Shown one piece after another: positions 1 through 64,000 of a stretch of DNA of 64,000 nt. Position numbers and translations under genes: made by a program. The DNA lies in the NCBI GenBank assembly GCA_019634695.1, contig JAHCAW010000004.1:1-64000 (forward strand). Direction: 5' to 3'. Source of the stretch: Candidatus Sumerlaeia bacterium. GTDB lineage: Bacteria > Sumerlaeota > Sumerlaeia > SLMS01 > JAHLLQ01. The notes beneath the pieces were generated by a model, which was given only the letters and a program-made list of their open reading frames with translations, was not told the origin of the DNA and made no database searches. How positions within the stretch are numbered: position 1 is the stretch's first letter; each line of letters starts with the position of its first letter.

Positions 1-427
1 CGCCCTGCGCCACCGCAACCAGATCACCACCCTGATCGACACCCGCATCCAGCGCCCCACCAACCGCGAGGTGCTTACCCCCGAGGAGAACGACCTCGTC
101 CGCCTCAGCCAGCTTGAGGGCCCTGCCGGCGCCGACGCCCGCGCCCTGCTGGCCCTCGTCGAACGCGCCCGGCGCGACCACACCAACGTCGGCATCCTCC
201 TGACCATCCGCGAGGAGTCTCATTTCTGGACCGACCGCGCCATCGCCGTCATGGACCTGACCGTCTCCGGACGCCCCACCCGCGGCACCCGCCAACGCGA
301 CCCCGTCACGCTGGCCCGCGGCGCCCGTGTCGCCCGCATGCGGCTTGTCCTTGAAGGCGACCAATGGAAACCGGTAGCTTTTAACATCGACTGGGATGAA
401 CTACGCCAATCCGGGAGCACCCCATGA
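1..427 (+). CDS. C-terminal part of an unknown protein with a kinase-associated outer domain (5' end outside window)
   Basis: The frame is open to the left edge, so this is the last ~141 codons of a longer gene; the GTG at 71 is only an internal codon. The visible part is soluble and has no membrane segment. Residues such as LL-x-RAR-x-DH, a W-x-D/T-A-IAV segment and a VSG turn line up with the last ~190 residues of the Ser/Thr kinase at 856-2751, so both carry the same domain, possibly an NTF2-like alpha+beta fold (inference). The missing N-terminus could be a second kinase, a lipoprotein or a secreted protein. The stop overlaps the next start (ATGA), so it is co-translated with the downstream lipoprotein gene. 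I do not recognise a specific function. Confidence 0.75.
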   Translation, partial: ALRHRNQITTLIDTRIQRPTNREVLTPEENDLVRLSQLEGPAGADARALLALVERARRDHTNVGILLTIREESHFWTDRAIAVMDLTVSGRPTRGTRQRDPVTLARGARVARMRLVLEGDQWKPVAFNIDWDELRQSGSTP

Positions 428-792
428 AGACACGCATCGCCCGCACCGCCCGACTCGCCGCCGTCCTTGCCGGCCTGGCGGTCCTGCCGCTGACAGGCTG
501 CATCGGCATCTACAACAACACGAACCTGTTCCAGCTCTCGCCCAACGAGGGACTCGACGAAGTTGAACTCATCAAGCGCTACGGCGCGCCCGACTACAGC
601 GGATACGTCGAGAATCGCCAAGTCTACGTCTACAAGGTCCGCAACAACCGCTACATCGTTCTGTTCGGTCTCTACGAGGGCTACGACATGGTGGTGACAT
701 GCGAGAACGGCGTCGTGCGCAACGTCTCGCGGGTCGAGCGGCCCCAGGCCTTTGCGCTCCTGAATCCCGTCCCGTGGGCGGAAACCAAGTAG
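424..792 (+). CDS. Small lipoprotein, BamE/SmpA-like
   Basis: A 122-residue protein with a short basic N-terminus, a hydrophobic stretch and a lipobox (LTGC, Cys about residue 26), so it is likely cleaved by signal peptidase II and lipid-anchored. After the Cys come a G-x-PD-Y turn near residue 58 and alternating beta segments rich in Tyr and Val. The size and the G-[AT]-P-D turn recall the BamE/SmpA fold of small outer-membrane assembly lipoproteins, but the match is weak and the role is inferred. It starts within the stop codon of the preceding gene (ATGA), and the Ser/Thr kinase gene follows after 63 bases on the same strand. An alternative is an uncharacterised lineage-specific lipoprotein. 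Confidence 0.8.
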   Translation: MKTRIARTARLAAVLAGLAVLPLTGCIGIYNNTNLFQLSPNEGLDEVELIKRYGAPDYSGYVENRQVYVYKVRNNRYIVLFGLYEGYDMVVTCENGVVRNVSRVERPQAFALLNPVPWAETK

Positions 793-855
793 GCCCCTGC
801 CGCCGCGACGACGCGCGGGCCCGCTTCGCACAATGACCGAGAACGAGCACGACCG

Positions 856-2751
856 ATGGCTGGCTCCGGCACCCCACCTCCCGAATCGGACGCGACGGTG
901 TTCGATTCTGCCGGCCTGCCCGGTCGGGTGCTCGACGGTCGCTACGAAATCCAAGGCGTTCTGGGCCATGGCGCCATGGGCACGGTCTATCGCGCGTGGC
1001 AACTGCGCCTCCGGCGCCCCGTTGCCATCAAGGTGCCCCGAACCGAACTCCTCGATCACCCCGAGTTCGCGGGCCGTTTCGAGCGCGAGGCGCTCGCCAT
1101 GGCCAAGGTCGTGCATGAAAACGTCGTCCAGATTCACGACGTCCATGTCGCCACCAATCGGTCCGAGCCCAGCTTCCTCGTCATGGAACTCGTCGAGGGC
1201 TGCACGCTCGACGAATACGTGGACCAGAACTGGGACACGCTGACCGTCGGTCGGCTGATGGAAGTCGTCGCCGGCGTGGCCGCGGGACTCGATGCCGCGC
1301 ATTCCCTTGGCATCGTCCATCGCGACGTCAAACCCGGCAACATCGTCGTCACCCAGCCCCGCGGCATCGCCAAGATCATGGACTTCGGCATCGCCCGTGC
1401 CGACATGGACGACGTCTTCGCCACACAGGACGACATCGTCGTCGGAACGCCCGCCTTCATGGCACCGGAGCAGATTCGCGGCGGCGTCATCACGCCCGCC
1501 GCCGACATCTATGCTCTCGGCATGGTCACCTATCGCCTGCTCACGGGCGAGTTGCCCTTCGAGGCGCGCAGCAAGGCCGACCTGCTCGTCGCGCACGTGC
1601 AGGACACGCCCATGCCGATTCACCAGCGGAACGCCGCCCTGCCGGTCCCCGTCTGGCAGGCGCTCGCGCCAGCGCTTGCCAAGCAGCCCGCGCTCCGACC
1701 GGCCAGCGCCTCGGCGCTTGTCGCCTCCGTCGCCCAGGCGCTCGCGCCCATTGCGCAGGTTACGCTCGCCGATCTCACCTTCGGGCACAACATCCCGGGA
1801 CAACCAAGCGCTTCGGCTCCCGGGACGGAGCCCACCGTGGCTCTCGCGAGTGCCGAGACCATCGATCTTCCGAAGCCCGAGAGCGACGCACCCGCCAGTG
1901 CCTTGGCCGCCGCCCGCAGCCGCCTCGCCACCGAAAACGAGGGCGCTCTCGTCGCGACACCGAGGCCTCCAGCCGCCGTGCCCGCGACGCTGTACCCCGC
2001 GTTGCCGACAGTGACCGCAACGCTCGTCCGCCCCCAGCCCCCCGCGCATAGCTCCCGTCGCACCGGGGCATGGATCATCGGCGGCGGCATCGTGCTCGCC
2101 TCGCTCATCCTCGCGCTCGCGATCGTTCTGCCCGGCATGTCGAAGGCACGGACCAGCGTTCAACCAACCCTTGCGCCGGAGCCCACCGCCAAACCCGACG
2201 TCCAGCTTGCGCCGCCGCCCGAGGAACCGCGCGGCCAGGTCCCCAAGAGTCTTGAGTGGCTGGCCGATCCGCGCTGGAACATCGAAGTCACTCCCTCGAC
2301 AGTCGGCCCGGAGGAAGCCGCGCGCACCCGGCAGGAGCTGCAGCTCTTCATCGATGCGCACTTCGTGCAACCGGCCAATCGTGGCGACGCCAACTTCCTT
2401 GCCGACTCGCCCGCGCAAATCGAGGCCCGGCGGCTCCTCACGATGCTCGACCGCGCACGCCAGGACCACAACGCCGTGCAGCTCGACCTGGATGTTCAAG
2501 AGACGTCGATGATCTGGGACGACCACGCCATCGCCGTCGCCTCGCTGCGCGTCTCCGGCATCCCGAAGATGGCGCCGGGCCCGACGGCACCCCGCCATGT
2601 CCTTGTCGATGCGCCGTATGCGTTGCGACTCAAGATGCTGCGCGAGCCGTCGGGATGGTCGCTGCACGACATGGCGCTCGAACTCGGCCCGAACGCTGCG
2701 CGCCCGATGCCACCCCCGCGCCGCGCCCCCGCAACGCGCCCGCGTCCCTGA
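856..2751 (+). CDS. Transmembrane Ser/Thr protein kinase (PknB type)
   Basis: A 631-residue eukaryotic-like kinase. The catalytic domain (about residues 30-290) keeps the glycine loop (GHGAMG), the ATP-binding Lys59 in VAIK, the catalytic loop HRDVKPGN (His155, Asp157), DFG (Asp176) and GTPAFMAPE in the activation segment, so it should be active. A Pro/Ala-rich linker follows, then one membrane helix at about 404-426 and an outer domain of about 200 residues. The latter resembles the protein ending at 427 rather than PASTA repeats, so the input it senses is probably not muropeptides (inference). The start is the first ATG of the frame; no strong ribosome site is visible. It converges on thrS with a 6-base gap. 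Confidence 0.93.
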   Translation: MAGSGTPPPESDATVFDSAGLPGRVLDGRYEIQGVLGHGAMGTVYRAWQLRLRRPVAIKVPRTELLDHPEFAGRFEREALAMAKVVHENVVQIHDVHVATNRSEPSFLVMELVEGCTLDEYVDQNWDTLTVGRLMEVVAGVAAGLDAAHSLGIVHRDVKPGNIVVTQPRGIAKIMDFGIARADMDDVFATQDDIVVGTPAFMAPEQIRGGVITPAADIYALGMVTYRLLTGELPFEARSKADLLVAHVQDTPMPIHQRNAALPVPVWQALAPALAKQPALRPASASALVASVAQALAPIAQVTLADLTFGHNIPGQPSASAPGTEPTVALASAETIDLPKPESDAPASALAAARSRLATENEGALVATPRPPAAVPATLYPALPTVTATLVRPQPPAHSSRRTGAWIIGGGIVLASLILALAIVLPGMSKARTSVQPTLAPEPTAKPDVQLAPPPEEPRGQVPKSLEWLADPRWNIEVTPSTVGPEEAARTRQELQLFIDAHFVQPANRGDANFLADSPAQIEARRLLTMLDRARQDHNAVQLDLDVQETSMIWDDHAIAVASLRVSGIPKMAPGPTAPRHVLVDAPYALRLKMLREPSGWSLHDMALELGPNAARPMPPPRRAPATRPRP

Positions 2752-2757
2752 CGACGA

Positions 2758-4902
2758 TCAGAACGCCAGCGCCTTCTCCGCCCCGATCCGCGTCCGGAAG
2801 GCGTCGAGCGTCATCGCGCCCTCGTCGCCCTTCTCGCGGCTGCGCACCGCCACCGACCCGGTCTCCTGCTCCTTCTCGCCCACAACGAGCATGTACGGGA
2901 TCTTCTGCAACTGCGCCTCGCGGATCTTCGCGCCCACCTTGTCGTCCCGCACATCGACCTCGCTGCGCACGCCGTCGTCCAGCAGCACCTCGTTCACGCG
3001 TCGCGCGTAGTCCACGTACTTCTCGCTGATCGACAGCACCCGCACCTGCACCGGCGCCAGCCACACCGGGAAGGCCCCGGCGAAGTGTTCGATCACGATC
3101 CCCAGGAAGCGCTCGAACGAACCGTAGATCGCCCGGTGCACCACCACCGGCATCTTCTCCGACCCGTCGGCCGCCGTGTACTTCAACTCGAAGCGCGCCG
3201 GCAGTTGGTAGTCGAGCTGGATCGTCGCCACCTGGTACTCGCGCCGCAGCGCATCGCGCACGATGAAGTCGATCTTCGGCCCGTAGAACGCGCCGTCGCC
3301 CGCGTTGATGCGGTAGTCCATGCCGTTGGCCTCGATGGCCTGCTGCAGGGCCTGCTCGGCGCGCGTCCACTGCTCCTTGCTGCCCATCGCCTTCTCGGGC
3401 CGCGTCGAGAGATACACCCGGCAGAACTCCAGCCCGAACGGCTGGTACACCCGACGCACCATCCCGATCACCCGCGCGATCTCCTCGGCGATCATCTCCT
3501 CGGAAAGGAAGATGTGCGCGTCGTCCTGACAGAACTGGCGCACGCGCGTCAGGCCCGTCAGCGCGCCCGAGTCCTCGTTGCGGTGCAGCACGCCCTGGTC
3601 GCTGATGCGCAGCGGCAACTCGCGGTAGCTGCGCCGACGATCCCGGAAGATCAGCATGTGCGACGGACAGTTCATCGGCTTGATCGCGTAGACCTCGCGC
3701 GCGTGTCCGGTCAGCAGCACGAATTCGCCCGGCTTCTTCTCGAACAGATTCCAGTACTTCGTCGACAGCGTCGGGCTCTCGGCCAGCAGCACCGACAAGC
3801 GCTCGGATGCCGAGCCGGCCTGCTCCAGCGCACCGCGCACGCGGTCCCACTCGTGCGCGGCCAACCCCGCCGCCTCCGTCGCAAGGCGCCCCGCCCAGTC
3901 GGCGATCTCCGGCGCCTCGAGCACCGACGCCTCCTGCCCCGGCACGATGAACATGTCGTCGCGATAGTGCTTCCAGTGGCCCGAGACCTCGAACAGGTCC
4001 TTCTTGAACAGCATCGGCGTGAACACCTCGAGGTAGCCCTCGCGGCGATGCAGCTCGCTGCTCATCCGGCTCAGCGTGTCGTAGACCGTGTTGCCCTTCG
4101 GCAGCCAGATCGCCTCGCCCGGCGCCCACTCGTGGTGCATGAACAGCTCGAGGTCGCGGCCCAGCTTGCGGTGGTCGCGCTTCTTCGCCTCCTCGAGCAG
4201 GTCGAGGTACTCCTTCAATTCCTTCTTGTCGCCGAAGGCGGTGCCGCGGATGCGCGTGAGCTGGTCGTTGCGCGCGTCGCCCTTCCAGTAGGCACCGGCC
4301 ACGGAGAGCAGCTTGAAGGCGCGCAGCGCCCCGGTGCTCGGCACGTGCGGCCCGCGGCAAAGGTCGATGAACTCGCCCTGCTCATACACCGAGATCGTGT
4401 CGCCCTCGGGGATGCGCGCGATCAAGTCCAGCTTGTACTTTTCGCCGCGCGACTCGAACAGGCGGGCCGCCTCGTCGCGATCGAGCACGCGCCGGCGGAT
4501 CGGAAGGTTCTCCTTCGCGATCTCGCCCATCGTCTGTTCGATGCGCGCGAAGTCCTCCGGCGATACCGGCGGCTCCGTCTTGATGTCGTACCAGAAGCCG
4601 TCCTCGGTTGGCGGACCATCCTCCAGCATCGCCTCCGGCCACAGGCGCTTGACCGCCTGCGCCATCAGGTGCGTGCACGAGTGGCGCAGCACCTCGAGGC
4701 CTTCGGGTTGGCGTGAGGTCAGGATCGCGATCCGTGCATCGCGGTCGATCACCGTGTCGAGGTCCACCGTGCGGCCGTCGACTTGCGCGGCCAGAGCCGC
4801 CTTCGCCAGTCCGGCCCCGATCGAGGCCGCCACCTCGCCCGCCGTCACCGGCCCGTCGAACTCGCGCAAGGATCCATCCGGAAGTGTCAGTTTGATGCTC
4901 AT
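2758..4902 (-). CDS. thrS: Threonyl-tRNA synthetase with a large catalytic-domain insertion
   Basis: Charges tRNA-Thr in the cytoplasm. The 714-residue product has a TGS domain (1-62), the editing domain with HxxxH (His74, His78) and the C-x3-H pair (Cys182, His186), and the class II core with KPMNCP (zinc-site Cys412), RNEDSGAL, QDDAHIF and a C-terminal anticodon-binding domain. Start was set at ATG 4902 because it begins the TGS domain directly; an upstream in-frame extension looks non-coding. Family members are usually about 640 residues. Here about 75 extra residues (around 322-398) lie between the motif 1 region and KPMNCP, in an Ala/Glu-rich, mostly helical stretch. All catalytic residues remain, so activity is expected. 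Confidence 0.97.
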   Translation of the reverse strand: MSIKLTLPDGSLREFDGPVTAGEVAASIGAGLAKAALAAQVDGRTVDLDTVIDRDARIAILTSRQPEGLEVLRHSCTHLMAQAVKRLWPEAMLEDGPPTEDGFWYDIKTEPPVSPEDFARIEQTMGEIAKENLPIRRRVLDRDEAARLFESRGEKYKLDLIARIPEGDTISVYEQGEFIDLCRGPHVPSTGALRAFKLLSVAGAYWKGDARNDQLTRIRGTAFGDKKELKEYLDLLEEAKKRDHRKLGRDLELFMHHEWAPGEAIWLPKGNTVYDTLSRMSSELHRREGYLEVFTPMLFKKDLFEVSGHWKHYRDDMFIVPGQEASVLEAPEIADWAGRLATEAAGLAAHEWDRVRGALEQAGSASERLSVLLAESPTLSTKYWNLFEKKPGEFVLLTGHAREVYAIKPMNCPSHMLIFRDRRRSYRELPLRISDQGVLHRNEDSGALTGLTRVRQFCQDDAHIFLSEEMIAEEIARVIGMVRRVYQPFGLEFCRVYLSTRPEKAMGSKEQWTRAEQALQQAIEANGMDYRINAGDGAFYGPKIDFIVRDALRREYQVATIQLDYQLPARFELKYTAADGSEKMPVVVHRAIYGSFERFLGIVIEHFAGAFPVWLAPVQVRVLSISEKYVDYARRVNEVLLDDGVRSEVDVRDDKVGAKIREAQLQKIPYMLVVGEKEQETGSVAVRSREKGDEGAMTLDAFRTRIGAEKALAF

Positions 4903-5058
4903 GGCGTGAAGTCCCTGCTCCGCTGCGCGTGACGTTCGACAAGCGGGGGGATTCATGCGCCGCGCCCCCGGTGGGGGAAAGGCGAAAGGCGGGGAGCGCC
5001 ACGGCAAAAGGATAAAGGCGGAAGGCGAACAGGGGCCTGCGCGGCCCCGGCGGCACTC

Positions 5059-5439
5059 TCAGGGGAAGTCCGAGTCGGCGCTCTTGATCGCGATCTCCAC
5101 CTTGCTGATCAGGTCGTTGTAGTCGAACGGCTTGGTCAGGTAGTAGGAGGTGCCGAGGTCGAGTGCTTGGCGCTTGACCTCCTTGTCGGAGACACCGGTC
5201 AGGAAGAGCACCGGAACGTCGGCGCCCGCGTCGGTCTGCCGCAGCTCCCGCAGCGTCTGGATGCCGTCCATCTCCGGCATCATCATGTCCAGAATCACGA
5301 GGTCCGGCCGCAGGTCGTCCACCAGCGCGATCGCGTCGATGCCGTTGCCCGCCGTGGAAACCTCGTAGTCCTCGCTCAGAGCCGTCTTCAGGATCAGCAG
5401 GACGTCCATCTCGTCATCGACGCACAGGATCTTCTTCAT
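5059..5439 (-). CDS. Single-domain response regulator (CheY-like receiver)
   Basis: A 126-residue receiver domain with no output domain. It shows the acidic pocket DDE (Asp8-Glu10), the phospho-acceptor Asp51 in the LDMMMPEMDG segment, the switch Thr in FLTG and the conserved Lys in LTKPF. ATG 5439 is chosen because the fold begins there; a TTG at 5472 would add a nonconserved tail. No histidine kinase gene is adjacent, so it is an orphan; partners must lie elsewhere or it may be used by hybrid kinases. It ends on the same strand upstream of thrS with a gap of about 156 bases. Confidence 0.93.
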   Translation of the reverse strand: MKKILCVDDEMDVLLILKTALSEDYEVSTAGNGIDAIALVDDLRPDLVILDMMMPEMDGIQTLRELRQTDAGADVPVLFLTGVSDKEVKRQALDLGTSYYLTKPFDYNDLISKVEIAIKSADSDFP

Positions 5440-6197
5440 GGGACAGGGGACCGTGGAAAGTGTATGGCGCAACGCGCGGACAATCAGACGGCTACAGGGT
5501 CTCTTAGGCTGTTCCGCCTGCCCGAAGGGTCAACGCCAAAAGCGGCACCCTCGATTTGATGGGGCGCATCTTGCGCCTGTCACGGGGCGGGAAAGGAGGG
5601 CGGGCATTCTGGCCGCCGAGGTGCTCGCGCTCCCTTCACACCAAAGTGCCAAGATGTGCCCGTTCTGATGCGTGCCTCCTGGCTTCGCTCGCGTTCAGCG
5701 GCCCATGGGGACAGGCAGGGTGCTTTGGCAAAGGCTGAATCTCCTCGAGCCCGGATATGGCGCATCCCGGACCCTACTCCGAAAGGGCCACACAAGCGCC
5801 CCACCCTTCGCCTGATCGTTGGTCCTCCCGTGTCGCCCCTTGGGAGGGCCCGCAGGTTTGCTGAGGTACGAGCCGGCCCCGCCTAACCGTTCGGAAGCCG
5901 TTGTATTTCGGCTGCGGAATGCAGGCGGTTTGTACGAATACGACGACGATCATGGGCGATTCGAGCGTCTATGAGGGAAGTTTCTGTTCGATTCCTTGAA
6001 AAGATACTGCTTTCGACTTCCATTTTGGAAGACTTGGCAAGACAACTGATGAAAAGCTTTACTGGCGCCCCCCTGCTTGGGATTGACCGCCACCCGCCTC
6101 GTGCCTCACAAACACTCCCGAGGTTGACGATGAGAGCACCCGCCGGCCAGCCGTTCACCCTCTAGTCGGACAAAGCTCTCTTCCAATATCCGCTTTC
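5440..6197. other. Long stretch without a supported gene
   Basis: About 760 bases between the response regulator and the MFS carrier leader. Short open frames on both strands have no recognisable fold, no good ribosome site and unbiased codons. It holds one copy of the 46-bp dispersed repeat (5562-5607) and a noticeably less GC-rich section at about 5890-6050 with a tight 6-bp hairpin (6017-6022 pairing with 6026-6031). It may contain the promoters of both flanking divergent genes, but no clear -35/-10 pair could be fixed. Confidence 0.6.
5562..5607 (+). repeat. 46-bp dispersed intergenic repeat, copy 1
   Basis: This segment matches 56953-56998 at 43 of 46 positions in the same orientation. 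The core includes GGCGGGAAAGGAGGGCGGGC. Both copies lie outside genes, 51 kb apart, which suggests a short intergenic repeat family rather than a chance match. Confidence 0.75.
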
Positions 6198-6239
6198 GAG
6201 CCCCGGCCGCAGGGTCGGGGCTCCTGCTCAAGGAGCCCC
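6198..6239 (+). promoter_or_regulatory. Two competing leader hairpins covering the Shine-Dalgarno site of the MFS gene
   Basis: Hairpin 1 pairs 6198-6205 with 6216-6223 (8 bp). Hairpin 2 pairs 6217-6225 with 6231-6239 (9 bp, perfect, 5-base loop). They share 6217-6223, so only one can form at a time. The 3' arm of hairpin 2 contains AGGAG (6231-6235), the likely ribosome site 8 bases before ATG 6244, so hairpin 2 would block translation and hairpin 1 would free it. Both pairings are read directly from the sequence; regulation is inference. Confidence 0.6.
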
Positions 6240-6243
6240 CCGC

Positions 6244-7524
6244 ATGAGTGCCTCCCTCACCACGTCTCGTCCCCTGATCGGCGGCCTGACGACCACCGAC
6301 TTGAATCCCGGCTGGCGCGTGGCTCTGGCCGGCACCGGTGTCAACCTCGCCCTCGGCATCCTCTACTCCTGGAGCGTCATTGCCGGCTTCCTGCGGCGCG
6401 ACCTCGGATGGTCCGCCATGCACTCGCAACTTCCCTACATGATCGCCTGCGGCGTCTTCGCGCTGCTGATGGTGCCGGGCGGTCGCTTGCAGGATCGCAT
6501 CGGCCCGCGCAAGGTGGTCGCCGCCGCCGCCGTCCTCGCCGGCCTTGGCCTGGTCGGCTCGGCCTGGTTCCCGACGGTCGTCGGTTTCGCGCTCTTCTTC
6601 GGCGGCCTGTTCGGCGCCGCGATGGGGCTCGGCTACTCGTCGACGACGCCGCCGGCCATGAAGTGGTTCGGCCCCCGTCGCCGTGGTCTGGTCACCGGCA
6701 TCGTTGTCGCCGGCTTCGGACTCGCCTCCGTCTACGCCGCGCCCATGACCAACTCGCTCATCGGCAACCTGGGCCTGTCGAAGACGCTGCTCGTGCTCGG
6801 CGTGGCCTTCTTCATCGTCATCGCCCTTCTGTCGCGCTTCATCGTCAATCCCCCGGCCGGATACGTTCCGCCCGAGGAGGAGGCCCCCGCGCGCACCGCC
6901 GCCGGCCGCCCCCGGCCCGTCGGCGAGGACCTCGAATGGCACCAGATGCTCCGCCGTCCCCAGTTCTACGCCTTGTGGGGGATGTTCTGCTTCGGGTCGC
7001 TGGCGGGCCTGATGATCATCGGCCAGCTTTCCAGCATCGCCGTCGAGCAATCCGGCCTCGCGCTCGGATTCGTCCTCGTCGCGATTCTGGCGGTCTTCAA
7101 CGCGGGCGGCCGCATTGTCGGCGGCCTGCTGTTCGACAAGCTGGGACGCACGGCGACGCTCACGCTGATCTTCGCCGTTCAAGCGGTCAACTTCCTGCTC
7201 TTCGCCCTCTACACCACGCCCGCGACGTTGCTGCTCGGCACGGTGCTGGCCGGCTCGTGCTACGGCGCCTGCCTGTCGGTCTTCCCGGCCACGACGGCCA
7301 CGCTGTTCGGCGTCCGCAACATCGGCGTCAACTACGGGTTGGTCTTCACGGCCTGGGGCGCCGGTGGCGTCTTCGGTGGCCTGACCGGTGGCCTCGTGCG
7401 CGACTGGACCGGTTCGTATCTCAACGCCTACCTGATCGCCGCCAGCCTCTGCGCCGTCGGCACACTGCTGGCCCTGTCGCTGGGTTGGCAGCGCCGTCCC
7501 GCCGTCCGGACAGCGACGGCGTGA
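6244..7524 (+). CDS. MFS transporter, oxalate/formate antiporter (OxlT) family
   Basis: A 426-residue inner-membrane carrier with about 12 hydrophobic helices and a central hydrophilic loop around residues 200-235. The first helix region (GILYSWSV), the loop G-x-LQDRIGPRK after helix 2, and the LGYSSTTPPAMKWF segment fit the OxlT-like branch of the major facilitator superfamily, whose members exchange small carboxylates. The actual substrate cannot be read from sequence. It stands alone, with a possible translational switch in its leader (6198-6239) and a hairpin with T-rich flank 124 bases downstream. The start ATG follows AGGAG at 8 bases. Confidence 0.9.
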   Translation: MSASLTTSRPLIGGLTTTDLNPGWRVALAGTGVNLALGILYSWSVIAGFLRRDLGWSAMHSQLPYMIACGVFALLMVPGGRLQDRIGPRKVVAAAAVLAGLGLVGSAWFPTVVGFALFFGGLFGAAMGLGYSSTTPPAMKWFGPRRRGLVTGIVVAGFGLASVYAAPMTNSLIGNLGLSKTLLVLGVAFFIVIALLSRFIVNPPAGYVPPEEEAPARTAAGRPRPVGEDLEWHQMLRRPQFYALWGMFCFGSLAGLMIIGQLSSIAVEQSGLALGFVLVAILAVFNAGGRIVGGLLFDKLGRTATLTLIFAVQAVNFLLFALYTTPATLLLGTVLAGSCYGACLSVFPATTATLFGVRNIGVNYGLVFTAWGAGGVFGGLTGGLVRDWTGSYLNAYLIAASLCAVGTLLALSLGWQRRPAVRTATA

Positions 7525-7647
7525 GACGTCGCCGGGCGACGATTCCGGGGCAGGTCCCCACGACCCTGCGGTGTGTCATCAGGATACAGAATCTCGCCCC
7601 CTGCCCAGCCCGGTAAGTCCGTAAGTCGTTCAATCAGAAGTATTCAC

Positions 7648-7686
7648 GGCCAGCCCTGCCCGATCCGGGGGGCTGGCCTTCTTCTT
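7648..7686 (+). terminator. Hairpin with T-rich tail between the MFS gene and dnaK
   Basis: GGCCAGCC (7648-7655) pairs perfectly with GGCTGGCC (7671-7678) and is followed by TTCTTCTT-like sequence, as in an intrinsic terminator. It could end the MFS transcript or act in the dnaK leader. No CIRCE operator was seen upstream of dnaK. Confidence 0.55.
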
Positions 7687-7749
7687 GCGCCCCCGCGGGG
7701 GAAGAACACCCGCGGAGACAACAAGACTTCGCCGGAGGAAAGACGAGCA

Positions 7750-9657
<1,908 letters not shown>

Positions 9658-9744
9658 TCCCTACCGTTCCGCGCCTTGGCCCCGGAGGAGAATATCCCCG
9701 GGGCGGCATGGAAACCACGCCGCCGGAGGAACCCCGGAAACCCC

Positions 9745-9966
9745 ATGAACAACGCCTCCCTGATCCCCGTCCCCGACGGCAAGTACCTGATGATCAACGT
9801 CATCACCCGTCGCGCCCGCGACCTCGCCCACGGCGCCCGCCCCACCATCCCCTATGGTGACGGCACCTTCGACCCCGTCGAGCTCGCCAACGAGGAACTC
9901 GCCGCCGGCAAGCTCAAAATCCGCCGCCGCAACGACATCACCGGCGAGATCGAAGAGTTCGAATAA
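9745..9966 (+). CDS. rpoZ: RNA polymerase omega subunit
   Basis: A 73-residue protein matching the omega/RPB6 pattern: a KY-x-MINVI segment, then TRRARDL, a proline loop and PVELANEELAAGKL, which corresponds to the conserved helix near the end of omega. Omega helps beta' fold and stabilises RNA polymerase. The start is ATG 9745, with GGAGGA 14-19 bases upstream; an earlier in-frame ATG at 9676 would add an Arg/Pro-rich tail unlike omega. The location just after dnaK is not the usual gmk-rpoZ or spoT context. A perfect 12-bp hairpin follows (9998-10026). The call rests on motif pattern and size. Confidence 0.85.
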   Translation: MNNASLIPVPDGKYLMINVITRRARDLAHGARPTIPYGDGTFDPVELANEELAAGKLKIRRRNDITGEIEEFE

Positions 9967-9997
9967 CCGCCGAACCCAACAACCTGTCCCACAACAC

Positions 9998-10026
9998 GAC
10001 AGGCCGCCCCACCCGGGCGGCCTGTC
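9998..10026. terminator. Bidirectional terminator-like hairpin between rpoZ and etfA
   Basis: Positions 9998-10009 pair perfectly with 10015-10026 (12 bp, 5-base loop). It sits between two convergent genes and can serve both, although T-runs are short on both strands. Confidence 0.7.
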
Positions 10027-10050
10027 TGCTTGCGGGGCGAATCTGCCTGC

Positions 10051-11085
10051 CTACTTCGTCAGCAGCGCGTTGACCTTCTCCATCACGGCGAAGGCGTCCG
10101 CGACGTAGAGCACGTCCGCCTTGCCCTGGGCCCATCCGCAGTTCGCATCTAGGTTCACGGCGCGCCGCTCGTTGATGAAGCGCCAGCCGACCACGTGGGG
10201 CTCCTCGCCATGGCAGCAGGTCGCGAGCCCCTTCGGATGCCGCGGCGTCGAGCCCGTCTGCCCCACCTGATTCAGGTGGCTCAGGCACGTGAGCACCGCC
10301 TGCCCCTCGCCCTTCTGGTCCACCAGCGACTTGCTGCTGCCGAGCGACGCCTTCGCCTTGGCCACGAAGTCGAGAATCAACTCCTGCGCGCGCTCGGGGT
10401 GCGGTTGGCCATCGGCTTGCTTCTTCGTCCAGCCGGCCCCGGCCACGAACAGGACATCCGCCTCCGGCCGGATCGTCGAGCCACCTCCGGCGTCGGGTGT
10501 GCGCACGCCGGTGACTTGGGTGCGCCGGGCCGAATCGTCGAGCGCAACCGCGACGGACTCGACAGTTGCCGTGCCCGCCGCCCCGCTCCACGGTGCCACA
10601 GTGCCCGGATCGAGCGACACCACCCACGGCCGTGCCGTGCGGCTCAGTCGCCCCATCATGCGCTGGCGATAGTACCACCGCGTCGCCTGCACCGCGCCGC
10701 TCTCGACCGCCAGCCCCGTCACATGGGTGTCCACCTGCCCGCCCAGGCGATGCGCCATGCCGGCGGCGACGCGTGCCCAGCGCGACGTTCCCGTGCCCAC
10801 GATCAGCGTCGCCGCCGACGCGCGGGCCAGCGCCTCGGCCGCCGCTGCATCCGTCGCATAGCGTGGCTGCGCGAAGTCCGAACCGCTCGCGCCCAGAATC
10901 CGCACGGCACCGGCGCCGGCCAGCGCGTTCGCCGCCGGAGCCACCTGTTCACCGACCAATCCGATCTCGAACGCCGCTCCGCCCAGCGCCGCCGACAACT
11001 CGCGCGCCGCCCCCACCGCTTCCAGCAGACCGCGTCCCGCGCTGCCGTCGCCCTCCACGAAACCCACGACCAGAATCTTCTCCAT
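10051..11085 (-). CDS. etfA: Electron transfer flavoprotein alpha subunit, divergent
   Basis: 344 residues. The N-terminal adenine-nucleotide alpha-hydrolase-like domain is followed by a C-terminal FAD domain with QVGQTGS, the signature that contacts flavin in EtfA. The stretch after it is unusual: in place of the typical YIA-GISGAIQH segment there is a Cys/His-containing segment (CCHGEE) and the alignment resumes only at the NLDANCGWAQGKADVLYVAD part. It would pass electrons from the acyl-CoA dehydrogenase to the ETF dehydrogenase in the same operon. GGAGAG precedes the ATG. Last gene of the operon; ends next to a convergent terminator. Confidence 0.88.
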   Translation of the reverse strand: MEKILVVGFVEGDGSAGRGLLEAVGAARELSAALGGAAFEIGLVGEQVAPAANALAGAGAVRILGASGSDFAQPRYATDAAAAEALARASAATLIVGTGTSRWARVAAGMAHRLGGQVDTHVTGLAVESGAVQATRWYYRQRMMGRLSRTARPWVVSLDPGTVAPWSGAAGTATVESVAVALDDSARRTQVTGVRTPDAGGGSTIRPEADVLFVAGAGWTKKQADGQPHPERAQELILDFVAKAKASLGSSKSLVDQKGEGQAVLTCLSHLNQVGQTGSTPRHPKGLATCCHGEEPHVVGWRFINERRAVNLDANCGWAQGKADVLYVADAFAVMEKVNALLTK

Positions 11086-11128
11086 CGTTGCTCTCTCCGC
11101 GATCAGGTGCCTGTCGTCCGTCTTCCTG

Positions 11129-11938
11129 TCATCCCTCGAGCCACGCCACCAACTCGCGCGCGATTTCCTCGGCGGGCATGTCCTTCACGATGCGCGTCGC
11201 GCGGCGTTGCGCCGGCAGCGTCACGCTCGCGTAGGCCGCCTTGGCGGAACCCTGCGTTGCCGGGCGCGCCTTCTGGAGCGCCGGCATGATGCCGCGCATG
11301 TTCGTCATGCCGAGCTGCGGGTTGTTCGGCGGCTCCGGCAGGTTGCCCGTCGCCCAGCCCAGCAACGCCGGCGCGCCCGCGCACGTCGAAACCTGATGCC
11401 GGCCTCCCTCGATGCGCTCGAGCACCTCGAACGATCCATCCGCACGCAGCGACAACTCGTCCACACCCTGGAACTGGTCGCGGATGCCCAGCTTCTCGCC
11501 GACCATCTGCAGCGTCGTGCCCGCGCCGCGGCTGGCCGACTCCCAACCGCCGAAGACCAGCAGGCGCGACTTGTCGAGCCCCGGCAGCGCCTCGATCGCC
11601 GCGGCAAGGTCGCCCGCCACGTCGGCCGATTCCGCGAAGCCACTCGACGAGCCGTCGATCGCCACCAGCTCGAACGGCACCTTCTGCGCGATCGTCATCG
11701 CCACCTGTTGCAGCTTCGCCTTCGGCGCCAGCGTCACCAGCGTCACCGTGCTGCCGGTCACCTGCTTGGCCAGGTGCGCCGCCTCGAACAGCGCGTGCCA
11801 CGCCCACGGGTCCAACACCGCCGGCAACATTGCCTCGTTCTTCAGCACCGGCCCCGTCGGGCTCGTCGCCGGCTCCAGCGTCTGAAGCGGATTCGGCACA
11901 ATCCCGCCGCACACCACGATCCGATAGCCACCACTCAT
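11129..11938 (-). CDS. etfB: Electron transfer flavoprotein beta subunit
   Basis: 269 residues with the EtfB-type AMP-binding fold. It starts with a G-G-YRIVVCGGIVPNP strand, contains the LAKQVTGSTVTLVTLAPK region and the D-G-SSSGFAESADVAGDLAAAIE segment, and ends with a short amphipathic tail. It pairs with EtfA, whose gene follows after 43 bases, to form a soluble FAD heterodimer. GAGGGAG lies about 9 bases before ATG 11938; an in-frame upstream extension is ignored for that reason. The ETF dehydrogenase gene precedes it with a gap of 46 bases. Confidence 0.92.
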   Translation of the reverse strand: MSGGYRIVVCGGIVPNPLQTLEPATSPTGPVLKNEAMLPAVLDPWAWHALFEAAHLAKQVTGSTVTLVTLAPKAKLQQVAMTIAQKVPFELVAIDGSSSGFAESADVAGDLAAAIEALPGLDKSRLLVFGGWESASRGAGTTLQMVGEKLGIRDQFQGVDELSLRADGSFEVLERIEGGRHQVSTCAGAPALLGWATGNLPEPPNNPQLGMTNMRGIMPALQKARPATQGSAKAAYASVTLPAQRRATRIVKDMPAEEIARELVAWLEG

Positions 11939-11984
11939 CGTCGTTCGCTCCCTCGCGTCGTCTTGGTCCTTCATTCCTGCCGCG

Positions 11985-13871
11985 TCAGTTCTCCGCCGAA
12001 TGCAACCCGCCCGCGCCGGCCCGGAAGGTCACGGCACCGCGGTCCGGATTCTTCGGGTCTGCCTGCGCGCAACTCCACAAGCACGCCCCGCAGTGCACGC
12101 ACTTCTCGCGATCGAACAGCGGTGTGGGCCCGTCCGGGTTCACCGTGATCGCCTGGCCCGAACAGACCTCGGCGCACAGCTTCGTCCCGCACACCTCGCA
12201 CAGGTGCGGATAGACGAACAGCACATGGTCCGCATAGCCGGCGGGTGCCTGCACCTTGCCGCCCATCAGCAGGGCATCCTGGTGCGAGACGATCAACTTG
12301 CCGTCGAACTCGATCGCCGGCCAGCCCAGTCGATCCATGATCGCATCGTGCAACGTCTGGCCCTTGGCATGCGCGCTTTCGCGCAGCGCGCGCACCTCCT
12401 CGCCCGTCATGCGTCCCGCAACGTATTCCTCCAGCGTCGGCACGCGCTGGTACGGCGAGCGCCCGTCGCCCGCCATTGCAAGACGTCCCTTCGTGAAGCC
12501 GGCCAGCGCCATGCCCACCATGCCGCGCACGAAGCCCCGGCCGAAGCCGTCGCGCGCGCGCTCCGCCATCAGGCTCTCGCCCTCCAGCCAGCTCGCCCGA
12601 CGACGCGCCACGTAGGTCGCCTCCAGGTTCTCGCGTGTGAAGTCCTTGCCCGCGCGCAACAACTCGAGCACCGCCTCCGCCAGCAGCGTGCCCGTCTTCC
12701 ATGCTTCGTCCACGCCCGAGTTCGTCAGCACGTTCGTCGAACCGGAGCCCTCGCCGATGCGTGCATAGCCGTCACCCACAAGATGCGGTTCGCCCCGCCG
12801 GCCCGACTCCTGGATCGTCTTCGCGCCCCACGAGCGCAACGTCCCCCCCGCGACGTGCTTCCACAGCGCGGGATGCTGCAACCAGTGCTGCATATAGCGG
12901 TACGTCGAGCGCACCGGGTTGTCGAACCACGACGGCACGAAGATGCCCGCCGCCGCCACGTTGCCCGGATAGACGTACAGGAAGCCGAAGATCTCCGGCT
13001 CGGGATAACCCAGCGTGTGCAGCACCGTGCCGGGCGCCAGCGTGCAGTCCTCCGGCAGGTCGATCACCACCTTCATCCCGACCGCCCAGTCGTGCTGGTG
13101 GTGCCCCTCGGGCATGCCGAAGATCTCGTCGATCCTGCGGCCCACCGGCCCGACCGGTCCATCGCCCACCACTGTCAACGCGGCGCGGATGTCCATGCCC
13201 GGCATGAAGCCCGCCGTCGGCGCGCCGTCCTTCTCGACTCCCTGATCGGCCAGGCGCACGCCGGCAACGCGGCGGTCCTCCACGAGCGGTTCCGCGACCG
13301 GCGACGACGGCCACACCTGCACCATCCCCGATGCCATCAGGCGATTGCCGACCCACTGGTTGAACTGCCCCAGCGACAGCAGCAGACCGTCGTGCTTGGC
13401 CATGAAGGCGGGAATGAACGGAACGCGCAGCGCATGGTCGTGGTAGGGGAGCATCCAGCGCAGGGCGCGGATCGTTGCGTCGGACGCGCGCACCAGCCAC
13501 GGCCGGCGGCTGGCGCCGACGGGGTCCAGAAGATAGAGCAACTGCTCGTCCGTCACCGGATGCGCGAGAGGGATCTCCGCGGGATTCAGGTCGGGAAAGG
13601 TTTCGCGCAGGGCGCGCGCGCGTGTCACGACGCCCGAGACGCCCGCGCCCAAGTCGTCGGCGCGCTCGTAGCAAATGACCTGTGGCGGCATGCCCGGCAC
13701 CGCGCGACTCTCGACGGCGGGCGTGCCGTCCCCGTTCACCAGTCCGCGCGAGAGCGTCTCGAGGAAGCCACCCATCGCCGGGCCGAAGCCCACGCAGGCG
13801 ATGTCCACCTCCATCGTCTGGCGCTCCACGCCGGGCGCCGCACCGGCTTCGTCGGCAAGGACTTCAGTCAC
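11985..13871 (-). CDS. ETF dehydrogenase-like flavoprotein with two Fe-S cysteine sets
   Basis: 628 residues. The N-terminal Rossmann motif is VDIACVGFGPAMGG, followed by a FAD-dependent oxidoreductase body similar to ETF:quinone oxidoreductases and FixC. The C-terminus has two Cys groups: C558-x2-C561-x4-C566-x3-C570 and the ferredoxin-like C591-x2-C594-x2-C597-x3-C601. Canonical ETF:quinone oxidoreductase has only the second, so a second cluster is possible. It should take electrons from EtfAB and reduce the membrane quinone pool. The start is GTG 13871, supported by GGGAGG 7 bases upstream; an ATG at about 13814 is the alternative. It lies 27 bases after the acyl-CoA dehydrogenase. Confidence 0.88.
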   Translation of the reverse strand: MTEVLADEAGAAPGVERQTMEVDIACVGFGPAMGGFLETLSRGLVNGDGTPAVESRAVPGMPPQVICYERADDLGAGVSGVVTRARALRETFPDLNPAEIPLAHPVTDEQLLYLLDPVGASRRPWLVRASDATIRALRWMLPYHDHALRVPFIPAFMAKHDGLLLSLGQFNQWVGNRLMASGMVQVWPSSPVAEPLVEDRRVAGVRLADQGVEKDGAPTAGFMPGMDIRAALTVVGDGPVGPVGRRIDEIFGMPEGHHQHDWAVGMKVVIDLPEDCTLAPGTVLHTLGYPEPEIFGFLYVYPGNVAAAGIFVPSWFDNPVRSTYRYMQHWLQHPALWKHVAGGTLRSWGAKTIQESGRRGEPHLVGDGYARIGEGSGSTNVLTNSGVDEAWKTGTLLAEAVLELLRAGKDFTRENLEATYVARRRASWLEGESLMAERARDGFGRGFVRGMVGMALAGFTKGRLAMAGDGRSPYQRVPTLEEYVAGRMTGEEVRALRESAHAKGQTLHDAIMDRLGWPAIEFDGKLIVSHQDALLMGGKVQAPAGYADHVLFVYPHLCEVCGTKLCAEVCSGQAITVNPDGPTPLFDREKCVHCGACLWSCAQADPKNPDRGAVTFRAGAGGLHSAEN

Positions 13872-13898
13872 AGGGTTGCCTCCCGTTGTGTTGCAGGA

Positions 13899-16142
13899 TC
13901 ACAGCGGATAGTCGAGCGCCTCGGGGATCGCGACTTCGGTCAATGCCTGCGCCGCGCGGTCCTTTGCCAGCCGGCAACCCGTCAGGCAGCCGTCCATGCG
14001 CGCGCGCAGCCGCACGAAGCGCTCCATGCCCCGGAACTTCACGCACGGACCCGCCTTCACCGGATGCGAGGCATCGTCGCCCAGCACGTCCGCGCCGACC
14101 GCGCTCGCGGCCAGACCCGGAATCACGCTCTCCAGGTTGTCCATCTCGCCTTGGCAGTAGCACGTCGTGCAGTCCGCGGCCTTCCACTCGGGGTGGCGGT
14201 TGTAGCCGTAGACCAGCTCCGAGCAGATCTTGCCGACCACGCCGACGGCCTCGCCGATGTGCACGTGCGTCAGGTCGCGATAGAAGTCGATGAGTCCCTC
14301 GATGCCTTCGGCCAGCGCCGCCTCGGAGCGGCCGCGCTTCTCGAGTTCCAGCGTGTCGAGCACCAGGCTGCGCGACGCCAGAAGCCAGCATAGCGCATCG
14401 GCCAGCGGGAAGGTCACGCCCTGCCGCGAGCTGTTGTACAGCTTCTGCCCGTTGGCGTCCGTCGCCTCCTGCAAGTGCGTCAGCGTCCAGCACCACAGCT
14501 CCATCGCCGTCGCCAGTGCGCACGCTCCGGTCTGCGGCCGCACGTTCGAGATCGCCCGCATCTCGCGCGTCCACACCCGGAACTGCGCCAGGAACAGTGG
14601 CGAGAGCATCGTCACGCTGAGCTGGCGCCGCTGCACGGCCTCCGGCCCCTCGTACGTCGCCTCCAGTTGCGCATCCATCCACTTGTGGAACAGGAAGCCC
14701 GGGCAATCCTCCGTGATGCCGTAGCCTCCCATCAGGCTGACCGCCTGGCGCATCATGTCCGCGCCGTGCCCGGTGTTCCACAGCTTGCACGCCGGGCAGT
14801 ACACGTTCGCCGCCGCCTCCAGCACCAGGTAGCGCACGAGCGCGTCCCCGGCGAGTTCGGCATGGCGCGCCGCATCGCGTTCGGCTTCCGGCATCGCCTC
14901 CAGATGCACGAACTCGAGTGCGCGCTCCTCCGCCTCGCGGAACGCCTTCAGCACCGCGCGCCGCCCCTCGATTCCGCGCTCGCGCAGCACCGCCTCCTTC
15001 TCCTTCTCCATCGGGTCGAATTCGTCGAACAGCCGCGCCGCCGCAAATCCAAGCGACGAGGCCGCCTCGCCCGCCGCCCACACGTCCACCAGACGGTGCA
15101 GCGCATCCTCCTTCATCTGGATGCCGAGCTGGTAGCGCGGCGACTCGGGATTGTCCGCCGCCCCGCCACGGAAGCGCTGGCGCTGATAGCGGATCACCGG
15201 CTCGATCGCCGACAGCAGCTTCGCCGCCGTCATCAGGCCCACCGTCACCCGCGTGCGACGGAACACCGACTCGATCACGTCGCCGTGGCTCAGGTTCGGC
15301 ACGATCACGCCGTCCTTCACCGTGTAGCCGCCCACGATCCGGCTCGCCGGCACCCGCAACCGGAACACCGGATCGCGCGTCGAGGAAAGCTGGTGCACCA
15401 TCTTCATCGTCACCGCCCCGCGATCCCACGTCCCCTCGTCCGTCTCCTCCAGGATCACCAGGCAGCTTCCCTTGATGCGCTCGTCGTCGCTGCCCACCGC
15501 CGCCGTCACGATGTTGGCGAAGTCCATCCCGGTGATGAAGCGGCCGCGCTTCTCGACGTCCAGCATCGGCTCCTGGCCCTCTTTCCACTCGGCCACGCGC
15601 ACCTTGCCCGCCAGCACCCCCGTGTCCACGCCGACGAAGGGCAGCGGCTCGGTCAGCGCAAACGCCGCCCGACAGGTCGCCCGGTCCTCGCCCGGCGCCG
15701 CCGGCACGCACCGCGCCATGTACTCGGCCTTCTGTTCCGGCGTCCCGCACTCGTGAATCGGCGACAGCCCCAGGTTGCCCGCCAGGCTGCTCGTCGCCGC
15801 GCCGGCGTCCACCCACGCCAGCTCGAACGCGATCAGCGCCAGCAACAGGTTCTTCGGTCCCTCGATGTAGCCCCCCTCGGACGGCTCCATGAAGGCGCTC
15901 GTGATGCCCGCCTCGTCGAAGACGCGCAGCAGGCTGTTCTTCTCCGGAGTCCACTCGTGCGTCGTGCGCGCCCCATTGGCCACCAACTGGGCCACCGGCC
16001 CGCGCGCCACCGCCCGCACCGATTGGATCACCATTTGCAAGTCAAACCGGTCGGCAAACCGCCACAGGATCTGGCGCACCTCGTCGCCCGGCAGCGTCCG
16101 CAGGGTGGGCTTGGCGCCCTCGACTTCCAAGGTGCTCTTCAT
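13899..16142 (-). CDS. Acyl-CoA dehydrogenase family protein, long form
   Basis: 747 residues, far longer than the usual ~380-residue acyl-CoA dehydrogenase. The core shows an AFALTEP flavin-binding motif, the middle beta domain with RVPASRIVGG, the C-terminal helical bundle with MGGYGITED, and then about 250 further residues containing several Cys (CTTCYCQGE, CVKFRGME, CLTGCRLAKD). It is expected to oxidise an acyl-CoA thioester and pass electrons to EtfAB. Length resembles FadE/ACAD-long forms but the tail is not one I recognise. GGGAGG precedes the ATG. First gene of the operon, divergent from the VTC gene with a palindromic element in between. Confidence 0.9.
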   Translation of the reverse strand: MKSTLEVEGAKPTLRTLPGDEVRQILWRFADRFDLQMVIQSVRAVARGPVAQLVANGARTTHEWTPEKNSLLRVFDEAGITSAFMEPSEGGYIEGPKNLLLALIAFELAWVDAGAATSSLAGNLGLSPIHECGTPEQKAEYMARCVPAAPGEDRATCRAAFALTEPLPFVGVDTGVLAGKVRVAEWKEGQEPMLDVEKRGRFITGMDFANIVTAAVGSDDERIKGSCLVILEETDEGTWDRGAVTMKMVHQLSSTRDPVFRLRVPASRIVGGYTVKDGVIVPNLSHGDVIESVFRRTRVTVGLMTAAKLLSAIEPVIRYQRQRFRGGAADNPESPRYQLGIQMKEDALHRLVDVWAAGEAASSLGFAAARLFDEFDPMEKEKEAVLRERGIEGRRAVLKAFREAEERALEFVHLEAMPEAERDAARHAELAGDALVRYLVLEAAANVYCPACKLWNTGHGADMMRQAVSLMGGYGITEDCPGFLFHKWMDAQLEATYEGPEAVQRRQLSVTMLSPLFLAQFRVWTREMRAISNVRPQTGACALATAMELWCWTLTHLQEATDANGQKLYNSSRQGVTFPLADALCWLLASRSLVLDTLELEKRGRSEAALAEGIEGLIDFYRDLTHVHIGEAVGVVGKICSELVYGYNRHPEWKAADCTTCYCQGEMDNLESVIPGLAASAVGADVLGDDASHPVKAGPCVKFRGMERFVRLRARMDGCLTGCRLAKDRAAQALTEVAIPEALDYPL

Positions 16143-16181
16143 GGTGGTGGCCTCCCGCGCTTTGGTGCGTCCGGTTTTTGG

Positions 16182-16261
16182 GGATAACGGCGACTTCTGT
16201 TATCCGCTTACGAGAAGCGTCTCCGCGGACCGGCCCCGCCGCAACCGGAATCTCGGATAAC
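16182..16261. promoter_or_regulatory. GGATAAC/GTTATCC palindrome plus a third half-site (possible operator)
   Basis: GGATAAC at 16182-16188 and GTTATCC at 16199-16205 form a perfect inverted repeat with a 10-base spacer; another GGATAAC sits at 16255-16261. They lie between the divergent acyl-CoA dehydrogenase operon and the VTC gene, 40-120 bases from the first start codon, where a transcription factor could control either side. The factor is unknown. Confidence 0.5.
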
Positions 16262-16415
16262 ACCTGCCTCATTTGGAGGCCCCGGCCGGCCATCTTTGCT
16301 TGTCACGGCCCAGCCCCTTGGGGAACTGTTAAGACTCCGTTGGCGCCCGGTTAGGACAGCGTGCGCCACCATCCAACCCCGTCCACCCATTCCCGAGACT
16401 TCTTTCCGAGTCGCC

Positions 16416-17258
16416 GTGCCGTATCGTCTGACGCCCATCCCCGTTTCGCACGAACTGCCCGGCCAGGCGGTGGCCGACGTCGTTACCTCCCAGCGGTTTG
16501 AGATGAAGTATCAACTCACCCCGCTTCAGGCCGAGATCGTCCGCCAACACATCGACCCCTACGTCTTCGCCGATCCGAAGGCCAAGTTCGGCCATCGCTA
16601 TCCGCTCAGCAGCGTCTACCTCGATTCGCCCGAACTGGCGCTCTACTGGGCGTCGAACTTGGGCGAGAACAAGCGCTTCAAGCTGCGCGTGCGCACCTAC
16701 TCCGAGGATCCCACCGAGCCGGCCTTCTTCGAGATCAAGAGCCGCCTCGGCGGCATCGTCATGAAGAAGCGCGCGATGGTCCACAAGGAGTGGATTCCCC
16801 ACTTCTTCGCCGGACGCCGCCTGCCGCGCGAGGCCCTCTTCCTCGATCACCACAACGAGTGGGACAATCTCGAGCTGTTCCGCACGCACGTCGAACGCCT
16901 CGGCGCCATTCCCCGCCTGCACGTCCGCTACATCCGCGAGGCCTACATGAGCCGCGACGACGACCCCGTGCGGCTCACCTTCGACAGCCAGATCGCCTGC
17001 CTGCCCAGCGTCGGGCCGATCGACCGCGTCCGCCTCAACGGCAAGGGCTGGCGCGAGCTGCTGCCCGCGTTCACCATCTTCGAAATCAAGTTCACCAATT
17101 CCTACCCCTGCTGGATTCAGGACCTCATCCAGCGGCTGGCCATGCAGCGCGATTCGTTCGCCAAGTACGTCATGTGCGTCCGCATGCTCAAGGAAGAGGG
17201 CCACGACCTGAAGCACCCGATCCCTGCGCGAGGCCACGTGCATGAATGGGCTGGTTGA
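16416..17258 (+). CDS. VTC-domain protein (CYTH-like tunnel, possible polyphosphate polymerase)
   Basis: 280 residues from the GTG chosen here. The R-x-E-MKYQL start, R-x-K-LR-x-R-Y region (RFKLRVRTY), FEIK near residue 107, a second basic cluster and the late FEIKFTN strand are hallmarks of the VTC/triphosphate tunnel family, in which Lys/Arg/Glu residues bind polyphosphate and metal. In yeast Vtc4 this domain makes polyphosphate; bacterial versions are little studied. The start is uncertain, since the frame is open to 16296 and GTG 16416 has no strong ribosome site. It overlaps the DUF4956 gene by 17 bases, a recurrent pairing for this family. Confidence 0.85.
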   Translation: MPYRLTPIPVSHELPGQAVADVVTSQRFEMKYQLTPLQAEIVRQHIDPYVFADPKAKFGHRYPLSSVYLDSPELALYWASNLGENKRFKLRVRTYSEDPTEPAFFEIKSRLGGIVMKKRAMVHKEWIPHFFAGRRLPREALFLDHHNEWDNLELFRTHVERLGAIPRLHVRYIREAYMSRDDDPVRLTFDSQIACLPSVGPIDRVRLNGKGWRELLPAFTIFEIKFTNSYPCWIQDLIQRLAMQRDSFAKYVMCVRMLKEEGHDLKHPIPARGHVHEWAG

Positions 17259-17928
17259 TGTGCTGTTGTCGGGTCGCGGCGGGTCTGCCGCCGTCGAACC
17301 CGAATTGATCCTGCTCGGCTTCCTGCTGGCCTTCATCCAGAGCCAGTTCGTCGCCTGGCTCTACATCTACACGCACAGCGGCCTGTCCTACTCGCGCGCC
17401 TTCGTGCAGTCCATCGTCCTGATCACGCTGATCGTCTGCATGGCGATGCTGGTGATCGGCAACAACCTGATCGTCGCCGTCGGCCTCATCGGCGCGCTGG
17501 CCGTGATCCGGTTCCGCAACATCCTGAAGGACACGCGCGACACCTCCTTTATCTTCTTGGCGCTGATCCTGGGGATGGCCTGCGGCACGGGCAGCTTCCT
17601 GTATTCGATCATCGGAACCAGCGCCGTTGGGATCGTCATCCTGTACCTTTACTGGACCGGTTTCGGCAGCAAGCACATGAGCGACGGCTTCGTGCGCTTC
17701 GAGGTGACGGCCGGCGTGCCGGAGGCGTTGCGCGCGGTGTTCGCGCGTTACTGCCGCGGGGCGCGGTTGGTCTCCCAGCGCGTCGGCGAAGGCGGCCGCG
17801 GCGAGATGTCCTTCCGGCTGGTGCTGCGCGACCCGGGCCGCGCGAGCGAGCTGGTCACCGACCTCGAAGGGCTTGCCGGCGTCGCCAATGTCTCGTTCGT
17901 ACTCCAGGAAGAGCAGGGGGAAGTCTGA
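17242..17928 (+). CDS. DUF4956 membrane protein
   Basis: 228 residues with four or five hydrophobic helices in the first 145 residues (for example around 22-44, 55-75, 76-92, 100-135) and a soluble C-terminal alpha+beta domain of about 80 residues. The VGLIGALAVIRFRN segment after the third helix is the recognisable DUF4956 signature. Such proteins commonly sit beside VTC-domain genes, which suggests a membrane complex that handles polyphosphate or an anionic polymer (inference). It overlaps the VTC gene by 17 bases and precedes the adaptor gene by 4, so all three are probably translated together. Confidence 0.88.
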   Translation: MNGLVDVLLSGRGGSAAVEPELILLGFLLAFIQSQFVAWLYIYTHSGLSYSRAFVQSIVLITLIVCMAMLVIGNNLIVAVGLIGALAVIRFRNILKDTRDTSFIFLALILGMACGTGSFLYSIIGTSAVGIVILYLYWTGFGSKHMSDGFVRFEVTAGVPEALRAVFARYCRGARLVSQRVGEGGRGEMSFRLVLRDPGRASELVTDLEGLAGVANVSFVLQEEQGEV

Positions 17929-17932
17929 CACG

Positions 17933-19108
17933 ATGGCGAACGGAAGGCCCTCACGCGTTTCCTCTCCCTGGGCATGGCGTTGGCGCTACTGGCGCACGCG
18001 CTTCGTCCCTGTGGTCGTATGGCTCGGTGCCATTGCGCTGGCCGTCCATCTGGCGGGTCGCCAGCAGCGCTTCTACATGCCGGTGGTCGGCATGGTCGAG
18101 GTGCGCGAGGCCCTCGTTGGTCCCGCGATGGATGGCGTGGTCGCGCAACTCGATGTCGATCTGTTCGACCGTGTCGCTCTTGGCGACGTGATCGCCCGCA
18201 TGGACGATCGCCTGCTTGTCGCCGAGATCGAGTCTGCCCGCGCCGACATGGCCCGTCGCCGCGCCGAGCTGCTCTCGATGCGCGCGCTCCTCCCTTGGGA
18301 GGACGACCGGCGGCTCGAGGACCAGATGCTCGCCCTGTTCCGCCACGCGCTCGAACAGGAGGAAGCCCGCATCGACGTGCTGGACCGACAGGCCGTTATG
18401 CAGATCGCCCGCATCGAGCTCGAGGGGCTCGCCATCCGGCTCGAACGCTTCGAGAACCTGCGCGCCACCGGCGACATCGATATCGGCAGCTACGAAGAGG
18501 TGCTCTTCGCGCACAAGGCCGCCGAGGTGCGCATCCGCGAGGGCGAGCAATCCCTCGACGCAGCGCGCGAGTTGCTCGCCAACGCCACCGCTCGACGGAC
18601 CGAAATGGAGGCCGCCATCGGCCAGCACGCGCGCCAGGTGCAGGACTGGATCGCCCCGCTCGAGCAGGCCCTCGGCGCCCAGGAGAACTTCATCGCGGCC
18701 CTCGCCTCCCAGCGCGAACTCCTCGTCCTGCGCGCGCCGCTCGCCGGCCGCATCACGTCGGTGCTTGCCTTCGACGGTCAGGCCGTCACGGCCGGGCTTC
18801 CCATCGCCGTCGTCACCGCCGAGAAGCCCGAACGCATCGTCGCCTACGTCGAGGCCAACCAACTCGACGCCGTCGCCGTTGGCGCCGAAGTCGAGGTCGC
18901 CACCCGACGCCTGCCCACCCGCGCCGTGCGCGCCCGCATCTCCTCCGTCGGCGGCAAGATCGACGCGTTCCCCCTCCAGCTCCAGCGTCATCCCATGATC
19001 CCGCAGTGGGGACTGCCGATTTCCATCGACCAACTGCCCGCCGAGGATCTCTATCCGGGCGAGATTCTCGACATCCGGTTCATCGCCCCGGAGCACGCCG
19101 TCCAGTGA
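17933..19108 (+). CDS. HlyD-like periplasmic adaptor (membrane fusion protein)
   Basis: 391 residues: one N-terminal membrane helix (about 22-42), a first half-lipoyl strand pair (G-x-VEVREALVGPAMDG), a long helical hairpin rich in Glu/Arg/Ala (about 95-260), the second lipoyl half (LRAPLAGRITSVLAFDGQAV) and a beta-barrel C-terminus. This is the architecture of HlyD/EmrA-type adaptors that bridge inner-membrane transporters to the envelope. No ABC, RND or MFS partner is adjacent; instead it follows VTC and DUF4956 genes after 4 bases. The start ATG 17933 follows GGGGG by about 10 bases. The partner and cargo are unknown. Confidence 0.85.
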   Translation: MANGRPSRVSSPWAWRWRYWRTRFVPVVVWLGAIALAVHLAGRQQRFYMPVVGMVEVREALVGPAMDGVVAQLDVDLFDRVALGDVIARMDDRLLVAEIESARADMARRRAELLSMRALLPWEDDRRLEDQMLALFRHALEQEEARIDVLDRQAVMQIARIELEGLAIRLERFENLRATGDIDIGSYEEVLFAHKAAEVRIREGEQSLDAARELLANATARRTEMEAAIGQHARQVQDWIAPLEQALGAQENFIAALASQRELLVLRAPLAGRITSVLAFDGQAVTAGLPIAVVTAEKPERIVAYVEANQLDAVAVGAEVEVATRRLPTRAVRARISSVGGKIDAFPLQLQRHPMIPQWGLPISIDQLPAEDLYPGEILDIRFIAPEHAVQ

Positions 19109-19608
19109 AAACCCGTCAACGGGCCGTCCCACTCGAGATCGACCGCATCGCCATCCGCATTCGCAACTCCGGCATGCAGGCCGTGGGCCGCGCCCCGATG
19201 ATCTACGCGACCCGCCACATCCTGCTGACCTCCCTCGATGCACTCGGCCATCCGCTCGGACAACTCACCGTCTACTACTGCTCCGAGTGGCGCATCCAGC
19301 AACTGAACCGCGACTTCCTCGGCAACGACGCGCCGACCGACGTGCTCAGCTTCCCCTCCGGTGAAACGCCCTACCTCGGCGACATCGCCATCAGCCTGCG
19401 CTACACAGAGCGCCGTGCCCGCGAGGAGGGGCGCCCATTCGAAGGCGACGTCGCCCTTCTGCTTGTTCATGGCTTGCTGCACCTGCTCGGCCACGACCAT
19501 GACACGGCCGCCCGGAAGAAGAAGATGTGGAAGCAGCAGGACGCCCTCCTGGCACCCTTCGGCGAGCATCCCATGCCCCCGATCCCCATGGTGCCGAAGA
19601 AGCGATGA
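19105..19608 (+). CDS. ybeY: Endoribonuclease YbeY
   Basis: 167 residues. The zinc-binding signature HGLLHLLGHDHD (H-x3-H-x5-H) and the upstream TDVLSFPSGE segment identify the YbeY family, single-strand endoribonucleases needed for 16S rRNA maturation and ribosome quality control. The start is a GTG overlapping the stop of the adaptor gene (GTGA), and the stop overlaps era (ATGA). The ybeY-era order is common in bacteria. The N-terminus up to about residue 25 is not conserved and the start could be slightly downstream. Confidence 0.95.
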   Translation: MKTRQRAVPLEIDRIAIRIRNSGMQAVGRAPMIYATRHILLTSLDALGHPLGQLTVYYCSEWRIQQLNRDFLGNDAPTDVLSFPSGETPYLGDIAISLRYTERRAREEGRPFEGDVALLLVHGLLHLLGHDHDTAARKKKMWKQQDALLAPFGEHPMPPIPMVPKKR

Positions 19609-20537
19609 CCGATTCGCGCCCGACCATCGGCGAGGCGGACAACGCGTTCCGCACCGGCTTCGTCGCCGTGCTCGGCCGGCCCAACGCCGGCAAGTCCACC
19701 CTCGTCAATGCGCTCGTCGGCCAGAAGCTCTGCGCCGTCAGCGGCTTGCCCCAGACGACGCGCGACCGCATCAACGTCATCTGGAGCGACGACGCCATGC
19801 AGGCCGTCTTCGTCGACCTGCCCGGTCTCGTCGAAGGCACCGACAAGCTCAACGAGGCCCTGCGACGCAACGTCCTCGACGGCATCGAGGGGGTGGACTG
19901 CGTGCTCCATCTTGTCGATACCACCGACCCGCGCCCCGTCGACGAGGACATCGTCGCACTCGTGCTCGCCACCACGCGCCCGGTGCTCGGCGTCGCCAGC
20001 AAGATCGACACGCGCTCGCCAGACTTCGATGCCGGTGCGTGGTTCGGGCAACTCGCGGGCGGCGTTCCCGCATCGCACTATGCCGCGCGCCTGGGCGTCT
20101 CCGCCACGACAGGTGTGGGACTTCAGAAGCTTCGCGACACGGTCTTCAAGTTCCTGCCCGTTGGTCCGCCGCTCTTCGATCCCGAGCAACTCACCGACCG
20201 CAACCTGCGCTTCCTCGCCGCCGAACTCATCCGCGAGAAGGTCTTCCACTTCACGCATCAGGAGATCCCTTACGCCACGGCCGTGACGATCGAGGCCTTC
20301 GAGGAGCGCGCCCGCGGCAAGACCTACATCGCCGCCACCATCCACATCGAACGCGACTCGCAGAAGGGCATCATCATTGGTCGCGGCGGCGCCGTCCTCA
20401 AGCGCATCAGCCAGGCCGCCCGCCGCGACATCGAGGCCCTGCTCGACGCCGGCGTCTTCCTCGACCTCCACGTCAAGGTCAGTCCCGACTGGCGCAAGAA
20501 GGACTACTTCCTCCGCGAATTCGGCTACGGCCGATAG
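19605..20537 (+). CDS. era: GTPase Era
   Basis: 310 residues. G1 is GRPNAGKS (residues 24-31), G3 is DLPGL, the usual NKxD at G4 is SKID, and the C-terminal KH domain has KGIIIGRGGAVLKRI followed by the typical end WRKKDYFLREFGY. Era binds 16S rRNA and assists 30S assembly; YbeY acts in the same pathway and is encoded just upstream with an ATGA overlap. The Asn-to-Ser change at G4 is tolerated in some translation GTPases but is worth noting. It is the last gene of the VTC-to-era chain. Confidence 0.97.
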   Translation: MTDSRPTIGEADNAFRTGFVAVLGRPNAGKSTLVNALVGQKLCAVSGLPQTTRDRINVIWSDDAMQAVFVDLPGLVEGTDKLNEALRRNVLDGIEGVDCVLHLVDTTDPRPVDEDIVALVLATTRPVLGVASKIDTRSPDFDAGAWFGQLAGGVPASHYAARLGVSATTGVGLQKLRDTVFKFLPVGPPLFDPEQLTDRNLRFLAAELIREKVFHFTHQEIPYATAVTIEAFEERARGKTYIAATIHIERDSQKGIIIGRGGAVLKRISQAARRDIEALLDAGVFLDLHVKVSPDWRKKDYFLREFGYGR

Positions 20538-20672
20538 CAGCCCACTTGATGCATCTTCGGAAGGCTCACTTCAGTACCCCGAGCGTCAGCGAGGCGGCAT
20601 GCCCCATTCACCCGCGCGGCCTCATGCGCTCACCGATCAGCGCCAATACCGCCCATCGCAGCCACAGAATCC

Positions 20673-20698
20673 CCAATAACTAAACACCAATAACTAAA
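20673..20698 (+). repeat. Tandem 12-mer CCAATAACTAAA (two copies, 14-base period)
   Basis: CCAATAACTAAA occurs at 20673-20684 and 20687-20698, in a 177-base gap between convergent era and the GHL10 gene. It is a strikingly A/T-rich patch in a GC-rich region. Read on the minus strand it is T-rich and could contribute to transcript ending of the GHL10 operon. Confidence 0.55.
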
Positions 20699-20714
20699 AA
20701 CCCAACCTCCCCCC

Positions 20715-22328
20715 TCACTCACACTCCAACCCCAACCCGATCGCCAACCCGAAGATCGCCAGCGCGTCCTTGGGCGTGATGCCGTCCGGTGGGCAGACGT
20801 CGGCGGCGCGTTCGTCGAGGCCATCCGGGCAGGCGCCCGTGATGTAGCAATGGAACGCCGCCTGCGCGTCCGTCGGCGTGATGGCGTTGTTGCCGTCCAC
20901 ATCGCCGGGCAGGAAGGACGAGACGCGGAAGTCCAGCTCCTTCACGTCGCCCGGGCCCAGATGCACAGTCCGCGTGGATTCGCCCAGGCCGTTCTTGCGC
21001 GCGGTCACCTGATACGTTCCCGGCACGATGTCCAGCACCGTATAGAAGCCGTCTGCTCCCGACAGGTGCACGTAGGAGTTGCCCGTGATCGTCACCCACG
21101 CATCGAGGATCGGCTGGTTGTCGCCGTCGCGGATGGTGCCCGCCACGATCGCGCGCGTCGGATTGTCCTTCCACGGCATCCTCGGCACCGGCGCGGGTTG
21201 CGTGTACGGCCCGTTGCGATAGGCCGCGAAATCCACCGAGTTGTACGAGAACACCGTCGTCCCCGGCGCGCCCTGTCGCCGCGTCTCGTACACTTGGGCG
21301 ATGTAGTCCCGGCTCGTCACCGAGCCCGCGTAGATGTGCCGCCCGCCCGTGTACTTCAGGAAGTCGGCCAGGAGCACCTCGAACGGATGCGCCGAGCCGA
21401 TGTCCCAGTAGATCATCGGAAAGATTCCATCGAGCACCCGCTTCTCCATCCAGCCGAACGAGTCCTGATACCACGAGTAGTAGCTCTGCGTGCCCGTGCC
21501 CTGGTAGCCGCCGGGCTCGCGCCGGCAGATGCCGAAGGGCGCCGCCGTGATCTTGACGTGCGGCTTGCGCAGCGCCACCGCCCCGTAGATGCGGCGCAGG
21601 TCGCGCGTGATCTGCGACCGCATGAAGTCGCCCCAGCTTTCGCCATGCGGATTGCCGTCGCCGTTGAACCGCGCCACCGTCCGCGGGTCATACGAGTAGC
21701 CCGCTCCAGGCGTGCGGATGCGGTCGAAGTGCAACCCGTCGATGTCGTAGTTCTCGACGACATGAACGATCGCCTGACGCGTCCATGCCGACGCATCCGG
21801 ATGCCCGGGGCTCAGCCAGAAGTAGCTGTCCGTCGCGCCGACAGGATTGCCGTTCGTGTCGTGGATCACCCACGGGTCGGCCGACGTCGGGCCGTGGCGA
21901 TGGAACGGGTGCTGCGGCACGGTGTTCGTCGGCGGCGTGCCGGCCGCCAGCGTGTGCGTGTTGATGTAGGCGTGGAACTCGATGCCATTCGCCCGTGCCT
22001 GGTCGATCGCGTACTGCAACGGGTCCCAGCCCGGATTCGTCCAGTTGAACTGCGTGCCCCACGGCTCGTAGGGGCTCGGGTACAGCACGTCGCACTGCCC
22101 GCGAACCTGGAACAGCACCGCGTTGAAGTTGTTGTCCCGCAGCGTCTGCATCATCGTGCGAATGCGGGTCTGCGCCGTCGTGCGCGAACTCGACGGCCAC
22201 TCGAATCGACTGATCCAGACCGCGCGCATCTCGGGCGCCGCTTGCTGCGCCACCGCCGGTGCGGTGACCAGCATCCCCGCCACTCCGACCGCTGCCACGA
22301 GCCCCAGCTTCCCCCGTGCCGTCGTCAT
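20715..22328 (-). CDS. Secreted GHL10 (DUF187) glycoside hydrolase with dockerin-like tail
   Basis: 537 residues. A signal peptide (about 1-28) precedes a GHL10 TIM-barrel domain (about 32-370) opening with EMRAVWISRFEW and containing FNAVLFQVRG, GIEFHAYINTH and YDIDGLHFDRIR, all typical of the family. A carboxypeptidase-regulatory-like beta sandwich follows (about 385-470), then a dockerin-like domain with two Ca-binding loops (DVDGNNAITPTDA and a second one starting PPDGITPKDA). E. coli DigH, a GHL10 protein, cleaves denuded peptidoglycan glycans, so a cell-wall role is likely. It overlaps the serine hydrolase gene (ATGA) and is paralogous to the GHL10::VanY protein two genes upstream. Confidence 0.92.
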   Translation of the reverse strand: MTTARGKLGLVAAVGVAGMLVTAPAVAQQAAPEMRAVWISRFEWPSSSRTTAQTRIRTMMQTLRDNNFNAVLFQVRGQCDVLYPSPYEPWGTQFNWTNPGWDPLQYAIDQARANGIEFHAYINTHTLAAGTPPTNTVPQHPFHRHGPTSADPWVIHDTNGNPVGATDSYFWLSPGHPDASAWTRQAIVHVVENYDIDGLHFDRIRTPGAGYSYDPRTVARFNGDGNPHGESWGDFMRSQITRDLRRIYGAVALRKPHVKITAAPFGICRREPGGYQGTGTQSYYSWYQDSFGWMEKRVLDGIFPMIYWDIGSAHPFEVLLADFLKYTGGRHIYAGSVTSRDYIAQVYETRRQGAPGTTVFSYNSVDFAAYRNGPYTQPAPVPRMPWKDNPTRAIVAGTIRDGDNQPILDAWVTITGNSYVHLSGADGFYTVLDIVPGTYQVTARKNGLGESTRTVHLGPGDVKELDFRVSSFLPGDVDGNNAITPTDAQAAFHCYITGACPDGLDERAADVCPPDGITPKDALAIFGLAIGLGLECE

Positions 22329-23212
22329 TCTGTCGCTCCCTTAATCACGTCCTCGTCGGCAGCACCCCAGGCGTCGTACACAAGCCGCGCCACGCGCGCG
22401 ATGGCCTGTCGGGATGTCTCCTCGTTTGCGATTCCCTTTGTCAGCACCGCGACCGCGATCGGGCCCGAGGGCGCGTAGATGATCCCTGCGTCGTGGCTCA
22501 CCGCCGTCAGCGTCCCCGTCTTGTGCGCCACCCGCGTGCCCTCGGGCAGCAGCGACGGGATCTTCGACGAAAGCTCCTGCGCCAGCAGCACCGCCAGAAT
22601 CGCGTCGCACGTCTCGGGCTTCGCCACCGCGCGCCGCTCCAGTGCCGCGAACAGCGCCGCCGTCTCGTCCGGCGTGATCGCATTCTCGATGCCCCGCGCG
22701 CGCGCTTCCGCATCCATCATCAACCGGTTGAACCGGCTCCGCTCGATGCCAAGCTCCACCAGCTCCTTGTTGATGCTCTCCATCCCATCGAGCCGCCCGA
22801 CCAGCATGTTCGTCGCCACGTTGTCGCTGATCACGATCATCAGCCGGGCCAGCTCCGCCAGCGAGTAGCTCGTCCCCGCCGCCTCGCGTTGCAGGCGCCC
22901 GCTGCCGCCCACCTTGTCCTCCTCGCGCAGCGTCATCGTTTCGTCGAGCGACAACTCGCCCCGCTCGGCACGCCGATACAGCACGATCAACAGGTGTGTC
23001 TTGATCACGCTGGCTGCCGGGAACACCTCGTCGGCGCGATGCCCGAAGCGTTGATCGCGGGCCAGGTGGATCGCCGTCACGCCGATCGTGCCGCCGCTCT
23101 CCTGCTCGATCGCCTCGATTCCGCTCTTCAGCGGGTCCGCCTCCGCCACGACGTCGGCCATCGCCACCCCCGCCAGTATCGCCAGCACACAGGTCACCAG
23201 CAGCACCTTCAT
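22325..23212 (-). CDS. Class A beta-lactamase-like serine hydrolase
   Basis: 295 residues with a signal peptide (about 1-19). The catalytic set is S68-x-x-K71 (SVIK), S129-D-N131 and K231-T-G233, so it belongs to the serine beta-lactamase/transpeptidase fold. The omega-loop region (MMDAEARARGIENAITP) does not match the E-x-x-LN form of true class A enzymes, so the deacylating Glu is uncertain; it may be a D-Ala-D-Ala-recognising hydrolase rather than a resistance enzyme. It sits between two GHL10 genes: its start is 42 bases from the stop of GHL10::VanY and its stop overlaps the next start. ATG 23212 has AGGTGG upstream. Confidence 0.9.
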   Translation of the reverse strand: MKVLLVTCVLAILAGVAMADVVAEADPLKSGIEAIEQESGGTIGVTAIHLARDQRFGHRADEVFPAASVIKTHLLIVLYRRAERGELSLDETMTLREEDKVGGSGRLQREAAGTSYSLAELARLMIVISDNVATNMLVGRLDGMESINKELVELGIERSRFNRLMMDAEARARGIENAITPDETAALFAALERRAVAKPETCDAILAVLLAQELSSKIPSLLPEGTRVAHKTGTLTAVSHDAGIIYAPSGPIAVAVLTKGIANEETSRQAIARVARLVYDAWGAADEDVIKGATE

Positions 23213-23254
23213 CGTCCACCTGCTTTCCCCGGCCAACGCGGCGCGGACCGATTC

Positions 23255-25606
23255 TCAGTTGCTGCTTGCCGCGGCGGGCGCCTCGGCCGGTTCAGGCTCG
23301 GGGTCCGCCGGCGCACCGCCAGGGAAGTCCGCCCAGAAGACCTGACGGAACCCAGGCGGGTTGTACTCCCAGTGCCACGGCTCGTGCATGTACGCGTACC
23401 ACCCGAAATCGCGCGCGCGCACGAACAGCCACTTGTGCACCGGCGACTCGCGCATGCGCACCACCTGCGCCATCGGCCGCGTCGTGATCTCCGCGAACTG
23501 CAAGTCGCCGTGGCTCATCTGAAAGTCGATCGCCAGGCCGAGCGAGTGCGACGAGAAGCTGGCGACGGCGTAGGGATTGCCCGCCGCTGCGGCGCCCGCT
23601 TCCGCGCGTGCGCGCGTGCGATGGCCCGAGCGAATGATCAGCTCCACGCCCTCGCGCCGCGCCTGGTCCCGCATCGCCACGAAGGATTCGACCGCATGCC
23701 GGTTCAGCTTCCAGTTCGTCTGATCCGGCACCTCCACCCACTGGTTCTCCATGTACTGCCAGACTTCTTCCGTTGCTTCGGCGCGGCGAACCGCCGGGTC
23801 CGGGCCCGTGTTGGCACGCCGTTCCGGCAGCACCGTGCGCAACGCCTCGACCATCTCGATCGCCACGTTCTCGTTCGGCCCTTCCGGACCGCCCGGGTAA
23901 TCCGCCGGATCCCATGCGAACCCGCGGAACTTGTCGCGCAGCTCCGGGTCGAGCAGGTCCAGCGCCGAGGTCTTCGGGTCGTGGATGAACTGGAGTTCGA
24001 TCGCGCGCAGCAGTTCGAGGCGATCGGCCTCCTGTCCGCTGCGCAGGGCGCGGTGGAACAGAGAGTATCGCTGCGCGTCCTCGGTGCGGCGCTTCAGGCT
24101 CTCGGCGACGTACTCGGGACGCAGCACCGTCGCGTCCGTGGCCGCCAGCCGGATCAAGTCGTCGATCAACTTCATGGACGGCGTGATCGGCATCTCGGCC
24201 TTCTGCCCCTCGGGCAACTGCAAGTTCACCTCGAGCACGTCGCCCGCCGCCACCGTCACCTCGCGCGTGGCCTCGCCGAACTCGGGCTTCTCGACGCGGA
24301 TCGTGTGCGTGCCCGGCGAAAGGTCCAGCACCGTGTAGAACCCATCCGCGCCCGAAAGGAACGTCGCCGGGTTGTCCCCCACGCGCACCCACGCATCCAG
24401 CAGGGGCACGCCGTGCGCCGACGTCACCGTGCCGGCGACGATCGCCACCGTCGGGTTCTCCTTCCACGGCATCGCCGGCACGGGGGCCGGTTCGCTGTAC
24501 GGACCTGCCAGATAGGTCGAGAAGTCCCCGCTGCCGTACGACCAGATCGTCGAGCCCGGCGCGCCCTGCCGCCGCGTCTCCGCAATCTGCGCGATCGGAT
24601 CGCGCCCCGCATGGATGCCCGCGTAGACGTGCCGCCCGCCCGTGTATTTCAGGAAATCGGCCAGCAGCACCTCGAACGGATGCGCCGAACCGATTCGCCA
24701 GTAGATCATCGGGAAGATCGCGTCGACGACGTGCTGCTCCATCCAGCCGAACGAGTCCTGGTACCACGAGTAGTAGCTCTGCGTGCCCGTGCCCTGGTAG
24801 CCGCCGGGCTCGCGCCGGCAGATGCCGAAGGGCGCCGCCGTGATCTTGACGTGCGGCTTTCGCAGCGCGATCGCCCCGTAGATGCGACGCAGGTCCTGCG
24901 TGATGGCGTCGCGCATGAAGTCGCCCCACTCGCCGCCCATCGGATTGCCGTCGCCCTCGAAGCGTTCCACCGACCGCACGTCGAACGAGTAGCCCGCCGC
25001 CGGCGTGCGGATGCGGTCGAAGTGCACGCCATCGACGTCGTACGTCTCGACAAGGTGCATCAGCGCCTTGCGCGTCCACGCCGAGGCATGGGGATTCGAC
25101 GGGCTCAGCCACGTATAGCTGTCCGTGCTGGCCACCGGGTTGCCCGCGCGGTCGTGGATCACCCACGAGTCGGGCGACTCCGGCCCGTGCAGGTTGTAGG
25201 GATGCTGCGGCGTTGTCTCCGGCGGCGGCACCACCGCCGTCAGCGTGTGCGTGTTGAAGTAGGCGTGGAACTCGAGCCCGTTGGCGCGCGCCTGCTCGAT
25301 CGCAAACGCCACGGGATCCCAGCCCGGGTCCGTCCAGTTGAACTGCGGGCCCCACGGCTCGTAGGGGCTCGGGTACAGCGTGTTGCATTCGCCGCGCACC
25401 TGGAACAGCACTGCGTTGAAGTTGTTCGCCTTCAGGTTCTCCATGATGGAGACGATCCGCTCGCGCGTCGCCTCGGGTGTGTCGCGCGTCCAGTTGAAAC
25501 GACTCACCCAGCACGCGCGCATCTCCGGCGGTGCTTGCGCCGCCACCGGCATCGCAAGCACCGCCGCCCCCGCGACAGCCAGCACACTTCTCAACAGCTT
25601 GTTCAT
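23255..25606 (-). CDS. Secreted GHL10 hydrolase fused to a VanY-type D,D-carboxypeptidase
   Basis: 783 residues. Signal peptide (1-24), GHL10 barrel (about 27-365) nearly identical in many segments to the 20715-22328 product, a regulatory-like beta sandwich (about 375-465), a helical linker, and a C-terminal peptidase M15/VanY domain with SSHSLGLAIDF (zinc His and Asp) and HEPWHWEY (catalytic Glu, zinc His). One protein would thus cut both the glycan and the peptide of the cell wall. ATG 25606 follows GGAAAGG by about 10 bases. It is first in the three-gene set and divergent from the peroxiredoxin gene. Confidence 0.94.
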   Translation of the reverse strand: MNKLLRSVLAVAGAAVLAMPVAAQAPPEMRACWVSRFNWTRDTPEATRERIVSIMENLKANNFNAVLFQVRGECNTLYPSPYEPWGPQFNWTDPGWDPVAFAIEQARANGLEFHAYFNTHTLTAVVPPPETTPQHPYNLHGPESPDSWVIHDRAGNPVASTDSYTWLSPSNPHASAWTRKALMHLVETYDVDGVHFDRIRTPAAGYSFDVRSVERFEGDGNPMGGEWGDFMRDAITQDLRRIYGAIALRKPHVKITAAPFGICRREPGGYQGTGTQSYYSWYQDSFGWMEQHVVDAIFPMIYWRIGSAHPFEVLLADFLKYTGGRHVYAGIHAGRDPIAQIAETRRQGAPGSTIWSYGSGDFSTYLAGPYSEPAPVPAMPWKENPTVAIVAGTVTSAHGVPLLDAWVRVGDNPATFLSGADGFYTVLDLSPGTHTIRVEKPEFGEATREVTVAAGDVLEVNLQLPEGQKAEMPITPSMKLIDDLIRLAATDATVLRPEYVAESLKRRTEDAQRYSLFHRALRSGQEADRLELLRAIELQFIHDPKTSALDLLDPELRDKFRGFAWDPADYPGGPEGPNENVAIEMVEALRTVLPERRANTGPDPAVRRAEATEEVWQYMENQWVEVPDQTNWKLNRHAVESFVAMRDQARREGVELIIRSGHRTRARAEAGAAAAGNPYAVASFSSHSLGLAIDFQMSHGDLQFAEITTRPMAQVVRMRESPVHKWLFVRARDFGWYAYMHEPWHWEYNPPGFRQVFWADFPGGAPADPEPEPAEAPAAASSN

Positions 25607-25843
25607 GGAGAACCCTTTCCGAGACCCGACTGGGACCTCATTCCGACTTGACCATGGCGCGTCCCAAACCCGGCGGCAAGCACAGGAATCGACCGCGGTG
25701 AGGTAATCGGTTGAGCCGCCCACCGGCGGCCAGAAGCATTCCGAGATCGCAAAGAAGGACTTGCCGAGGGGGCACCCACTCGGCTTTCATTCGGTGTCAT
25801 CGATGCGCCGGTCAGGCGCCCCAACCCACACCGGACTACTCGC

Positions 25844-26551
25844 ATGAATCCCCTGCGCCGATCACTCTCCCTGCTTATCTTGTGCCTGGCCACCGGGCCG
25901 CTGGCGGCCGACTCCGCGCCCGAGCCCGCCCCCGTCGCCGACCCTGCACCTGTTGTGGAGCCGACCCCCGCGCCGCTCAAGGTCGCCGCTTCCGCCGCTG
26001 AGATCGCGCCGCTCAAGCCCGGCGCCATCGTCCCCGAAGCCACCGTGCTCGATCTCAAGGGCGAACCCGTCGAACTCCAGAAGCACCTCGCCGGCCGCAA
26101 CACGCTCGTCATCTTCTATCGCGGCGGCTGGTGCCCGTACTGCAACACGCATCTGGCCGAGCTCGCCGGCATGCGCGACGAACTCGAGGCCAAGGGCATC
26201 GAGATCGTCGCCCTGTCGCCCGATTCGCCGGAGCACCTCGCCGAGGCAGTCGGCAAGCGCGAGTACGGTTTCACCCTGCTGTCCGACAAGCGCTCGCAGG
26301 CCGCCAGCGGCTTCGGCGTCGCCTTCTCCGTCGACGACGCCACTGACGCACGCCTCAAGGGCTATGGCATCGACCTGACCGAACGCTCCGGCGAGCAGCA
26401 GCGCATCCTGCCCGTTCCGGCCGTCTTCCTGATCGACAGCAGCCTCAGCATCCTGTTCACGCACACGAACCCCGACTACACCAAGCGCCTCTCCGCCGAC
26501 GTCCTGCGTGAAGCCATCGCTGCCTCACCCTTCGGCGAAACGAAGGACTGA
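25844..26551 (+). CDS. Exported peroxiredoxin-like protein (AhpC/TSA family)
   Basis: 235 residues. A signal peptide (about 1-22) and a Pro/Ala/Glu-rich spacer precede a thioredoxin-fold domain. The active-site segment is YRGGWCPYCNTHL, with Cys97 as the likely peroxidatic residue and Cys100 close enough for a CxxC disulfide, as in the AhpC/TSA-like branch rather than classical 2-Cys Prx. The conserved middle (LSPDSPEHL) and C-terminal VFLID fit. It would reduce peroxides or disulfides outside the cytoplasm. Divergent from the cell-wall operon with a 237-base gap, and convergent with rsgA. Confidence 0.9.
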   Translation: MNPLRRSLSLLILCLATGPLAADSAPEPAPVADPAPVVEPTPAPLKVAASAAEIAPLKPGAIVPEATVLDLKGEPVELQKHLAGRNTLVIFYRGGWCPYCNTHLAELAGMRDELEAKGIEIVALSPDSPEHLAEAVGKREYGFTLLSDKRSQAASGFGVAFSVDDATDARLKGYGIDLTERSGEQQRILPVPAVFLIDSSLSILFTHTNPDYTKRLSADVLREAIAASPFGETKD

Positions 26552-26630
26552 ACCGAGCAAGGCATACCAAGTCGCACTCCGGCACGAGCAAGGGAGCTCG
26601 CCGCCTTCTTCGAGCAACAAACCACGCGCC

Positions 26631-27713
26631 CTACCGCCGCTTCTTCATCTGACGGAACGCGCGCTTCTGGCTCTCGATCCATTCCGCCCGGCGGCGGCGC
26701 TGGATGTCCGTTTCGGACTGCAACTGTCGAAAACTGTCGAATCGCGCCGGATCCAGCGCGCCGCTCTCGATCGCCTCGAGCACCGCGCAGCCCGGCTCCT
26801 CCGTGTGCGTGCAGTTCCGGAAGCGACACCCGCGCGCCAGCTCCGCGATTTCGGCGAACGCGTCCACCAGCCCCGCATCCGCATCGACGAGCTGAATCTC
26901 GCGGATACCCGGCGAGTCGATCACCACCGCGCCCTGCGGCAGGCGCACCATCTCGCGCACCGTCGTCGTGTGGCGCCCGCGGCCGTCGCTCTCGCGTACC
27001 TCGCCCGTGCGGAAACGCTCCTCGCCCAGCAATGCATTGATCAACGTCGACTTCCCCACGCCCGACGACCCGACGAACACCAGCGTCTCGCCCGCGCACA
27101 ACAACGGTGCCAGCGCCGACCGCGCCGACTCGCCGTCCAACGCCGACAACGTCGCCACCGTAATCTCGCCCGTGGCCACCCGCACTTGCTCGACTGCCTG
27201 CGCCACCTCGTCGGCCGTCAGCAGATCCGCCTTGTTCAGCACCACGAAACCCTGCGCGCCACTCTCGTGCACCAGCACCATGAAGCGCTCCAGCCGCCGC
27301 ACGCTGAAGTCCTCGGTCAACCCCATCACCAACACGACGGTCGTCACGTTGGCCGCCAGCACCTGCGGCGCCGAGCGCAGCCCCGGCACCTTGCGCCGCA
27401 GCACCGTCCGCCGCTCCAGCACCTCGCGGATGCGCCACAGGTCGTCGTGCGGCTTCTTGGTCAGCACCACCCAGTCGCCCACCACCGGCAACTCGGCAAA
27501 CGTGCCGGCCTGATAGCGCAGGTAGCCCTTGATGCGGGCCAGCACCTCGCCGGCCCCCGTGCGCACCGTGTACAGACCCTTGTGGCGCACGACAATGCGG
27601 CCCACCACTCCGTCGAGGCGTCGCCCCTGCTTCGCCAACTCGCGCGCGCGCCCGGCATCCCAGCCGTAAACCTCGAGCGCCGTGAAGTCATTCTCCGGAA
27701 TCGGGGGGGTCAT
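26631..27713 (-). CDS. rsgA: Ribosome small subunit-dependent GTPase RsgA
   Basis: 360 residues: N-terminal OB-fold (about 35-110), then a circularly permuted GTPase with G4 NKAD before G1 GSSGVGKST and G3 DSPGI, and a C-terminal zinc finger CRFRNCTHTEEPGC (Cys, Cys, His, Cys). It assists late 30S maturation. ATG 27713 is used because the recognisable N-terminal sequence (ND-x-TALEVYGWD) begins right after it; the frame upstream is antisense-like coding noise. The upstream membrane-protein gene ends 17 bases away, so rsgA is the last gene of a three-gene unit. Confidence 0.97.
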   Translation of the reverse strand: MTPPIPENDFTALEVYGWDAGRARELAKQGRRLDGVVGRIVVRHKGLYTVRTGAGEVLARIKGYLRYQAGTFAELPVVGDWVVLTKKPHDDLWRIREVLERRTVLRRKVPGLRSAPQVLAANVTTVVLVMGLTEDFSVRRLERFMVLVHESGAQGFVVLNKADLLTADEVAQAVEQVRVATGEITVATLSALDGESARSALAPLLCAGETLVFVGSSGVGKSTLINALLGEERFRTGEVRESDGRGRHTTTVREMVRLPQGAVVIDSPGIREIQLVDADAGLVDAFAEIAELARGCRFRNCTHTEEPGCAVLEAIESGALDPARFDSFRQLQSETDIQRRRRAEWIESQKRAFRQMKKRR

Positions 27714-27730
27714 GGCGACGATCTCATGGC

Positions 27731-28813
27731 CTACTGTTCCACCATTGCCCCGATCGCCTGTTGCTGCAACGCCATCTGGCGCTGGCTCAGCTCGACGATC
27801 TCGTCCACCACACGGTCCGCTTCCTCGAGCACCTGCGCCGGCACGCCCGGCCCGAACCGCATCCCCGTTCCCTCGTCGTTCGCTTCCCAGTGCTCCCAGT
27901 TCTCCTCGACCAGCGTGTGCAGCTTCTTCGCGCGCACCAGCACCTCGACGTCCATGCGCCGCACGTCCAGCATCGCAAGCTTCTGAGCGCCGAACGAATC
28001 CGAGAAGCCCGACATGAACGCCTCCAGCGGCCGACCCGAAAGGCCCTGGCCTTCCAGGTGCCCGCGCATGCGGCTCTCCGCGTCCGAAACGAAGGCGACG
28101 ACCGCCTCGGCGGCTTCTTGTGCCGCGGCTCGCAGTTCCTCGCGCCGCGCAAGGTCCTCGCGCGTGCGCAGGCTCCGCGTGTCGATCCCGCCATCGACCA
28201 GCCATGCCTCGCTGGCCCGTGCGAGTCCCACCATGCGCTCGCGCATCTCCACGCCAAAGAGTGCGTGCGCCCGCACGGTTGGATCGCTGCTGGACATCGC
28301 CTCCGTGATCGACACGCTCAGGATCTCGTCCAACTCGTCTGCCTCGATGTCCGCATAGCCCTTCTCGCGCAGGCTCGCCTCGGCCGCCGCGCGCAGCCGC
28401 CCCTGCGCCGTGCGCGCCTGCCCCAAGATCACTTCCGCCTGCGCGCTCTCGCGTTCCCGGTTGTGCTCCGCCACGCGCACGGCAGGTCCCGCGATGTTCT
28501 CGAAAGCGAACAGCACCAGCACCAGCACGTAGATGATCGAGCCCGCCACGCGCGAGCGCCGACCCACACGCCACGCCACCCAGCCCAGCAGCAGTGGCCA
28601 GATCAGCACCGCCGTCGCCGAACCAATCACGCGGCCGATCTCCAGCGCGGCCCGGTCGGACTCCAGTGCGCCCGTTGCCGCGGCCGATACGAATCCCACC
28701 ATCGCCGCCAGCCCGGCGAGCACCAGCCCCGTCAGCAGCAGCGACCAGTGAAGGAACGGCCGCTTCTTCAGCTCGGCGTCGTCGGGGTCTTCCTTCAGGA
28801 AGGGCAGCTTCAT
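27731..28813 (-). CDS. Membrane protein of unknown function, pair member 2
   Basis: 360 residues. Three hydrophobic helices in the first 125 residues (about 22-46, 60-82, 90-112), then a long soluble, largely helical domain with many Glu/Arg/Ala heptad-like stretches (likely coiled coil, about 120-340). A W-E-HW motif near residue 310 and the general layout match the 28810-29850 product (WGHW), so the two look like ancient paralogues. No known family was recognised. Its start overlaps the stop of the preceding gene (ATGA) and it lies 17 bases before rsgA. Confidence 0.75.
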   Translation of the reverse strand: MKLPFLKEDPDDAELKKRPFLHWSLLLTGLVLAGLAAMVGFVSAAATGALESDRAALEIGRVIGSATAVLIWPLLLGWVAWRVGRRSRVAGSIIYVLVLVLFAFENIAGPAVRVAEHNRERESAQAEVILGQARTAQGRLRAAAEASLREKGYADIEADELDEILSVSITEAMSSSDPTVRAHALFGVEMRERMVGLARASEAWLVDGGIDTRSLRTREDLARREELRAAAQEAAEAVVAFVSDAESRMRGHLEGQGLSGRPLEAFMSGFSDSFGAQKLAMLDVRRMDVEVLVRAKKLHTLVEENWEHWEANDEGTGMRFGPGVPAQVLEEADRVVDEIVELSQRQMALQQQAIGAMVEQ

Positions 28814-29850
28814 GGTGTCGGTTCCGTCGTTGACTCGACTTGTTGACTATTCGCCCGCTCGGCCACGGCCCGCAGCAGCGTCGCCAGCCGCTGGCGCTGC
28901 TCGAGGTCGCTCTCGGCCGGCACGGCCTCCTGGCCCAGCGCGGCAAGGAACTCGACACGCCCCCGTCGGTAGCGCGCAAGCAGGTCCTCCGGCGCGCCTT
29001 CCAGAATCGTCAGCGTGCCCGTCTCCCTGTCGTACTGCCAGTGGCCCCATGATTCCAGCAGCAGCGCGTGCAGTTCCCGGCAGGGCGCGAGCGCACTGGC
29101 GAGGGGCTCGAAGCCCTGCAGCGTCGCGGGCAGCCGCCGCGCCAGCGGTCCGGGCGGCAATTTCGCGAGGGACGCACGCAGACGTTCGTGCGCCGCCAGC
29201 GCCTGTTCGACCGCTTCCAGTCGCCCGGCCAGCGCCTCGCGCGTCGGCGCCGTCGTCGGTGTCAGGCCCTCGGCGTGCACCAGTTCCCGCAGGCGCGCAT
29301 CCAGTGCCTGCAACTCGGGTGCGACCGTTTCGAGCGTGGCCGCCGTGGCGACCATCCCCGGCACCGAACCGGCCGGATTCTCCGTCACCAATTCTCGCAG
29401 GTTCGTCGCGATTGTCGTCAGGCGCTCGACCGTTTCGGAGACGGCGAGCCCCTCGAGGTCCGCCAGCGAGCGGTCCAGGATCTCCTCGAAGAGCTGCTGC
29501 GGATCCGCCTGCGCGCGCGCCGCGGCCCGGGCCTCGCGCATCGTGGCCACGGCGCCCGTGTTTGCCCACAACGCCACCGCCAGCGCCACGCCTGCGGCCA
29601 CGGCCTGCGCCGCGAAGCTCGAACGCCCCAGCACTCGATACCCCAGCGCGCCAGCCACGGTGGCGATGCCCACGACGCCAAGCGCGCGCAGCAACGCACC
29701 GCCTGCATCCACCGCCCCCACCAGCCACGCCACCAGGCCATGACTGCCCGCCATCGCCAGCCCGAACACCACCAACACCCCATGCCAGGCGAATCGGCCG
29801 GCGGGGGAGCGATCGGAAGACGACGGGGAAGCGGGGGAGTCGTGGGTCAT
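28810..29850 (-). CDS. Membrane protein of unknown function, pair member 1
   Basis: 346 residues. Helices at about 20-45, 50-70 and 75-95, with a Ser-rich N-terminal segment, then a helical Ala/Glu/Leu-rich domain (about 100-345) with a WGHW motif near residue 280 that matches the WEHW of the next gene's product. ATG 29850 is chosen because the upstream extension is Arg/Pro-rich and unlike coding sequence; the ribosome site is weak. It overlaps the next gene by 4 bases. Function unknown; the coiled-coil-like outer part suggests a partner protein or self-assembly at the membrane (inference). Confidence 0.72.
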   Translation of the reverse strand: MTHDSPASPSSSDRSPAGRFAWHGVLVVFGLAMAGSHGLVAWLVGAVDAGGALLRALGVVGIATVAGALGYRVLGRSSFAAQAVAAGVALAVALWANTGAVATMREARAAARAQADPQQLFEEILDRSLADLEGLAVSETVERLTTIATNLRELVTENPAGSVPGMVATAATLETVAPELQALDARLRELVHAEGLTPTTAPTREALAGRLEAVEQALAAHERLRASLAKLPPGPLARRLPATLQGFEPLASALAPCRELHALLLESWGHWQYDRETGTLTILEGAPEDLLARYRRGRVEFLAALGQEAVPAESDLEQRQRLATLLRAVAERANSQQVESTTEPTP

Positions 29851-29935
29851 AGCGGATGCCGTAGCACGGTACGGCACCCTGCCGGAGGCAGTCCGCCGCC
29901 CGCCAGCCCAAAGAACATGATGGCGCTGCGGGCGA

Positions 29936-30535
29936 TCAGGTTCCGATGCGTTCGCCGACGGGCAGGTTGGCCGCCGCCCGTCCGGCCCGGAAGACGGCAA
30001 GGTTCGCTTCCACGATGCGCTCGCCTTTGGAGGCGAAGCGCGAGCGGATCGCCGCCACAAAGCGCTCCTCGGATAGCGGCACGAACCGCGAGGCCGCGCC
30101 CAGCATCGCCATGTTCATCGCCTTCGGCGAGCCGGCCTCCTTTGCCAATCGGTCCGCGTCGAACAGCACGTGCCGCTCGAGCGCCTCGAACGCCCCGTGC
30201 ACACGGGCCACTTCCGGATAGTTCGCGATGTTGACGAATGGCATCGAATTCGCCACCACCCAGCCCGACGGCGCGAGGTAGGGCAGATAGCGCAGCGCCT
30301 CCATCGGCTCGACGGACAGGACCATGTCCGCGCCGCCCAGCGGGATGACGTCCGCCGCGATCGGCCGCGACGATAGCCGCAGGTGCGAATGCACGGCGCC
30401 GCCGCGCTGCGCCATCCCGTGGATCTCCGACTGCTTGACGTGCAAACCCTCGGCCAGCGCCGCTTCCGCCAGCACCGTCGCGATCGAGATGATGCCCTGG
30501 CCGCCCACTCCGGCGACGAGGATGTCGTACTTCAT
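29936..30535 (-). CDS. iorB: Indolepyruvate:ferredoxin oxidoreductase, beta subunit
   Basis: 199 residues of the gamma-domain fold of 2-oxoacid oxidoreductases: GVGGQGIIS near the start (CoA/TPP-related loop), QSEIHGMAQRGGAV and the FE-ALERH region. With IorA it oxidatively decarboxylates aryl pyruvates to aryl-acetyl-CoA and reduces ferredoxin in the cytoplasm. AGGGAG lies about 9 bases before ATG 30535. It follows iorA after 50 bases and is the last gene in a minus-strand run paaK-ACT-paaK-iorA-iorB. The product looks complete although its partner gene is disrupted. Confidence 0.94.
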   Translation of the reverse strand: MKYDILVAGVGGQGIISIATVLAEAALAEGLHVKQSEIHGMAQRGGAVHSHLRLSSRPIAADVIPLGGADMVLSVEPMEALRYLPYLAPSGWVVANSMPFVNIANYPEVARVHGAFEALERHVLFDADRLAKEAGSPKAMNMAMLGAASRFVPLSEERFVAAIRSRFASKGERIVEANLAVFRAGRAAANLPVGERIGT

Positions 30536-30585
30536 GGTGGCAACTCCCTTGGTCTGGTTCGCTCGTGTTGTTCGCTTCTGTCCAT

Positions 30586-32190
30586 TCACTCGCGGTTGCG
30601 AATCGCCACCTGGATGCACGTCCGCCGCGAGACGACCACCGACAGGCCGGGGTGCTCCAGCGTGCGCCGCATCAGCGCGACATTCTGCTCGTGTTGGTTC
30701 TTCAACGGCGTCACGACGTGCAGGTGTTCCGGTTCCACCCCGAGGCCCAGCACGATCTTCTCGATGCGACCGTGCGCCATCGACTCCTGCGCGCCCGTCA
30801 TCGCCGTCGCCTCGTTGTCCAGGATCAGCACCGTCATCGGCGTGCCCTCGGCCACCGCGTCGAGCAGGCCGGTGATCCCCGAGTGCGTGAACGTCGAGTC
30901 GCCAATCACGGCCACGGCCGGCCGGACGCCCGCGTCCGCCGCACCCTTCGCCATCGTGATCGAGGCGCCCATGTCCACGCAGGTGTTGATCGACTCGAAC
31001 GGCGGCAGCGCCCCGAGCGTGTAGCATCCGATGTCGGAAAACACCCGGCTCGTCTCGCGATCCGCCAGCGCCTCGTTCAGGAACAGGTAGCTGTCCACGT
31101 GCGGGCATCCCTTGCACATCGACGGCGGCCGCGCCACCACCACGTCCGGCACGCCCCGCACCTCCGGCACGTCGAAGCCCAGCGCCTGGGCCACGGCGTC
31201 GGCGCTCAACTCGCCCGTGCGCGGCAGCACGCCGTCCAATCGGCCGTGCACCGTCAACCCCATGTCCACCACGCCCCGCAGCATCTCCTCCACGAACGGG
31301 TAGCCTTCCTCGACCACCAGCAGCGCCTTGCACTGCCGCGCAATATCAGTCAGCATGTCCGCCGGCATCGGGTACTGGCCGATGCGCAGCATCGGGTGCG
31401 GAATGTCCGCGTCGCCGAAGACCTCGCGGACGTGCAGTTCACCGCAATGCCCGTCGCCACGATGCCTCAGCAGGTGTCCGGCCCCTCGAAGTATCTGTTC
31501 CAAGGCGACGATTCGAAAAGACCACGCAGGCGCGTTTGCTTTCGATCAGTGCCGCGTATAGTTCCGCCGCGCGTTCGCCGGCAGCAGCACGAACTGCCGG
31601 CGATCCTTCGGGAAGGACAACGGCCGCTGCGCCAGCACCTCGCGCCGGCGCACCTCGCCGCGCGCATGCGCCAGACGCGTCGTCACCCGCAGCAGGATCG
31701 GCAGCCCCAGCTCCTCCGACAGCGCGAACCCCGCGTACGTCATGTCGTACGCCTCCTGCTGGTTCGCCGGCTCCAGCACCGGCACGTGCGCGAAGCGCCC
31801 GTAGTAGCGGCTGTCCTGCTCGTTCTGGCTCGAGTGCATCGACGGATCGTCCGCCACCAGCACCACCAGGCCTCCGTTCACGCCCGTGATCGCCGAGTTG
31901 ACGAACGCATCCGAGGCCACGTTCAACCCCACGTGCTTCATCGTCACCAGCGCCCGCCGGCCCGCGTACGACAGACCCAGCGCCTCCTCCATCGCCGTCT
32001 TCTCGTTCGCGCTCCAATCGCGATGCACCGAACGCTCGGCCGCTTGCGAGGACTTCTGCAGGTACTCCAGAATCTCCGTCGAGGGCGTGCCCGGGTAGCC
32101 GTACGCGCCAGAGATGCCGGCATCCAGCGCCGCCTGCGCGATGGCCTCGTCGCCCAGCAACAGCGCACCGCGTTCTTCCATCGTCGTCAT
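30586..32190 (-). pseudogene. iorA: Indolepyruvate:ferredoxin oxidoreductase alpha subunit, disrupted by clustered frameshifts
   Basis: The N-terminal part (ATG 32190 down to a stop at 31546-31548) carries the pyrimidine-binding half with GYPGTPSTEIL and ADDPSMHSSQNEQD. The C-terminal part (about 31431 to 30586) has the TPP-binding half with GDSTFTHSGI and DNEATAMTG. Between them the conserved reading passes through all three frames: YAALIE near 31543-31558, FESSPWNRYFEGPDT near 31474-31515 with an in-frame TGA at 31467-31469, then VREVFGD in the first frame again. The lesions add up to a restored frame. Either recent decay or assembly/sequencing error. The usual C-terminal two-cluster ferredoxin domain is also absent. 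GGAGAG precedes the start, which overlaps the paaK stop. Confidence 0.85.
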
Positions 32191-33548
32191 GACTGCTCTC
32201 CGTTCGGGGCGTTTCTCAGGTCCAGCACGCGCTTGGCCTTGCCCGTGAAGCGCTCGAGGCTCCCCGGCTCCACCAGCGTCAGCTTCGCCCGCACGCCCAG
32301 CGTGTTGTCGATCTTCTGCTGTAACGCCTCCCGAATCTCCCACAAGCGCCGCATTCGGTCCGAGAACAACTCCTGCGAGACCTCCACCCGCACCTCCAGA
32401 TGGTCCAGCCCCTTCTCCCGCGTCACCACGAGCAGATAGTGCGGCTCGGCCTCGCGGAACTGCAGCAGCACGTGCTCGATCTGGCTCGGGAAGACGTTGA
32501 CGCCCCGGATGATCAGCATGTCGTCCGTGCGCCCGGTTACGCGTGCCAGGCGCCGCGTCGTTCGCCCGCACGCGCACGCTCCCGGAACGATGCGCGAGAT
32601 GTCCCGCGTGCGGTAGCGGATCGCCGGGTTCGCCTGCTTCGTCAACGTCGTGATCACCACCTCGCCCGTCTCGCCATCCGGCAGCGGCGCGAGCGTCTGC
32701 GGGTCCACCACCTCGACGAGGAAGTGGTCCTCCGCGATGTGCATGCCGCGACGTTCGAGGCACTCGCCGCACACGCCCGGCCCGACCACTTCCGACAGCC
32801 CGTAGTTGTCCGTCGCCACGATCCCGAGCAACGACTGGATCTTCTCGCGGATCGGCTCGGACCAGAACTCGCCGCCGAAGAAGCCCACGCGCAGATTCAG
32901 CGACGACGGGTCCACGCCGTGCCGCGGCAGCGCCTCGGCCAGATACACCGCGTACGTCGGCGTGCACACCAGTGCCGTCGAGCCGAAGTCGCGCAGGATC
33001 ATGATCTGCCGCTCGGTATTGCCGCTCGACGCCGGGATCACCGTCGCCCCCACGCGTTCGGCGCCGTAGTGCAGCCCGAAGCCCCCCGTGAACAGCCCGT
33101 ACCCGAAAGCGATTTGCACGATGTCCTCGTCCGACAAGCCGCCCGCGACGAGGAATCGCGCCACCACCTCCGTCCAGTTCTCCATGTCCTGACGCGTGTA
33201 GCCCACCACCGTCGGCTTGCCCGTCGTGCCCGTCGAGGCATGCAGCCGCACCACCTCGCGCAGCGGCACCGCGAAGATGCCGTAGGGATAGTGGTCGCGC
33301 AGGTCCTCCTTCGTCGTGAACGGCAGGCGTGCCACATCCTCGAGGCACTGGACCTCCTGCGGCCGGATGCCCGCGGCCTGCATCTTCGCCGCGTAGTACG
33401 GGCAGTGCCGATTCATGCGCGCCACCTGCTCGCGCAGCAACTCGAGCTGCAGCGCGCGCCGCAGGTCGGTCTCCATGCACTCGGCCTGGGGATTCCAGAT
33501 TCGGTGGGGCGGACTGGCCGTCCGCCGCTCGGGCGTCACAAGGGACAT
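32187..33548 (-). CDS. paaK: Phenylacetate-CoA ligase (copy 1)
   Basis: 453 residues of the adenylate-forming family: P-loop ASTGTTGKPTVV, the YG-x-FTGG segment, YGLSEV-GPGV, YRTRDI and TGRTDDMLIIRGVNVFPSQIE, plus the C-terminal lid. It activates phenylacetate or related aryl acetates to CoA thioesters with ATP. It is encoded directly before iorA (ATGA overlap), so it could work with aryl-acetyl-CoA made from aromatic amino acids, possibly in the ATP-yielding reverse direction (inference). ATG 33548 keeps the conserved WNP-x-x-E-x-M N-terminus. It is paralogous to the ligase at 34031-35341. Confidence 0.94.
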   Translation of the reverse strand: MSLVTPERRTASPPHRIWNPQAECMETDLRRALQLELLREQVARMNRHCPYYAAKMQAAGIRPQEVQCLEDVARLPFTTKEDLRDHYPYGIFAVPLREVVRLHASTGTTGKPTVVGYTRQDMENWTEVVARFLVAGGLSDEDIVQIAFGYGLFTGGFGLHYGAERVGATVIPASSGNTERQIMILRDFGSTALVCTPTYAVYLAEALPRHGVDPSSLNLRVGFFGGEFWSEPIREKIQSLLGIVATDNYGLSEVVGPGVCGECLERRGMHIAEDHFLVEVVDPQTLAPLPDGETGEVVITTLTKQANPAIRYRTRDISRIVPGACACGRTTRRLARVTGRTDDMLIIRGVNVFPSQIEHVLLQFREAEPHYLLVVTREKGLDHLEVRVEVSQELFSDRMRRLWEIREALQQKIDNTLGVRAKLTLVEPGSLERFTGKAKRVLDLRNAPNGEQS

Positions 33549-33578
33549 CGCGGCAAACCTCGCGGGCGGTTTCTGGCG

Positions 33579-34010
33579 CTACAGGCTCAGCACCTCGGCG
33601 CGCGTCAGCACGCGCACGCCGGCCGACTCGAGCAGCGACGCCGCCCCCTCCAAATTCTCGAAACGGAAGACCACGACCGCACGGTCGTTCGCCTTCTCCA
33701 CGAACGCGTACATGTACTCGACGTTCACGCCGCCGTCCTGCAGCACCTCGAGCACGCCAGCCAGTCCGCCCGGCACGTCGGGGATTTCAACGGCCACCAC
33801 GTCGGTCGTCGAGTAGGTGAACTGCTCGCGGCGCAGCGCCTGCTGCGCCGCGTCGGGGCGGTCCACGATCAACCGCAGGATGCCAAAGTCGCTCGTGTCC
33901 GCCAGCGACAACGCCCGGATGTTGATCCCCTCGTCGCCCAGCAGGCGCGCCACCGCCGCCAGTCGCCCCGCACGATTCTCCAGGAAGATCGAGATCTGCT
34001 GCACTCTCAT
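33579..34010 (-). CDS. Tandem ACT-domain regulatory protein
   Basis: 143 residues made of two ACT domains: residues 1-68 (starting ISIFLENRAGRLAAVARLL) and about 70-143 (VAVEIPDVPGGLAGVLEVL). ACT pairs bind amino acids and regulate enzymes or transcription. Small ACT-only proteins like this recur beside paaK and ior genes, which suggests sensing of aromatic or branched-chain amino acids (known association; ligand inferred). GGAGGAG lies 7-10 bases before ATG 34010. It is flanked on both sides by the two ligase genes, with gaps of 30 and 20 bases. Confidence 0.92.
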   Translation of the reverse strand: MRVQQISIFLENRAGRLAAVARLLGDEGINIRALSLADTSDFGILRLIVDRPDAAQQALRREQFTYSTTDVVAVEIPDVPGGLAGVLEVLQDGGVNVEYMYAFVEKANDRAVVVFRFENLEGAASLLESAGVRVLTRAEVLSL

Positions 34011-34030
34011 CGCGTCTCCTCCAAGGCTCC

Positions 34031-35341
34031 TCAGCTCGTTTCCATCTGACGCCGGTCAACCACCCGCTGCGCCTTGCCCTCCGAGCGCGGGATGCTCCGC
34101 GGCTCCACCAGCGTCACCTTCGCGTTCACGTTCAGCGTCGAGTGCAACTCGTTGGCAATCCGCTGCCGCAGCCCCTCCATCTCCTTCACTTCGTCGGAGA
34201 AAAGCTGCGGGCTCACCTCGACCTGCACCTCGAGGTCGTCGAGCCGGCCGCGCCGATCCACCACGATCCGGTAGTGCGGCTCCGCGCCCTCGATCTCCAG
34301 CAGCACGTGCTCGATCTGGCTGGGGAACACGTTCACCCCCCGCACGATCAGCATGTCGTCCGTCCGCCCCGACACCCGCTCCATGCGCGCGAACGTCCGT
34401 CCGCACGCGCAGGTCCCGTGCTCCAGACGCGTGATGTCCCGCGTCCGATAGCGCAGCAGCGGCATCCCTTCCTTCGTCAGATGCGTGAACACCAGTTCGC
34501 CCCGCGTGCCGTCCGGCACCGCCTTGCCCGTCGCCGGGTCGATCACCTCGGGATAGAAGTGGTCCTCGAAGATGTGCATCCCGGCATGCGCGCAGCACTC
34601 GCTCGCCACGCCCGGGCCGATCACTTCGCTCAGGCCGTAGATGTCGAACGCCTCGACTCCGAGCCGGTCCACGATCGCCCGCCGCATCGACCCCGACCAC
34701 GGCTCGGCCCCGAAGTAGCCCGCCCGCAGGTTCGTCTTGCGCAGGTCCACGCCCATCTCGTCCGCCGTCTCGGCCAGCAGCAGCGCATACGAGGGCGTGC
34801 AGCACAGGTGCGTCGTTCCGAAATCCTGGATCAGCATCAACTGGCGGCGCGTGTTGCCGCCCGACACCGGCACCGTCATCGCCCCCAGGCGCTCGGACCC
34901 GTAGTGCATGCCGAGGCCGCCCGTGAACAGGCCGTAGCCGTAGGCCACCTGCACCACCGAGTGCCGGTCCGCCCCGCCGCATGCCAGCGTCCGCGCGCAG
35001 CAGTCCGCCCACAGCTCGATGTCCGCCCGCGTGTAGGCCACCACGGTCGGCTTGCCCGTCGTCCCCGACGAAGCATGCGTCCGCACGATGTCGCTCATCG
35101 GCCGCGCCAGCAGCCCGAACGGATAGGTGTCCCGGAAGTCCTCTTTCGTCGTGAAGGGCAGGTGCGCCAGATCGTCGATCGACCAGATGTCCTGCGGCCG
35201 GATGCCCGCCTCGTCCAGCTTGCGGCGGTAGAACGGCACGTCGCGATAGACGCGGGCGACGACATCGGCTAGGCGGCGGCCCTGAAGCTCGCGCAACTGG
35301 TCGACCGGCATCGTCTCGTCGATGGGTTGGAAGTACTTCAT
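34031..35341 (-). CDS. paaK: Phenylacetate-CoA ligase (copy 2)
   Basis: 436 residues with the same motifs as copy 1: ASSGTTGKPTVVAYT P-loop, YGYGLFTGGLG, YGLSEVIGPGV, YRTRDITR and SGRTDDMLIVRGVNVFPSQIE. The N-terminus starts at the family-typical point and GGAGAG precedes ATG 35341. First gene of the paaK-ACT-paaK-iorA-iorB set. The two ligases differ in their substrate-pocket halves, so they may prefer different aryl acids (inference). Its leader contains two hairpins (35392-35461). Confidence 0.95.
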   Translation of the reverse strand: MKYFQPIDETMPVDQLRELQGRRLADVVARVYRDVPFYRRKLDEAGIRPQDIWSIDDLAHLPFTTKEDFRDTYPFGLLARPMSDIVRTHASSGTTGKPTVVAYTRADIELWADCCARTLACGGADRHSVVQVAYGYGLFTGGLGMHYGSERLGAMTVPVSGGNTRRQLMLIQDFGTTHLCCTPSYALLLAETADEMGVDLRKTNLRAGYFGAEPWSGSMRRAIVDRLGVEAFDIYGLSEVIGPGVASECCAHAGMHIFEDHFYPEVIDPATGKAVPDGTRGELVFTHLTKEGMPLLRYRTRDITRLEHGTCACGRTFARMERVSGRTDDMLIVRGVNVFPSQIEHVLLEIEGAEPHYRIVVDRRGRLDDLEVQVEVSPQLFSDEVKEMEGLRQRIANELHSTLNVNAKVTLVEPRSIPRSEGKAQRVVDRRQMETS

Positions 35342-35391
35342 CGGTGGTTCGCGCTCTCCGGCAGGTGTCCGATTCGGTTGCCGAGGGGAAG

Positions 35392-35461
35392 TCTGCTCCT
35401 CGCGAGCAGATAAACGGGGGCCCGCCCGGTGACTTGGTGTCTTCCGAGCGGGCCCCTGTTT
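35392..35461 (-). promoter_or_regulatory. Paired hairpins in the leader of the paaK operon
   Basis: A 14-bp stem (35412-35425 with 35448-35461, one G-U pair, 22-base loop) has A/T-rich ends like a bidirectional terminator. Next to it a 7-bp stem pairs 35392-35398 with 35404-35410. Both lie upstream of ATG 35341 (minus strand) and also upstream of ATG 35685 (plus strand), so a plain end-of-gene terminator makes little sense; attenuation of the paaK operon is one option. The rest of 35342-35684 shows no gene. Confidence 0.5.
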
Positions 35462-35669
35462 CCTCCCCAGACTCCCAGGGTTGGGGCGCTGGGCCTCCCT
35501 CCCCGCAAAATGTGGAGAAAGATGACATCGCTTATCCGACTAGGCGCAAGCGGAATCGGCAGGCACCCGACCCCAAAGCCGCTCCCTCCCACGCCGACTT
35601 GGCTTGATCCAACCTCCCTCCTTGCTACCCTAATCACTACTGCGGCGCACGAATGCCCACTTCGCCCCG

Positions 35670-35683
35670 GGGAGGTGCCTCCC
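35670..35683 (+). promoter_or_regulatory. Tight hairpin over the ribosome site of the 35685 lipoprotein
   Basis: GGGAG (35670-35674) pairs with CTCCC (35679-35683) over a 4-base loop and ends one base before ATG 35685. The only strong Shine-Dalgarno sequence (GGGGAGG) is in this stem, so translation may be reduced or conditional. Confidence 0.45.
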
Positions 35684-35684
35684 G

Positions 35685-36068
35685 ATGTCCACCACCGCCA
35701 AGCGCTTGTCGAGAATCCTGCCATTGCTCGGGTTGGCACTCGCCTCCAGCGGCTGCATCGCCATCGGCATGGGCCCGAAACACTTCCAGAACAAGCTTTC
35801 CTTCGAGGCCGGCATCGGCGGCTATGCCTCGATGCGCGAGATTCGCAAGTACGACGGCGAGATTCTGCAGATCGACATCGCCAGCAACCGCCAGCAGAAC
35901 GGCGAACTCCTCAACGTCGACGTCTGGCCGCTGGTCGGCGTTGGCCTCGGGCCGCTTGGCGTTCGCGCGCACCTCACCTTCTTCGGCGCCGGCATCGGCA
36001 GCCTCTTCTATGTGCCCGAGTCCGTCGGCGGTAGCCCCGAGAAGGACGCCTCCTTTTCCTGGCCCTGA
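35685..36068 (+). CDS. Small lipoprotein of unknown function
   Basis: 127 residues. Signal sequence with lipobox ASSGC (Cys24). The mature part begins with hydrophobic and glycine-rich turns, then an EILQIDIASNRQQNGE segment and a V-G-V-G-L-G-P region that could be amphipathic beta strands; there is no membrane helix after the Cys. Size and lipobox suggest an outer-membrane or periplasmic lipoprotein, but no family was recognised. GGGGAGG precedes ATG 35685 but can be hidden in a hairpin. Stands alone: divergent from paaK and 80 bases before a secreted protein gene. Confidence 0.75.
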   Translation: MSTTAKRLSRILPLLGLALASSGCIAIGMGPKHFQNKLSFEAGIGGYASMREIRKYDGEILQIDIASNRQQNGELLNVDVWPLVGVGLGPLGVRAHLTFFGAGIGSLFYVPESVGGSPEKDASFSWP

Positions 36069-36148
36069 CGGCGAGCCCTCATCAGCACTTGCGCCAATCC
36101 CCCCCGTCCTGTCACATCCATCATCTGACATGACGGGGGTGGTGTGCC

Positions 36149-38293
36149 ATGAGACTGCATCCGGGGGCGTTGGTGCTTGTTGCTGGGTTGGCCATGTTCG
36201 TGTGGGCGGACGATCCGCCGACCACCCCGTGTGATCCGGGCGGCAGTTGTGCGTTCGCCTCCGTGCCCACGCCGCTGGATCCGACCGTGACCTTCGGTAC
36301 CGCCGAGGTCCACGCCGTCGTCGGCAGCCGCATTCCGATGCAGCCGATCTCGCAGGCTCGCGCGCGCATGGGCGGCCCGGGCGCCGCGGGCGGTGTCCTG
36401 CCGCTGCGCAACTGGGCCCTGACGCCGCTCTACTCGAGCAACCAGGGCGCCACCGGTCCCGGCACTCCCGGGCCTGACCCGTTCGACTGCACCGGCGTCC
36501 TGCCGTGGCCCGGTTCGCCCAACGAGTTCGACGCCGCCACCGTCCAGGGGCTCTATCAGGACGACATGTGGGACCCGGGCATGCAGGCCACCCAGTTCGC
36601 CCCGCGCACGATCTTCATGGTCGGCGCCTCCAACGCCGGCGTCGCCCAACTCCAGACCGGCGTTGGTCGCACCTACCCGCCCGTCCCCGACATCGATCCG
36701 ATTATGTACCGGCACGCCAAGTACGCCGTCGGGTCGGTCAATCACGGCGTGCAACTCGTCGGCGGCACCTATTGGGATTCGTTGCAAGCGCTCGGCGCCG
36801 CCAACTTCGGCTGGCTCGCGTTCGACTCGCTCACCTCCGACACCCTGACCCAACTGCCCAACTACGGCTTCTGCTCGATCTCGGGCGACACCTTCGCCAT
36901 GCGCCTGCATGGCCGCGCCACCGGGTCGGAGAATCACGGCTACGTCGCCCGCCGTGCTTCCACCGCCTCCGACGCCCGCCTCACCAGCGGCGTCGATGCC
37001 CGTGCCATGCCTTTCAAGGAGGACGACCGCTGGGAGACCGTCGTGGCGATCGGCATGGTCGAGGGCACGCTCGCCATGGCGCATCTGGACAATGCGCGCG
37101 GCGCCGGCGAGGTGAGCTGCTTCTTCCTGCCCGACACCGATCCGCTGCGTTCGCCCGGCTACCTCGCCGCCGCCGTCGGCGTGGACGCCTACGTCACGGC
37201 CGACATCCCCGGCAGCTTCGTCAACGTCGGTCAGGCCCGCGGCGTTCGCATCCAGACCAACATCAACGAACTCTACCTCTCGAACCCGCCCGACCCGTCG
37301 CTGCCCGGCTGCGACAACTGGCGCTGCGACGGACTGATCCGCGACCTTGCCCAGCTCGAGGTCCTCCCCGTCGTCGATTCCACCGACTACTCGACGTGCC
37401 CCAACGGCTCCGCCGACCGCCTGCGCATCCCGCAATCCGTCGGGCTCTCGCTCGCCGATCCGGTCCCGAACAGCGGTGGGGGAAACCCGATGACCGCCGC
37501 CGCCGTCCTCGACGGGTCGATGACCGCCTCCGCGCCCGATCCGGCCGCCTTCGCCAGCCTCGTCGCCCGTGGCACCACCATCCTCGGCGACGGCCAGGCC
37601 AACCCCACCGTCACCGGCTACGACACCGACGTCGTCCACGTTCGCGACGTGCTGCATCTTGCGCCGCGCACCGCGCCGCCGACGCTCGATCCCGCGCTCG
37701 ACGCCGCCGACCGCGCCGGCCTCGTCTACTTCGACCTCACCCGCGGCACTCTGCGCGTCAGCATCCCGTCCGGTCCCGACGGCGCGATCGTCTGGATGGA
37801 CGTCGTGCTCGACGCTTCCGGCGTCGATCCCGCCCGCGATCACGTGCCCGGGGTCGGCGGCGCCGTCGCCACGGCGGCCGCCCTGACGCAAGGCCGTGAC
37901 GACCAGCGCGCCGCTGCCCGCGATGGCCAGTCCTCCTTCGCCCCGCCCCGCGTGCAGGCGCTTCCGCTCGCGGAGACCTTCGCCGCCGACAGCCGCGGCG
38001 AGCTGGCCCTCACGCTCGTCGTCTCGGGCTTCCGCAGCGGCATGCCCAATGTCTACTGGCGGCGCCAGCAGCCCGGCCTTGGCAAGCGCGCCGAGTTCGG
38101 TCCGTGGCAGCCCCTGCCCGCCGGCGCCCTGATTGCCGATGCCGATGCCGCCCTACCCGGCGTGCGCACCGCCACGGTCAACCTGACCGTCGAGCCCACG
38201 CACTCGGGCACGGTGCAGCTCATGGTCATCGAGCCCGAAACGGGCCGCACCGCCGGCACGGCGTTCCATCTGGACCGGGCCCCGGGCGCGTGA
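36149..38293 (+). CDS. Large secreted protein of unknown function
   Basis: 714 residues with a signal peptide (about 1-20). The mature sequence is low in Lys, rich in Asp, Ala, Pro and Gly, has paired Cys (residues about 28/34, 112, 390-396, 415) likely forming disulfides, and no membrane helix. The first 430 residues read like a beta-rich domain with several GRT-x-PP, DIDP-x-MYRHAKYA and NFGWLAFD segments; the rest is alternating beta and Pro-rich linkers. No catalytic motif was recognised. GGGGGTGG lies upstream of ATG 36149. It ends 3 bases from the convergent lpxI stop, without a terminator. Confidence 0.8.
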   Translation: MRLHPGALVLVAGLAMFVWADDPPTTPCDPGGSCAFASVPTPLDPTVTFGTAEVHAVVGSRIPMQPISQARARMGGPGAAGGVLPLRNWALTPLYSSNQGATGPGTPGPDPFDCTGVLPWPGSPNEFDAATVQGLYQDDMWDPGMQATQFAPRTIFMVGASNAGVAQLQTGVGRTYPPVPDIDPIMYRHAKYAVGSVNHGVQLVGGTYWDSLQALGAANFGWLAFDSLTSDTLTQLPNYGFCSISGDTFAMRLHGRATGSENHGYVARRASTASDARLTSGVDARAMPFKEDDRWETVVAIGMVEGTLAMAHLDNARGAGEVSCFFLPDTDPLRSPGYLAAAVGVDAYVTADIPGSFVNVGQARGVRIQTNINELYLSNPPDPSLPGCDNWRCDGLIRDLAQLEVLPVVDSTDYSTCPNGSADRLRIPQSVGLSLADPVPNSGGGNPMTAAAVLDGSMTASAPDPAAFASLVARGTTILGDGQANPTVTGYDTDVVHVRDVLHLAPRTAPPTLDPALDAADRAGLVYFDLTRGTLRVSIPSGPDGAIVWMDVVLDASGVDPARDHVPGVGGAVATAAALTQGRDDQRAAARDGQSSFAPPRVQALPLAETFAADSRGELALTLVVSGFRSGMPNVYWRRQQPGLGKRAEFGPWQPLPAGALIADADAALPGVRTATVNLTVEPTHSGTVQLMVIEPETGRTAGTAFHLDRAPGA

Positions 38294-38296
38294 GGC

Positions 38297-39169
38297 TCAG
38301 ACGGGTTCGTCGTAGGGGGATTCGTTGCCGCGCTCTTCCCAGGCGAAGAGGCAGATGCCGTGCTTCTCGGCCTTGGCGCAGGCCTCCTCGCGGTCGAGGA
38401 AGATCGTCTGGCGGGCGGTCATTGCCAGTCCCGCGGCCTTGATGTCGATCAGGTGGTTGATTGTCGTGATGCCGACGACGGGGACGTCGAAGCGCATGTC
38501 CTGGCGCGGCTTGGAGACCTTGACGATGACGGCGCCGGGGCCGGCAAGGTCGCCCGCCCGCTGGATCAGCGAGTCGGTACCCTCGATGCCCTCGACCGCG
38601 ACGACGATCTGGTTCTTGACGGCGATCGTCTGGCCGACGTCGAGGCGCGCGATCTCCTTGGCGATCGGGTAGCCGAACTCGACGTCGCGGCGCAGGTCGT
38701 CGGTCAGCGGGCAGCGCGGCGTCATCAGTCCGGGCTCGGGCATGCACCACTTGAGGAAGAGCGTCGAGTCGAGCACGCGAATGCCCTCGCGCTCGATCTC
38801 CTCGGTGGCGGCGCGCAGCAGCGAGTCGGCCTTCTTGTTGCGCAGCGTGCCCAGAATGCGCAGGATGCGCGGATCGAGGCTGATCTGCTTGAGCAGCACC
38901 TTGTGGGGGACGCGGCCCGCCATGATGAGGTGGCCGACCGAGTGCTTGCGGCACAGCTCGAACAGGCGGGTCAGCTCGGTCAGCTTCAGCACGTAGAACT
39001 TGTCGGTCAGCGTGCGAATCTTGTCGCTGACGAGTCCGTTGACGCCGAAGACGACCAGGTCGACGCCGGCGCTGCGGGCGCCCTGTGCCAGCAGCACCGG
39101 GAAATCGCCCTCGCCGGCGATCAGGCCGATGACCGGCGGCAGCTCGTCGCGTTGTAAATGGGACGTCAT
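38297..39169 (-). CDS. lpxI: UDP-2,3-diacylglucosamine pyrophosphatase LpxI
   Basis: 290 residues of the LpxI (formerly DUF1009) family: GLIAGEGDFPVLLA at the N-terminus, the MAGRVPHK middle, LDSTLFL and the C-terminal catalytic part with the conserved D-x-RFDVPVVG strand. It hydrolyses UDP-diacylglucosamine to lipid X, the fourth step of lipid A synthesis, in organisms that lack LpxH. The neighbours fabZ and lpxC are in the same pathway. ATG 39169 is used since it gives the normal N-terminus. The product ends next to a convergent secreted-protein gene. Confidence 0.93.
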   Translation of the reverse strand: MTSHLQRDELPPVIGLIAGEGDFPVLLAQGARSAGVDLVVFGVNGLVSDKIRTLTDKFYVLKLTELTRLFELCRKHSVGHLIMAGRVPHKVLLKQISLDPRILRILGTLRNKKADSLLRAATEEIEREGIRVLDSTLFLKWCMPEPGLMTPRCPLTDDLRRDVEFGYPIAKEIARLDVGQTIAVKNQIVVAVEGIEGTDSLIQRAGDLAGPGAVIVKVSKPRQDMRFDVPVVGITTINHLIDIKAAGLAMTARQTIFLDREEACAKAEKHGICLFAWEERGNESPYDEPV

Positions 39170-39188
39170 GGCCGTGTGGCGGGCTCCC

Positions 39189-39644
39189 TCAGGACGCATT
39201 CTTCATGAAGGCGAACAGGATCGTCGTCTCCGACACCACCTTGTCGCCGACGCGCAGTTCGGCGGCAAGGCGCCCCGTGCGCGCCTTCAGGTTCGTGATC
39301 TTGCCGTAGACTTCCAGTGTGTCGCCCGGCCCGACCGGATGGCGGAACTTGGCCGACTCGACAGTCATCAGATAGGCGATCTTGCCCAAGTGTTCCTTGC
39401 GCGCCAGAATCCAGCACGCACCGACCTGCGCGGCCACCTCGATGTGCAGCACGCCGGGCAGCACCGGCTGGCCCGGGAAGTGCCCTTGGAACACCGGCTC
39501 GTTGGCCGTCAGCAACTTCGTGCCCCGCACGTAGTCCTCTCCCAACTCGGTGATCCGATCCACCAGCAGGAACGGTGGACGGTGGGGGATGATCTCCATC
39601 ACCGTGTTGATCCCGAACGGGGCCTCGTAGGCGAAAACGCTCAT
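39189..39644 (-). CDS. fabZ: (3R)-hydroxyacyl-ACP dehydratase FabZ
   Basis: 151 residues with the hot-dog fold signature: IIPHRPPFLLVDR and GHFPGQPVLPGVLHIE, which contain the catalytic His and Glu. It dehydrates hydroxyacyl-ACP in fatty acid synthesis and competes with LpxA/LpxC for the same intermediates. Its start overlaps the end of lpxC by 4 bases (ATGA). In several diderm phyla these two are fused into one protein; here they are separate but translationally coupled. lpxI follows after 19 bases. Confidence 0.97.
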   Translation of the reverse strand: MSVFAYEAPFGINTVMEIIPHRPPFLLVDRITELGEDYVRGTKLLTANEPVFQGHFPGQPVLPGVLHIEVAAQVGACWILARKEHLGKIAYLMTVESAKFRHPVGPGDTLEVYGKITNLKARTGRLAAELRVGDKVVSETTILFAFMKNAS

Positions 39645-40477
39645 CGGTCTCCTCGTGCAACGAGTTCTTGGGCGAAGCGGACATGGTGGCGGTGGCCCGC
39701 CTTCCAGGCCCAGAAATGTCCCCGCAAGGGGCGCCCGATCAAGGCCAGGTCTCCCAGCAGGTCCAACACTTTGTGGCGCACGACCTCATCGTCGAAGTTC
39801 AAGGCGTCATTCAAGTAGCCGGTCTGGTTGAACACAACCGCATTCTGAAGGGTGCCGCCGCGGGCCAGGCCGGCGGCGCGCAGCGCCTCGATGTCCCGCT
39901 CCAGTGCAAACGTGCGCGCCGCGGCGACCTCCCGCCGGAAACTCGCCGCGTCGATCTCCACGCTGATCCCCTGACAGCCCACCACCGTGTCCGGGAACTC
40001 GACGAAGCAGCTCAGCCGCAGCCCGTCGTGCGGTGTGGCGACCAGTTCGGCGCCCTCCCAGGACAAGTGGAACGGTTCGTCCACGACGAACGGGGCGACC
40101 GTTGCGCCCAGCTCGCGCGTGCCCGCCCGGGCGAGCCCATCGGCGAAATCACGGGACCCGCCATCGAGAAAGGGCGGTTCCGGGCCGGTCTGCACCAGCA
40201 GGGCATCCGTGATCCCCTCGGCCGCCAGCGCCGCCAGAATGTGCTCGAGCTGCTCGAAGACCTGCCCCTCGGGGCCGTTCAGGACGGTGCGGCGGTCGCT
40301 CTTCTCCGCCACGGCCGTGGCCAGCGAAGCGGCCATGGCCGGCCAGTCGCGGTCGGCCCGCGCCACCAGCAGGCCCGCGGAGCCCTCGGCCGGCCGGACC
40401 TCGAGAACCGCCGGCTCGCCGCGGTGGATGCCTTGGCCCTCGAAGCGGCAGGGGGCCGCAAGCGTGCGGCGGGGCAT
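39641..40477 (-). CDS. lpxC: UDP-3-O-acyl-GlcNAc deacetylase LpxC
   Basis: 278 residues. It catalyses the first committed step of lipid A synthesis. Zinc and catalytic residues are visible: HILAALAAEGI (His of motif 1), VVRHKVLDLLGDLALIG (His and Asp) and GHFWAWKAGHRHH (catalytic His). EGQGIHRGEPA matches the conserved start. ATG 40477 is chosen because the upstream in-frame extension is Arg/Pro/Gly-rich. It begins the lpxC-fabZ-lpxI unit; the htrA gene upstream on the same strand ends 139 bases away. Bacterial LpxC is usually about 300 residues, so this is slightly short. Confidence 0.95.
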   Translation of the reverse strand: MPRRTLAAPCRFEGQGIHRGEPAVLEVRPAEGSAGLLVARADRDWPAMAASLATAVAEKSDRRTVLNGPEGQVFEQLEHILAALAAEGITDALLVQTGPEPPFLDGGSRDFADGLARAGTRELGATVAPFVVDEPFHLSWEGAELVATPHDGLRLSCFVEFPDTVVGCQGISVEIDAASFRREVAAARTFALERDIEALRAAGLARGGTLQNAVVFNQTGYLNDALNFDDEVVRHKVLDLLGDLALIGRPLRGHFWAWKAGHRHHVRFAQELVARGDR

Positions 40478-40616
40478 CTGAGCGTGGTTGCCGGACAAGT
40501 CGGGAGGTCCTCCGGGAAGGGTGCCGGGGCGGGGGGGGAGCCGACCCGGGCGCGCCATTTGCCCCGGGGCGGTCCGGCGGCGCAACCGTCCCGTTACGCC
40601 CGCGGCAGCAATCAGC

Positions 40617-41777
40617 TCACTTCCGGGCGGGCGTCTCGCTCGTGTCCGCGGTGATCTCGTAGACCGCCGACCGCTCTTCGCCCGAGCGCCAGACGGTCAG
40701 TTGAATCTTCTGCCCGACCTGACTGCTGGCCATCCGCAGGATGAACTCTTCGCGGGTGGCCACCGTGCGGTTGTCCACGGCGGTGATAATGTCGCCGACC
40801 TCCAGGCGGGCCCGCTCGGCCGGGCCGCCGGGGCGCACCTCGCTGACGATCACGCCCCGCACCCTTGGCGTCCGCAGCGTCATGATGTTGAAGTCCATCA
40901 CCAGCGGCCGCAGGCGTCCGAACTGGCGCACCTCGTCCACGAAGACCTTGGCCCGGTTGATCGGGATCGCGAAGCCCAGCCCGATGCTGCCGCCGGAGCT
41001 TGAGACGATGAACGTGTTGATGCCGATGGCGCGGCCGCGGGCGTCCACCAGCGGGCCGCCGCTGTTGCCCGGGTTGATCGCCGCGTCGGTCTGGATCATG
41101 TCCTGATAGACGCGCAGGTTCTGGCGGTCGGGTCGGAAGGTGCGATGCAGAGCGCTGACCACGCCGCGGGTGACGGTCGGCCGCGGATCCTCGATCAGAT
41201 TGCCGAAGGGATTGCCGATGGCCAGCGCGGTCTGGCCGATGGCCAGGGCGTCGGAGTCGCCGAGCTCGAGCGGCGTGGGCAGCTCCTCGGGCTTGGCCTC
41301 GATCTTCAGCAGGGCGACGTCGCTGAAGCGGTCGGCGTCGAGGATGCGGGCCGTCATCTCGCGCCCGTCGGTGAAGGTGACGAAGACCTCCTCGCTTTCC
41401 TCGATGACGTGGAAGTTGGTCAGGATGTGGCCGTCGCGATCGATCAGGAATCCGCTGCCGAGGAAGGGGGTGCGCTCCTGGCGGTAGGCACGGGGACGGC
41501 GGAAGAAGGGGGCGAAGAACTCGGCGTGGGGATCGTAGAGGTAGGTGCGCTTGACGGCGCCGACTGAGACGATGGCGGGGCTGATATCGCGGATGACATC
41601 GGTCAGGGGCCGCAGGGCGTCATCGGGCTGGTCGGGGTTGGCGGCCAGAACGGGCTGGGGGGTGATGCTGGAGCGCACTCCCGGGCCGGCCAGCAGGCCG
41701 CACCCAAAGGCGGTGGCCAGGGCGAGCAGGGTGAGCAGGCCGGTAGTCCGGCGAGACAAGGGCGTGTGTGGATTCAC
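40617..41777 (-). CDS. Periplasmic serine protease, HtrA/DegP family
   Basis: 386 residues from a GTG start. An N-terminal hydrophobic stretch (about 9-30) is followed by a trypsin-like domain with the triad His in TNFHVIEE, Asp in RFSDVALLKIE and Ser in NPGNSGGPL, and one C-terminal PDZ domain (about 290-380) with RGVIVSEVRPGGPA. Such proteins clip or hold misfolded envelope proteins; with a single PDZ it resembles DegS/HhoB-type. The start is uncertain: the frame extends to an ATG at 41849 and GTG 41777 lacks a strong ribosome site. It lies upstream of the lipid A genes. Confidence 0.92.
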   Translation of the reverse strand: MNPHTPLSRRTTGLLTLLALATAFGCGLLAGPGVRSSITPQPVLAANPDQPDDALRPLTDVIRDISPAIVSVGAVKRTYLYDPHAEFFAPFFRRPRAYRQERTPFLGSGFLIDRDGHILTNFHVIEESEEVFVTFTDGREMTARILDADRFSDVALLKIEAKPEELPTPLELGDSDALAIGQTALAIGNPFGNLIEDPRPTVTRGVVSALHRTFRPDRQNLRVYQDMIQTDAAINPGNSGGPLVDARGRAIGINTFIVSSSGGSIGLGFAIPINRAKVFVDEVRQFGRLRPLVMDFNIMTLRTPRVRGVIVSEVRPGGPAERARLEVGDIITAVDNRTVATREEFILRMASSQVGQKIQLTVWRSGEERSAVYEITADTSETPARK

Positions 41778-41955
41778 GGTCGCGTTCCGGGCGGTCAGAT
41801 TGTCCCAACGCACGGGGGAGCAGCCCCCCTCGGGCACCCAGCCGTGCAAAAGCCGGGCCGCAGTCCGGCTGGGCCCGGAACGGGTTTTCGGGACGGGTCA
41901 GGTTGCAAAGAGGACCGCTCGGGTCCATGATGCGGCGTGCGGGCCGGATGGTGCC

Positions 41956-42948
41956 TTACTCGACGCCGGTGGCGAAGCGCAGATTCTCGAACTCCGGCGG
42001 AGCCTGGAAGCGCGAGTTGTTCATGAAGACGTCGTCGGCGGTGCCGGCCACGCCATCGGCGCCGCCGGAAACGATCGTCAACTGCCCACTCTCGCGCCGG
42101 ATCAGGAAGTCGTTCTCCCAGCCATCCTTCGAGAACGCCTCTTCAAGCATCCCGGATTCCACGATCTGGGTGATCGTCTGAGGCACCTCGCCCCGGAAGG
42201 TGTTGTAATCGATCAGCGCCTGCAGGGCCAATTCGATGCGGCGGTGCGTGATCAGGAAGGCACGCTCGTCGGCCGACAGCGACTGCATCCGGCGCTGTGC
42301 GGTTGACATCGTCATCTGCAAGTGCAGCCATCTGGCCATCGAGACGCGCTGGTCCATGCCCTGTTCGTCGACGATCGGTTGCTTGATGACGAACAGGCCG
42401 GTGAAGCAGATCAGGCAGACGAAGACCAGCACGAGGATGCCGATGATGGGCCCGATGCCGCGGCCCTCGGGTTCCTCCTCGGGCATCCCTTCGCGGATGG
42501 TCAGCGGCTTGCGCTCGAGCTTCTCCTTCTGCACGTACATGTCGGCGAGCGGGTCGTGCCCGAGGGTGTGTGCGGGCTCGGCGTAGCCTTGTTCCTGCTC
42601 GGTGCCGTACTGTTGGTCATACTGCTGATCGTAGGCCTGCTGGTCGTACTGCTGGTCTTCAGCCGGAGCGGCGTAGGCGTTGGGGTCGTATGCGTTGGGA
42701 TCGTAGGCGGCCGGTTCGGCGACGTAGTCCTGCTGGTCGTAGTTCTCGTGGCCCCCCGCATCGGGAGGTCCGCCGTAGGCGTTAGGATCGTATTCCTGCT
42801 GTTCGGCGTAGGCGTTGGGGTCGTAGGCCGGCGAATCGCCGTACGATTCGGGGGCGAGGGGCTCGGAACCCTCCGCGTAGGGCTGGCCGCCGTACTCGTT
42901 TGGGTTGCTCTCTTCGCCCTCATGGTACGGCTGGCGCGGATCGGACAT
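41956..42948 (-). CDS. Single-pass membrane protein with DPNAY-repeat tail and GspG-like outer domain
   Basis: 330 residues. Residues 1-160 are hydrophilic and disordered, full of YDPNAY and YDQQ repeats (41-114). A membrane helix spans about 166-188. The outer 140 residues contain an alpha stretch (S-x-DERAFLITHRRIELALQAL-like) and end with DGWENDFLIRR and SGGADGVAGTADD, the loop typical of the type II secretion major pseudopilin GspG. There is no prepilin peptidase leader. It follows the GH18 gene's 3' end by 113 bases in the same direction. A homologue-free lineage-specific protein is the alternative. Confidence 0.8.
   Translation of the reverse strand: MSDPRQPYHEGEESNPNEYGGQPYAEGSEPLAPESYGDSPAYDPNAYAEQQEYDPNAYGGPPDAGGHENYDQQDYVAEPAAYDPNAYDPNAYAAPAEDQQYDQQAYDQQYDQQYGTEQEQGYAEPAHTLGHDPLADMYVQKEKLERKPLTIREGMPEEEPEGRGIGPIIGILVLVFVCLICFTGLFVIKQPIVDEQGMDQRVSMARWLHLQMTMSTAQRRMQSLSADERAFLITHRRIELALQALIDYNTFRGEVPQTITQIVESGMLEEAFSKDGWENDFLIRRESGQLTIVSGGADGVAGTADDVFMNNSRFQAPPEFENLRFATGVE
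42607..42828 (-). repeat. In-gene YDPNAY/YDQQ repeats
   Basis: Residues 41-114 of the 41956-42948 product consist of near-repeats: four DPNAY units, two of them in tandem, followed by a run of YDQQ units. Low-complexity cytoplasmic-side tail with high Tyr, Asp and Gln content. Confidence 0.85.
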
Positions 42949-43061
42949 GGGTACCGCCCGTCAGTGGGAATGTCTCGGATGGTCTGGCCTATCCCCTCCC
43001 CAACGACGTCGGCAAGCAAATAACGTTGCCAGAATCGGTGGTGGGAACGGGAGTACGACTC

Positions 43062-46000
43062 TCAGCGCACGGCCCAGCGGTCGCTGGACGAGGCGCCGAG
43101 CGGCTGCACGACGAGCGTGTCCACCCAGGTGCCTTCGGTCGCCGTGGTGCCGCCCGCATGGATTTCCCGGTGTCCGATTTGGATGGCACCGCGGGTCGGT
43201 GCGCCCTCCGGAATGGGGCCGGAGTAGACGTTCTGGCCGTTGATCCGGGCGCGCAGCAGGTTCGCCGGCGGGTCGATGTGCAGCTCAAAGGTGGTCCATC
43301 CGCCGTTGGGCGCGCCCAGACTGGCCCGCGTCGCCGAGCCCAGCAATTGCACGGCACCCCCGCCCATGTTCGTGTTGCGGGCCCAGACGAACTCGAAGGT
43401 GCCGGGGTGGGCGGGCCGGCCGTTGTTGATCGCCTCGCCGGCCGCGTTCTCGTAGGCCAGCCAGAAGCCGGACTCATAGCCCGAGGCGGCCGGCGCCGTC
43501 GCGAAATACGTCGTGCCTTGTGAACCGCAGAAGCCGACGCCGAGCGCCTGCGCGGGCTCGGTCGAACCCGGGATGTAGATCTGGCCGGTGACCGTGTAGC
43601 CCTTGCCGTCGGCACCCAGCGCCGCGTCGCCCAGCCAGGCGATGTTGCCGCCCGAGGAGTCGGCCACGCGCAGCACCGTGCCGCCGCTGGGCGAGGCCCC
43701 GACGCCCGAGGCCCGGACGCCAGCGTTCGCCCAGATGTAGGCGAACTGGACCTCCGGCGTGGCCGCGTCGAAGGTGAACGTGCGCGGCGTCGTGATCGCG
43801 CCGCCGTTGGGCGCGCCCGGCGAGCGCGCCATGATCGAGAAGTCCGCGTAGTTGAAGTTGGTGTCCTGCCCGTCGGGATAGCGCCCGAACGCGATGGGGC
43901 CCGGACCGAGCGCGCCCAGCCACGGCCAGCCCTCGCCCAGCACGCCCAAGGTCTGCTGGCGCACCAGATCACCCGGTCCGCCGAACATCTCGTAGGCGAC
44001 CGAGTCATACACGCCGCCTGTCACCGTGTTGTAGAGCTGCATCGCCGACGGGTTGGTGTCCGACAGGTCGTCGATCGAGTCGCTGAAGCCGGCCGACGAG
44101 GCGACGCCGGAGACCGACGGATCGCCGATGACGAGCAGTCCACTGACGGGAATCGTCAGTCCCGCAAGGCTGAACGAGCGCAGCACCGAGCCGTCGGTCG
44201 CCGAGTACGTGCGCAGTTGCACGCCGGCCGGGATTGTGCCGGCCGGGCCGTGAATCTCGACGTACTCGCCCGCGTTGCCCCAGTAGGAGAACTCGTTGAT
44301 CTTGTAGTCGAGCCCACCCGCGTTGCGGTGCTCGTAGGAAACCTCGTCGATCGTCACGCGCACGTCGGCGAGGCCGGTGCCCTCGACCAGAAACCCGACG
44401 AACGCGATGTCGCGCGCGCCACCACCGGCCGTGTTGATGACCCCGTTGCCGTTGACGAATGCCGGCTCGGCCGTCGTGCGCCCGTGCACCTGCGCCGGAT
44501 CGGTCAGGTCCCAAACGATCTCGCGCCAACCCGTGCCCGACAGCGGGAACGGACTCGATGTCTCGAGTTGCCGCAGCGAATCCATCACGACCATGCGGAC
44601 CGTGTAGTTGGGAAACGACGTCGTCGTGTGGATGTGGGCGCTCACGGCCGTTGTGGAATCGAACAGCGCGGCGACCGCGTGCACATCGATGACACTCGGC
44701 GACGTATTCGTGCCGAGCACCTCGTGGCGGAAAAATCCGCGGTTGGCGCCCGCATTGCGGAAGTCGAAACGGACCTGCATGGCGTTGGTGGTCGAGGCAG
44801 GACGGCCCGTCCCGGCCGGCGACGTGACGAGCGTGCGCGAGGCGTTGGCGCCGACGCCAAGGCTGTCGGGCGATTCGCCCGGCACGCGCCAGCGGAAGTC
44901 GAGCCCTTCGAAACCGGTGACGAGATACTTCGTCGTGCCGGGCGAGGCGAGCAGCTCCTGGCAAAGCTGGTAGAGGTGCGGATAGGTGCGCGTCCTGTCG
45001 ACTTCAGCGAAGCTACTGAGTGGATTGCGCGAGGAAGGCTCGGCCAGCCACATGAGCGACCAGAAGCCAACGCCGCCCAGGCGCGCGCCGGCACCGTTCG
45101 TCGAGGTACCCTGGAAGCTGAGCGCGTTGCGAATCTTGTACTCCAGGGCCTCGGGCGAGTCCCACGTGCGGACGCGATTCGTGCCCGAGACGCTCCAGGT
45201 GTACCAGGCGGCTTCGTCGCCGCGGCGGTATTGGTAGGTATGCGGTCCGCCGTTGGTCGGGGCGATGGTGGTCTCGGCGAGTCCGGTTGTGAAGCCGCCC
45301 GCACCGACGACGGTGCCGGCCACGCCGTAGGCATTCGTGCCGGTCCACACGCGGCTGTAGGAGGAGATGGTGTAGACGATCTTCTCGGCCGGCATACCGC
45401 GTGCGATGTAGAAGTTGGCGATCTGCACGATCGCGTTGTCGTGGTCCGTGATCGCCCGCGGGGTGTTCCCTGTCGCGTAGTCGTAGCCCGAGTAGGTGAT
45501 GTAGTCCAGGTTGGGTTCCATGTTCGGGATGTCCCACTGGGTGGTGCTGGGCGTGGGATCGGCGTAGACGCTGATCTCATACTGGGGGGGCAGGGCGGCG
45601 CGCAGTTGGGCAAAGAACTGCGTCATGCCGTCGCGGGCCGCGGCCGTCCAGCTGAAGGGCTCGAAGTCGAAACTGACGCCATGGCAGTAGGCGTCATTGG
45701 TCAGCAGCGACACGATCGCGTTGACCAGCGTCGTGCGTGCCGTCGCCGAGGTCATCACTGAGTTGATGACATTGACGTCGAACTCGCGGTTCAGCACGAC
45801 CATGATGACCTTGACGCCGGCGGCCTGCGCCGCGCCGCCCGCCCGCAGGTTCGCATTCCGGTTCGTCCAGGTCGAAGGATTGGTGATCGCCCCCGTTGCG
45901 TCGAACGTGATGAAGGTCGAGCCGACGTGCGTCAGCCCCTCCCAGCGGTAGTGGTCGGTTAACGTGCCTTGCGTGGTCACGCTGTTAATGGTAACAGCCC

Positions 46001-46247
46001 TCGTGTAGGCTTGCGCGTACCCAAAGACGATGAAGTCGCGGTCGACGACCGGTCGGGTGGCCTTGGCCGGTTCGGACAGGAGGGGGAAAAGCTGCCCGGC
46101 CTCTTCGAGCGCCTGCCGCTCGAGGGCGTCGGCCGACGGCGGGCCGTCGAACTCCGGAATCTCCTGCTGGTGCGGAGACTGGGCGCTCAGGGGAATAGCG
46201 ACCAGGGACAGGAGGATCAGGGCTGCGAGGTGCGAGAACCTTCTCAT
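43062..46247 (-). CDS. Large secreted GH18-like glycosidase with lamin-tail and beta-sandwich domains
   Basis: 1061 residues. Signal peptide (1-22). A GH18-type barrel spans about 70-420; the catalytic strand is GVSFDFEPF with Asp194 and Glu196, but the first Asp of DxxDxDxE is replaced by Ser192. It contains PQYEISVYADP and LDYITYSGYDY as in spore-coat/chitinase-like GH18 proteins. Then a carbohydrate-binding-like sandwich (about 430-630), a lamin-tail (LTD) domain (about 640-770, INEFSYWGNAGEYVEIHGP) and a final lectin/LamG-like part (about 830-1061). It may act on chitin-like or peptidoglycan glycans. Start is ATG 46247, which begins the signal peptide. Divergent from tdk. Confidence 0.88.
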   Translation of the reverse strand: MRRFSHLAALILLSLVAIPLSAQSPHQQEIPEFDGPPSADALERQALEEAGQLFPLLSEPAKATRPVVDRDFIVFGYAQAYTRAVTINSVTTQGTLTDHYRWEGLTHVGSTFITFDATGAITNPSTWTNRNANLRAGGAAQAAGVKVIMVVLNREFDVNVINSVMTSATARTTLVNAIVSLLTNDAYCHGVSFDFEPFSWTAAARDGMTQFFAQLRAALPPQYEISVYADPTPSTTQWDIPNMEPNLDYITYSGYDYATGNTPRAITDHDNAIVQIANFYIARGMPAEKIVYTISSYSRVWTGTNAYGVAGTVVGAGGFTTGLAETTIAPTNGGPHTYQYRRGDEAAWYTWSVSGTNRVRTWDSPEALEYKIRNALSFQGTSTNGAGARLGGVGFWSLMWLAEPSSRNPLSSFAEVDRTRTYPHLYQLCQELLASPGTTKYLVTGFEGLDFRWRVPGESPDSLGVGANASRTLVTSPAGTGRPASTTNAMQVRFDFRNAGANRGFFRHEVLGTNTSPSVIDVHAVAALFDSTTAVSAHIHTTTSFPNYTVRMVVMDSLRQLETSSPFPLSGTGWREIVWDLTDPAQVHGRTTAEPAFVNGNGVINTAGGGARDIAFVGFLVEGTGLADVRVTIDEVSYEHRNAGGLDYKINEFSYWGNAGEYVEIHGPAGTIPAGVQLRTYSATDGSVLRSFSLAGLTIPVSGLLVIGDPSVSGVASSAGFSDSIDDLSDTNPSAMQLYNTVTGGVYDSVAYEMFGGPGDLVRQQTLGVLGEGWPWLGALGPGPIAFGRYPDGQDTNFNYADFSIMARSPGAPNGGAITTPRTFTFDAATPEVQFAYIWANAGVRASGVGASPSGGTVLRVADSSGGNIAWLGDAALGADGKGYTVTGQIYIPGSTEPAQALGVGFCGSQGTTYFATAPAASGYESGFWLAYENAAGEAINNGRPAHPGTFEFVWARNTNMGGGAVQLLGSATRASLGAPNGGWTTFELHIDPPANLLRARINGQNVYSGPIPEGAPTRGAIQIGHREIHAGGTTATEGTWVDTLVVQPLGASSSDRWAVR

Positions 46248-46463
46248 CGAGGGGGCACGACCGGAGAGGGGTTGGCGCCCGGCTGAGGAGCGCCGCCGCC
46301 TGCCCCGGGCAACCCGGCGCGCAAAGCGGACAGTACGAATCCTTCCCACTTCGCCCCGCCCACGCAAGAGGCAACCTGCACCGGGGAAGCCGCTTGCCCT
46401 GCCGGCCGCGGCCGGAGAGCACTTCCCCGCCGTACCATTCGGATCCCTCGGGAGCCAGACCCC

Positions 46464-47072
46464 ATGGCCCAGCTCTACTTCCGCTACTCCTCGATGAACG
46501 CGGGCAAGTCGATCGAGATCCTCAAGATCGCGAACAACTACGAGGAGCAGGGCAAACGGGTGCTGCTGTTCACGCACAAGATCGACACGCGCTACGGCGA
46601 GGGCGTGATCCAGTCGCGCGTGGGCCTGCATCGGCCCGGCATCCCGATCGACGACGACATGAACGTGGCGGCCGTCGTGCGTGCGCACCTGCCGTTGCAC
46701 TGTGTGCTGGTCGACGAGGGGCAGTTTCTCACGCGCGAGCACGTGCGTCAGTTCTGCGACATCGTCGACACCGACAACATTCCGGTGATCGTCTACGGCC
46801 TGCGCGCCGACTTCCAGAACCGGCTCTTCCCCGGCAGCGAGGCGCTGCTGATCTTCGCCGACAAGATCGAGGAGGTGAAGACGGTCTGCTGGTTCTGCAA
46901 CCGCAAGGCGCTGATGAACCTGCGGGTGGCGAACGGCCGGCCGGTGCGCGAGGGCGAGCAAATCCTGATCGGCGGCAACGAGAGTTACATCCCCGTCTGC
47001 CGGCGGCACTTCTACTCCGAGACGCTGCCGTGGGATCCCGCGAAGACGAAACGCGAGCCGGCGGTGCAATGA
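46464..47072 (+). CDS. tdk: Thymidine kinase
   Basis: 202 residues of the type II thymidine kinase: P-loop SSMNAGKS, LVDEGQFL (catalytic Glu), YGLRADF and GGNESYIPVCRRHF at the end, with the zinc-binding CWFCNRKA pair and the final C-x-x-H. It phosphorylates thymidine for salvage. It is a single gene divergent from the GH18 gene with a 216-base gap and is followed by a 164-base gap before dapA. Confidence 0.97.
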   Translation: MAQLYFRYSSMNAGKSIEILKIANNYEEQGKRVLLFTHKIDTRYGEGVIQSRVGLHRPGIPIDDDMNVAAVVRAHLPLHCVLVDEGQFLTREHVRQFCDIVDTDNIPVIVYGLRADFQNRLFPGSEALLIFADKIEEVKTVCWFCNRKALMNLRVANGRPVREGEQILIGGNESYIPVCRRHFYSETLPWDPAKTKREPAVQ

Positions 47073-47141
47073 GAGCATCCGCCGGTTAATCGCTTTCGCG
47101 CGTTTTCGGCATTTTAACTTTCAACCCCCATGTTGACTCTG

Positions 47142-47182
47142 GCGATCGTGGACGCCTTCGTGCCACGGTATGCCACGATCGC
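47142..47182. promoter_or_regulatory. 10-bp inverted repeat upstream of dapA
   Basis: GCGATCGTGG (47142-47151) pairs perfectly with CCACGATCGC (47173-47182), with a 21-base spacer. A TTGACT at 47133-47138 just before it may be a -35 element. A second small stem pairs 47205-47211 with 47218-47224, right before GGGGAG and ATG 47237. Could be an operator or a leader hairpin for the dap operon; no lysine-riboswitch layout is seen. Confidence 0.45.
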
Positions 47183-47236
47183 AGGCGATCGAATCCATTT
47201 CAATGACCCGGATGGAACCGGGTCGGGGAGCCTCCC

Positions 47237-48205
47237 ATGATTTCTCCGTCGTGTCTTCGCGGCTGCCACGTGGCGCTGATCACACCGATGGTGCGGCGCG
47301 GCAAACTCATGGTGATGGACCACGACCTGCTGTTCAAACAAATCGCGCGCTGTGTGGATGCGGGTGTCGCCGGTGTGCTGTTCGCCGGCACCACCGGGCA
47401 ATCCGCGACGCTGACGCACGACGAACAGGTCGAGCTCGTGACGCGCGGCATCGAATTCGCCCGCGAGCGCGCCCGCGCCGCCGGCCGCACCATCGTCTGC
47501 CTGGCCAGCGCCGGCTCCAACAGCACCGCCGAGGCGTTGTCGATGTCCGTCCGCATCGCCGACGCGGTCGCGCCCGACGCCCTGCTGCACGTCACCGGCT
47601 ACTACAACAACCCGCCGCAGGAGGGCCTGCGCGCGCACTTCGAGGCGATCGCCGACGAGATGGCCCCGCGGGGCGTCGGCATCATCCTCTACAACATCCC
47701 GGGCCGCACGGCCAGCCGCATCGAGCCCGCCACGATGGTCCGCCTCGCGCAGCACCCCGCCATCGTCGCCGTCAAGGACGCCAACGGCGACCTCGAGTCG
47801 CTCCGACGCATCCGCGCCGAAACCGATCCCGGCACCTTCGCCCTGCTGTCGGGCGAGGATCATCTGGTGGCGGACATCATCCGGCTCGGCGGCGTCGGGG
47901 TGATATCGGCCTCGGCGAATCGCTGGCCCGGAGAGTTCCAGCGCCTCGCCGAGCTTGCCCTTGCCGGCGAGATCGAAGCCGCCGACGCGCTCCAGGCCGC
48001 CCTGCTGCCCTGCATCGAGGCGGTCTTCGCCGTCAAGAACCCGATCCCGCTGCACCACATGCTCGGCGCCGGTCTGCGCTTGCCGCTCGTGCAGGTGGCC
48101 GAGCTTGATGAAGCCAATCGTCGGCGCGTGCTCGACAAGATCGCCCGCGCCGAATCCATCGCCGACTTCCCGCACGTCGGACTCGCCGCCGGAGCCCACC
48201 CATGA
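47237..48205 (+). CDS. dapA: 4-hydroxy-tetrahydrodipicolinate synthase
   Basis: 322 residues of the class I aldolase barrel: FAGTTGQSATL (substrate Thr pair), LYNIPGRT (Tyr) and VAVKDANGD with the Schiff-base Lys. It condenses pyruvate with aspartate semialdehyde, the first step to diaminopimelate and lysine. GGGGAG lies 7-12 bases before ATG 47237. dapD overlaps by 4 bases. E. coli DapA is 292 residues, so the N-terminal and C-terminal ends are somewhat longer here. Confidence 0.96.
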   Translation: MISPSCLRGCHVALITPMVRRGKLMVMDHDLLFKQIARCVDAGVAGVLFAGTTGQSATLTHDEQVELVTRGIEFARERARAAGRTIVCLASAGSNSTAEALSMSVRIADAVAPDALLHVTGYYNNPPQEGLRAHFEAIADEMAPRGVGIILYNIPGRTASRIEPATMVRLAQHPAIVAVKDANGDLESLRRIRAETDPGTFALLSGEDHLVADIIRLGGVGVISASANRWPGEFQRLAELALAGEIEAADALQAALLPCIEAVFAVKNPIPLHHMLGAGLRLPLVQVAELDEANRRRVLDKIARAESIADFPHVGLAAGAHP

Positions 48206-49002
48206 ACGATCCCGTGCAACTCAAAGCCTGCATCGACGCCGCGTGGGAAGGCGGCATCGACGATCCCGATGCGCGCGAAGCCGTGCTGACGACCCTCAAC
48301 CTGCTCGACCGTGGATTCCTCCGCACCGCCGAGAAGACCGCGGGCGGCTGGGTGGTTCACGCCTGGGTGAAGAAGGCGGTCCTGCTGTCGTTTCGGTTCG
48401 GCGTCAGCGTTGAGATGACGGCGGGCCCGCTCGAGTGGTTCGACAAGGTGCATCTCAAGTCCGGCTGGAAGGACGCCGGGGTGCGCTGCGTGCCGGGAGC
48501 GGTGGTGCGCCACGGCGCGTTCGTCGAGCCCGGCGCCGTCCTGATGCCCTGCTTCGTCAACATCGGGGCGCGCGTGGGCGGTGGGACACTCGTGGACACA
48601 TGGGCGACGGTCGGCTCGTGCGCGCAGGTCGGGCGCGACTGCCACATCTCGGGCGGTGTCGGCATCGGCGGCGTGCTCGAGCCGGTGCAGGCCGCACCGG
48701 TGATTCTCGAGGACAACGTCTTCGTCGGCGCGCGCAGCGAGATCGTCGAGGGCGTGATCGTCGAGGAGGGCGCCGTGCTGGCGATGGGGTGCTACATCGG
48801 GGCCTCGACGCGTCTGTACGACGCGACGACCGGTCGCGAGCTGCCCCCGGGCCGCATTCCGTCGCGCGCGGTCTGCGTGCCCGGTTCGCTGCCCGCGCGT
48901 GACGGCACGCACTCCACCTACGCCATCATCCTGAAGAAATACCGCGACGCGCGGACCGACGCGCGCACGGCCCTCAACGCGATTCTGCGCGAGGGGGGCT
49001 GA
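48202..49002 (+). CDS. dapD: Tetrahydrodipicolinate N-succinyltransferase
   Basis: 266 residues, a left-handed beta-helix with hexapeptide repeats (ARVGGGTLVDTWATVGSCAQ, HISGGVGIGGVLEP, FVGARSEIVEGVIVEEGAVL) and the KKYRDARTDARTALN end. It uses succinyl-CoA, so this organism follows the succinylase branch of diaminopimelate synthesis. Both ends are coupled: ATGA with dapA, and dapB begins 3 bases after its stop. dapC/dapE are not in the window. Confidence 0.97.
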   Translation: MNDPVQLKACIDAAWEGGIDDPDAREAVLTTLNLLDRGFLRTAEKTAGGWVVHAWVKKAVLLSFRFGVSVEMTAGPLEWFDKVHLKSGWKDAGVRCVPGAVVRHGAFVEPGAVLMPCFVNIGARVGGGTLVDTWATVGSCAQVGRDCHISGGVGIGGVLEPVQAAPVILEDNVFVGARSEIVEGVIVEEGAVLAMGCYIGASTRLYDATTGRELPPGRIPSRAVCVPGSLPARDGTHSTYAIILKKYRDARTDARTALNAILREGG

Positions 49003-49004
49003 CG

Positions 49005-49814
49005 ATGCACGCGCCCGTCCTGCTGGCCGGCCTGCCGGGCCGGATGGCGTGCGAGGTCGCCGCGGTGCTGGCCGAAGCGGACGACATCGAGTTGCTCGAC
49101 GTGGCACTCGGTGGCGTCCGCGCGGCCGGCTCGTCGTGCGTGGCGGGTGGTCGGGCGTTTCGGGTGCTCGGCCCACAGGAGCGCGCCGCGTTCGATCCGC
49201 CGGCGGCCTGCATCGCCGTGGACTTCACGACTCCCGCTGCCGCGCTGGACAACATCGCCTGGTACGTCGAACGCGGCATCCCGTTCGTAATGGGCACGAC
49301 CGGGTTCGACTCGGCGAAGGCAAGGGCCCTCGTCCAGCAATCCCGGGTCCCGGCGGTGATCGCTCCGAACATGGCCGCGCCGATCGTGTTGATCCAGACG
49401 GCACTCGACGATCTCGCGCGCCGCTTTCCCGACGCACTTGCCGGGGCGCAGACGACGATTCGCGAGAGCCATCAGGCAACCAAACGCGACACGAGCGGCA
49501 CCGCGCGGGCGCTTGTGCGTGCCTTGTCGGCGCTCGGCACCGACGCGCGCGAGGAGGCCATCGAGAGCATCCGCGATCCGGAGGCTCAGCGCGGCCTGCT
49601 CGGCATTCCCGACGAGCACCTGGCCGGCCATGCGTTCCATCGCTACCGCATCGCCGCGGCAGCCGGGACGGTCGAGCTGGTGCTCGAGCACAACGTGCTC
49701 GGCCGGCGCGTCTACGCCGAGGGTGCCGCGCGGGCGCTCGCGTTCCTGCGGGCACGCGTGGCCGCAGGCGCGCGCGGCGAGGTCTTCTCGATGACCGACG
49801 TTCTGGCCGGCTGA
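49005..49814 (+). CDS. dapB: 4-hydroxy-tetrahydrodipicolinate reductase, plant-type-like
   Basis: 269 residues. The nucleotide-binding start is shortened (VLLAGLPGRMA), the GTTGF segment and the catalytic region ESHQATKRDTSGTA follow. Usual bacterial DapB has E-[AG]-HH-x-x-K-x-DAPSGTA; here the second His is Gln and one residue is missing before SGTA, as in the plant-type DapB group. Lys and Asp are kept. It completes the dapA-dapD-dapB set and should reduce the dapA product with NAD(P)H. 123 bases without a gene separate it from the membrane protein gene at 49938. Confidence 0.92.
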   Translation: MHAPVLLAGLPGRMACEVAAVLAEADDIELLDVALGGVRAAGSSCVAGGRAFRVLGPQERAAFDPPAACIAVDFTTPAAALDNIAWYVERGIPFVMGTTGFDSAKARALVQQSRVPAVIAPNMAAPIVLIQTALDDLARRFPDALAGAQTTIRESHQATKRDTSGTARALVRALSALGTDAREEAIESIRDPEAQRGLLGIPDEHLAGHAFHRYRIAAAAGTVELVLEHNVLGRRVYAEGAARALAFLRARVAAGARGEVFSMTDVLAG

Positions 49815-49937
49815 CATCGACTTTCGACAATCGACCGCCAAGTGCCGATTGCGTCCCTGTCAGCAGCAGGCGGATACTTCGCTTCTACCGTTGGCTTGAA
49901 GACACGCGCGCGGGGGGCCGCGACGCCGGAGGGGGCC

Positions 49938-50717
49938 ATGGGCGAGGCGATTCAGCGATTGGGGAATCTGCTGGTGCGGCGGGCTTTTTCGGCCTCCGAG
50001 TGGGAGGCCAGTTGCTCGGGCAGTCGGGCGCTGCTGGTGCATGGCGGCGCTGCCGCCACCGTCGGCGTCGTGGTCGCCACGAACCTGTGGGCCGCGCACA
50101 GCGGCGACACCGCGCCATGGGAGGTGCAGATCACCATGGCGAGCGCTCCCGGCATTCTTGCTTTTCTGGTCTCCGCCGTCGCCGTCCTGGCGTGGTGGCT
50201 GCGCGAGAGCACGCGGGCGCGCATGGCCGAGCTGCACATGACGCCCGTCATGCCCTCGGACTTCGCGCTCGCCGCGATTGCCCCCGTCCGACTGGTGCTT
50301 GCGGCAGCCTGCCTGCCCGCGGTGCTGGCCCCCCTCTTCGCGGCTCTCTACGGCAGGCTGATCGGCATCCCGTATCTCGGCGCCTTCGACATGTGGACGC
50401 TGGTCAGCCTGTCCAATCTGCTGACGGCCCTACTGGCGCCGCCGTTGGTCCTGCTGTTTGCAGTCGTGATTCGTAGTCCGGGCTGGTCGCTGCTCGCTCC
50501 CCTGACGTGTGGAGCACCGTTCTTCATCTGGCTCGTGGCGGGCATCGTGATGCCACGCTTGCCGGTGGTGATGGAGGAGCTCGTGCCGCAGTACCTGGCG
50601 ATCACGGTGGCGGTGCAACTCGTAGCCTTGGGCCTTGTCGAGTGGTATCTGCCGGGCTTGGTCGATCGCTATGCCGCCCGCCACTGCGAGGCGCGCCTGG
50701 AAGGGCACGGCGAATGA
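49938..50717 (+). CDS. ABC-2-permease-like membrane protein without ATPase partner
   Basis: 259 residues with about six hydrophobic helices (residues 25-45, 55-85, 100-130, 140-165, 180-205, 215-240 approximately). Between helices 2 and 3 an R-E-S-TRARMAELHMTPV segment resembles the R-E-x-GT-x-E-LL-x-TP coupling motif of ABC-2 permeases. No ATP-binding protein is encoded nearby. ATG 49938 has GGAGGGGG about 6 bases upstream and is preferred over an upstream in-frame ATG. Its stop overlaps the start of the first GspG-like gene (ATGA), so it opens a four-gene unit. Substrate unknown. Confidence 0.8.
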   Translation: MGEAIQRLGNLLVRRAFSASEWEASCSGSRALLVHGGAAATVGVVVATNLWAAHSGDTAPWEVQITMASAPGILAFLVSAVAVLAWWLRESTRARMAELHMTPVMPSDFALAAIAPVRLVLAAACLPAVLAPLFAALYGRLIGIPYLGAFDMWTLVSLSNLLTALLAPPLVLLFAVVIRSPGWSLLAPLTCGAPFFIWLVAGIVMPRLPVVMEELVPQYLAITVAVQLVALGLVEWYLPGLVDRYAARHCEARLEGHGE

Positions 50718-51406
50718 GTGGACTCGCCCGCCGCCTGCGAGACGTTCCGCCGTCGGCGCTCATCCTCGGCGTTGTGTCGCTGTTGCTGGCGACGCTGGCA
50801 CTGGTGTTCGTGGCGATGCACGATCGTTGGGGCACGCGCGCCCTTCTTGCGCGGACGCATCGCGACTTGGCGACCATCGTGATGGCCATCGAGACGTACT
50901 ATCTCGACGTCAGTTTCATGCCGGCGATGGCGATGGATCCCCGCGAGACCCTCGATGCGGGACGGCTACCCCCGGACATGCCTCCCGCCCGCTCGTTCCG
51001 CCTGCGCCATCAGACGGCGTTGATGACGCTGACCACGCCCATCACGTACCTGACCCAGTATCCCGAGGATCCCTTCACGCGTCCGCACCGTCTCACGTAT
51101 CGCTACTACACCGCTGCCGGGCACGGGTGGTTCGTCGGCTCGTTCGGTCCCGACGCCGATTTCGCCAGCGGGGGGCAGTTGATGTGGCACGAAGGCGACG
51201 TTATCACCCCCGTGCCCACCACGGCCACGGCGCCCAACCCGCCGACGCCCGATGCCGCGCTCGAGCGTCTCTATGTTCCGTGGCAGCGGCCGCCTCTGGG
51301 CGCCGAACTCCTTTCCGGCGCCGGACCGAACGGCGCCTACACGTACGATCCCACGAACGGCACCACCTCGACAGGCGACATCTGGAGAGCAGCGTACTAC
51401 CCATGA
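50714..51406 (+). CDS. Anchored GspG-like protein, copy 1
   Basis: 230 residues. One membrane helix (about 15-36), then an alpha helix rich in R-T-H-R-D-L and the GspG-type body: AIETYYLDVSFMPAM, TLTTPITYLTQYPEDPF, LTYRYYTAAGHGWFVGSFGPDAD and the end YDPTNGTTSTGDIWR. Those last elements are the hallmarks of type II secretion pseudopilin bodies. The normal prepilin leader (G-F-T-L-x-E) is not present; the helix follows only a short Arg-rich N-terminus. It starts in the stop of the permease-like gene and its own stop overlaps copy 2. Confidence 0.85.
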   Translation: MSGLARRLRDVPPSALILGVVSLLLATLALVFVAMHDRWGTRALLARTHRDLATIVMAIETYYLDVSFMPAMAMDPRETLDAGRLPPDMPPARSFRLRHQTALMTLTTPITYLTQYPEDPFTRPHRLTYRYYTAAGHGWFVGSFGPDADFASGGQLMWHEGDVITPVPTTATAPNPPTPDAALERLYVPWQRPPLGAELLSGAGPNGAYTYDPTNGTTSTGDIWRAAYYP

Positions 51407-52098
51407 CCGACCACGAGTCCTCCGCACCTGCGCCACATACCTCCGGGCTGCCGCCCTCCCTCTTCGTGGCGGCTGTCGTCCTGATCCTCGTGCTCGTCCT
51501 GGCGCTGGTGCTGACTTCGTTTCAGGTGCAGTGGAAGACGCGTGCGATGGTGGCGCGCGCGCATCGGGACATGCGCACTCTGGCGACTGCCATCGAGGCC
51601 TACTACGTGGACTGCATGCAGTATCCCGCGATGACGCTCGATCGACACTTCATGCCGGACCGCGACCGCATTCCTCCGGGCGTCCCACCCGGGCGCACCT
51701 TTCACGCGGCCCATACAACAGGACTCTCCACCATCACGACTCCCGTCGCCTACATGGTACGCTACCCCGTCGATCCCTTCACGCGGCCCCATGGGTTGAC
51801 GTATCGCTACTATCGTCAGAGGAGCGGATGGATGCTGGGCTCCTACGGCCCGGACGCGGACATGCACACCGGCGGCCAGCTCCTGTGGTACGAAGGGGAC
51901 ATTCAGGTGCCAGGCACACATTACGGACGCGATGACGTGGTCCTGCCCGACGCGACGATCGAGCGCGTGTACGATCCTTACCGTCTTCACGCCTCCACGC
52001 AGGAACTGTTGGGAGGCTCCGGTCCCAACGGCGCCTACACATACGATCCCACCAATGGCATTTTCTCGGCCGGCGACGTGTGGAGAGTGAAGAATTAG
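51403..52098 (+). CDS. Anchored GspG-like protein, copy 2
   Basis: 231 residues, a paralogue of the preceding product with the same order: helix (about 20-43), AIEAYYVDCMQYPAM, TITTPVAYMVRYPVDPF, LTYRYY-x-GWMLGSYGPDAD, and YDPTNGIFSAGDVWR at the end. Sequence identity is highest in the body and low in the N-terminus and spacer. The start overlaps the stop of copy 1 (ATGA). Only 2 bases separate its stop from the superoxide dismutase-like gene. Again no prepilin peptidase leader, so membrane anchoring rather than pilus assembly is likely unless another start is used. Confidence 0.85.
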   Translation: MTDHESSAPAPHTSGLPPSLFVAAVVLILVLVLALVLTSFQVQWKTRAMVARAHRDMRTLATAIEAYYVDCMQYPAMTLDRHFMPDRDRIPPGVPPGRTFHAAHTTGLSTITTPVAYMVRYPVDPFTRPHGLTYRYYRQRSGWMLGSYGPDADMHTGGQLLWYEGDIQVPGTHYGRDDVVLPDATIERVYDPYRLHASTQELLGGSGPNGAYTYDPTNGIFSAGDVWRVKN

Positions 52099-52100
52099 CC

Positions 52101-53114
52101 ATGCCCGTGCGCACAACCCGCCGCAGGTTTCTGGGTGGCTGCCTCGGGACGGCAGCCCTGTGGTTGCTGGGCTGCGGAGGCGGCGACGATGGCGAGGGGG
52201 ACATCGTGCGCGAGGCCCTGCGCGCCAGCGCCCGGCGGCCCGGTCCCGCGATCGATACTCTGGCCGCCCTGACACCGCCGGCGCGCCGGCCCGCGAAGCC
52301 ACTACCCTTCGGCCTCGACGACGTGCCCGGCTTCTCCGCCGCCACCCATCGCATCCACTGGGAGCACCACTACCTCGAATACCTGTACCGCTGGGAGCGC
52401 GGCGAGCGCGACCTGCTCGTCGAGGCCGCCGAGCTCGCTCGCACTCCGCCCGAGGCCTTCGACGCCGCCCGATGGCGCCTGCTCGAAAGGGCCGAGCGCA
52501 CCCGGCAGGCCGCCAACATGATCGTCCTGCACGAACTCTACTTCGCCCTTTTCTGGAGCGGCGCCGAGCGCGCCATCCCGCAGCCCGCCTTCGACCGACT
52601 CGTGCGCGGACTCGGCGACGACTGGCCGGCATGGCTCCTCGCCTTCGAGGATGGCACCGTGCTGCGCTGGCGCGAGGAGGACTCGGCTTCGTTCGGCCCG
52701 GCGCCGCTGGCCGGCATCGACACGCCGGACCACACCTGGCGGCTCGACTTCGCCTCCCAAGCCGACGCGCTGCATCAGGTGCTGCGCAACATGCCGATCG
52801 CGCAGGGCGACCTCTTTCTGGAGGGCCGCCTGATCGGTCCGTTCGATCCCGAGCCACCCACCGACCTGACGCTGGCGAGCGGCGACGACTGGCAGGCCGC
52901 CGTGGACGATCTGCGTGCGGCCGTGGGTCTTGCGCCCGACAGCGACTCGGCGCGCGGGTTGGCGCTCGCCGCGGGCCCCGACGGACAGGTGGCATTGCTG
53001 GTGCGGCGAGGAACGGCGTTCGTCACGCCGGCACTTCTTCTGCCGCGTCTGCACTGGGGCATCTGGGAGCACTCGCCCGTGGCCGTCGTCCGCGGCATGG
53101 CCGCGACAACGTGA
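52101..53114 (+). CDS. Exported superoxide dismutase-family (Fe/Mn) homologue with Tat/lipobox leader
   Basis: 337 residues. The N-terminus has T-R-R-R-F-L (Tat-type, residues 6-11) and a lipobox-like LLGC25. The body aligns with Fe/Mn superoxide dismutase: H86 and H90 with Tyr94 match SodB His26, His30 and Tyr34; H144 (VLHE) matches His73; D207-x3-H211 (DTPDH) matches the Asp/His of DVWEH; WPAWLLAFEDG matches the WxWL-DG strand. Thus all four metal ligands remain. The second-shell Gln position is Met140, so activity is uncertain. It follows the GspG-like copy 2 by 2 bases and ends at a bidirectional hairpin. Confidence 0.83.
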   Translation: MPVRTTRRRFLGGCLGTAALWLLGCGGGDDGEGDIVREALRASARRPGPAIDTLAALTPPARRPAKPLPFGLDDVPGFSAATHRIHWEHHYLEYLYRWERGERDLLVEAAELARTPPEAFDAARWRLLERAERTRQAANMIVLHELYFALFWSGAERAIPQPAFDRLVRGLGDDWPAWLLAFEDGTVLRWREEDSASFGPAPLAGIDTPDHTWRLDFASQADALHQVLRNMPIAQGDLFLEGRLIGPFDPEPPTDLTLASGDDWQAAVDDLRAAVGLAPDSDSARGLALAAGPDGQVALLVRRGTAFVTPALLLPRLHWGIWEHSPVAVVRGMAATT

Positions 53115-53115
53115 A

Positions 53116-53140
53116 GCCCCGCCGGGGTGAGCGGCGGGGC
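53116..53140. terminator. Bidirectional hairpin between the SOD-like gene and the FG-GAP gene
   Basis: GCCCCGCC (53116-53123) pairs with GGCGGGGC (53133-53140), extended by one G-C pair, with a 7-base loop. It begins at the stop of the SOD-like gene and separates two convergent genes. There is no clear T-run, so it may need Rho or act as a stem barrier. Confidence 0.5.
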
Positions 53141-53175
53141 GGGGGTTGAGGTTCGCGTGCTGTCGTTCGCGCGGG

Positions 53176-56100
53176 TCAGTCGCGACCCGGCGCGATCAGC
53201 ACCTGCCACGGGCCCTGCGGCTTGTGCTCGAAGCCCAGCGTGCGCTTGCGCTCCGGCGTGCCGAACGTCCCGTTGCCCAGCGAGTGCGACACCCACATCT
53301 CGCCGAACTCATTGAGTTGCACGAGATCGTCGAGACCGTCGCGATCGACGTCGAGCACGAAGATCCACCAGCCCTTGCCGCGGGCCGGGTCGTCATGGAA
53401 GCCCACCGAGCCGATGAACGTCGGCGTCGGGTAGGCGCCATCCTGGTTGAGCGCGATGTGCATCTGCGAGTCGATGACCTGCAGCGCGTCGGTCTGGTTG
53501 TTGCCGTTGAAGTCGCCGAAGTGAATCGCCGCCTTCTCCTCGGGGGCGTAGCGCCATGCCCACGTGCCCCACGGCGTCAGCGTGCCGAAGTTCGTGCCGG
53601 TGGACAGGGCCACGGAGATGCGACCCTGAACGTTGTCGATCTGGACGAGGTCGGCTCGGCCGTCGCCATCCATGTCGCGAGCGAGCACGAACAGGCCCAG
53701 CGGCGCGTTGTGGCGCAGGTTCGACGCGCGCAGGAAGACCGGATTCGGCAGGCTGCCGCCCGAGTTGATCGACCAGTGCAGGTCGCCGTTGGGGTGCACT
53801 TGCAGGGCATCGGCGAGCCCGTCGCCGTTGAAGTCGCCCACGACGGCCATGTGGCCCTCGTTGGGCGCGACGCGGAAGCCGCCGGCCTGCTTGATGCTCG
53901 GGCCGACCGTCTGCGTCGGCAGGAAGCGGCTGATCCAGATCTCGTTGAACTCGGTGACCATCGCGAAGTCGGCCACCTTGTCGCCGTCGAAGTCGGCGGC
54001 GTAGGTCACGCGGTTGTTCGCCGGGTCGTGGCGGAAGCCGGTGTAGTCGAGCCGGAACGGCGGATCGAAGTCCCCGTTGTTGACGTTCGACAGCCAGAAG
54101 TCCGTGAACTCGGTCAGCACGAACACGTCGTCGGTGCTCGGGATCTTGACCTCGAACGACCAGACGTTGGAGCGGGCGACCATGCCGTCTGGGTTGGTCA
54201 CTTCCGCCTGCCAGTAGACGGTCTGGCCGGGCTCGGTCAGGCCGGCGATGCTGGCGACGGTGGCGCTGCCGATCGGGATGGTGTGCTGGGTCGGCGGGTT
54301 GTCGGTGCCTAGGAAGACGGTGAACGAGCGGTCGCAGCCCGGACCCTGCCACGCGACGCCGCTGATCGTGGCGGTGAAGCGCACCTCGTTGGGCGGCCGC
54401 GGCACCGTGGCGCCGTTGGCCGGCACCGGCTGGGTCATGTTCGGCAGGCGGCAGGGTGCCGTCCGGAAGGTCCACACGTCGCCGATTGTCGTGGTCACTT
54501 CGCTGCGTGCATCCACGCGCCACGCGTATTGGCTGTCCTTCACCAGGCCCGTGATGGGCCAACTCGGCTCGCGCGTCGTGCCCACCTCGACAAGGTTGCC
54601 GGGCGTGCCGAAGTAGACGACGAACTCCTCGGTGTGCGCGCCGGGCGTCCATGACAGCGTGATGTCCGGCACGGTGATCACCTGGCCCACGAAGGGCGAA
54701 GGCCCGGAGGGCTTGACCGGCGGCGCCGTGCGGATGCCGACGGTGAAGTAGCCCAACTGCGCCGTCTCGACGGAGATGAGATTGCGTGTCAGGTCGCGCC
54801 CGGCCGCGGGCAGCCGTGTCCACGGACCCGTCGGCGACGGCGCGCGGAAGACCGAAAAGTCCGGCTCGCGTTCGTCGATCGTCTCGATTTCGGAGTCGTA
54901 GTAGCGGAACACGAGCGTGGCGAGGCCGAAGCCCGAGCGGTCCGACTGCACGCGCCAGAGCACGTTGGCTGGATCGCCGAGGCCCGTCAGGTTGGCGATC
55001 GAGCTGTTCGACCGCGTCAGCGTCACCTGCTGCTCGCTGGGAGTGGAACCGTCGGTGAAGCCGATCCACGCGCGCGAGAAGGCGTAGTGCTCCTGCACGC
55101 TGTCGGTCAGACCGACGCCGCGGACTGGTGCCGGGCCGGGGCGCGCGAACGACCGGTACGTGGTCGTCGGGCTGGGCGCACGGTTTGGATTCTCGAATTC
55201 GCCGAATGGCTTGATCTGCCCTTGGCTGACGTAGACCGTCTCGTTGGCGGCGATCGCGTAGGCGGTCAGGCCCGTGCGATGGATGTCGCCGACGCCGGCG
55301 GCGTCGCGCCCAACGCGGTTGTTCGTGTAGTTGCCGTAGTAGCGCCGGGCCTCGATCCAGGTCGGCGAGGTGGTCAGGTCGGAGGCGACGGCCTCGAGCT
55401 GGATGCGTCCGGTTCCCTCGCGTCCCCAGAACAGGTACGCTTCGCCGGCTTCCAGAATGCCGTCGACCGTTGTGGTCGGCGCGCCGATCAGGATGTCCGT
55501 GCGGCCATCGTTGTCGATGTCGCCCGCGCCCGCCACGGTCGCACCCGCGCGGCCGTTCAGCCCCGCGCGTCCCTCGATCAGATACCCGCCGATCCCGTCG
55601 CTGATATCCGTCAGATTGACCGACGCGTTGCCGGCCTTGCCGTGCACCACGTAAACCGCGCCGGCACCTTCGAGGGCCGCCGGGGCGCCGATCAGCACGT
55701 CGGCCCGGCCATCACCGGTCGTGTCGCCCGCGCCCGCCACCGCCCAGCCGGTCTGCCAGGTCGGCGGCGTCGCCTCGTGCCGAATCTCGAAGCCCGCATT
55801 TCCCAACGCGGACAGATTGACCGGGTTCGTGCCCGCCTTGCCGAAGATCACGGCCGCGCGTCCGGCACCCGGGGTCGCCGCGTCGCGGAAGCCCACCACG
55901 ATGTCGTCGCGCCCGTCGCCGTTCACGTCGCCTGCCGGGGCGAACGACGTCGAACCGTTCCAGAAGGCGTTGATCTCCGGGGCCCGAATCGCAAAGCCCG
56001 AAATGCCGGCCCCTATCTCATGAATATCGAACGACCGCGGCTGCGGCCCGCCGAAGATGACGAACACGCGGGCGGGCTCGCCGCCGGCACCCTGCGGCAC

Positions 56101-56781
56101 ATGCACCAGCAGGTCATTGTAGCCGTCGCCGTTGACGTCGCCCGCGCCCTTGACCTCGAGCACTTCCACCGGCGTGTCGTCGTTATCCACGCCGCGAATG
56201 GCGAAGCCACCGTTGCCTGCTCCCAACTGCGCGGGATTCGTCTGCAGCGGCACGCCGGCCGGCCGGCCAAACACCACATAAGCAACCACCGGAATCGGCC
56301 CGGCCGGCGCTCCACGCACGGGACTGACGACGAAGTCGGGGTAGCTGTCGCCGTTGATGTCGCCCAGACCCGAGACCGTGCCGCTCAGGCGCGAGTTGGC
56401 CAGTGCGCCTTCCAGCATGATGGCGTTGCCCGTGTCGAAGGGATCGACGGGCGGCCCCAGAGTCTTGCGGAACAGCACGGCGGCCGTGCCGCGCTCGGCG
56501 TTGCGGAACGGATAGCCCAGCAGGATGTCCTCGCTGCCGTCGCCCGTCACGTCGCCTGTGCCGGCCACGCGCGGGGCGCGCACGCCGGGCGAGCCGAGTT
56601 CCTCCTCGTTCGGCTCGATGGCGAAGCCGTTCTCATTGTCGGCCACGCCCAGGATGCTCAGGGGCTCGCCGTGCGAAGTCGGCTCCTCCTGGGCCCACAG
56701 GGCCGACACCATCAGCCCTGCCGCGGCCATGCCGGCCACCAGGGCCCGGCCACCGCGGGCGAGTCCACGCTTGGGGGTCAT
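53176..56781 (-). CDS. Large secreted FG-GAP protein with fibronectin-like middle
   Basis: 1201 residues. Signal peptide (about 1-30). First half: at least six FG-GAP/integrin-like repeats with Ca-binding DxNGDG loops (such as DVNGDGYNDLL, DVNGDGRDDIV, DTTGDGRADVL), probably a beta-propeller. Middle (about 560-830): a linker and two fibronectin/Ig-like domains (VTVPD-like strand, QYAWRVDARS, VYWQAEVTN). End (about 880-1201): about five more DxDGDG-x-AD repeats in a second propeller. It is probably a surface adhesion or binding protein; no enzyme motif. GGAGG precedes ATG 56781. Convergent with the SOD-like gene; the upstream gap carries repeat copy 2. Confidence 0.88.
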   Translation of the reverse strand: MTPKRGLARGGRALVAGMAAAGLMVSALWAQEEPTSHGEPLSILGVADNENGFAIEPNEEELGSPGVRAPRVAGTGDVTGDGSEDILLGYPFRNAERGTAAVLFRKTLGPPVDPFDTGNAIMLEGALANSRLSGTVSGLGDINGDSYPDFVVSPVRGAPAGPIPVVAYVVFGRPAGVPLQTNPAQLGAGNGGFAIRGVDNDDTPVEVLEVKGAGDVNGDGYNDLLVHVPQGAGGEPARVFVIFGGPQPRSFDIHEIGAGISGFAIRAPEINAFWNGSTSFAPAGDVNGDGRDDIVVGFRDAATPGAGRAAVIFGKAGTNPVNLSALGNAGFEIRHEATPPTWQTGWAVAGAGDTTGDGRADVLIGAPAALEGAGAVYVVHGKAGNASVNLTDISDGIGGYLIEGRAGLNGRAGATVAGAGDIDNDGRTDILIGAPTTTVDGILEAGEAYLFWGREGTGRIQLEAVASDLTTSPTWIEARRYYGNYTNNRVGRDAAGVGDIHRTGLTAYAIAANETVYVSQGQIKPFGEFENPNRAPSPTTTYRSFARPGPAPVRGVGLTDSVQEHYAFSRAWIGFTDGSTPSEQQVTLTRSNSSIANLTGLGDPANVLWRVQSDRSGFGLATLVFRYYDSEIETIDEREPDFSVFRAPSPTGPWTRLPAAGRDLTRNLISVETAQLGYFTVGIRTAPPVKPSGPSPFVGQVITVPDITLSWTPGAHTEEFVVYFGTPGNLVEVGTTREPSWPITGLVKDSQYAWRVDARSEVTTTIGDVWTFRTAPCRLPNMTQPVPANGATVPRPPNEVRFTATISGVAWQGPGCDRSFTVFLGTDNPPTQHTIPIGSATVASIAGLTEPGQTVYWQAEVTNPDGMVARSNVWSFEVKIPSTDDVFVLTEFTDFWLSNVNNGDFDPPFRLDYTGFRHDPANNRVTYAADFDGDKVADFAMVTEFNEIWISRFLPTQTVGPSIKQAGGFRVAPNEGHMAVVGDFNGDGLADALQVHPNGDLHWSINSGGSLPNPVFLRASNLRHNAPLGLFVLARDMDGDGRADLVQIDNVQGRISVALSTGTNFGTLTPWGTWAWRYAPEEKAAIHFGDFNGNNQTDALQVIDSQMHIALNQDGAYPTPTFIGSVGFHDDPARGKGWWIFVLDVDRDGLDDLVQLNEFGEMWVSHSLGNGTFGTPERKRTLGFEHKPQGPWQVLIAPGRD

Positions 56782-56952
56782 CTCGCAATCCTCCGAATTC
56801 GCAACGCTGGAAGAATCGTCTTGGTTCCCTTGGGGGCATGCCGACCGTGCCTCCCCGGTCGCCGGAGAAGCCTTCGGCCCAGCACACCACGCGCCCACGC
56901 TGCCACCGCCCCAAAAGGGACGCAACCCCACAAGTGGGCAGGGAGCGGGCCG

Positions 56953-56998
56953 GGCGCATCTTGCGACCGTCACGCGGCGGGAAAGGAGGGCGGGCATC
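56953..56998 (+). repeat. 46-bp dispersed intergenic repeat, copy 2
   Basis: Matches copy 1 (5562-5607) at 43 of 46 positions, same orientation. It lies in the 236-base gap between the FAD monooxygenase gene and the FG-GAP gene, just beyond the monooxygenase stop. The rest of the gap (56782-56952) shows no gene. Confidence 0.75.
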
Positions 56999-57017
56999 CG
57001 AGCCTGCCGAGAGTCCC

Positions 57018-58214
57018 CTATCCCCTCCACTGGGCGAGGAGGGCGTCGAGGTCCTCGCCGGTGGCGGGCAGGCAGGGGAGGAGGCGGGGGGCGTGGGTGG
57101 CCAGCCAGGGGGTGGACCAGCCCCCCGTCGGCAAGGGCGCGAGGCCGAGGAGGCGGTGCCAGGTGGCGCGGGTGCGGTCGCGGTAGCGTTCGAGCAGGTC
57201 GGCCCCCTTGGCTTCGGTGCGCAGGCGGTTGAGGGCGGCGGCCAGATCGTGGGCTTCGTGGAGGCCGGCGTTCATGGACTGGACGCCGATCGGTTCGGTG
57301 GCGTGGGCGGCGTCGCCGGCGAGCCAGACGCGGCCGACGCCGAGGAGATTCGAGAGGCGTCGGTCGAAGGCGACGGCGGTGGTCCAGGGGGTTTCGGTTG
57401 GCTTGGCGCGGAACCAGGGGGCGCGGGAGCGGGCCAGGGCCAGAATGGCGGCGGTGTCGGCGGGGGGCGCGGCGGGGTCGATTTGCAGGGTCCAACGGAA
57501 GCGCCCGGCGCCCATCGGCCACAGGACGCTGGTGGTGGGGCCGTCGAGGACGATGCGCACCTCGCTTTCCGGGGCGGCGGCGCGGGCGAGGAACTCGAGG
57601 ATGACGTAGGCGGTCGGCGGGCCCAGCGGCTCGAAGCCGCCGCGGATCAGGCGCCGCACGAGCGAATGGTGGCCGTCGGCGCCGATGGCGAAGCTGGCCT
57701 GCACGGGGCGCGTGCGGGCGCGCATGCGGCTGGAGTGCATGATCGGATAGCCGCCGGTGACCTCCTCGATGTCGGCGATCTCGGCGCCGACGGAGCCGAC
57801 GTCGGGACGCAGCTCGACGAGTTCGCGGTTCCAGTGGGGTTTGACGCCGGCCTGGGCGAGCGCCTCGAGCAGCGCGTACTCCAGGTCGCTCTGCGGCAGC
57901 ACGAGCAGATGCGGGAACTTGCCGCCGACGGCCGAGAGGTCCAGCTCGGCGCGGCGCTCGGGGCCCTCGTAGAAGGCGACGCGGTCGATGCGATGGCCGC
58001 GGGCGACGAGCGCGTCGGCCAGCCCGGCCTCGTCGAGCAGCCGCAGCGTCGAGGCGTGCAGCGCCAGCGCGTAGCTGTGCAGCTTGGTGCGCTTCTCCTT
58101 CTCGATCACGGCGACGGCGGCGCCGGCACGCGCCAGACCGAGCGCGGCGAACAGACCGACCGGACCGGCACCGACGACCAACACGTCGAAGGCTTTGCGA
58201 CTCGCCAGGTTCAT
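57018..58214 (-). CDS. FAD-dependent monooxygenase (p-hydroxybenzoate hydroxylase type)
   Basis: 398 residues. The dinucleotide-binding motif VVGAGPVGLFAALGLA opens the protein, GADGHHSLVRR is the DG motif and VWLAGDAAHATEP the GD motif that binds the FAD ribityl chain. This is the aromatic or polyprenyl-ring hydroxylase fold of class A flavin monooxygenases; ubiquinone-biosynthesis (UbiH-like) or catabolic roles are both possible. GGGAGG precedes ATG 58214. It is 37 bases after actF on the same strand, so it may be the last gene of the alternative complex III unit. Confidence 0.92.
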   Translation of the reverse strand: MNLASRKAFDVLVVGAGPVGLFAALGLARAGAAVAVIEKEKRTKLHSYALALHASTLRLLDEAGLADALVARGHRIDRVAFYEGPERRAELDLSAVGGKFPHLLVLPQSDLEYALLEALAQAGVKPHWNRELVELRPDVGSVGAEIADIEEVTGGYPIMHSSRMRARTRPVQASFAIGADGHHSLVRRLIRGGFEPLGPPTAYVILEFLARAAAPESEVRIVLDGPTTSVLWPMGAGRFRWTLQIDPAAPPADTAAILALARSRAPWFRAKPTETPWTTAVAFDRRLSNLLGVGRVWLAGDAAHATEPIGVQSMNAGLHEAHDLAAALNRLRTEAKGADLLERYRDRTRATWHRLLGLAPLPTGGWSTPWLATHAPRLLPCLPATGEDLDALLAQWRG

Positions 58215-58251
58215 GCGCGTGGAACCTCCCGTCCAGTAACAGTCGCTCGCA

Positions 58252-59463
58252 TCAGTGGCTCCCGACCAGCGACTCGGCCAGGTGCGGATCGCGCAACGGC
58301 ACGAGCGGCGCCGCAGCCATCGTATGCAGCACCGCTGCCGCCATCACGCACCCCACGCCGGCCACGCACGCCAGGTCCAGCACATGGAACGGCACGCCCT
58401 CGGGACTGAACGACGGCATGACGAGCCAGTACAGGTCCAGCCAATGCGCCACGAGCAGCCAGGCCGACCAGAAGCCCAGCACCGGCAGGCGCCGCTTCAT
58501 GTGCCGCGACATCAGGCCGAAGAACGGCAGCAGGAAATGCCCGAGCACCAGCGCGATCGAGACAACCTGCCAGCCGTGTTGCTGGCGATGCAGCACCCAG
58601 ATCGTCTCTTCCGGGATGTTCGCGTACCAGATCAGCATGTACTGCGAGTAGGCAATGTAGGCCCAGAACATCGTAAAGGCGAACAGGAAGCGGCCGATGT
58701 CGTGATAGTGTCGCGGCGTGACAAGATCGACGAGGACACCGCCGCGCTGGAGCGCCATGCACGCCAGCGCCAGCACCGCGAGGAAGCCGACCATGCAGCC
58801 GGCGAAGAAGTGAACGCCGTACATCGTGCTGAACCACTCGACGTCGAGCGACATGAGTGCGTCGAAGGCGAAGTAGGTGAGCAGGAGGGCGAAGAGCACG
58901 AGCGCCGGAGCGCTCAGGCGTTGCAGGCGCATCGTGGCGGCCGGTTGCTCCTCGCCATCCTGGCGCACGGAGAGCCGCAGCATCAGGCGCGCGAGCAGGC
59001 TCCAGCCCGCGAAGTAGATCGCCACGCGCACGACGACGAATGCCGGATGGAACCAGGCCTGCTTGAAGGCGGGCAGGTGATGGTGGTCGTCATGGTGATG
59101 CCCGATCCAGTCGTAGAGGCTGCCGGCGTGCAGCAGGATCGGGATGAACAGGATCGCCAGGACGGGCACGGCGGCGGCGATGCACTCGGCGACACGGCGG
59201 ACGACGACGCTCCAGCGCGCGCGCGTCAGGTGCTGGATCAGGACGAAGCCCTGCGCGCCCAGGGTGATGCTGAGGAAGTAGGTGTAGGCGACGAGGTATG
59301 CATGCGCGAAGTGGCGGAAGCCGTCGCCGCGCAGCGCGCCGAGCACGTAGGCAACCGCGAGGGCGACGGCGCCGGCGGCGAGCAGCGGCACGACGGCGCG
59401 ACGCGCGCGGTCGCCGAGGACCTCACGCTCCAGATGCAGGGCGGTGATGTTGATCGAGGACAC
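58252..59463 (-). CDS. actF: Alternative complex III subunit ActF
   Basis: 403 residues with about ten membrane helices and His-rich loops (WIGHHHDDHHH). It matches ActF, the second NrfD-like-sized integral subunit found beside actC in quinol:cytochrome c/other acceptor oxidoreductases. The GTG start at 59463 is supported by GGGAGAG about 9 bases upstream and lies 3 bases after the actE stop. Within the complex it is expected to help quinol binding and proton handling (inference from known ACIII structures). The product has conserved aromatic stretches such as FLFAFTMFWAYIAYSQYML. Confidence 0.9.
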   Translation of the reverse strand: MSSINITALHLEREVLGDRARRAVVPLLAAGAVALAVAYVLGALRGDGFRHFAHAYLVAYTYFLSITLGAQGFVLIQHLTRARWSVVVRRVAECIAAAVPVLAILFIPILLHAGSLYDWIGHHHDDHHHLPAFKQAWFHPAFVVVRVAIYFAGWSLLARLMLRLSVRQDGEEQPAATMRLQRLSAPALVLFALLLTYFAFDALMSLDVEWFSTMYGVHFFAGCMVGFLAVLALACMALQRGGVLVDLVTPRHYHDIGRFLFAFTMFWAYIAYSQYMLIWYANIPEETIWVLHRQQHGWQVVSIALVLGHFLLPFFGLMSRHMKRRLPVLGFWSAWLLVAHWLDLYWLVMPSFSPEGVPFHVLDLACVAGVGCVMAAAVLHTMAAAPLVPLRDPHLAESLVGSH

Positions 59464-59466
59464 GGG

Positions 59467-60105
59467 TTACTCTCCCGAGGCGCTGGATGCGGAGTGGGTC
59501 GCTTGCAGGGCGCGCACGTGGGCGATGATTGCCCAGCGGTCCGCCGGCGGAATCTGCGAGCCGTGCGCCGGCATGCTGCGGATGCCGTGCGTGATGGACT
59601 GGAAGAGGTGGCCGTTGGGGCGCTCGACGACTTCGGTAGAGGTTAACGATGTGGGCACCACCCATGCCGCCTCGGCGCGCCGCAGGGCGGCCTGCGAGAC
59701 CGTTCCGTCGCCGGCGCCATTGGGACCATGGCAGGGCGCGCACGAGATGGCGAAGCGCTCGGCGCCGCGCGCGAGCAGGCGCGCATCGACGACGACGGCC
59801 TGCGGGTAGTCCTCGATCCACGCCTCGCCGGCGGTGCCCTGCTCGAAGGCTTCGTCGGGCGGCAGGGGAGACCACGCGACGGTGCCCGGGACGGGGGGGC
59901 GTTTGGCGCGGCCATCGGCGAAGGCCGACGCAGGCGCCTGGCCGCGATAGCGCGCCTGGTTGTCCATGTCGAGCACCGGGTGGATGCGCGGCTGGCGCTT
60001 GGGCTGCGTGCGCATGGTGGTGGCGACCGCGAACGGCGCGGCCAACACGGCGAACGCGCCCAACGCGACGACGACGAGCACTGCGAACAGGATCGTGCGG
60101 TTCAC
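59467..60105 (-). CDS. actE: Alternative complex III subunit ActE, monohaem cytochrome c
   Basis: 212 residues: N-terminal hydrophobic anchor (about 5-28), then a class I cytochrome c domain with CAPCHG (haem c attachment) and a likely axial Met in RSMPAHGSQI. It should accept electrons from the ActA/ActB part and hand them to a terminal oxidase or soluble cytochrome. The GTG start 60105 has GGAGGAG upstream, overlapping the end of actD. 3 bases before actF. Confidence 0.93.
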   Translation of the reverse strand: MNRTILFAVLVVVALGAFAVLAAPFAVATTMRTQPKRQPRIHPVLDMDNQARYRGQAPASAFADGRAKRPPVPGTVAWSPLPPDEAFEQGTAGEAWIEDYPQAVVVDARLLARGAERFAISCAPCHGPNGAGDGTVSQAALRRAEAAWVVPTSLTSTEVVERPNGHLFQSITHGIRSMPAHGSQIPPADRWAIIAHVRALQATHSASSASGE

Positions 60106-60109
60106 CGGA

Positions 60110-60655
60110 TCACTCCTCCAGTTCCTCGATTCGGACGGGGCCGAGCGATTCGAGCAGCGTGCGCGTGCCGGCCGGATCGAAGGCCGCGTCGCCCGCTTCG
60201 ATCACCAGGAAGAAGCGGTCGTTCGTCACGCGTCGGAAGCGTTCGGACTTGAAGGCCGGATGGTAGAACGCCGGCAGCCAGTTGAGCAGCAGCATGCCGA
60301 CGAAGGCGGTGATGGCGCTGAACAGGATGGTGAGCTCGAAGGCGACCGGCACGTTGGCGGGCCAACTGAACATCGGCTTGCCGCTGATCAGGAAGGGATA
60401 CGCGATCCCGTTGGTCCATGCCTGCAGGACCACGGCGACGACGAAGCCCGTGGCGCCCGCGCCGAAGACGAGCCACGGCAGGATCGTCGGGCGAATCGCC
60501 ATGGCCTCGTCGAGTTCATGCAGCGGGAAGGGCGAGTGGCAGTCGAAGCGGCGATAGCCCGCACCGACGACCGCGCGGGCGGCCTCGACGAGTTCGCCGG
60601 GAGTCTCGAACTCGGCCATCAGGCCCCAAGGGCCGGCCGGACGGGTGGCTGTCAT
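60110..60655 (-). CDS. actD: Alternative complex III subunit ActD (DUF3341)
   Basis: 181 residues: a soluble N-terminal part with [15 protein letters not shown] and [15 protein letters not shown], then two membrane helices (about 60-82 and 100-122) and a C-terminal alpha+beta tail with F-FLVIEAGD. This is the DUF3341 family, an ActD subunit. ATG 60655 overlaps the actC stop by 4 bases; actE begins 4 bases after its stop. ActD pins the soluble and membrane parts of ACIII together in known structures. Confidence 0.94.
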
Positions 60656-62106
60656 GGATGCACCTCCGCGTCGAACTCGCGCGCGTGTCCGTCGCGCGCC
60701 ACGCCCTGCGCCCGGCGCGCCGGCGGCATCACGCACTTCACCTCCGCCATCGCCACCATCGGCAGGAACCGCAGGAACAGCAGGAACAGCGTGAAGAACA
60801 GGCCGAAGCTGCCGAGCATCATTCCGAAGTCCACCCAGGTCGGGGCGAATTGCCCCCAGCTCGACGGCAGGAAGTCGCGGCTCAGCGACGTGATCACGAT
60901 CACGTACCGCTCGAACCACATGCCGACGTTGACCAGGATCGCCACGACGAACATCACCAGCAGGTTCGTCCGCATGCGCTTGAACCAGAAGACCTGCGGC
61001 ACGATCACGTTGCAGGTGAACATGATCCAGAAGGCCCACCATGACGGGCCGAACGCACGGTTCAGGAACGTGAAGGTTTCGATCTCATGGCCGCCGTAGG
61101 CCGCGATGAAGATCTCGGTGACGTAGGCATAGCCAACCATGAAGGCGGTGGCGAGAATGATCTTGTTCATGTTCTCGAGCACGCGCATCGAGATGACATG
61201 GCGCAGGCCGAAGAACTGGCGGCAGGGAACAAGCAGCGTGACGACCATCGCGAAGCCGCTGAAGATGGCGCCAGCGACGAAGTAGGGCGGCAGGACGGTG
61301 GTGTGCCAGCCCGGGAGCTGCGAGACCGCGAAGTCGAAGCTGACAACCGAGTGGACGCTGAGCACCAGCGGCGTGGCCAGCGCGGCCAGCAGCAGATAGG
61401 CGACCTCGAAGCGGTGCCAATGGCGCTGCGAGCCGTTCCAGCCCAGCGCCAGCACGCCGTAGATCGTCGCGCGCAGCCGCGTCCGCGCCCGATCGCGCAG
61501 TGTCGCAATGTCCGGCACCATGCCCATGTACCAGAACATCGCCGACACGGAGAAGTAGGTGCTGACCGCGAAGACGTCCCACAGCAGTGGACTGCGGAAG
61601 TTCGGCCACATCTGCATCTGGTTCGGCAGCGGGAACAGCCAGTAGACCACCCAGATGCGGCCGACGTGAATGGCCGGGAAGATGCCGGCGCACACGACGG
61701 CGAAGATCGTCATCGCCTCGGCGAAGCGGTTGATGCTCGTGCGCCAGCGTTGGCGGAAGAGGAACAGAATCGCCGAGATCAGCGTCCCCGCATGGCCGAT
61801 GCCGACCCAGAAGACGAAGTTGACGATCGGGAAGCCCCACGCCACCGGGTTGTTGTTCCCCAGCACGCCGATGCCCGATACGATCATGTGGACGATCAGC
61901 AGGACGAACATCAGCGCGAGGACGAGCGAGACGCCGAAGGCGATGTACCAGGCGCGCGTCGGGCCCGGCTTCTCGACGATCGAGCAGACGGCGTCGGTGA
62001 GCGAGCCGTAGGTCTCGTGGTGGGGGAGCAGCGGCGCGTGCTCGGCCGGGTTGTCGGTCGTGTTGTGCAGCGGTTCGCGCGTGGGATCGAATGCCAGGAG
62101 GCTCAT
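60652..62106 (-). CDS. actC: Alternative complex III subunit ActC (NrfD-like)
   Basis: 484 residues with about ten helices and the NrfD/PsrC pattern: [16 protein letters not shown], the R[11 protein letters not shown] loop and [14 protein letters not shown]. It is the quinol-oxidising membrane subunit that takes electrons into the Fe-S subunit ActB. The start overlaps the end of actB by 4 bases (ATG 62106); the stop overlaps actD. Frame continuity upstream is ignored since the family start is MSLLAFDP-like. Confidence 0.96.
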
Positions 62107-64000
62107 CGGGTATCGGCCTCGCGTGTCGTGTCGGGATGGGGATTCTCGAGTCGTGCGAGGTAGCGCACGCGGGCCTTGAGGTTGAGTTCCTCGAGGATCT
62201 CGTAGGCGCGGGGGCCGGTGAAGCGGCGGACGAAGTCGTCGCCCTCGATCGACAGGTCGCCGAACTGGATGGCGCGGGCCGGGCAGGCCTGCGCGCAGGC
62301 GGGCAGGATGTCGGCTCCGGCCAGCGTCCGCCCCTCGCGCCGCGCCGCGATGCGCGCCTGCTGGATACGCTGGATGCACAGCGAGCACTTCTCCATCACG
62401 CCGCGCGCGCGCACCGACACCTCCGGGTTCATCCGCATCTTCTCGATCTCGTCCAGCCGCCCGTAGTAATCGTAGTAGTTGAAGCGCCGCACCTTCACCG
62501 GGCAGTTGTTCGAGCAGTAGCGCGTGCCGATGCAGCGATTGTAGACCATCTCGTTGACGCCCTCGCGGCTGTGCACGGTCGCCGCCACGGGGCAGACCTG
62601 CTCGCACGGCGCGTTCTCGCAGTGCAGGCAGGTCATCGGCTGGTGCCGCACCTTTGGGTTGGCGACGTCGCCGCGATACAGGCGATCGATGCGCAGCCAG
62701 TGCATCTCGCGCCCGCGGCGCACCTGGTCCGGGCCGACGATCGGCACGTTGTTCTCCGCCTGACAGGCGAGCACGCAGGCCGCGCATCCGTTGCAGCGGT
62801 TCAGGTCGATCGTCATCGCCCAGCGATGGCCGTCGTGCTCGAAGGGCTTCCAGAGGGCGACCTGCTTGGGCGCGTGCTTGGGGGCCGCGACGCTGGCGGG
62901 TTCGGCGGCGAAGCGCGCATACGTCGCCTCGCGCACGAGTGTCTTGCCGCGGCGCTGCGCCTCCTTGCGGCCCAGCTCGTCGATCAGGAAGTGGTCCGCC
63001 GTGCAGGCGAAACGATAGCGTCCGCCGACGCGTCGCATCGTGGCCGAGTTGGCACGCCATGGCGCGGCGCTCGTGCGCAGCGGATACGCATTCCAGCCGA
63101 TGTCCTTCACTGCGGCGCCGGGCATCGTCCGGCCATAGCCCAGCGGCACAATTACCGTGCCCTCGGCCTGTCCCGGCGCGATGTACACCGGCAGCGTGAC
63201 GCGGCCGCGGCCCGCGGCGAGTTCAATCATGTCGCCGGTGCGCAGCTTCTCGCGCGCCGCCGTCGTCGGGTCCACGAACGCCGCGTTGCCCCACGTCAGC
63301 TTCGTCAGCGGATCGGGCAACTCCTGCAGCCACGGATTGTTGCCGAATCGTCCGTCGTGGACCTTGCCGTCGGGGCGGAAGAGCAACTCGAGCGCCGACG
63401 CGCCGGCGCTCGCGCGAGCCAGCAGGCCGACGGCTTCCGCCATGCCGGCGGGATCAGGGGCCGGGACGGAGCGCGGCGCGTCCGGTGCGGCGACGAATCC
63501 GGTGCGCAACCATTCGGTCCACTCCTCGGGTCGTCCCCACGTTTCCTGCACGAGTTCGTGCCCGGAGGTCTTCTCAAGGCCGAGCACTCGCGCAAGGAAC
63601 TCGTCCACCGTGCGCCCTTCGTACAGCGGAGCGATCATCGGCTGCACCGCGCACCGCGATCCGTCCCAGCCCGTTGCGTCCCCCCAGGACTCAAGGAAGT
63701 GCGCCCGCGGCGCATGCCACTGGCACAACTCCGACGTCTCGTCGTGATGAAGCCCGAGGCGGATCGACGCGCGCGCCGAGCGAATCATCCCGGCAAGGTC
63801 GCGGTCCGCGGGTCCGTCGTAGGCCGGGTTGCCGCCCAGCACGAGCACGCACTCGACGGGGCCAGCCGCGCGGGCCGCGTCGAGGCGCTCCCAGGCGTTT
63901 GCCGTCTCCGCCGCCTGCGGATCCGCAATCCAGCGACAGCAGGTCGCGTCGCTGCCGAGCGCGTGATTGATCGCGGCGATGGCCGCGTGCACCGCCGGCG
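62103..64000 (-). CDS. actB: Alternative complex III subunit ActB, C-terminal part (5' end outside window)
   Basis: About 632 codons, open to the right edge, of the molybdopterin-like/Fe-S fused subunit (family members are about 1000 residues). The visible start has a Mo-bisMGD-like fold remnant without cofactor ligands; the last ~240 residues carry ferredoxin-type sets: [15 protein letters not shown]-x-APCEQVCP, [16 protein letters not shown] and CAQACP. These house four Fe-S clusters in known ACIII. The GTG visible at 63992 is internal. It overlaps actC by 4 bases. actA (multihaem cytochrome) would be expected to lie beyond the edge. Confidence 0.94.

Follow-up and report, generated by a model that had tools for sequence, protein, structure and literature searches.

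Two leaderless GspG-like proteins beside a predicted exported superoxide dismutase homologue in a four-gene unit of Sumerlaeota

The window analysed here, a stretch of 64,000 nucleotides from a Candidatus Sumerlaeia genome, carries four closely packed genes on its forward strand whose products form an odd set: a membrane protein, two proteins resembling the pseudopilin GspG and a predicted exported homologue of superoxide dismutase (SOD). Do these genes act together and, if so, in what? The parts, SodFM4-like SOD and GspG-like proteins, are known, and they stand in a combination for which no description was found. Our literature search found no paper joining SOD, pseudopilin and ABC-2, and the Sumerlaeota literature names SOD only in general lists of stress functions.

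A tightly packed unit with an orphan membrane protein

The host genome (G000) is metagenome-assembled, with a size of 4.35 Mb and a completeness of 86%. The features of the unit are listed in Table 1. ATGA overlaps of 4 bases join gene 1 to gene 2 and gene 2 to gene 3, and a gap of 2 bases separates genes 3 and 4. Coding-like codon positions were observed in all four genes, with a GC3 of 0.78-0.87 versus 0.86-0.95 in the neighbours. Coordinates, spacing and GC3 thus all agree with the four-gene unit that the earlier note had described.

Table 1 Features of the four-gene unit. Positions are those of the window.
Feature	Positions	Strand	Basis
Gene 1 (P0001, 259 aa), orphan membrane protein with six hydrophobic segments	49938-50717	+	
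Gene 2 (P0002, 230 aa), leaderless GspG-like protein	50714-51406	+	profile and alignment with relatives
Gene 2 membrane anchor, residues 15-33, replacing the type III prepilin leader; lacks Gly-1 and Glu5	50756-50812	+	
Gene 3 (P0003, 231 aa), leaderless GspG-like protein, tandem sister of gene 2	51403-52098	+	
Gene 3 membrane anchor, residues 20-38; lacks Gly-1 and Glu5	51460-51516	+	
Gene 3 C-terminal tail DPTNG..S.GDVWR, residues 215-228	52045-52086	+	near-invariant in leader-bearing and leaderless relatives
Gene 4 (P0004, 337 aa), SODx, predicted exported SOD-like lipoprotein	52101-53114	+	
Tat motif TRRRFLG and lipobox LLGC (Cys25) of SODx	52101-52175	+	read from translation
SOD N-terminal alpha-hairpin domain, about residues 65-152, HXXXHY motif	52293-52556	+	
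N-domain ligand His86	52356-52358	+	
N-domain ligand His144	52530-52532	+	
SOD C-terminal domain, about residues 160-235, interdomain helix deleted	52578-52805	+	
C-domain ligand Asp207	52719-52721	+	
C-domain ligand His211	52731-52733	+	
Second degenerate SOD C-terminal-like domain, about residues 260-337, without ligand loop	52878-53111	+	three-sequence profile

The unit begins 123 bases after dapA-dapD-dapB, and a large FG-GAP repeat protein gene is convergent with it. No promoter-like site was found for the unit, and terminator-like matches around it were at the level expected by chance. Its insertion site cannot be defined; the synteny of the dapADB flank is not conserved in relatives. 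Genes resembling an alternative complex III respiratory operon (58252-63992, -), including an NrfD-like gene (60652-62106), lie on the opposite strand at a distance of about 5 kb.

Gene 1, preceded at a short distance by a GGAGG stretch, encodes hydrophobic segments at about residues 32-50, 67-85, 119-137, 160-178, 186-204 and 220-238. Its sole Pfam match was ABC2_membrane_4 (PF12730) with E=0.34 and 11.3 bits against a cut-off of 27, and no homologue at E<=1e-3 was found among 40 relatives. The AlphaFold model of the protein alone had a pLDDT of 50, and the fold search with it was empty. Accordingly, the ABC-2-like identity claimed for gene 1 was not supported, and we dropped the term "permease-like".

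It is most improbable, in our judgement, that gene 1 is nevertheless an ABC-2 permease with its ATPase encoded elsewhere and that the unit exports a lipoprotein or a metal. Its six segments and the PF12730 match resemble such permeases, and in another genome (G012, contig C70; L073/L178, 400-4185) a leaderless GspG-like gene is divergent from genes for an ABC ATPase and a large membrane protein. However, the profile match is not significant, the unit contains no ATPase gene, and the second locus described below lacks a counterpart of gene 1. Whether ABC transporters regularly accompany leaderless GspG genes was also considered; as a rule this was rejected, the divergent case on C70 being the only one.

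GspG-like proteins without a prepilin leader

Genes 2 and 3 are sister paralogues (50% identity) in a large Sumerlaeota family of GspG-like (T2SSG) proteins. Gene 3 matched PF08334 (T2SSG) with E=7e-5 and 23.3 bits, above the 21-bit cut-off, whereas gene 2 reached only 15.8 bits (E=0.015). Over most of its length, gene 3 shared 39-49% identity with Sumerlaeota proteins whose GFTLIE leader is intact, and most of the closest relatives carry a perfect type III leader (MKKLRGFTLIELL...). These leader-bearing relatives align with both genes through the anchor, and the Gly before the cleavage site and Glu5 are missing in both. The S.GPD.D motif and the near-invariant DPTNG..S.GD..R tail are retained despite the loss of the leader. 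The earlier description of two GspG-like proteins with plain anchors in place of prepilin leaders is therefore borne out by PF08334 and the alignment. Compared with known GspG pseudopilins, which share the homologous body and the S.GPD.D motif, the two proteins differ in having no cleavable leader or Glu5, in an N-terminal tail before the anchor and in the DPTNG extension; their scores against the equivalog model TIGR01710, 25.9 and 14.3 bits, are far under the cut-off of 88.85.

In type IV pilins, Gly-1 and Glu5 are required for processing and assembly. The genome encodes a prepilin peptidase; with the leader absent, the products of genes 2 and 3 should not be processed by it. Gene 3 has no positive charges ahead of the anchor and many behind it, so that the body could face the cytoplasm, a pattern that does not settle orientation.

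Many genomes of the phylum have about 30-50 matches each to the family, and the tree places the loss of the leader at several separate events. Leaderless forms include proteins with plain anchors, with multi-span anchors (L062 and L069) and with an apparent signal peptide only (L169), as well as large exported proteins that contain the body (L170, L173, L175 and L176). Hence, a leaderless GspG-like protein is a recurrent trait of the phylum and not peculiar to this unit. A scan of named genomes with P0003 returned one Sumerlaeota locus only.

Several further members of the family were observed. The window encodes another leaderless GspG-like protein of 330 aa (41956-42948, -), whose anchor is preceded by a long N-terminal tail that is acidic and rich in Y and Q; this protein gave 23.2 bits with PF08334 in the genome-wide search and was absent from the Pfam scan at E<=0.001. 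Tandem arrays of overlapping genes for 2 or 3 leaderless proteins, each with several N-terminal membrane spans, occur at L062 (1-3812; G005, contig C45) and L069 (82-1511; G006, contig C115). GspG-like bodies are also found within large exported proteins of about 580-770 aa (L170, L172, L173, L175 and L176), a modular reuse of the pseudopilin body in this phylum. In many genomes, a leader-bearing GspG-like gene lies near or adjoins a glycosyltransferase-like gene whose motif resembles GGIERRLVAVLP; this is a conserved locus (L033-L037, L043, L046, L047 and L049).

A divergent SOD homologue with a second C-terminal domain

SODx denotes the set of three proteins P0004 (gene 4), P0005 and P0006, the latter two coming from the second locus. 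P0004 alone was difficult to place: the Pfam scan gave no match, single-sequence searches for relatives gave nothing usable, and a PDB search returned only two SODs with E=0.076 and 1.2, which are not significant. When the three sequences were joined in one profile, SODs were matched with E=1e-9. His86, His144, Asp207 and His211 of P0004 align with the canonical metal ligands, and all four are also present in P0005. The SOD homology claimed for gene 4 was thus confirmed with profiles.

The SOD fold itself, proposed in the earlier note as a subject for structure models, was supported by the sequence profiles and not by the model, which had a pLDDT of 51 and was confident in the N-terminal hairpin only. 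A fold search with this model gave SOD-only matches; these are partly circular, SODs being in the alignment.

Export of P0004 is predicted from TRRRFLG and LLGC, both seen by eye; the NCBIfam model TAT_signal_seq gave only E=1.9, below the cut-off. The helix before the SOD C-terminal domain is deleted in both P0004 and P0005. Furthermore, the second half of the C-terminal extension matched as a second SOD C-terminal domain with a score of 51 (E=1.5e-7) using the three-sequence profile, whereas the highest score among 30 column shuffles was 16; the profile support is weakest for P0004 itself.

A second-sphere Gln or His that coordinates water is present in all SodFM subfamilies (PMC10172142). 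In SODx, this residue is replaced at the C-terminal position by Glu in P0004 and by Arg in P0005, the N-terminal position has no Gln, and the WEHAYY motif is lost. As read from the alignment, this loss argues against ordinary SOD catalysis, not against metal binding. Since the metal site is kept and the water-coordinating residue is gone, the activity of SODx is probably altered.

These same losses, together with the ligand-free second C-terminal domain and the absence of three of the four ligands from P0006, are also what would be expected if SODx were a pseudoenzyme, that is, a surface module for binding proteins or ligands with a duplicated C-terminal domain and a structural or vestigial metal site. 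We regard this as unlikely, though still a serious contender, because P0004 and P0005 keep all four ligands at very low overall identity, which argues for selection on metal binding.

HXXXHY in place of HXXXHH is a mark of SodFM4 (PMC10172142). P0004 carries HXXXHY and LHELYF, and the best PDB match of P0005 was 1COJ, the Aquifex pyrophilus-type SodFM4 enzyme (E=1.3e-9). In the SOD tree, SODx had a support of 96 and grouped beside the SodFM4-type SODs of G201 and G128, which share the HXXXHY/LHELYF features; the branches are very long and the placement is tentative. Tentatively, then, the closest known relatives of SODx appear to be SodFM4-type SODs. SODx differs from SodFM4 in the deleted interdomain helix, the replacement of Gln/His with Glu/Arg, the lost WEHAYY motif and the added degenerate C-terminal domain, and P0004 also in its predicted export and lipid anchoring. 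Tat-exported Fe/Mn-SODs also exist in the phylum, one of them in the same genome (G000, contig C46). In contrast to SODx, they retain HXXXHH, WEHAYY, an ordinary length and mostly a C-terminal NQ/NH motif, and they form a separate clade.

Recurrence of the pairing and what the unit may do

A second locus was found by fetching the neighbourhoods of GspG-like genes. On contig C390 of G013, a genome of the same class as the source genome and of another family, two SODx genes, P0005 and P0006, flank a directly adjoining array of three leaderless GspG-like genes (P0007-P0009). A PF02777 search separately picked C390 as its one non-canonical weak match; P0005 matched this family with E=2.7e-4, above the curated cut-off. 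P0005, also a predicted exported protein, has a GTG start and no twin-arginine motif, and P0006 is membrane-anchored.

The SODx profile was searched over 40 genomes of the phylum and about 350 others, and P0004, P0005 and P0006 were the only full-length SODx genes; the remaining strong matches are confined to the part of the profile that corresponds to ordinary SOD. Since no SODx was present elsewhere in the searched genomes, all SODx genes found are next to leaderless GspG genes, in a tandem array at both of the two loci. In the phylum of G051 there was no match, in a search without a positive control that carries little weight. Of the gene order that the earlier note had put forward for a check in relatives, the GspG and SOD pair was thus found at G013, whereas the full four-gene order was seen nowhere else among the 40 phylum genomes.

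With 36-50 GspG matches in about 4,000 genes, the chance of such a neighbour is roughly 2% per gene, and that of two chance adjacencies is about 3e-4, a rough estimate from a small sample of two loci. This estimate and the tight gene overlaps weigh against a chance lineage-specific cluster, in which the two GspG duplicates and the orphan genes next to them would be unrelated and share no function. Such a cluster would fit the abundance of GspG-like genes, the lack of clear homologues of P0001 and P0004 in sister genomes and the unconserved gene order around dapB, which indicates that genes reshuffle freely; we consider it decidedly unlikely. As a finding, the unit goes beyond a chance cluster and falls short of a described system.

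On these sequences, the pairing of SODx with leaderless GspG-like proteins looks functional. The leaderless proteins of the two loci fall on different branches of the GspG tree (moderate support), and the association may therefore have arisen twice.

A divergent PilT-like ATPase gene (L080, 8024-9001, +) adjoins the SODx operon of G013. Together with the prepilin peptidase and the many leader-bearing relatives in the genome, it would fit a reading of the leaderless proteins as uncleaved tip or platform parts of a type II secretion or type IV pilus machine, with SODx as its substrate or surface cargo. We find this very unlikely, because genes 2 and 3 lack Gly-1 and Glu5 and no pilus-machine gene was recognised among the annotated genes surrounding the four-gene unit.

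We prefer, at somewhat short of an even chance, a reading in which pseudopilins that do not polymerise hold a Tat-exported metalloprotein of SOD fold in a static complex of the envelope. SODx would fold and load Fe or Mn in the cytoplasm, be exported in folded form by Tat and be anchored by lipid. In the tandem GspG-like proteins, the cleavable prepilin leader would have been swapped for a plain anchor, so that the prepilin peptidase could not process them and they would not enter a pilus. With the folded body and the DPTNG tail kept, and presumably facing the periplasm, they would contact SODx as fixed membrane scaffolds or receptors, and gene 1 would be a lineage-specific membrane partner. 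The complex might act through a changed redox or metal chemistry or through binding that depends on the metal, probably not through textbook superoxide dismutation.

Against this static complex stand the number of loci, only two, the single occurrence of the full four-gene set and the reading of Tat export in P0004 from its motif only, as well as the lack of a gene 1 counterpart at G013, the charge pattern of gene 3, the GTG start and missing twin-arginine motif of P0005 and the poor SODx model outside the N-terminal hairpin. The envelope complex suggested in the earlier note accordingly survives in part: a SOD-fold lipoprotein with a GspG scaffold fits and was strengthened by the G013 locus, and the membrane exporter was not supported. 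A further-reaching version, which we hold as doubtful, is that pilin-like proteins serve as permanent, non-polymerising anchors for a SOD-fold metalloprotein of changed chemistry, that the pairing arose at least twice and that the partnership itself is under selection.

Taken together, the occurrence of the SODx and leaderless GspG pairing in two distantly related genomes suggests an undescribed cell-envelope module. If this is true, the module would represent a use of the type IV pilin fold outside the pilus, as a fixed anchor and not a polymer subunit, and a SOD lineage that has kept its metal ligands, lost the superoxide-tuning residue and gained a second C-terminal domain. Both points would be directly testable with small, expressible proteins of an uncultured phylum.
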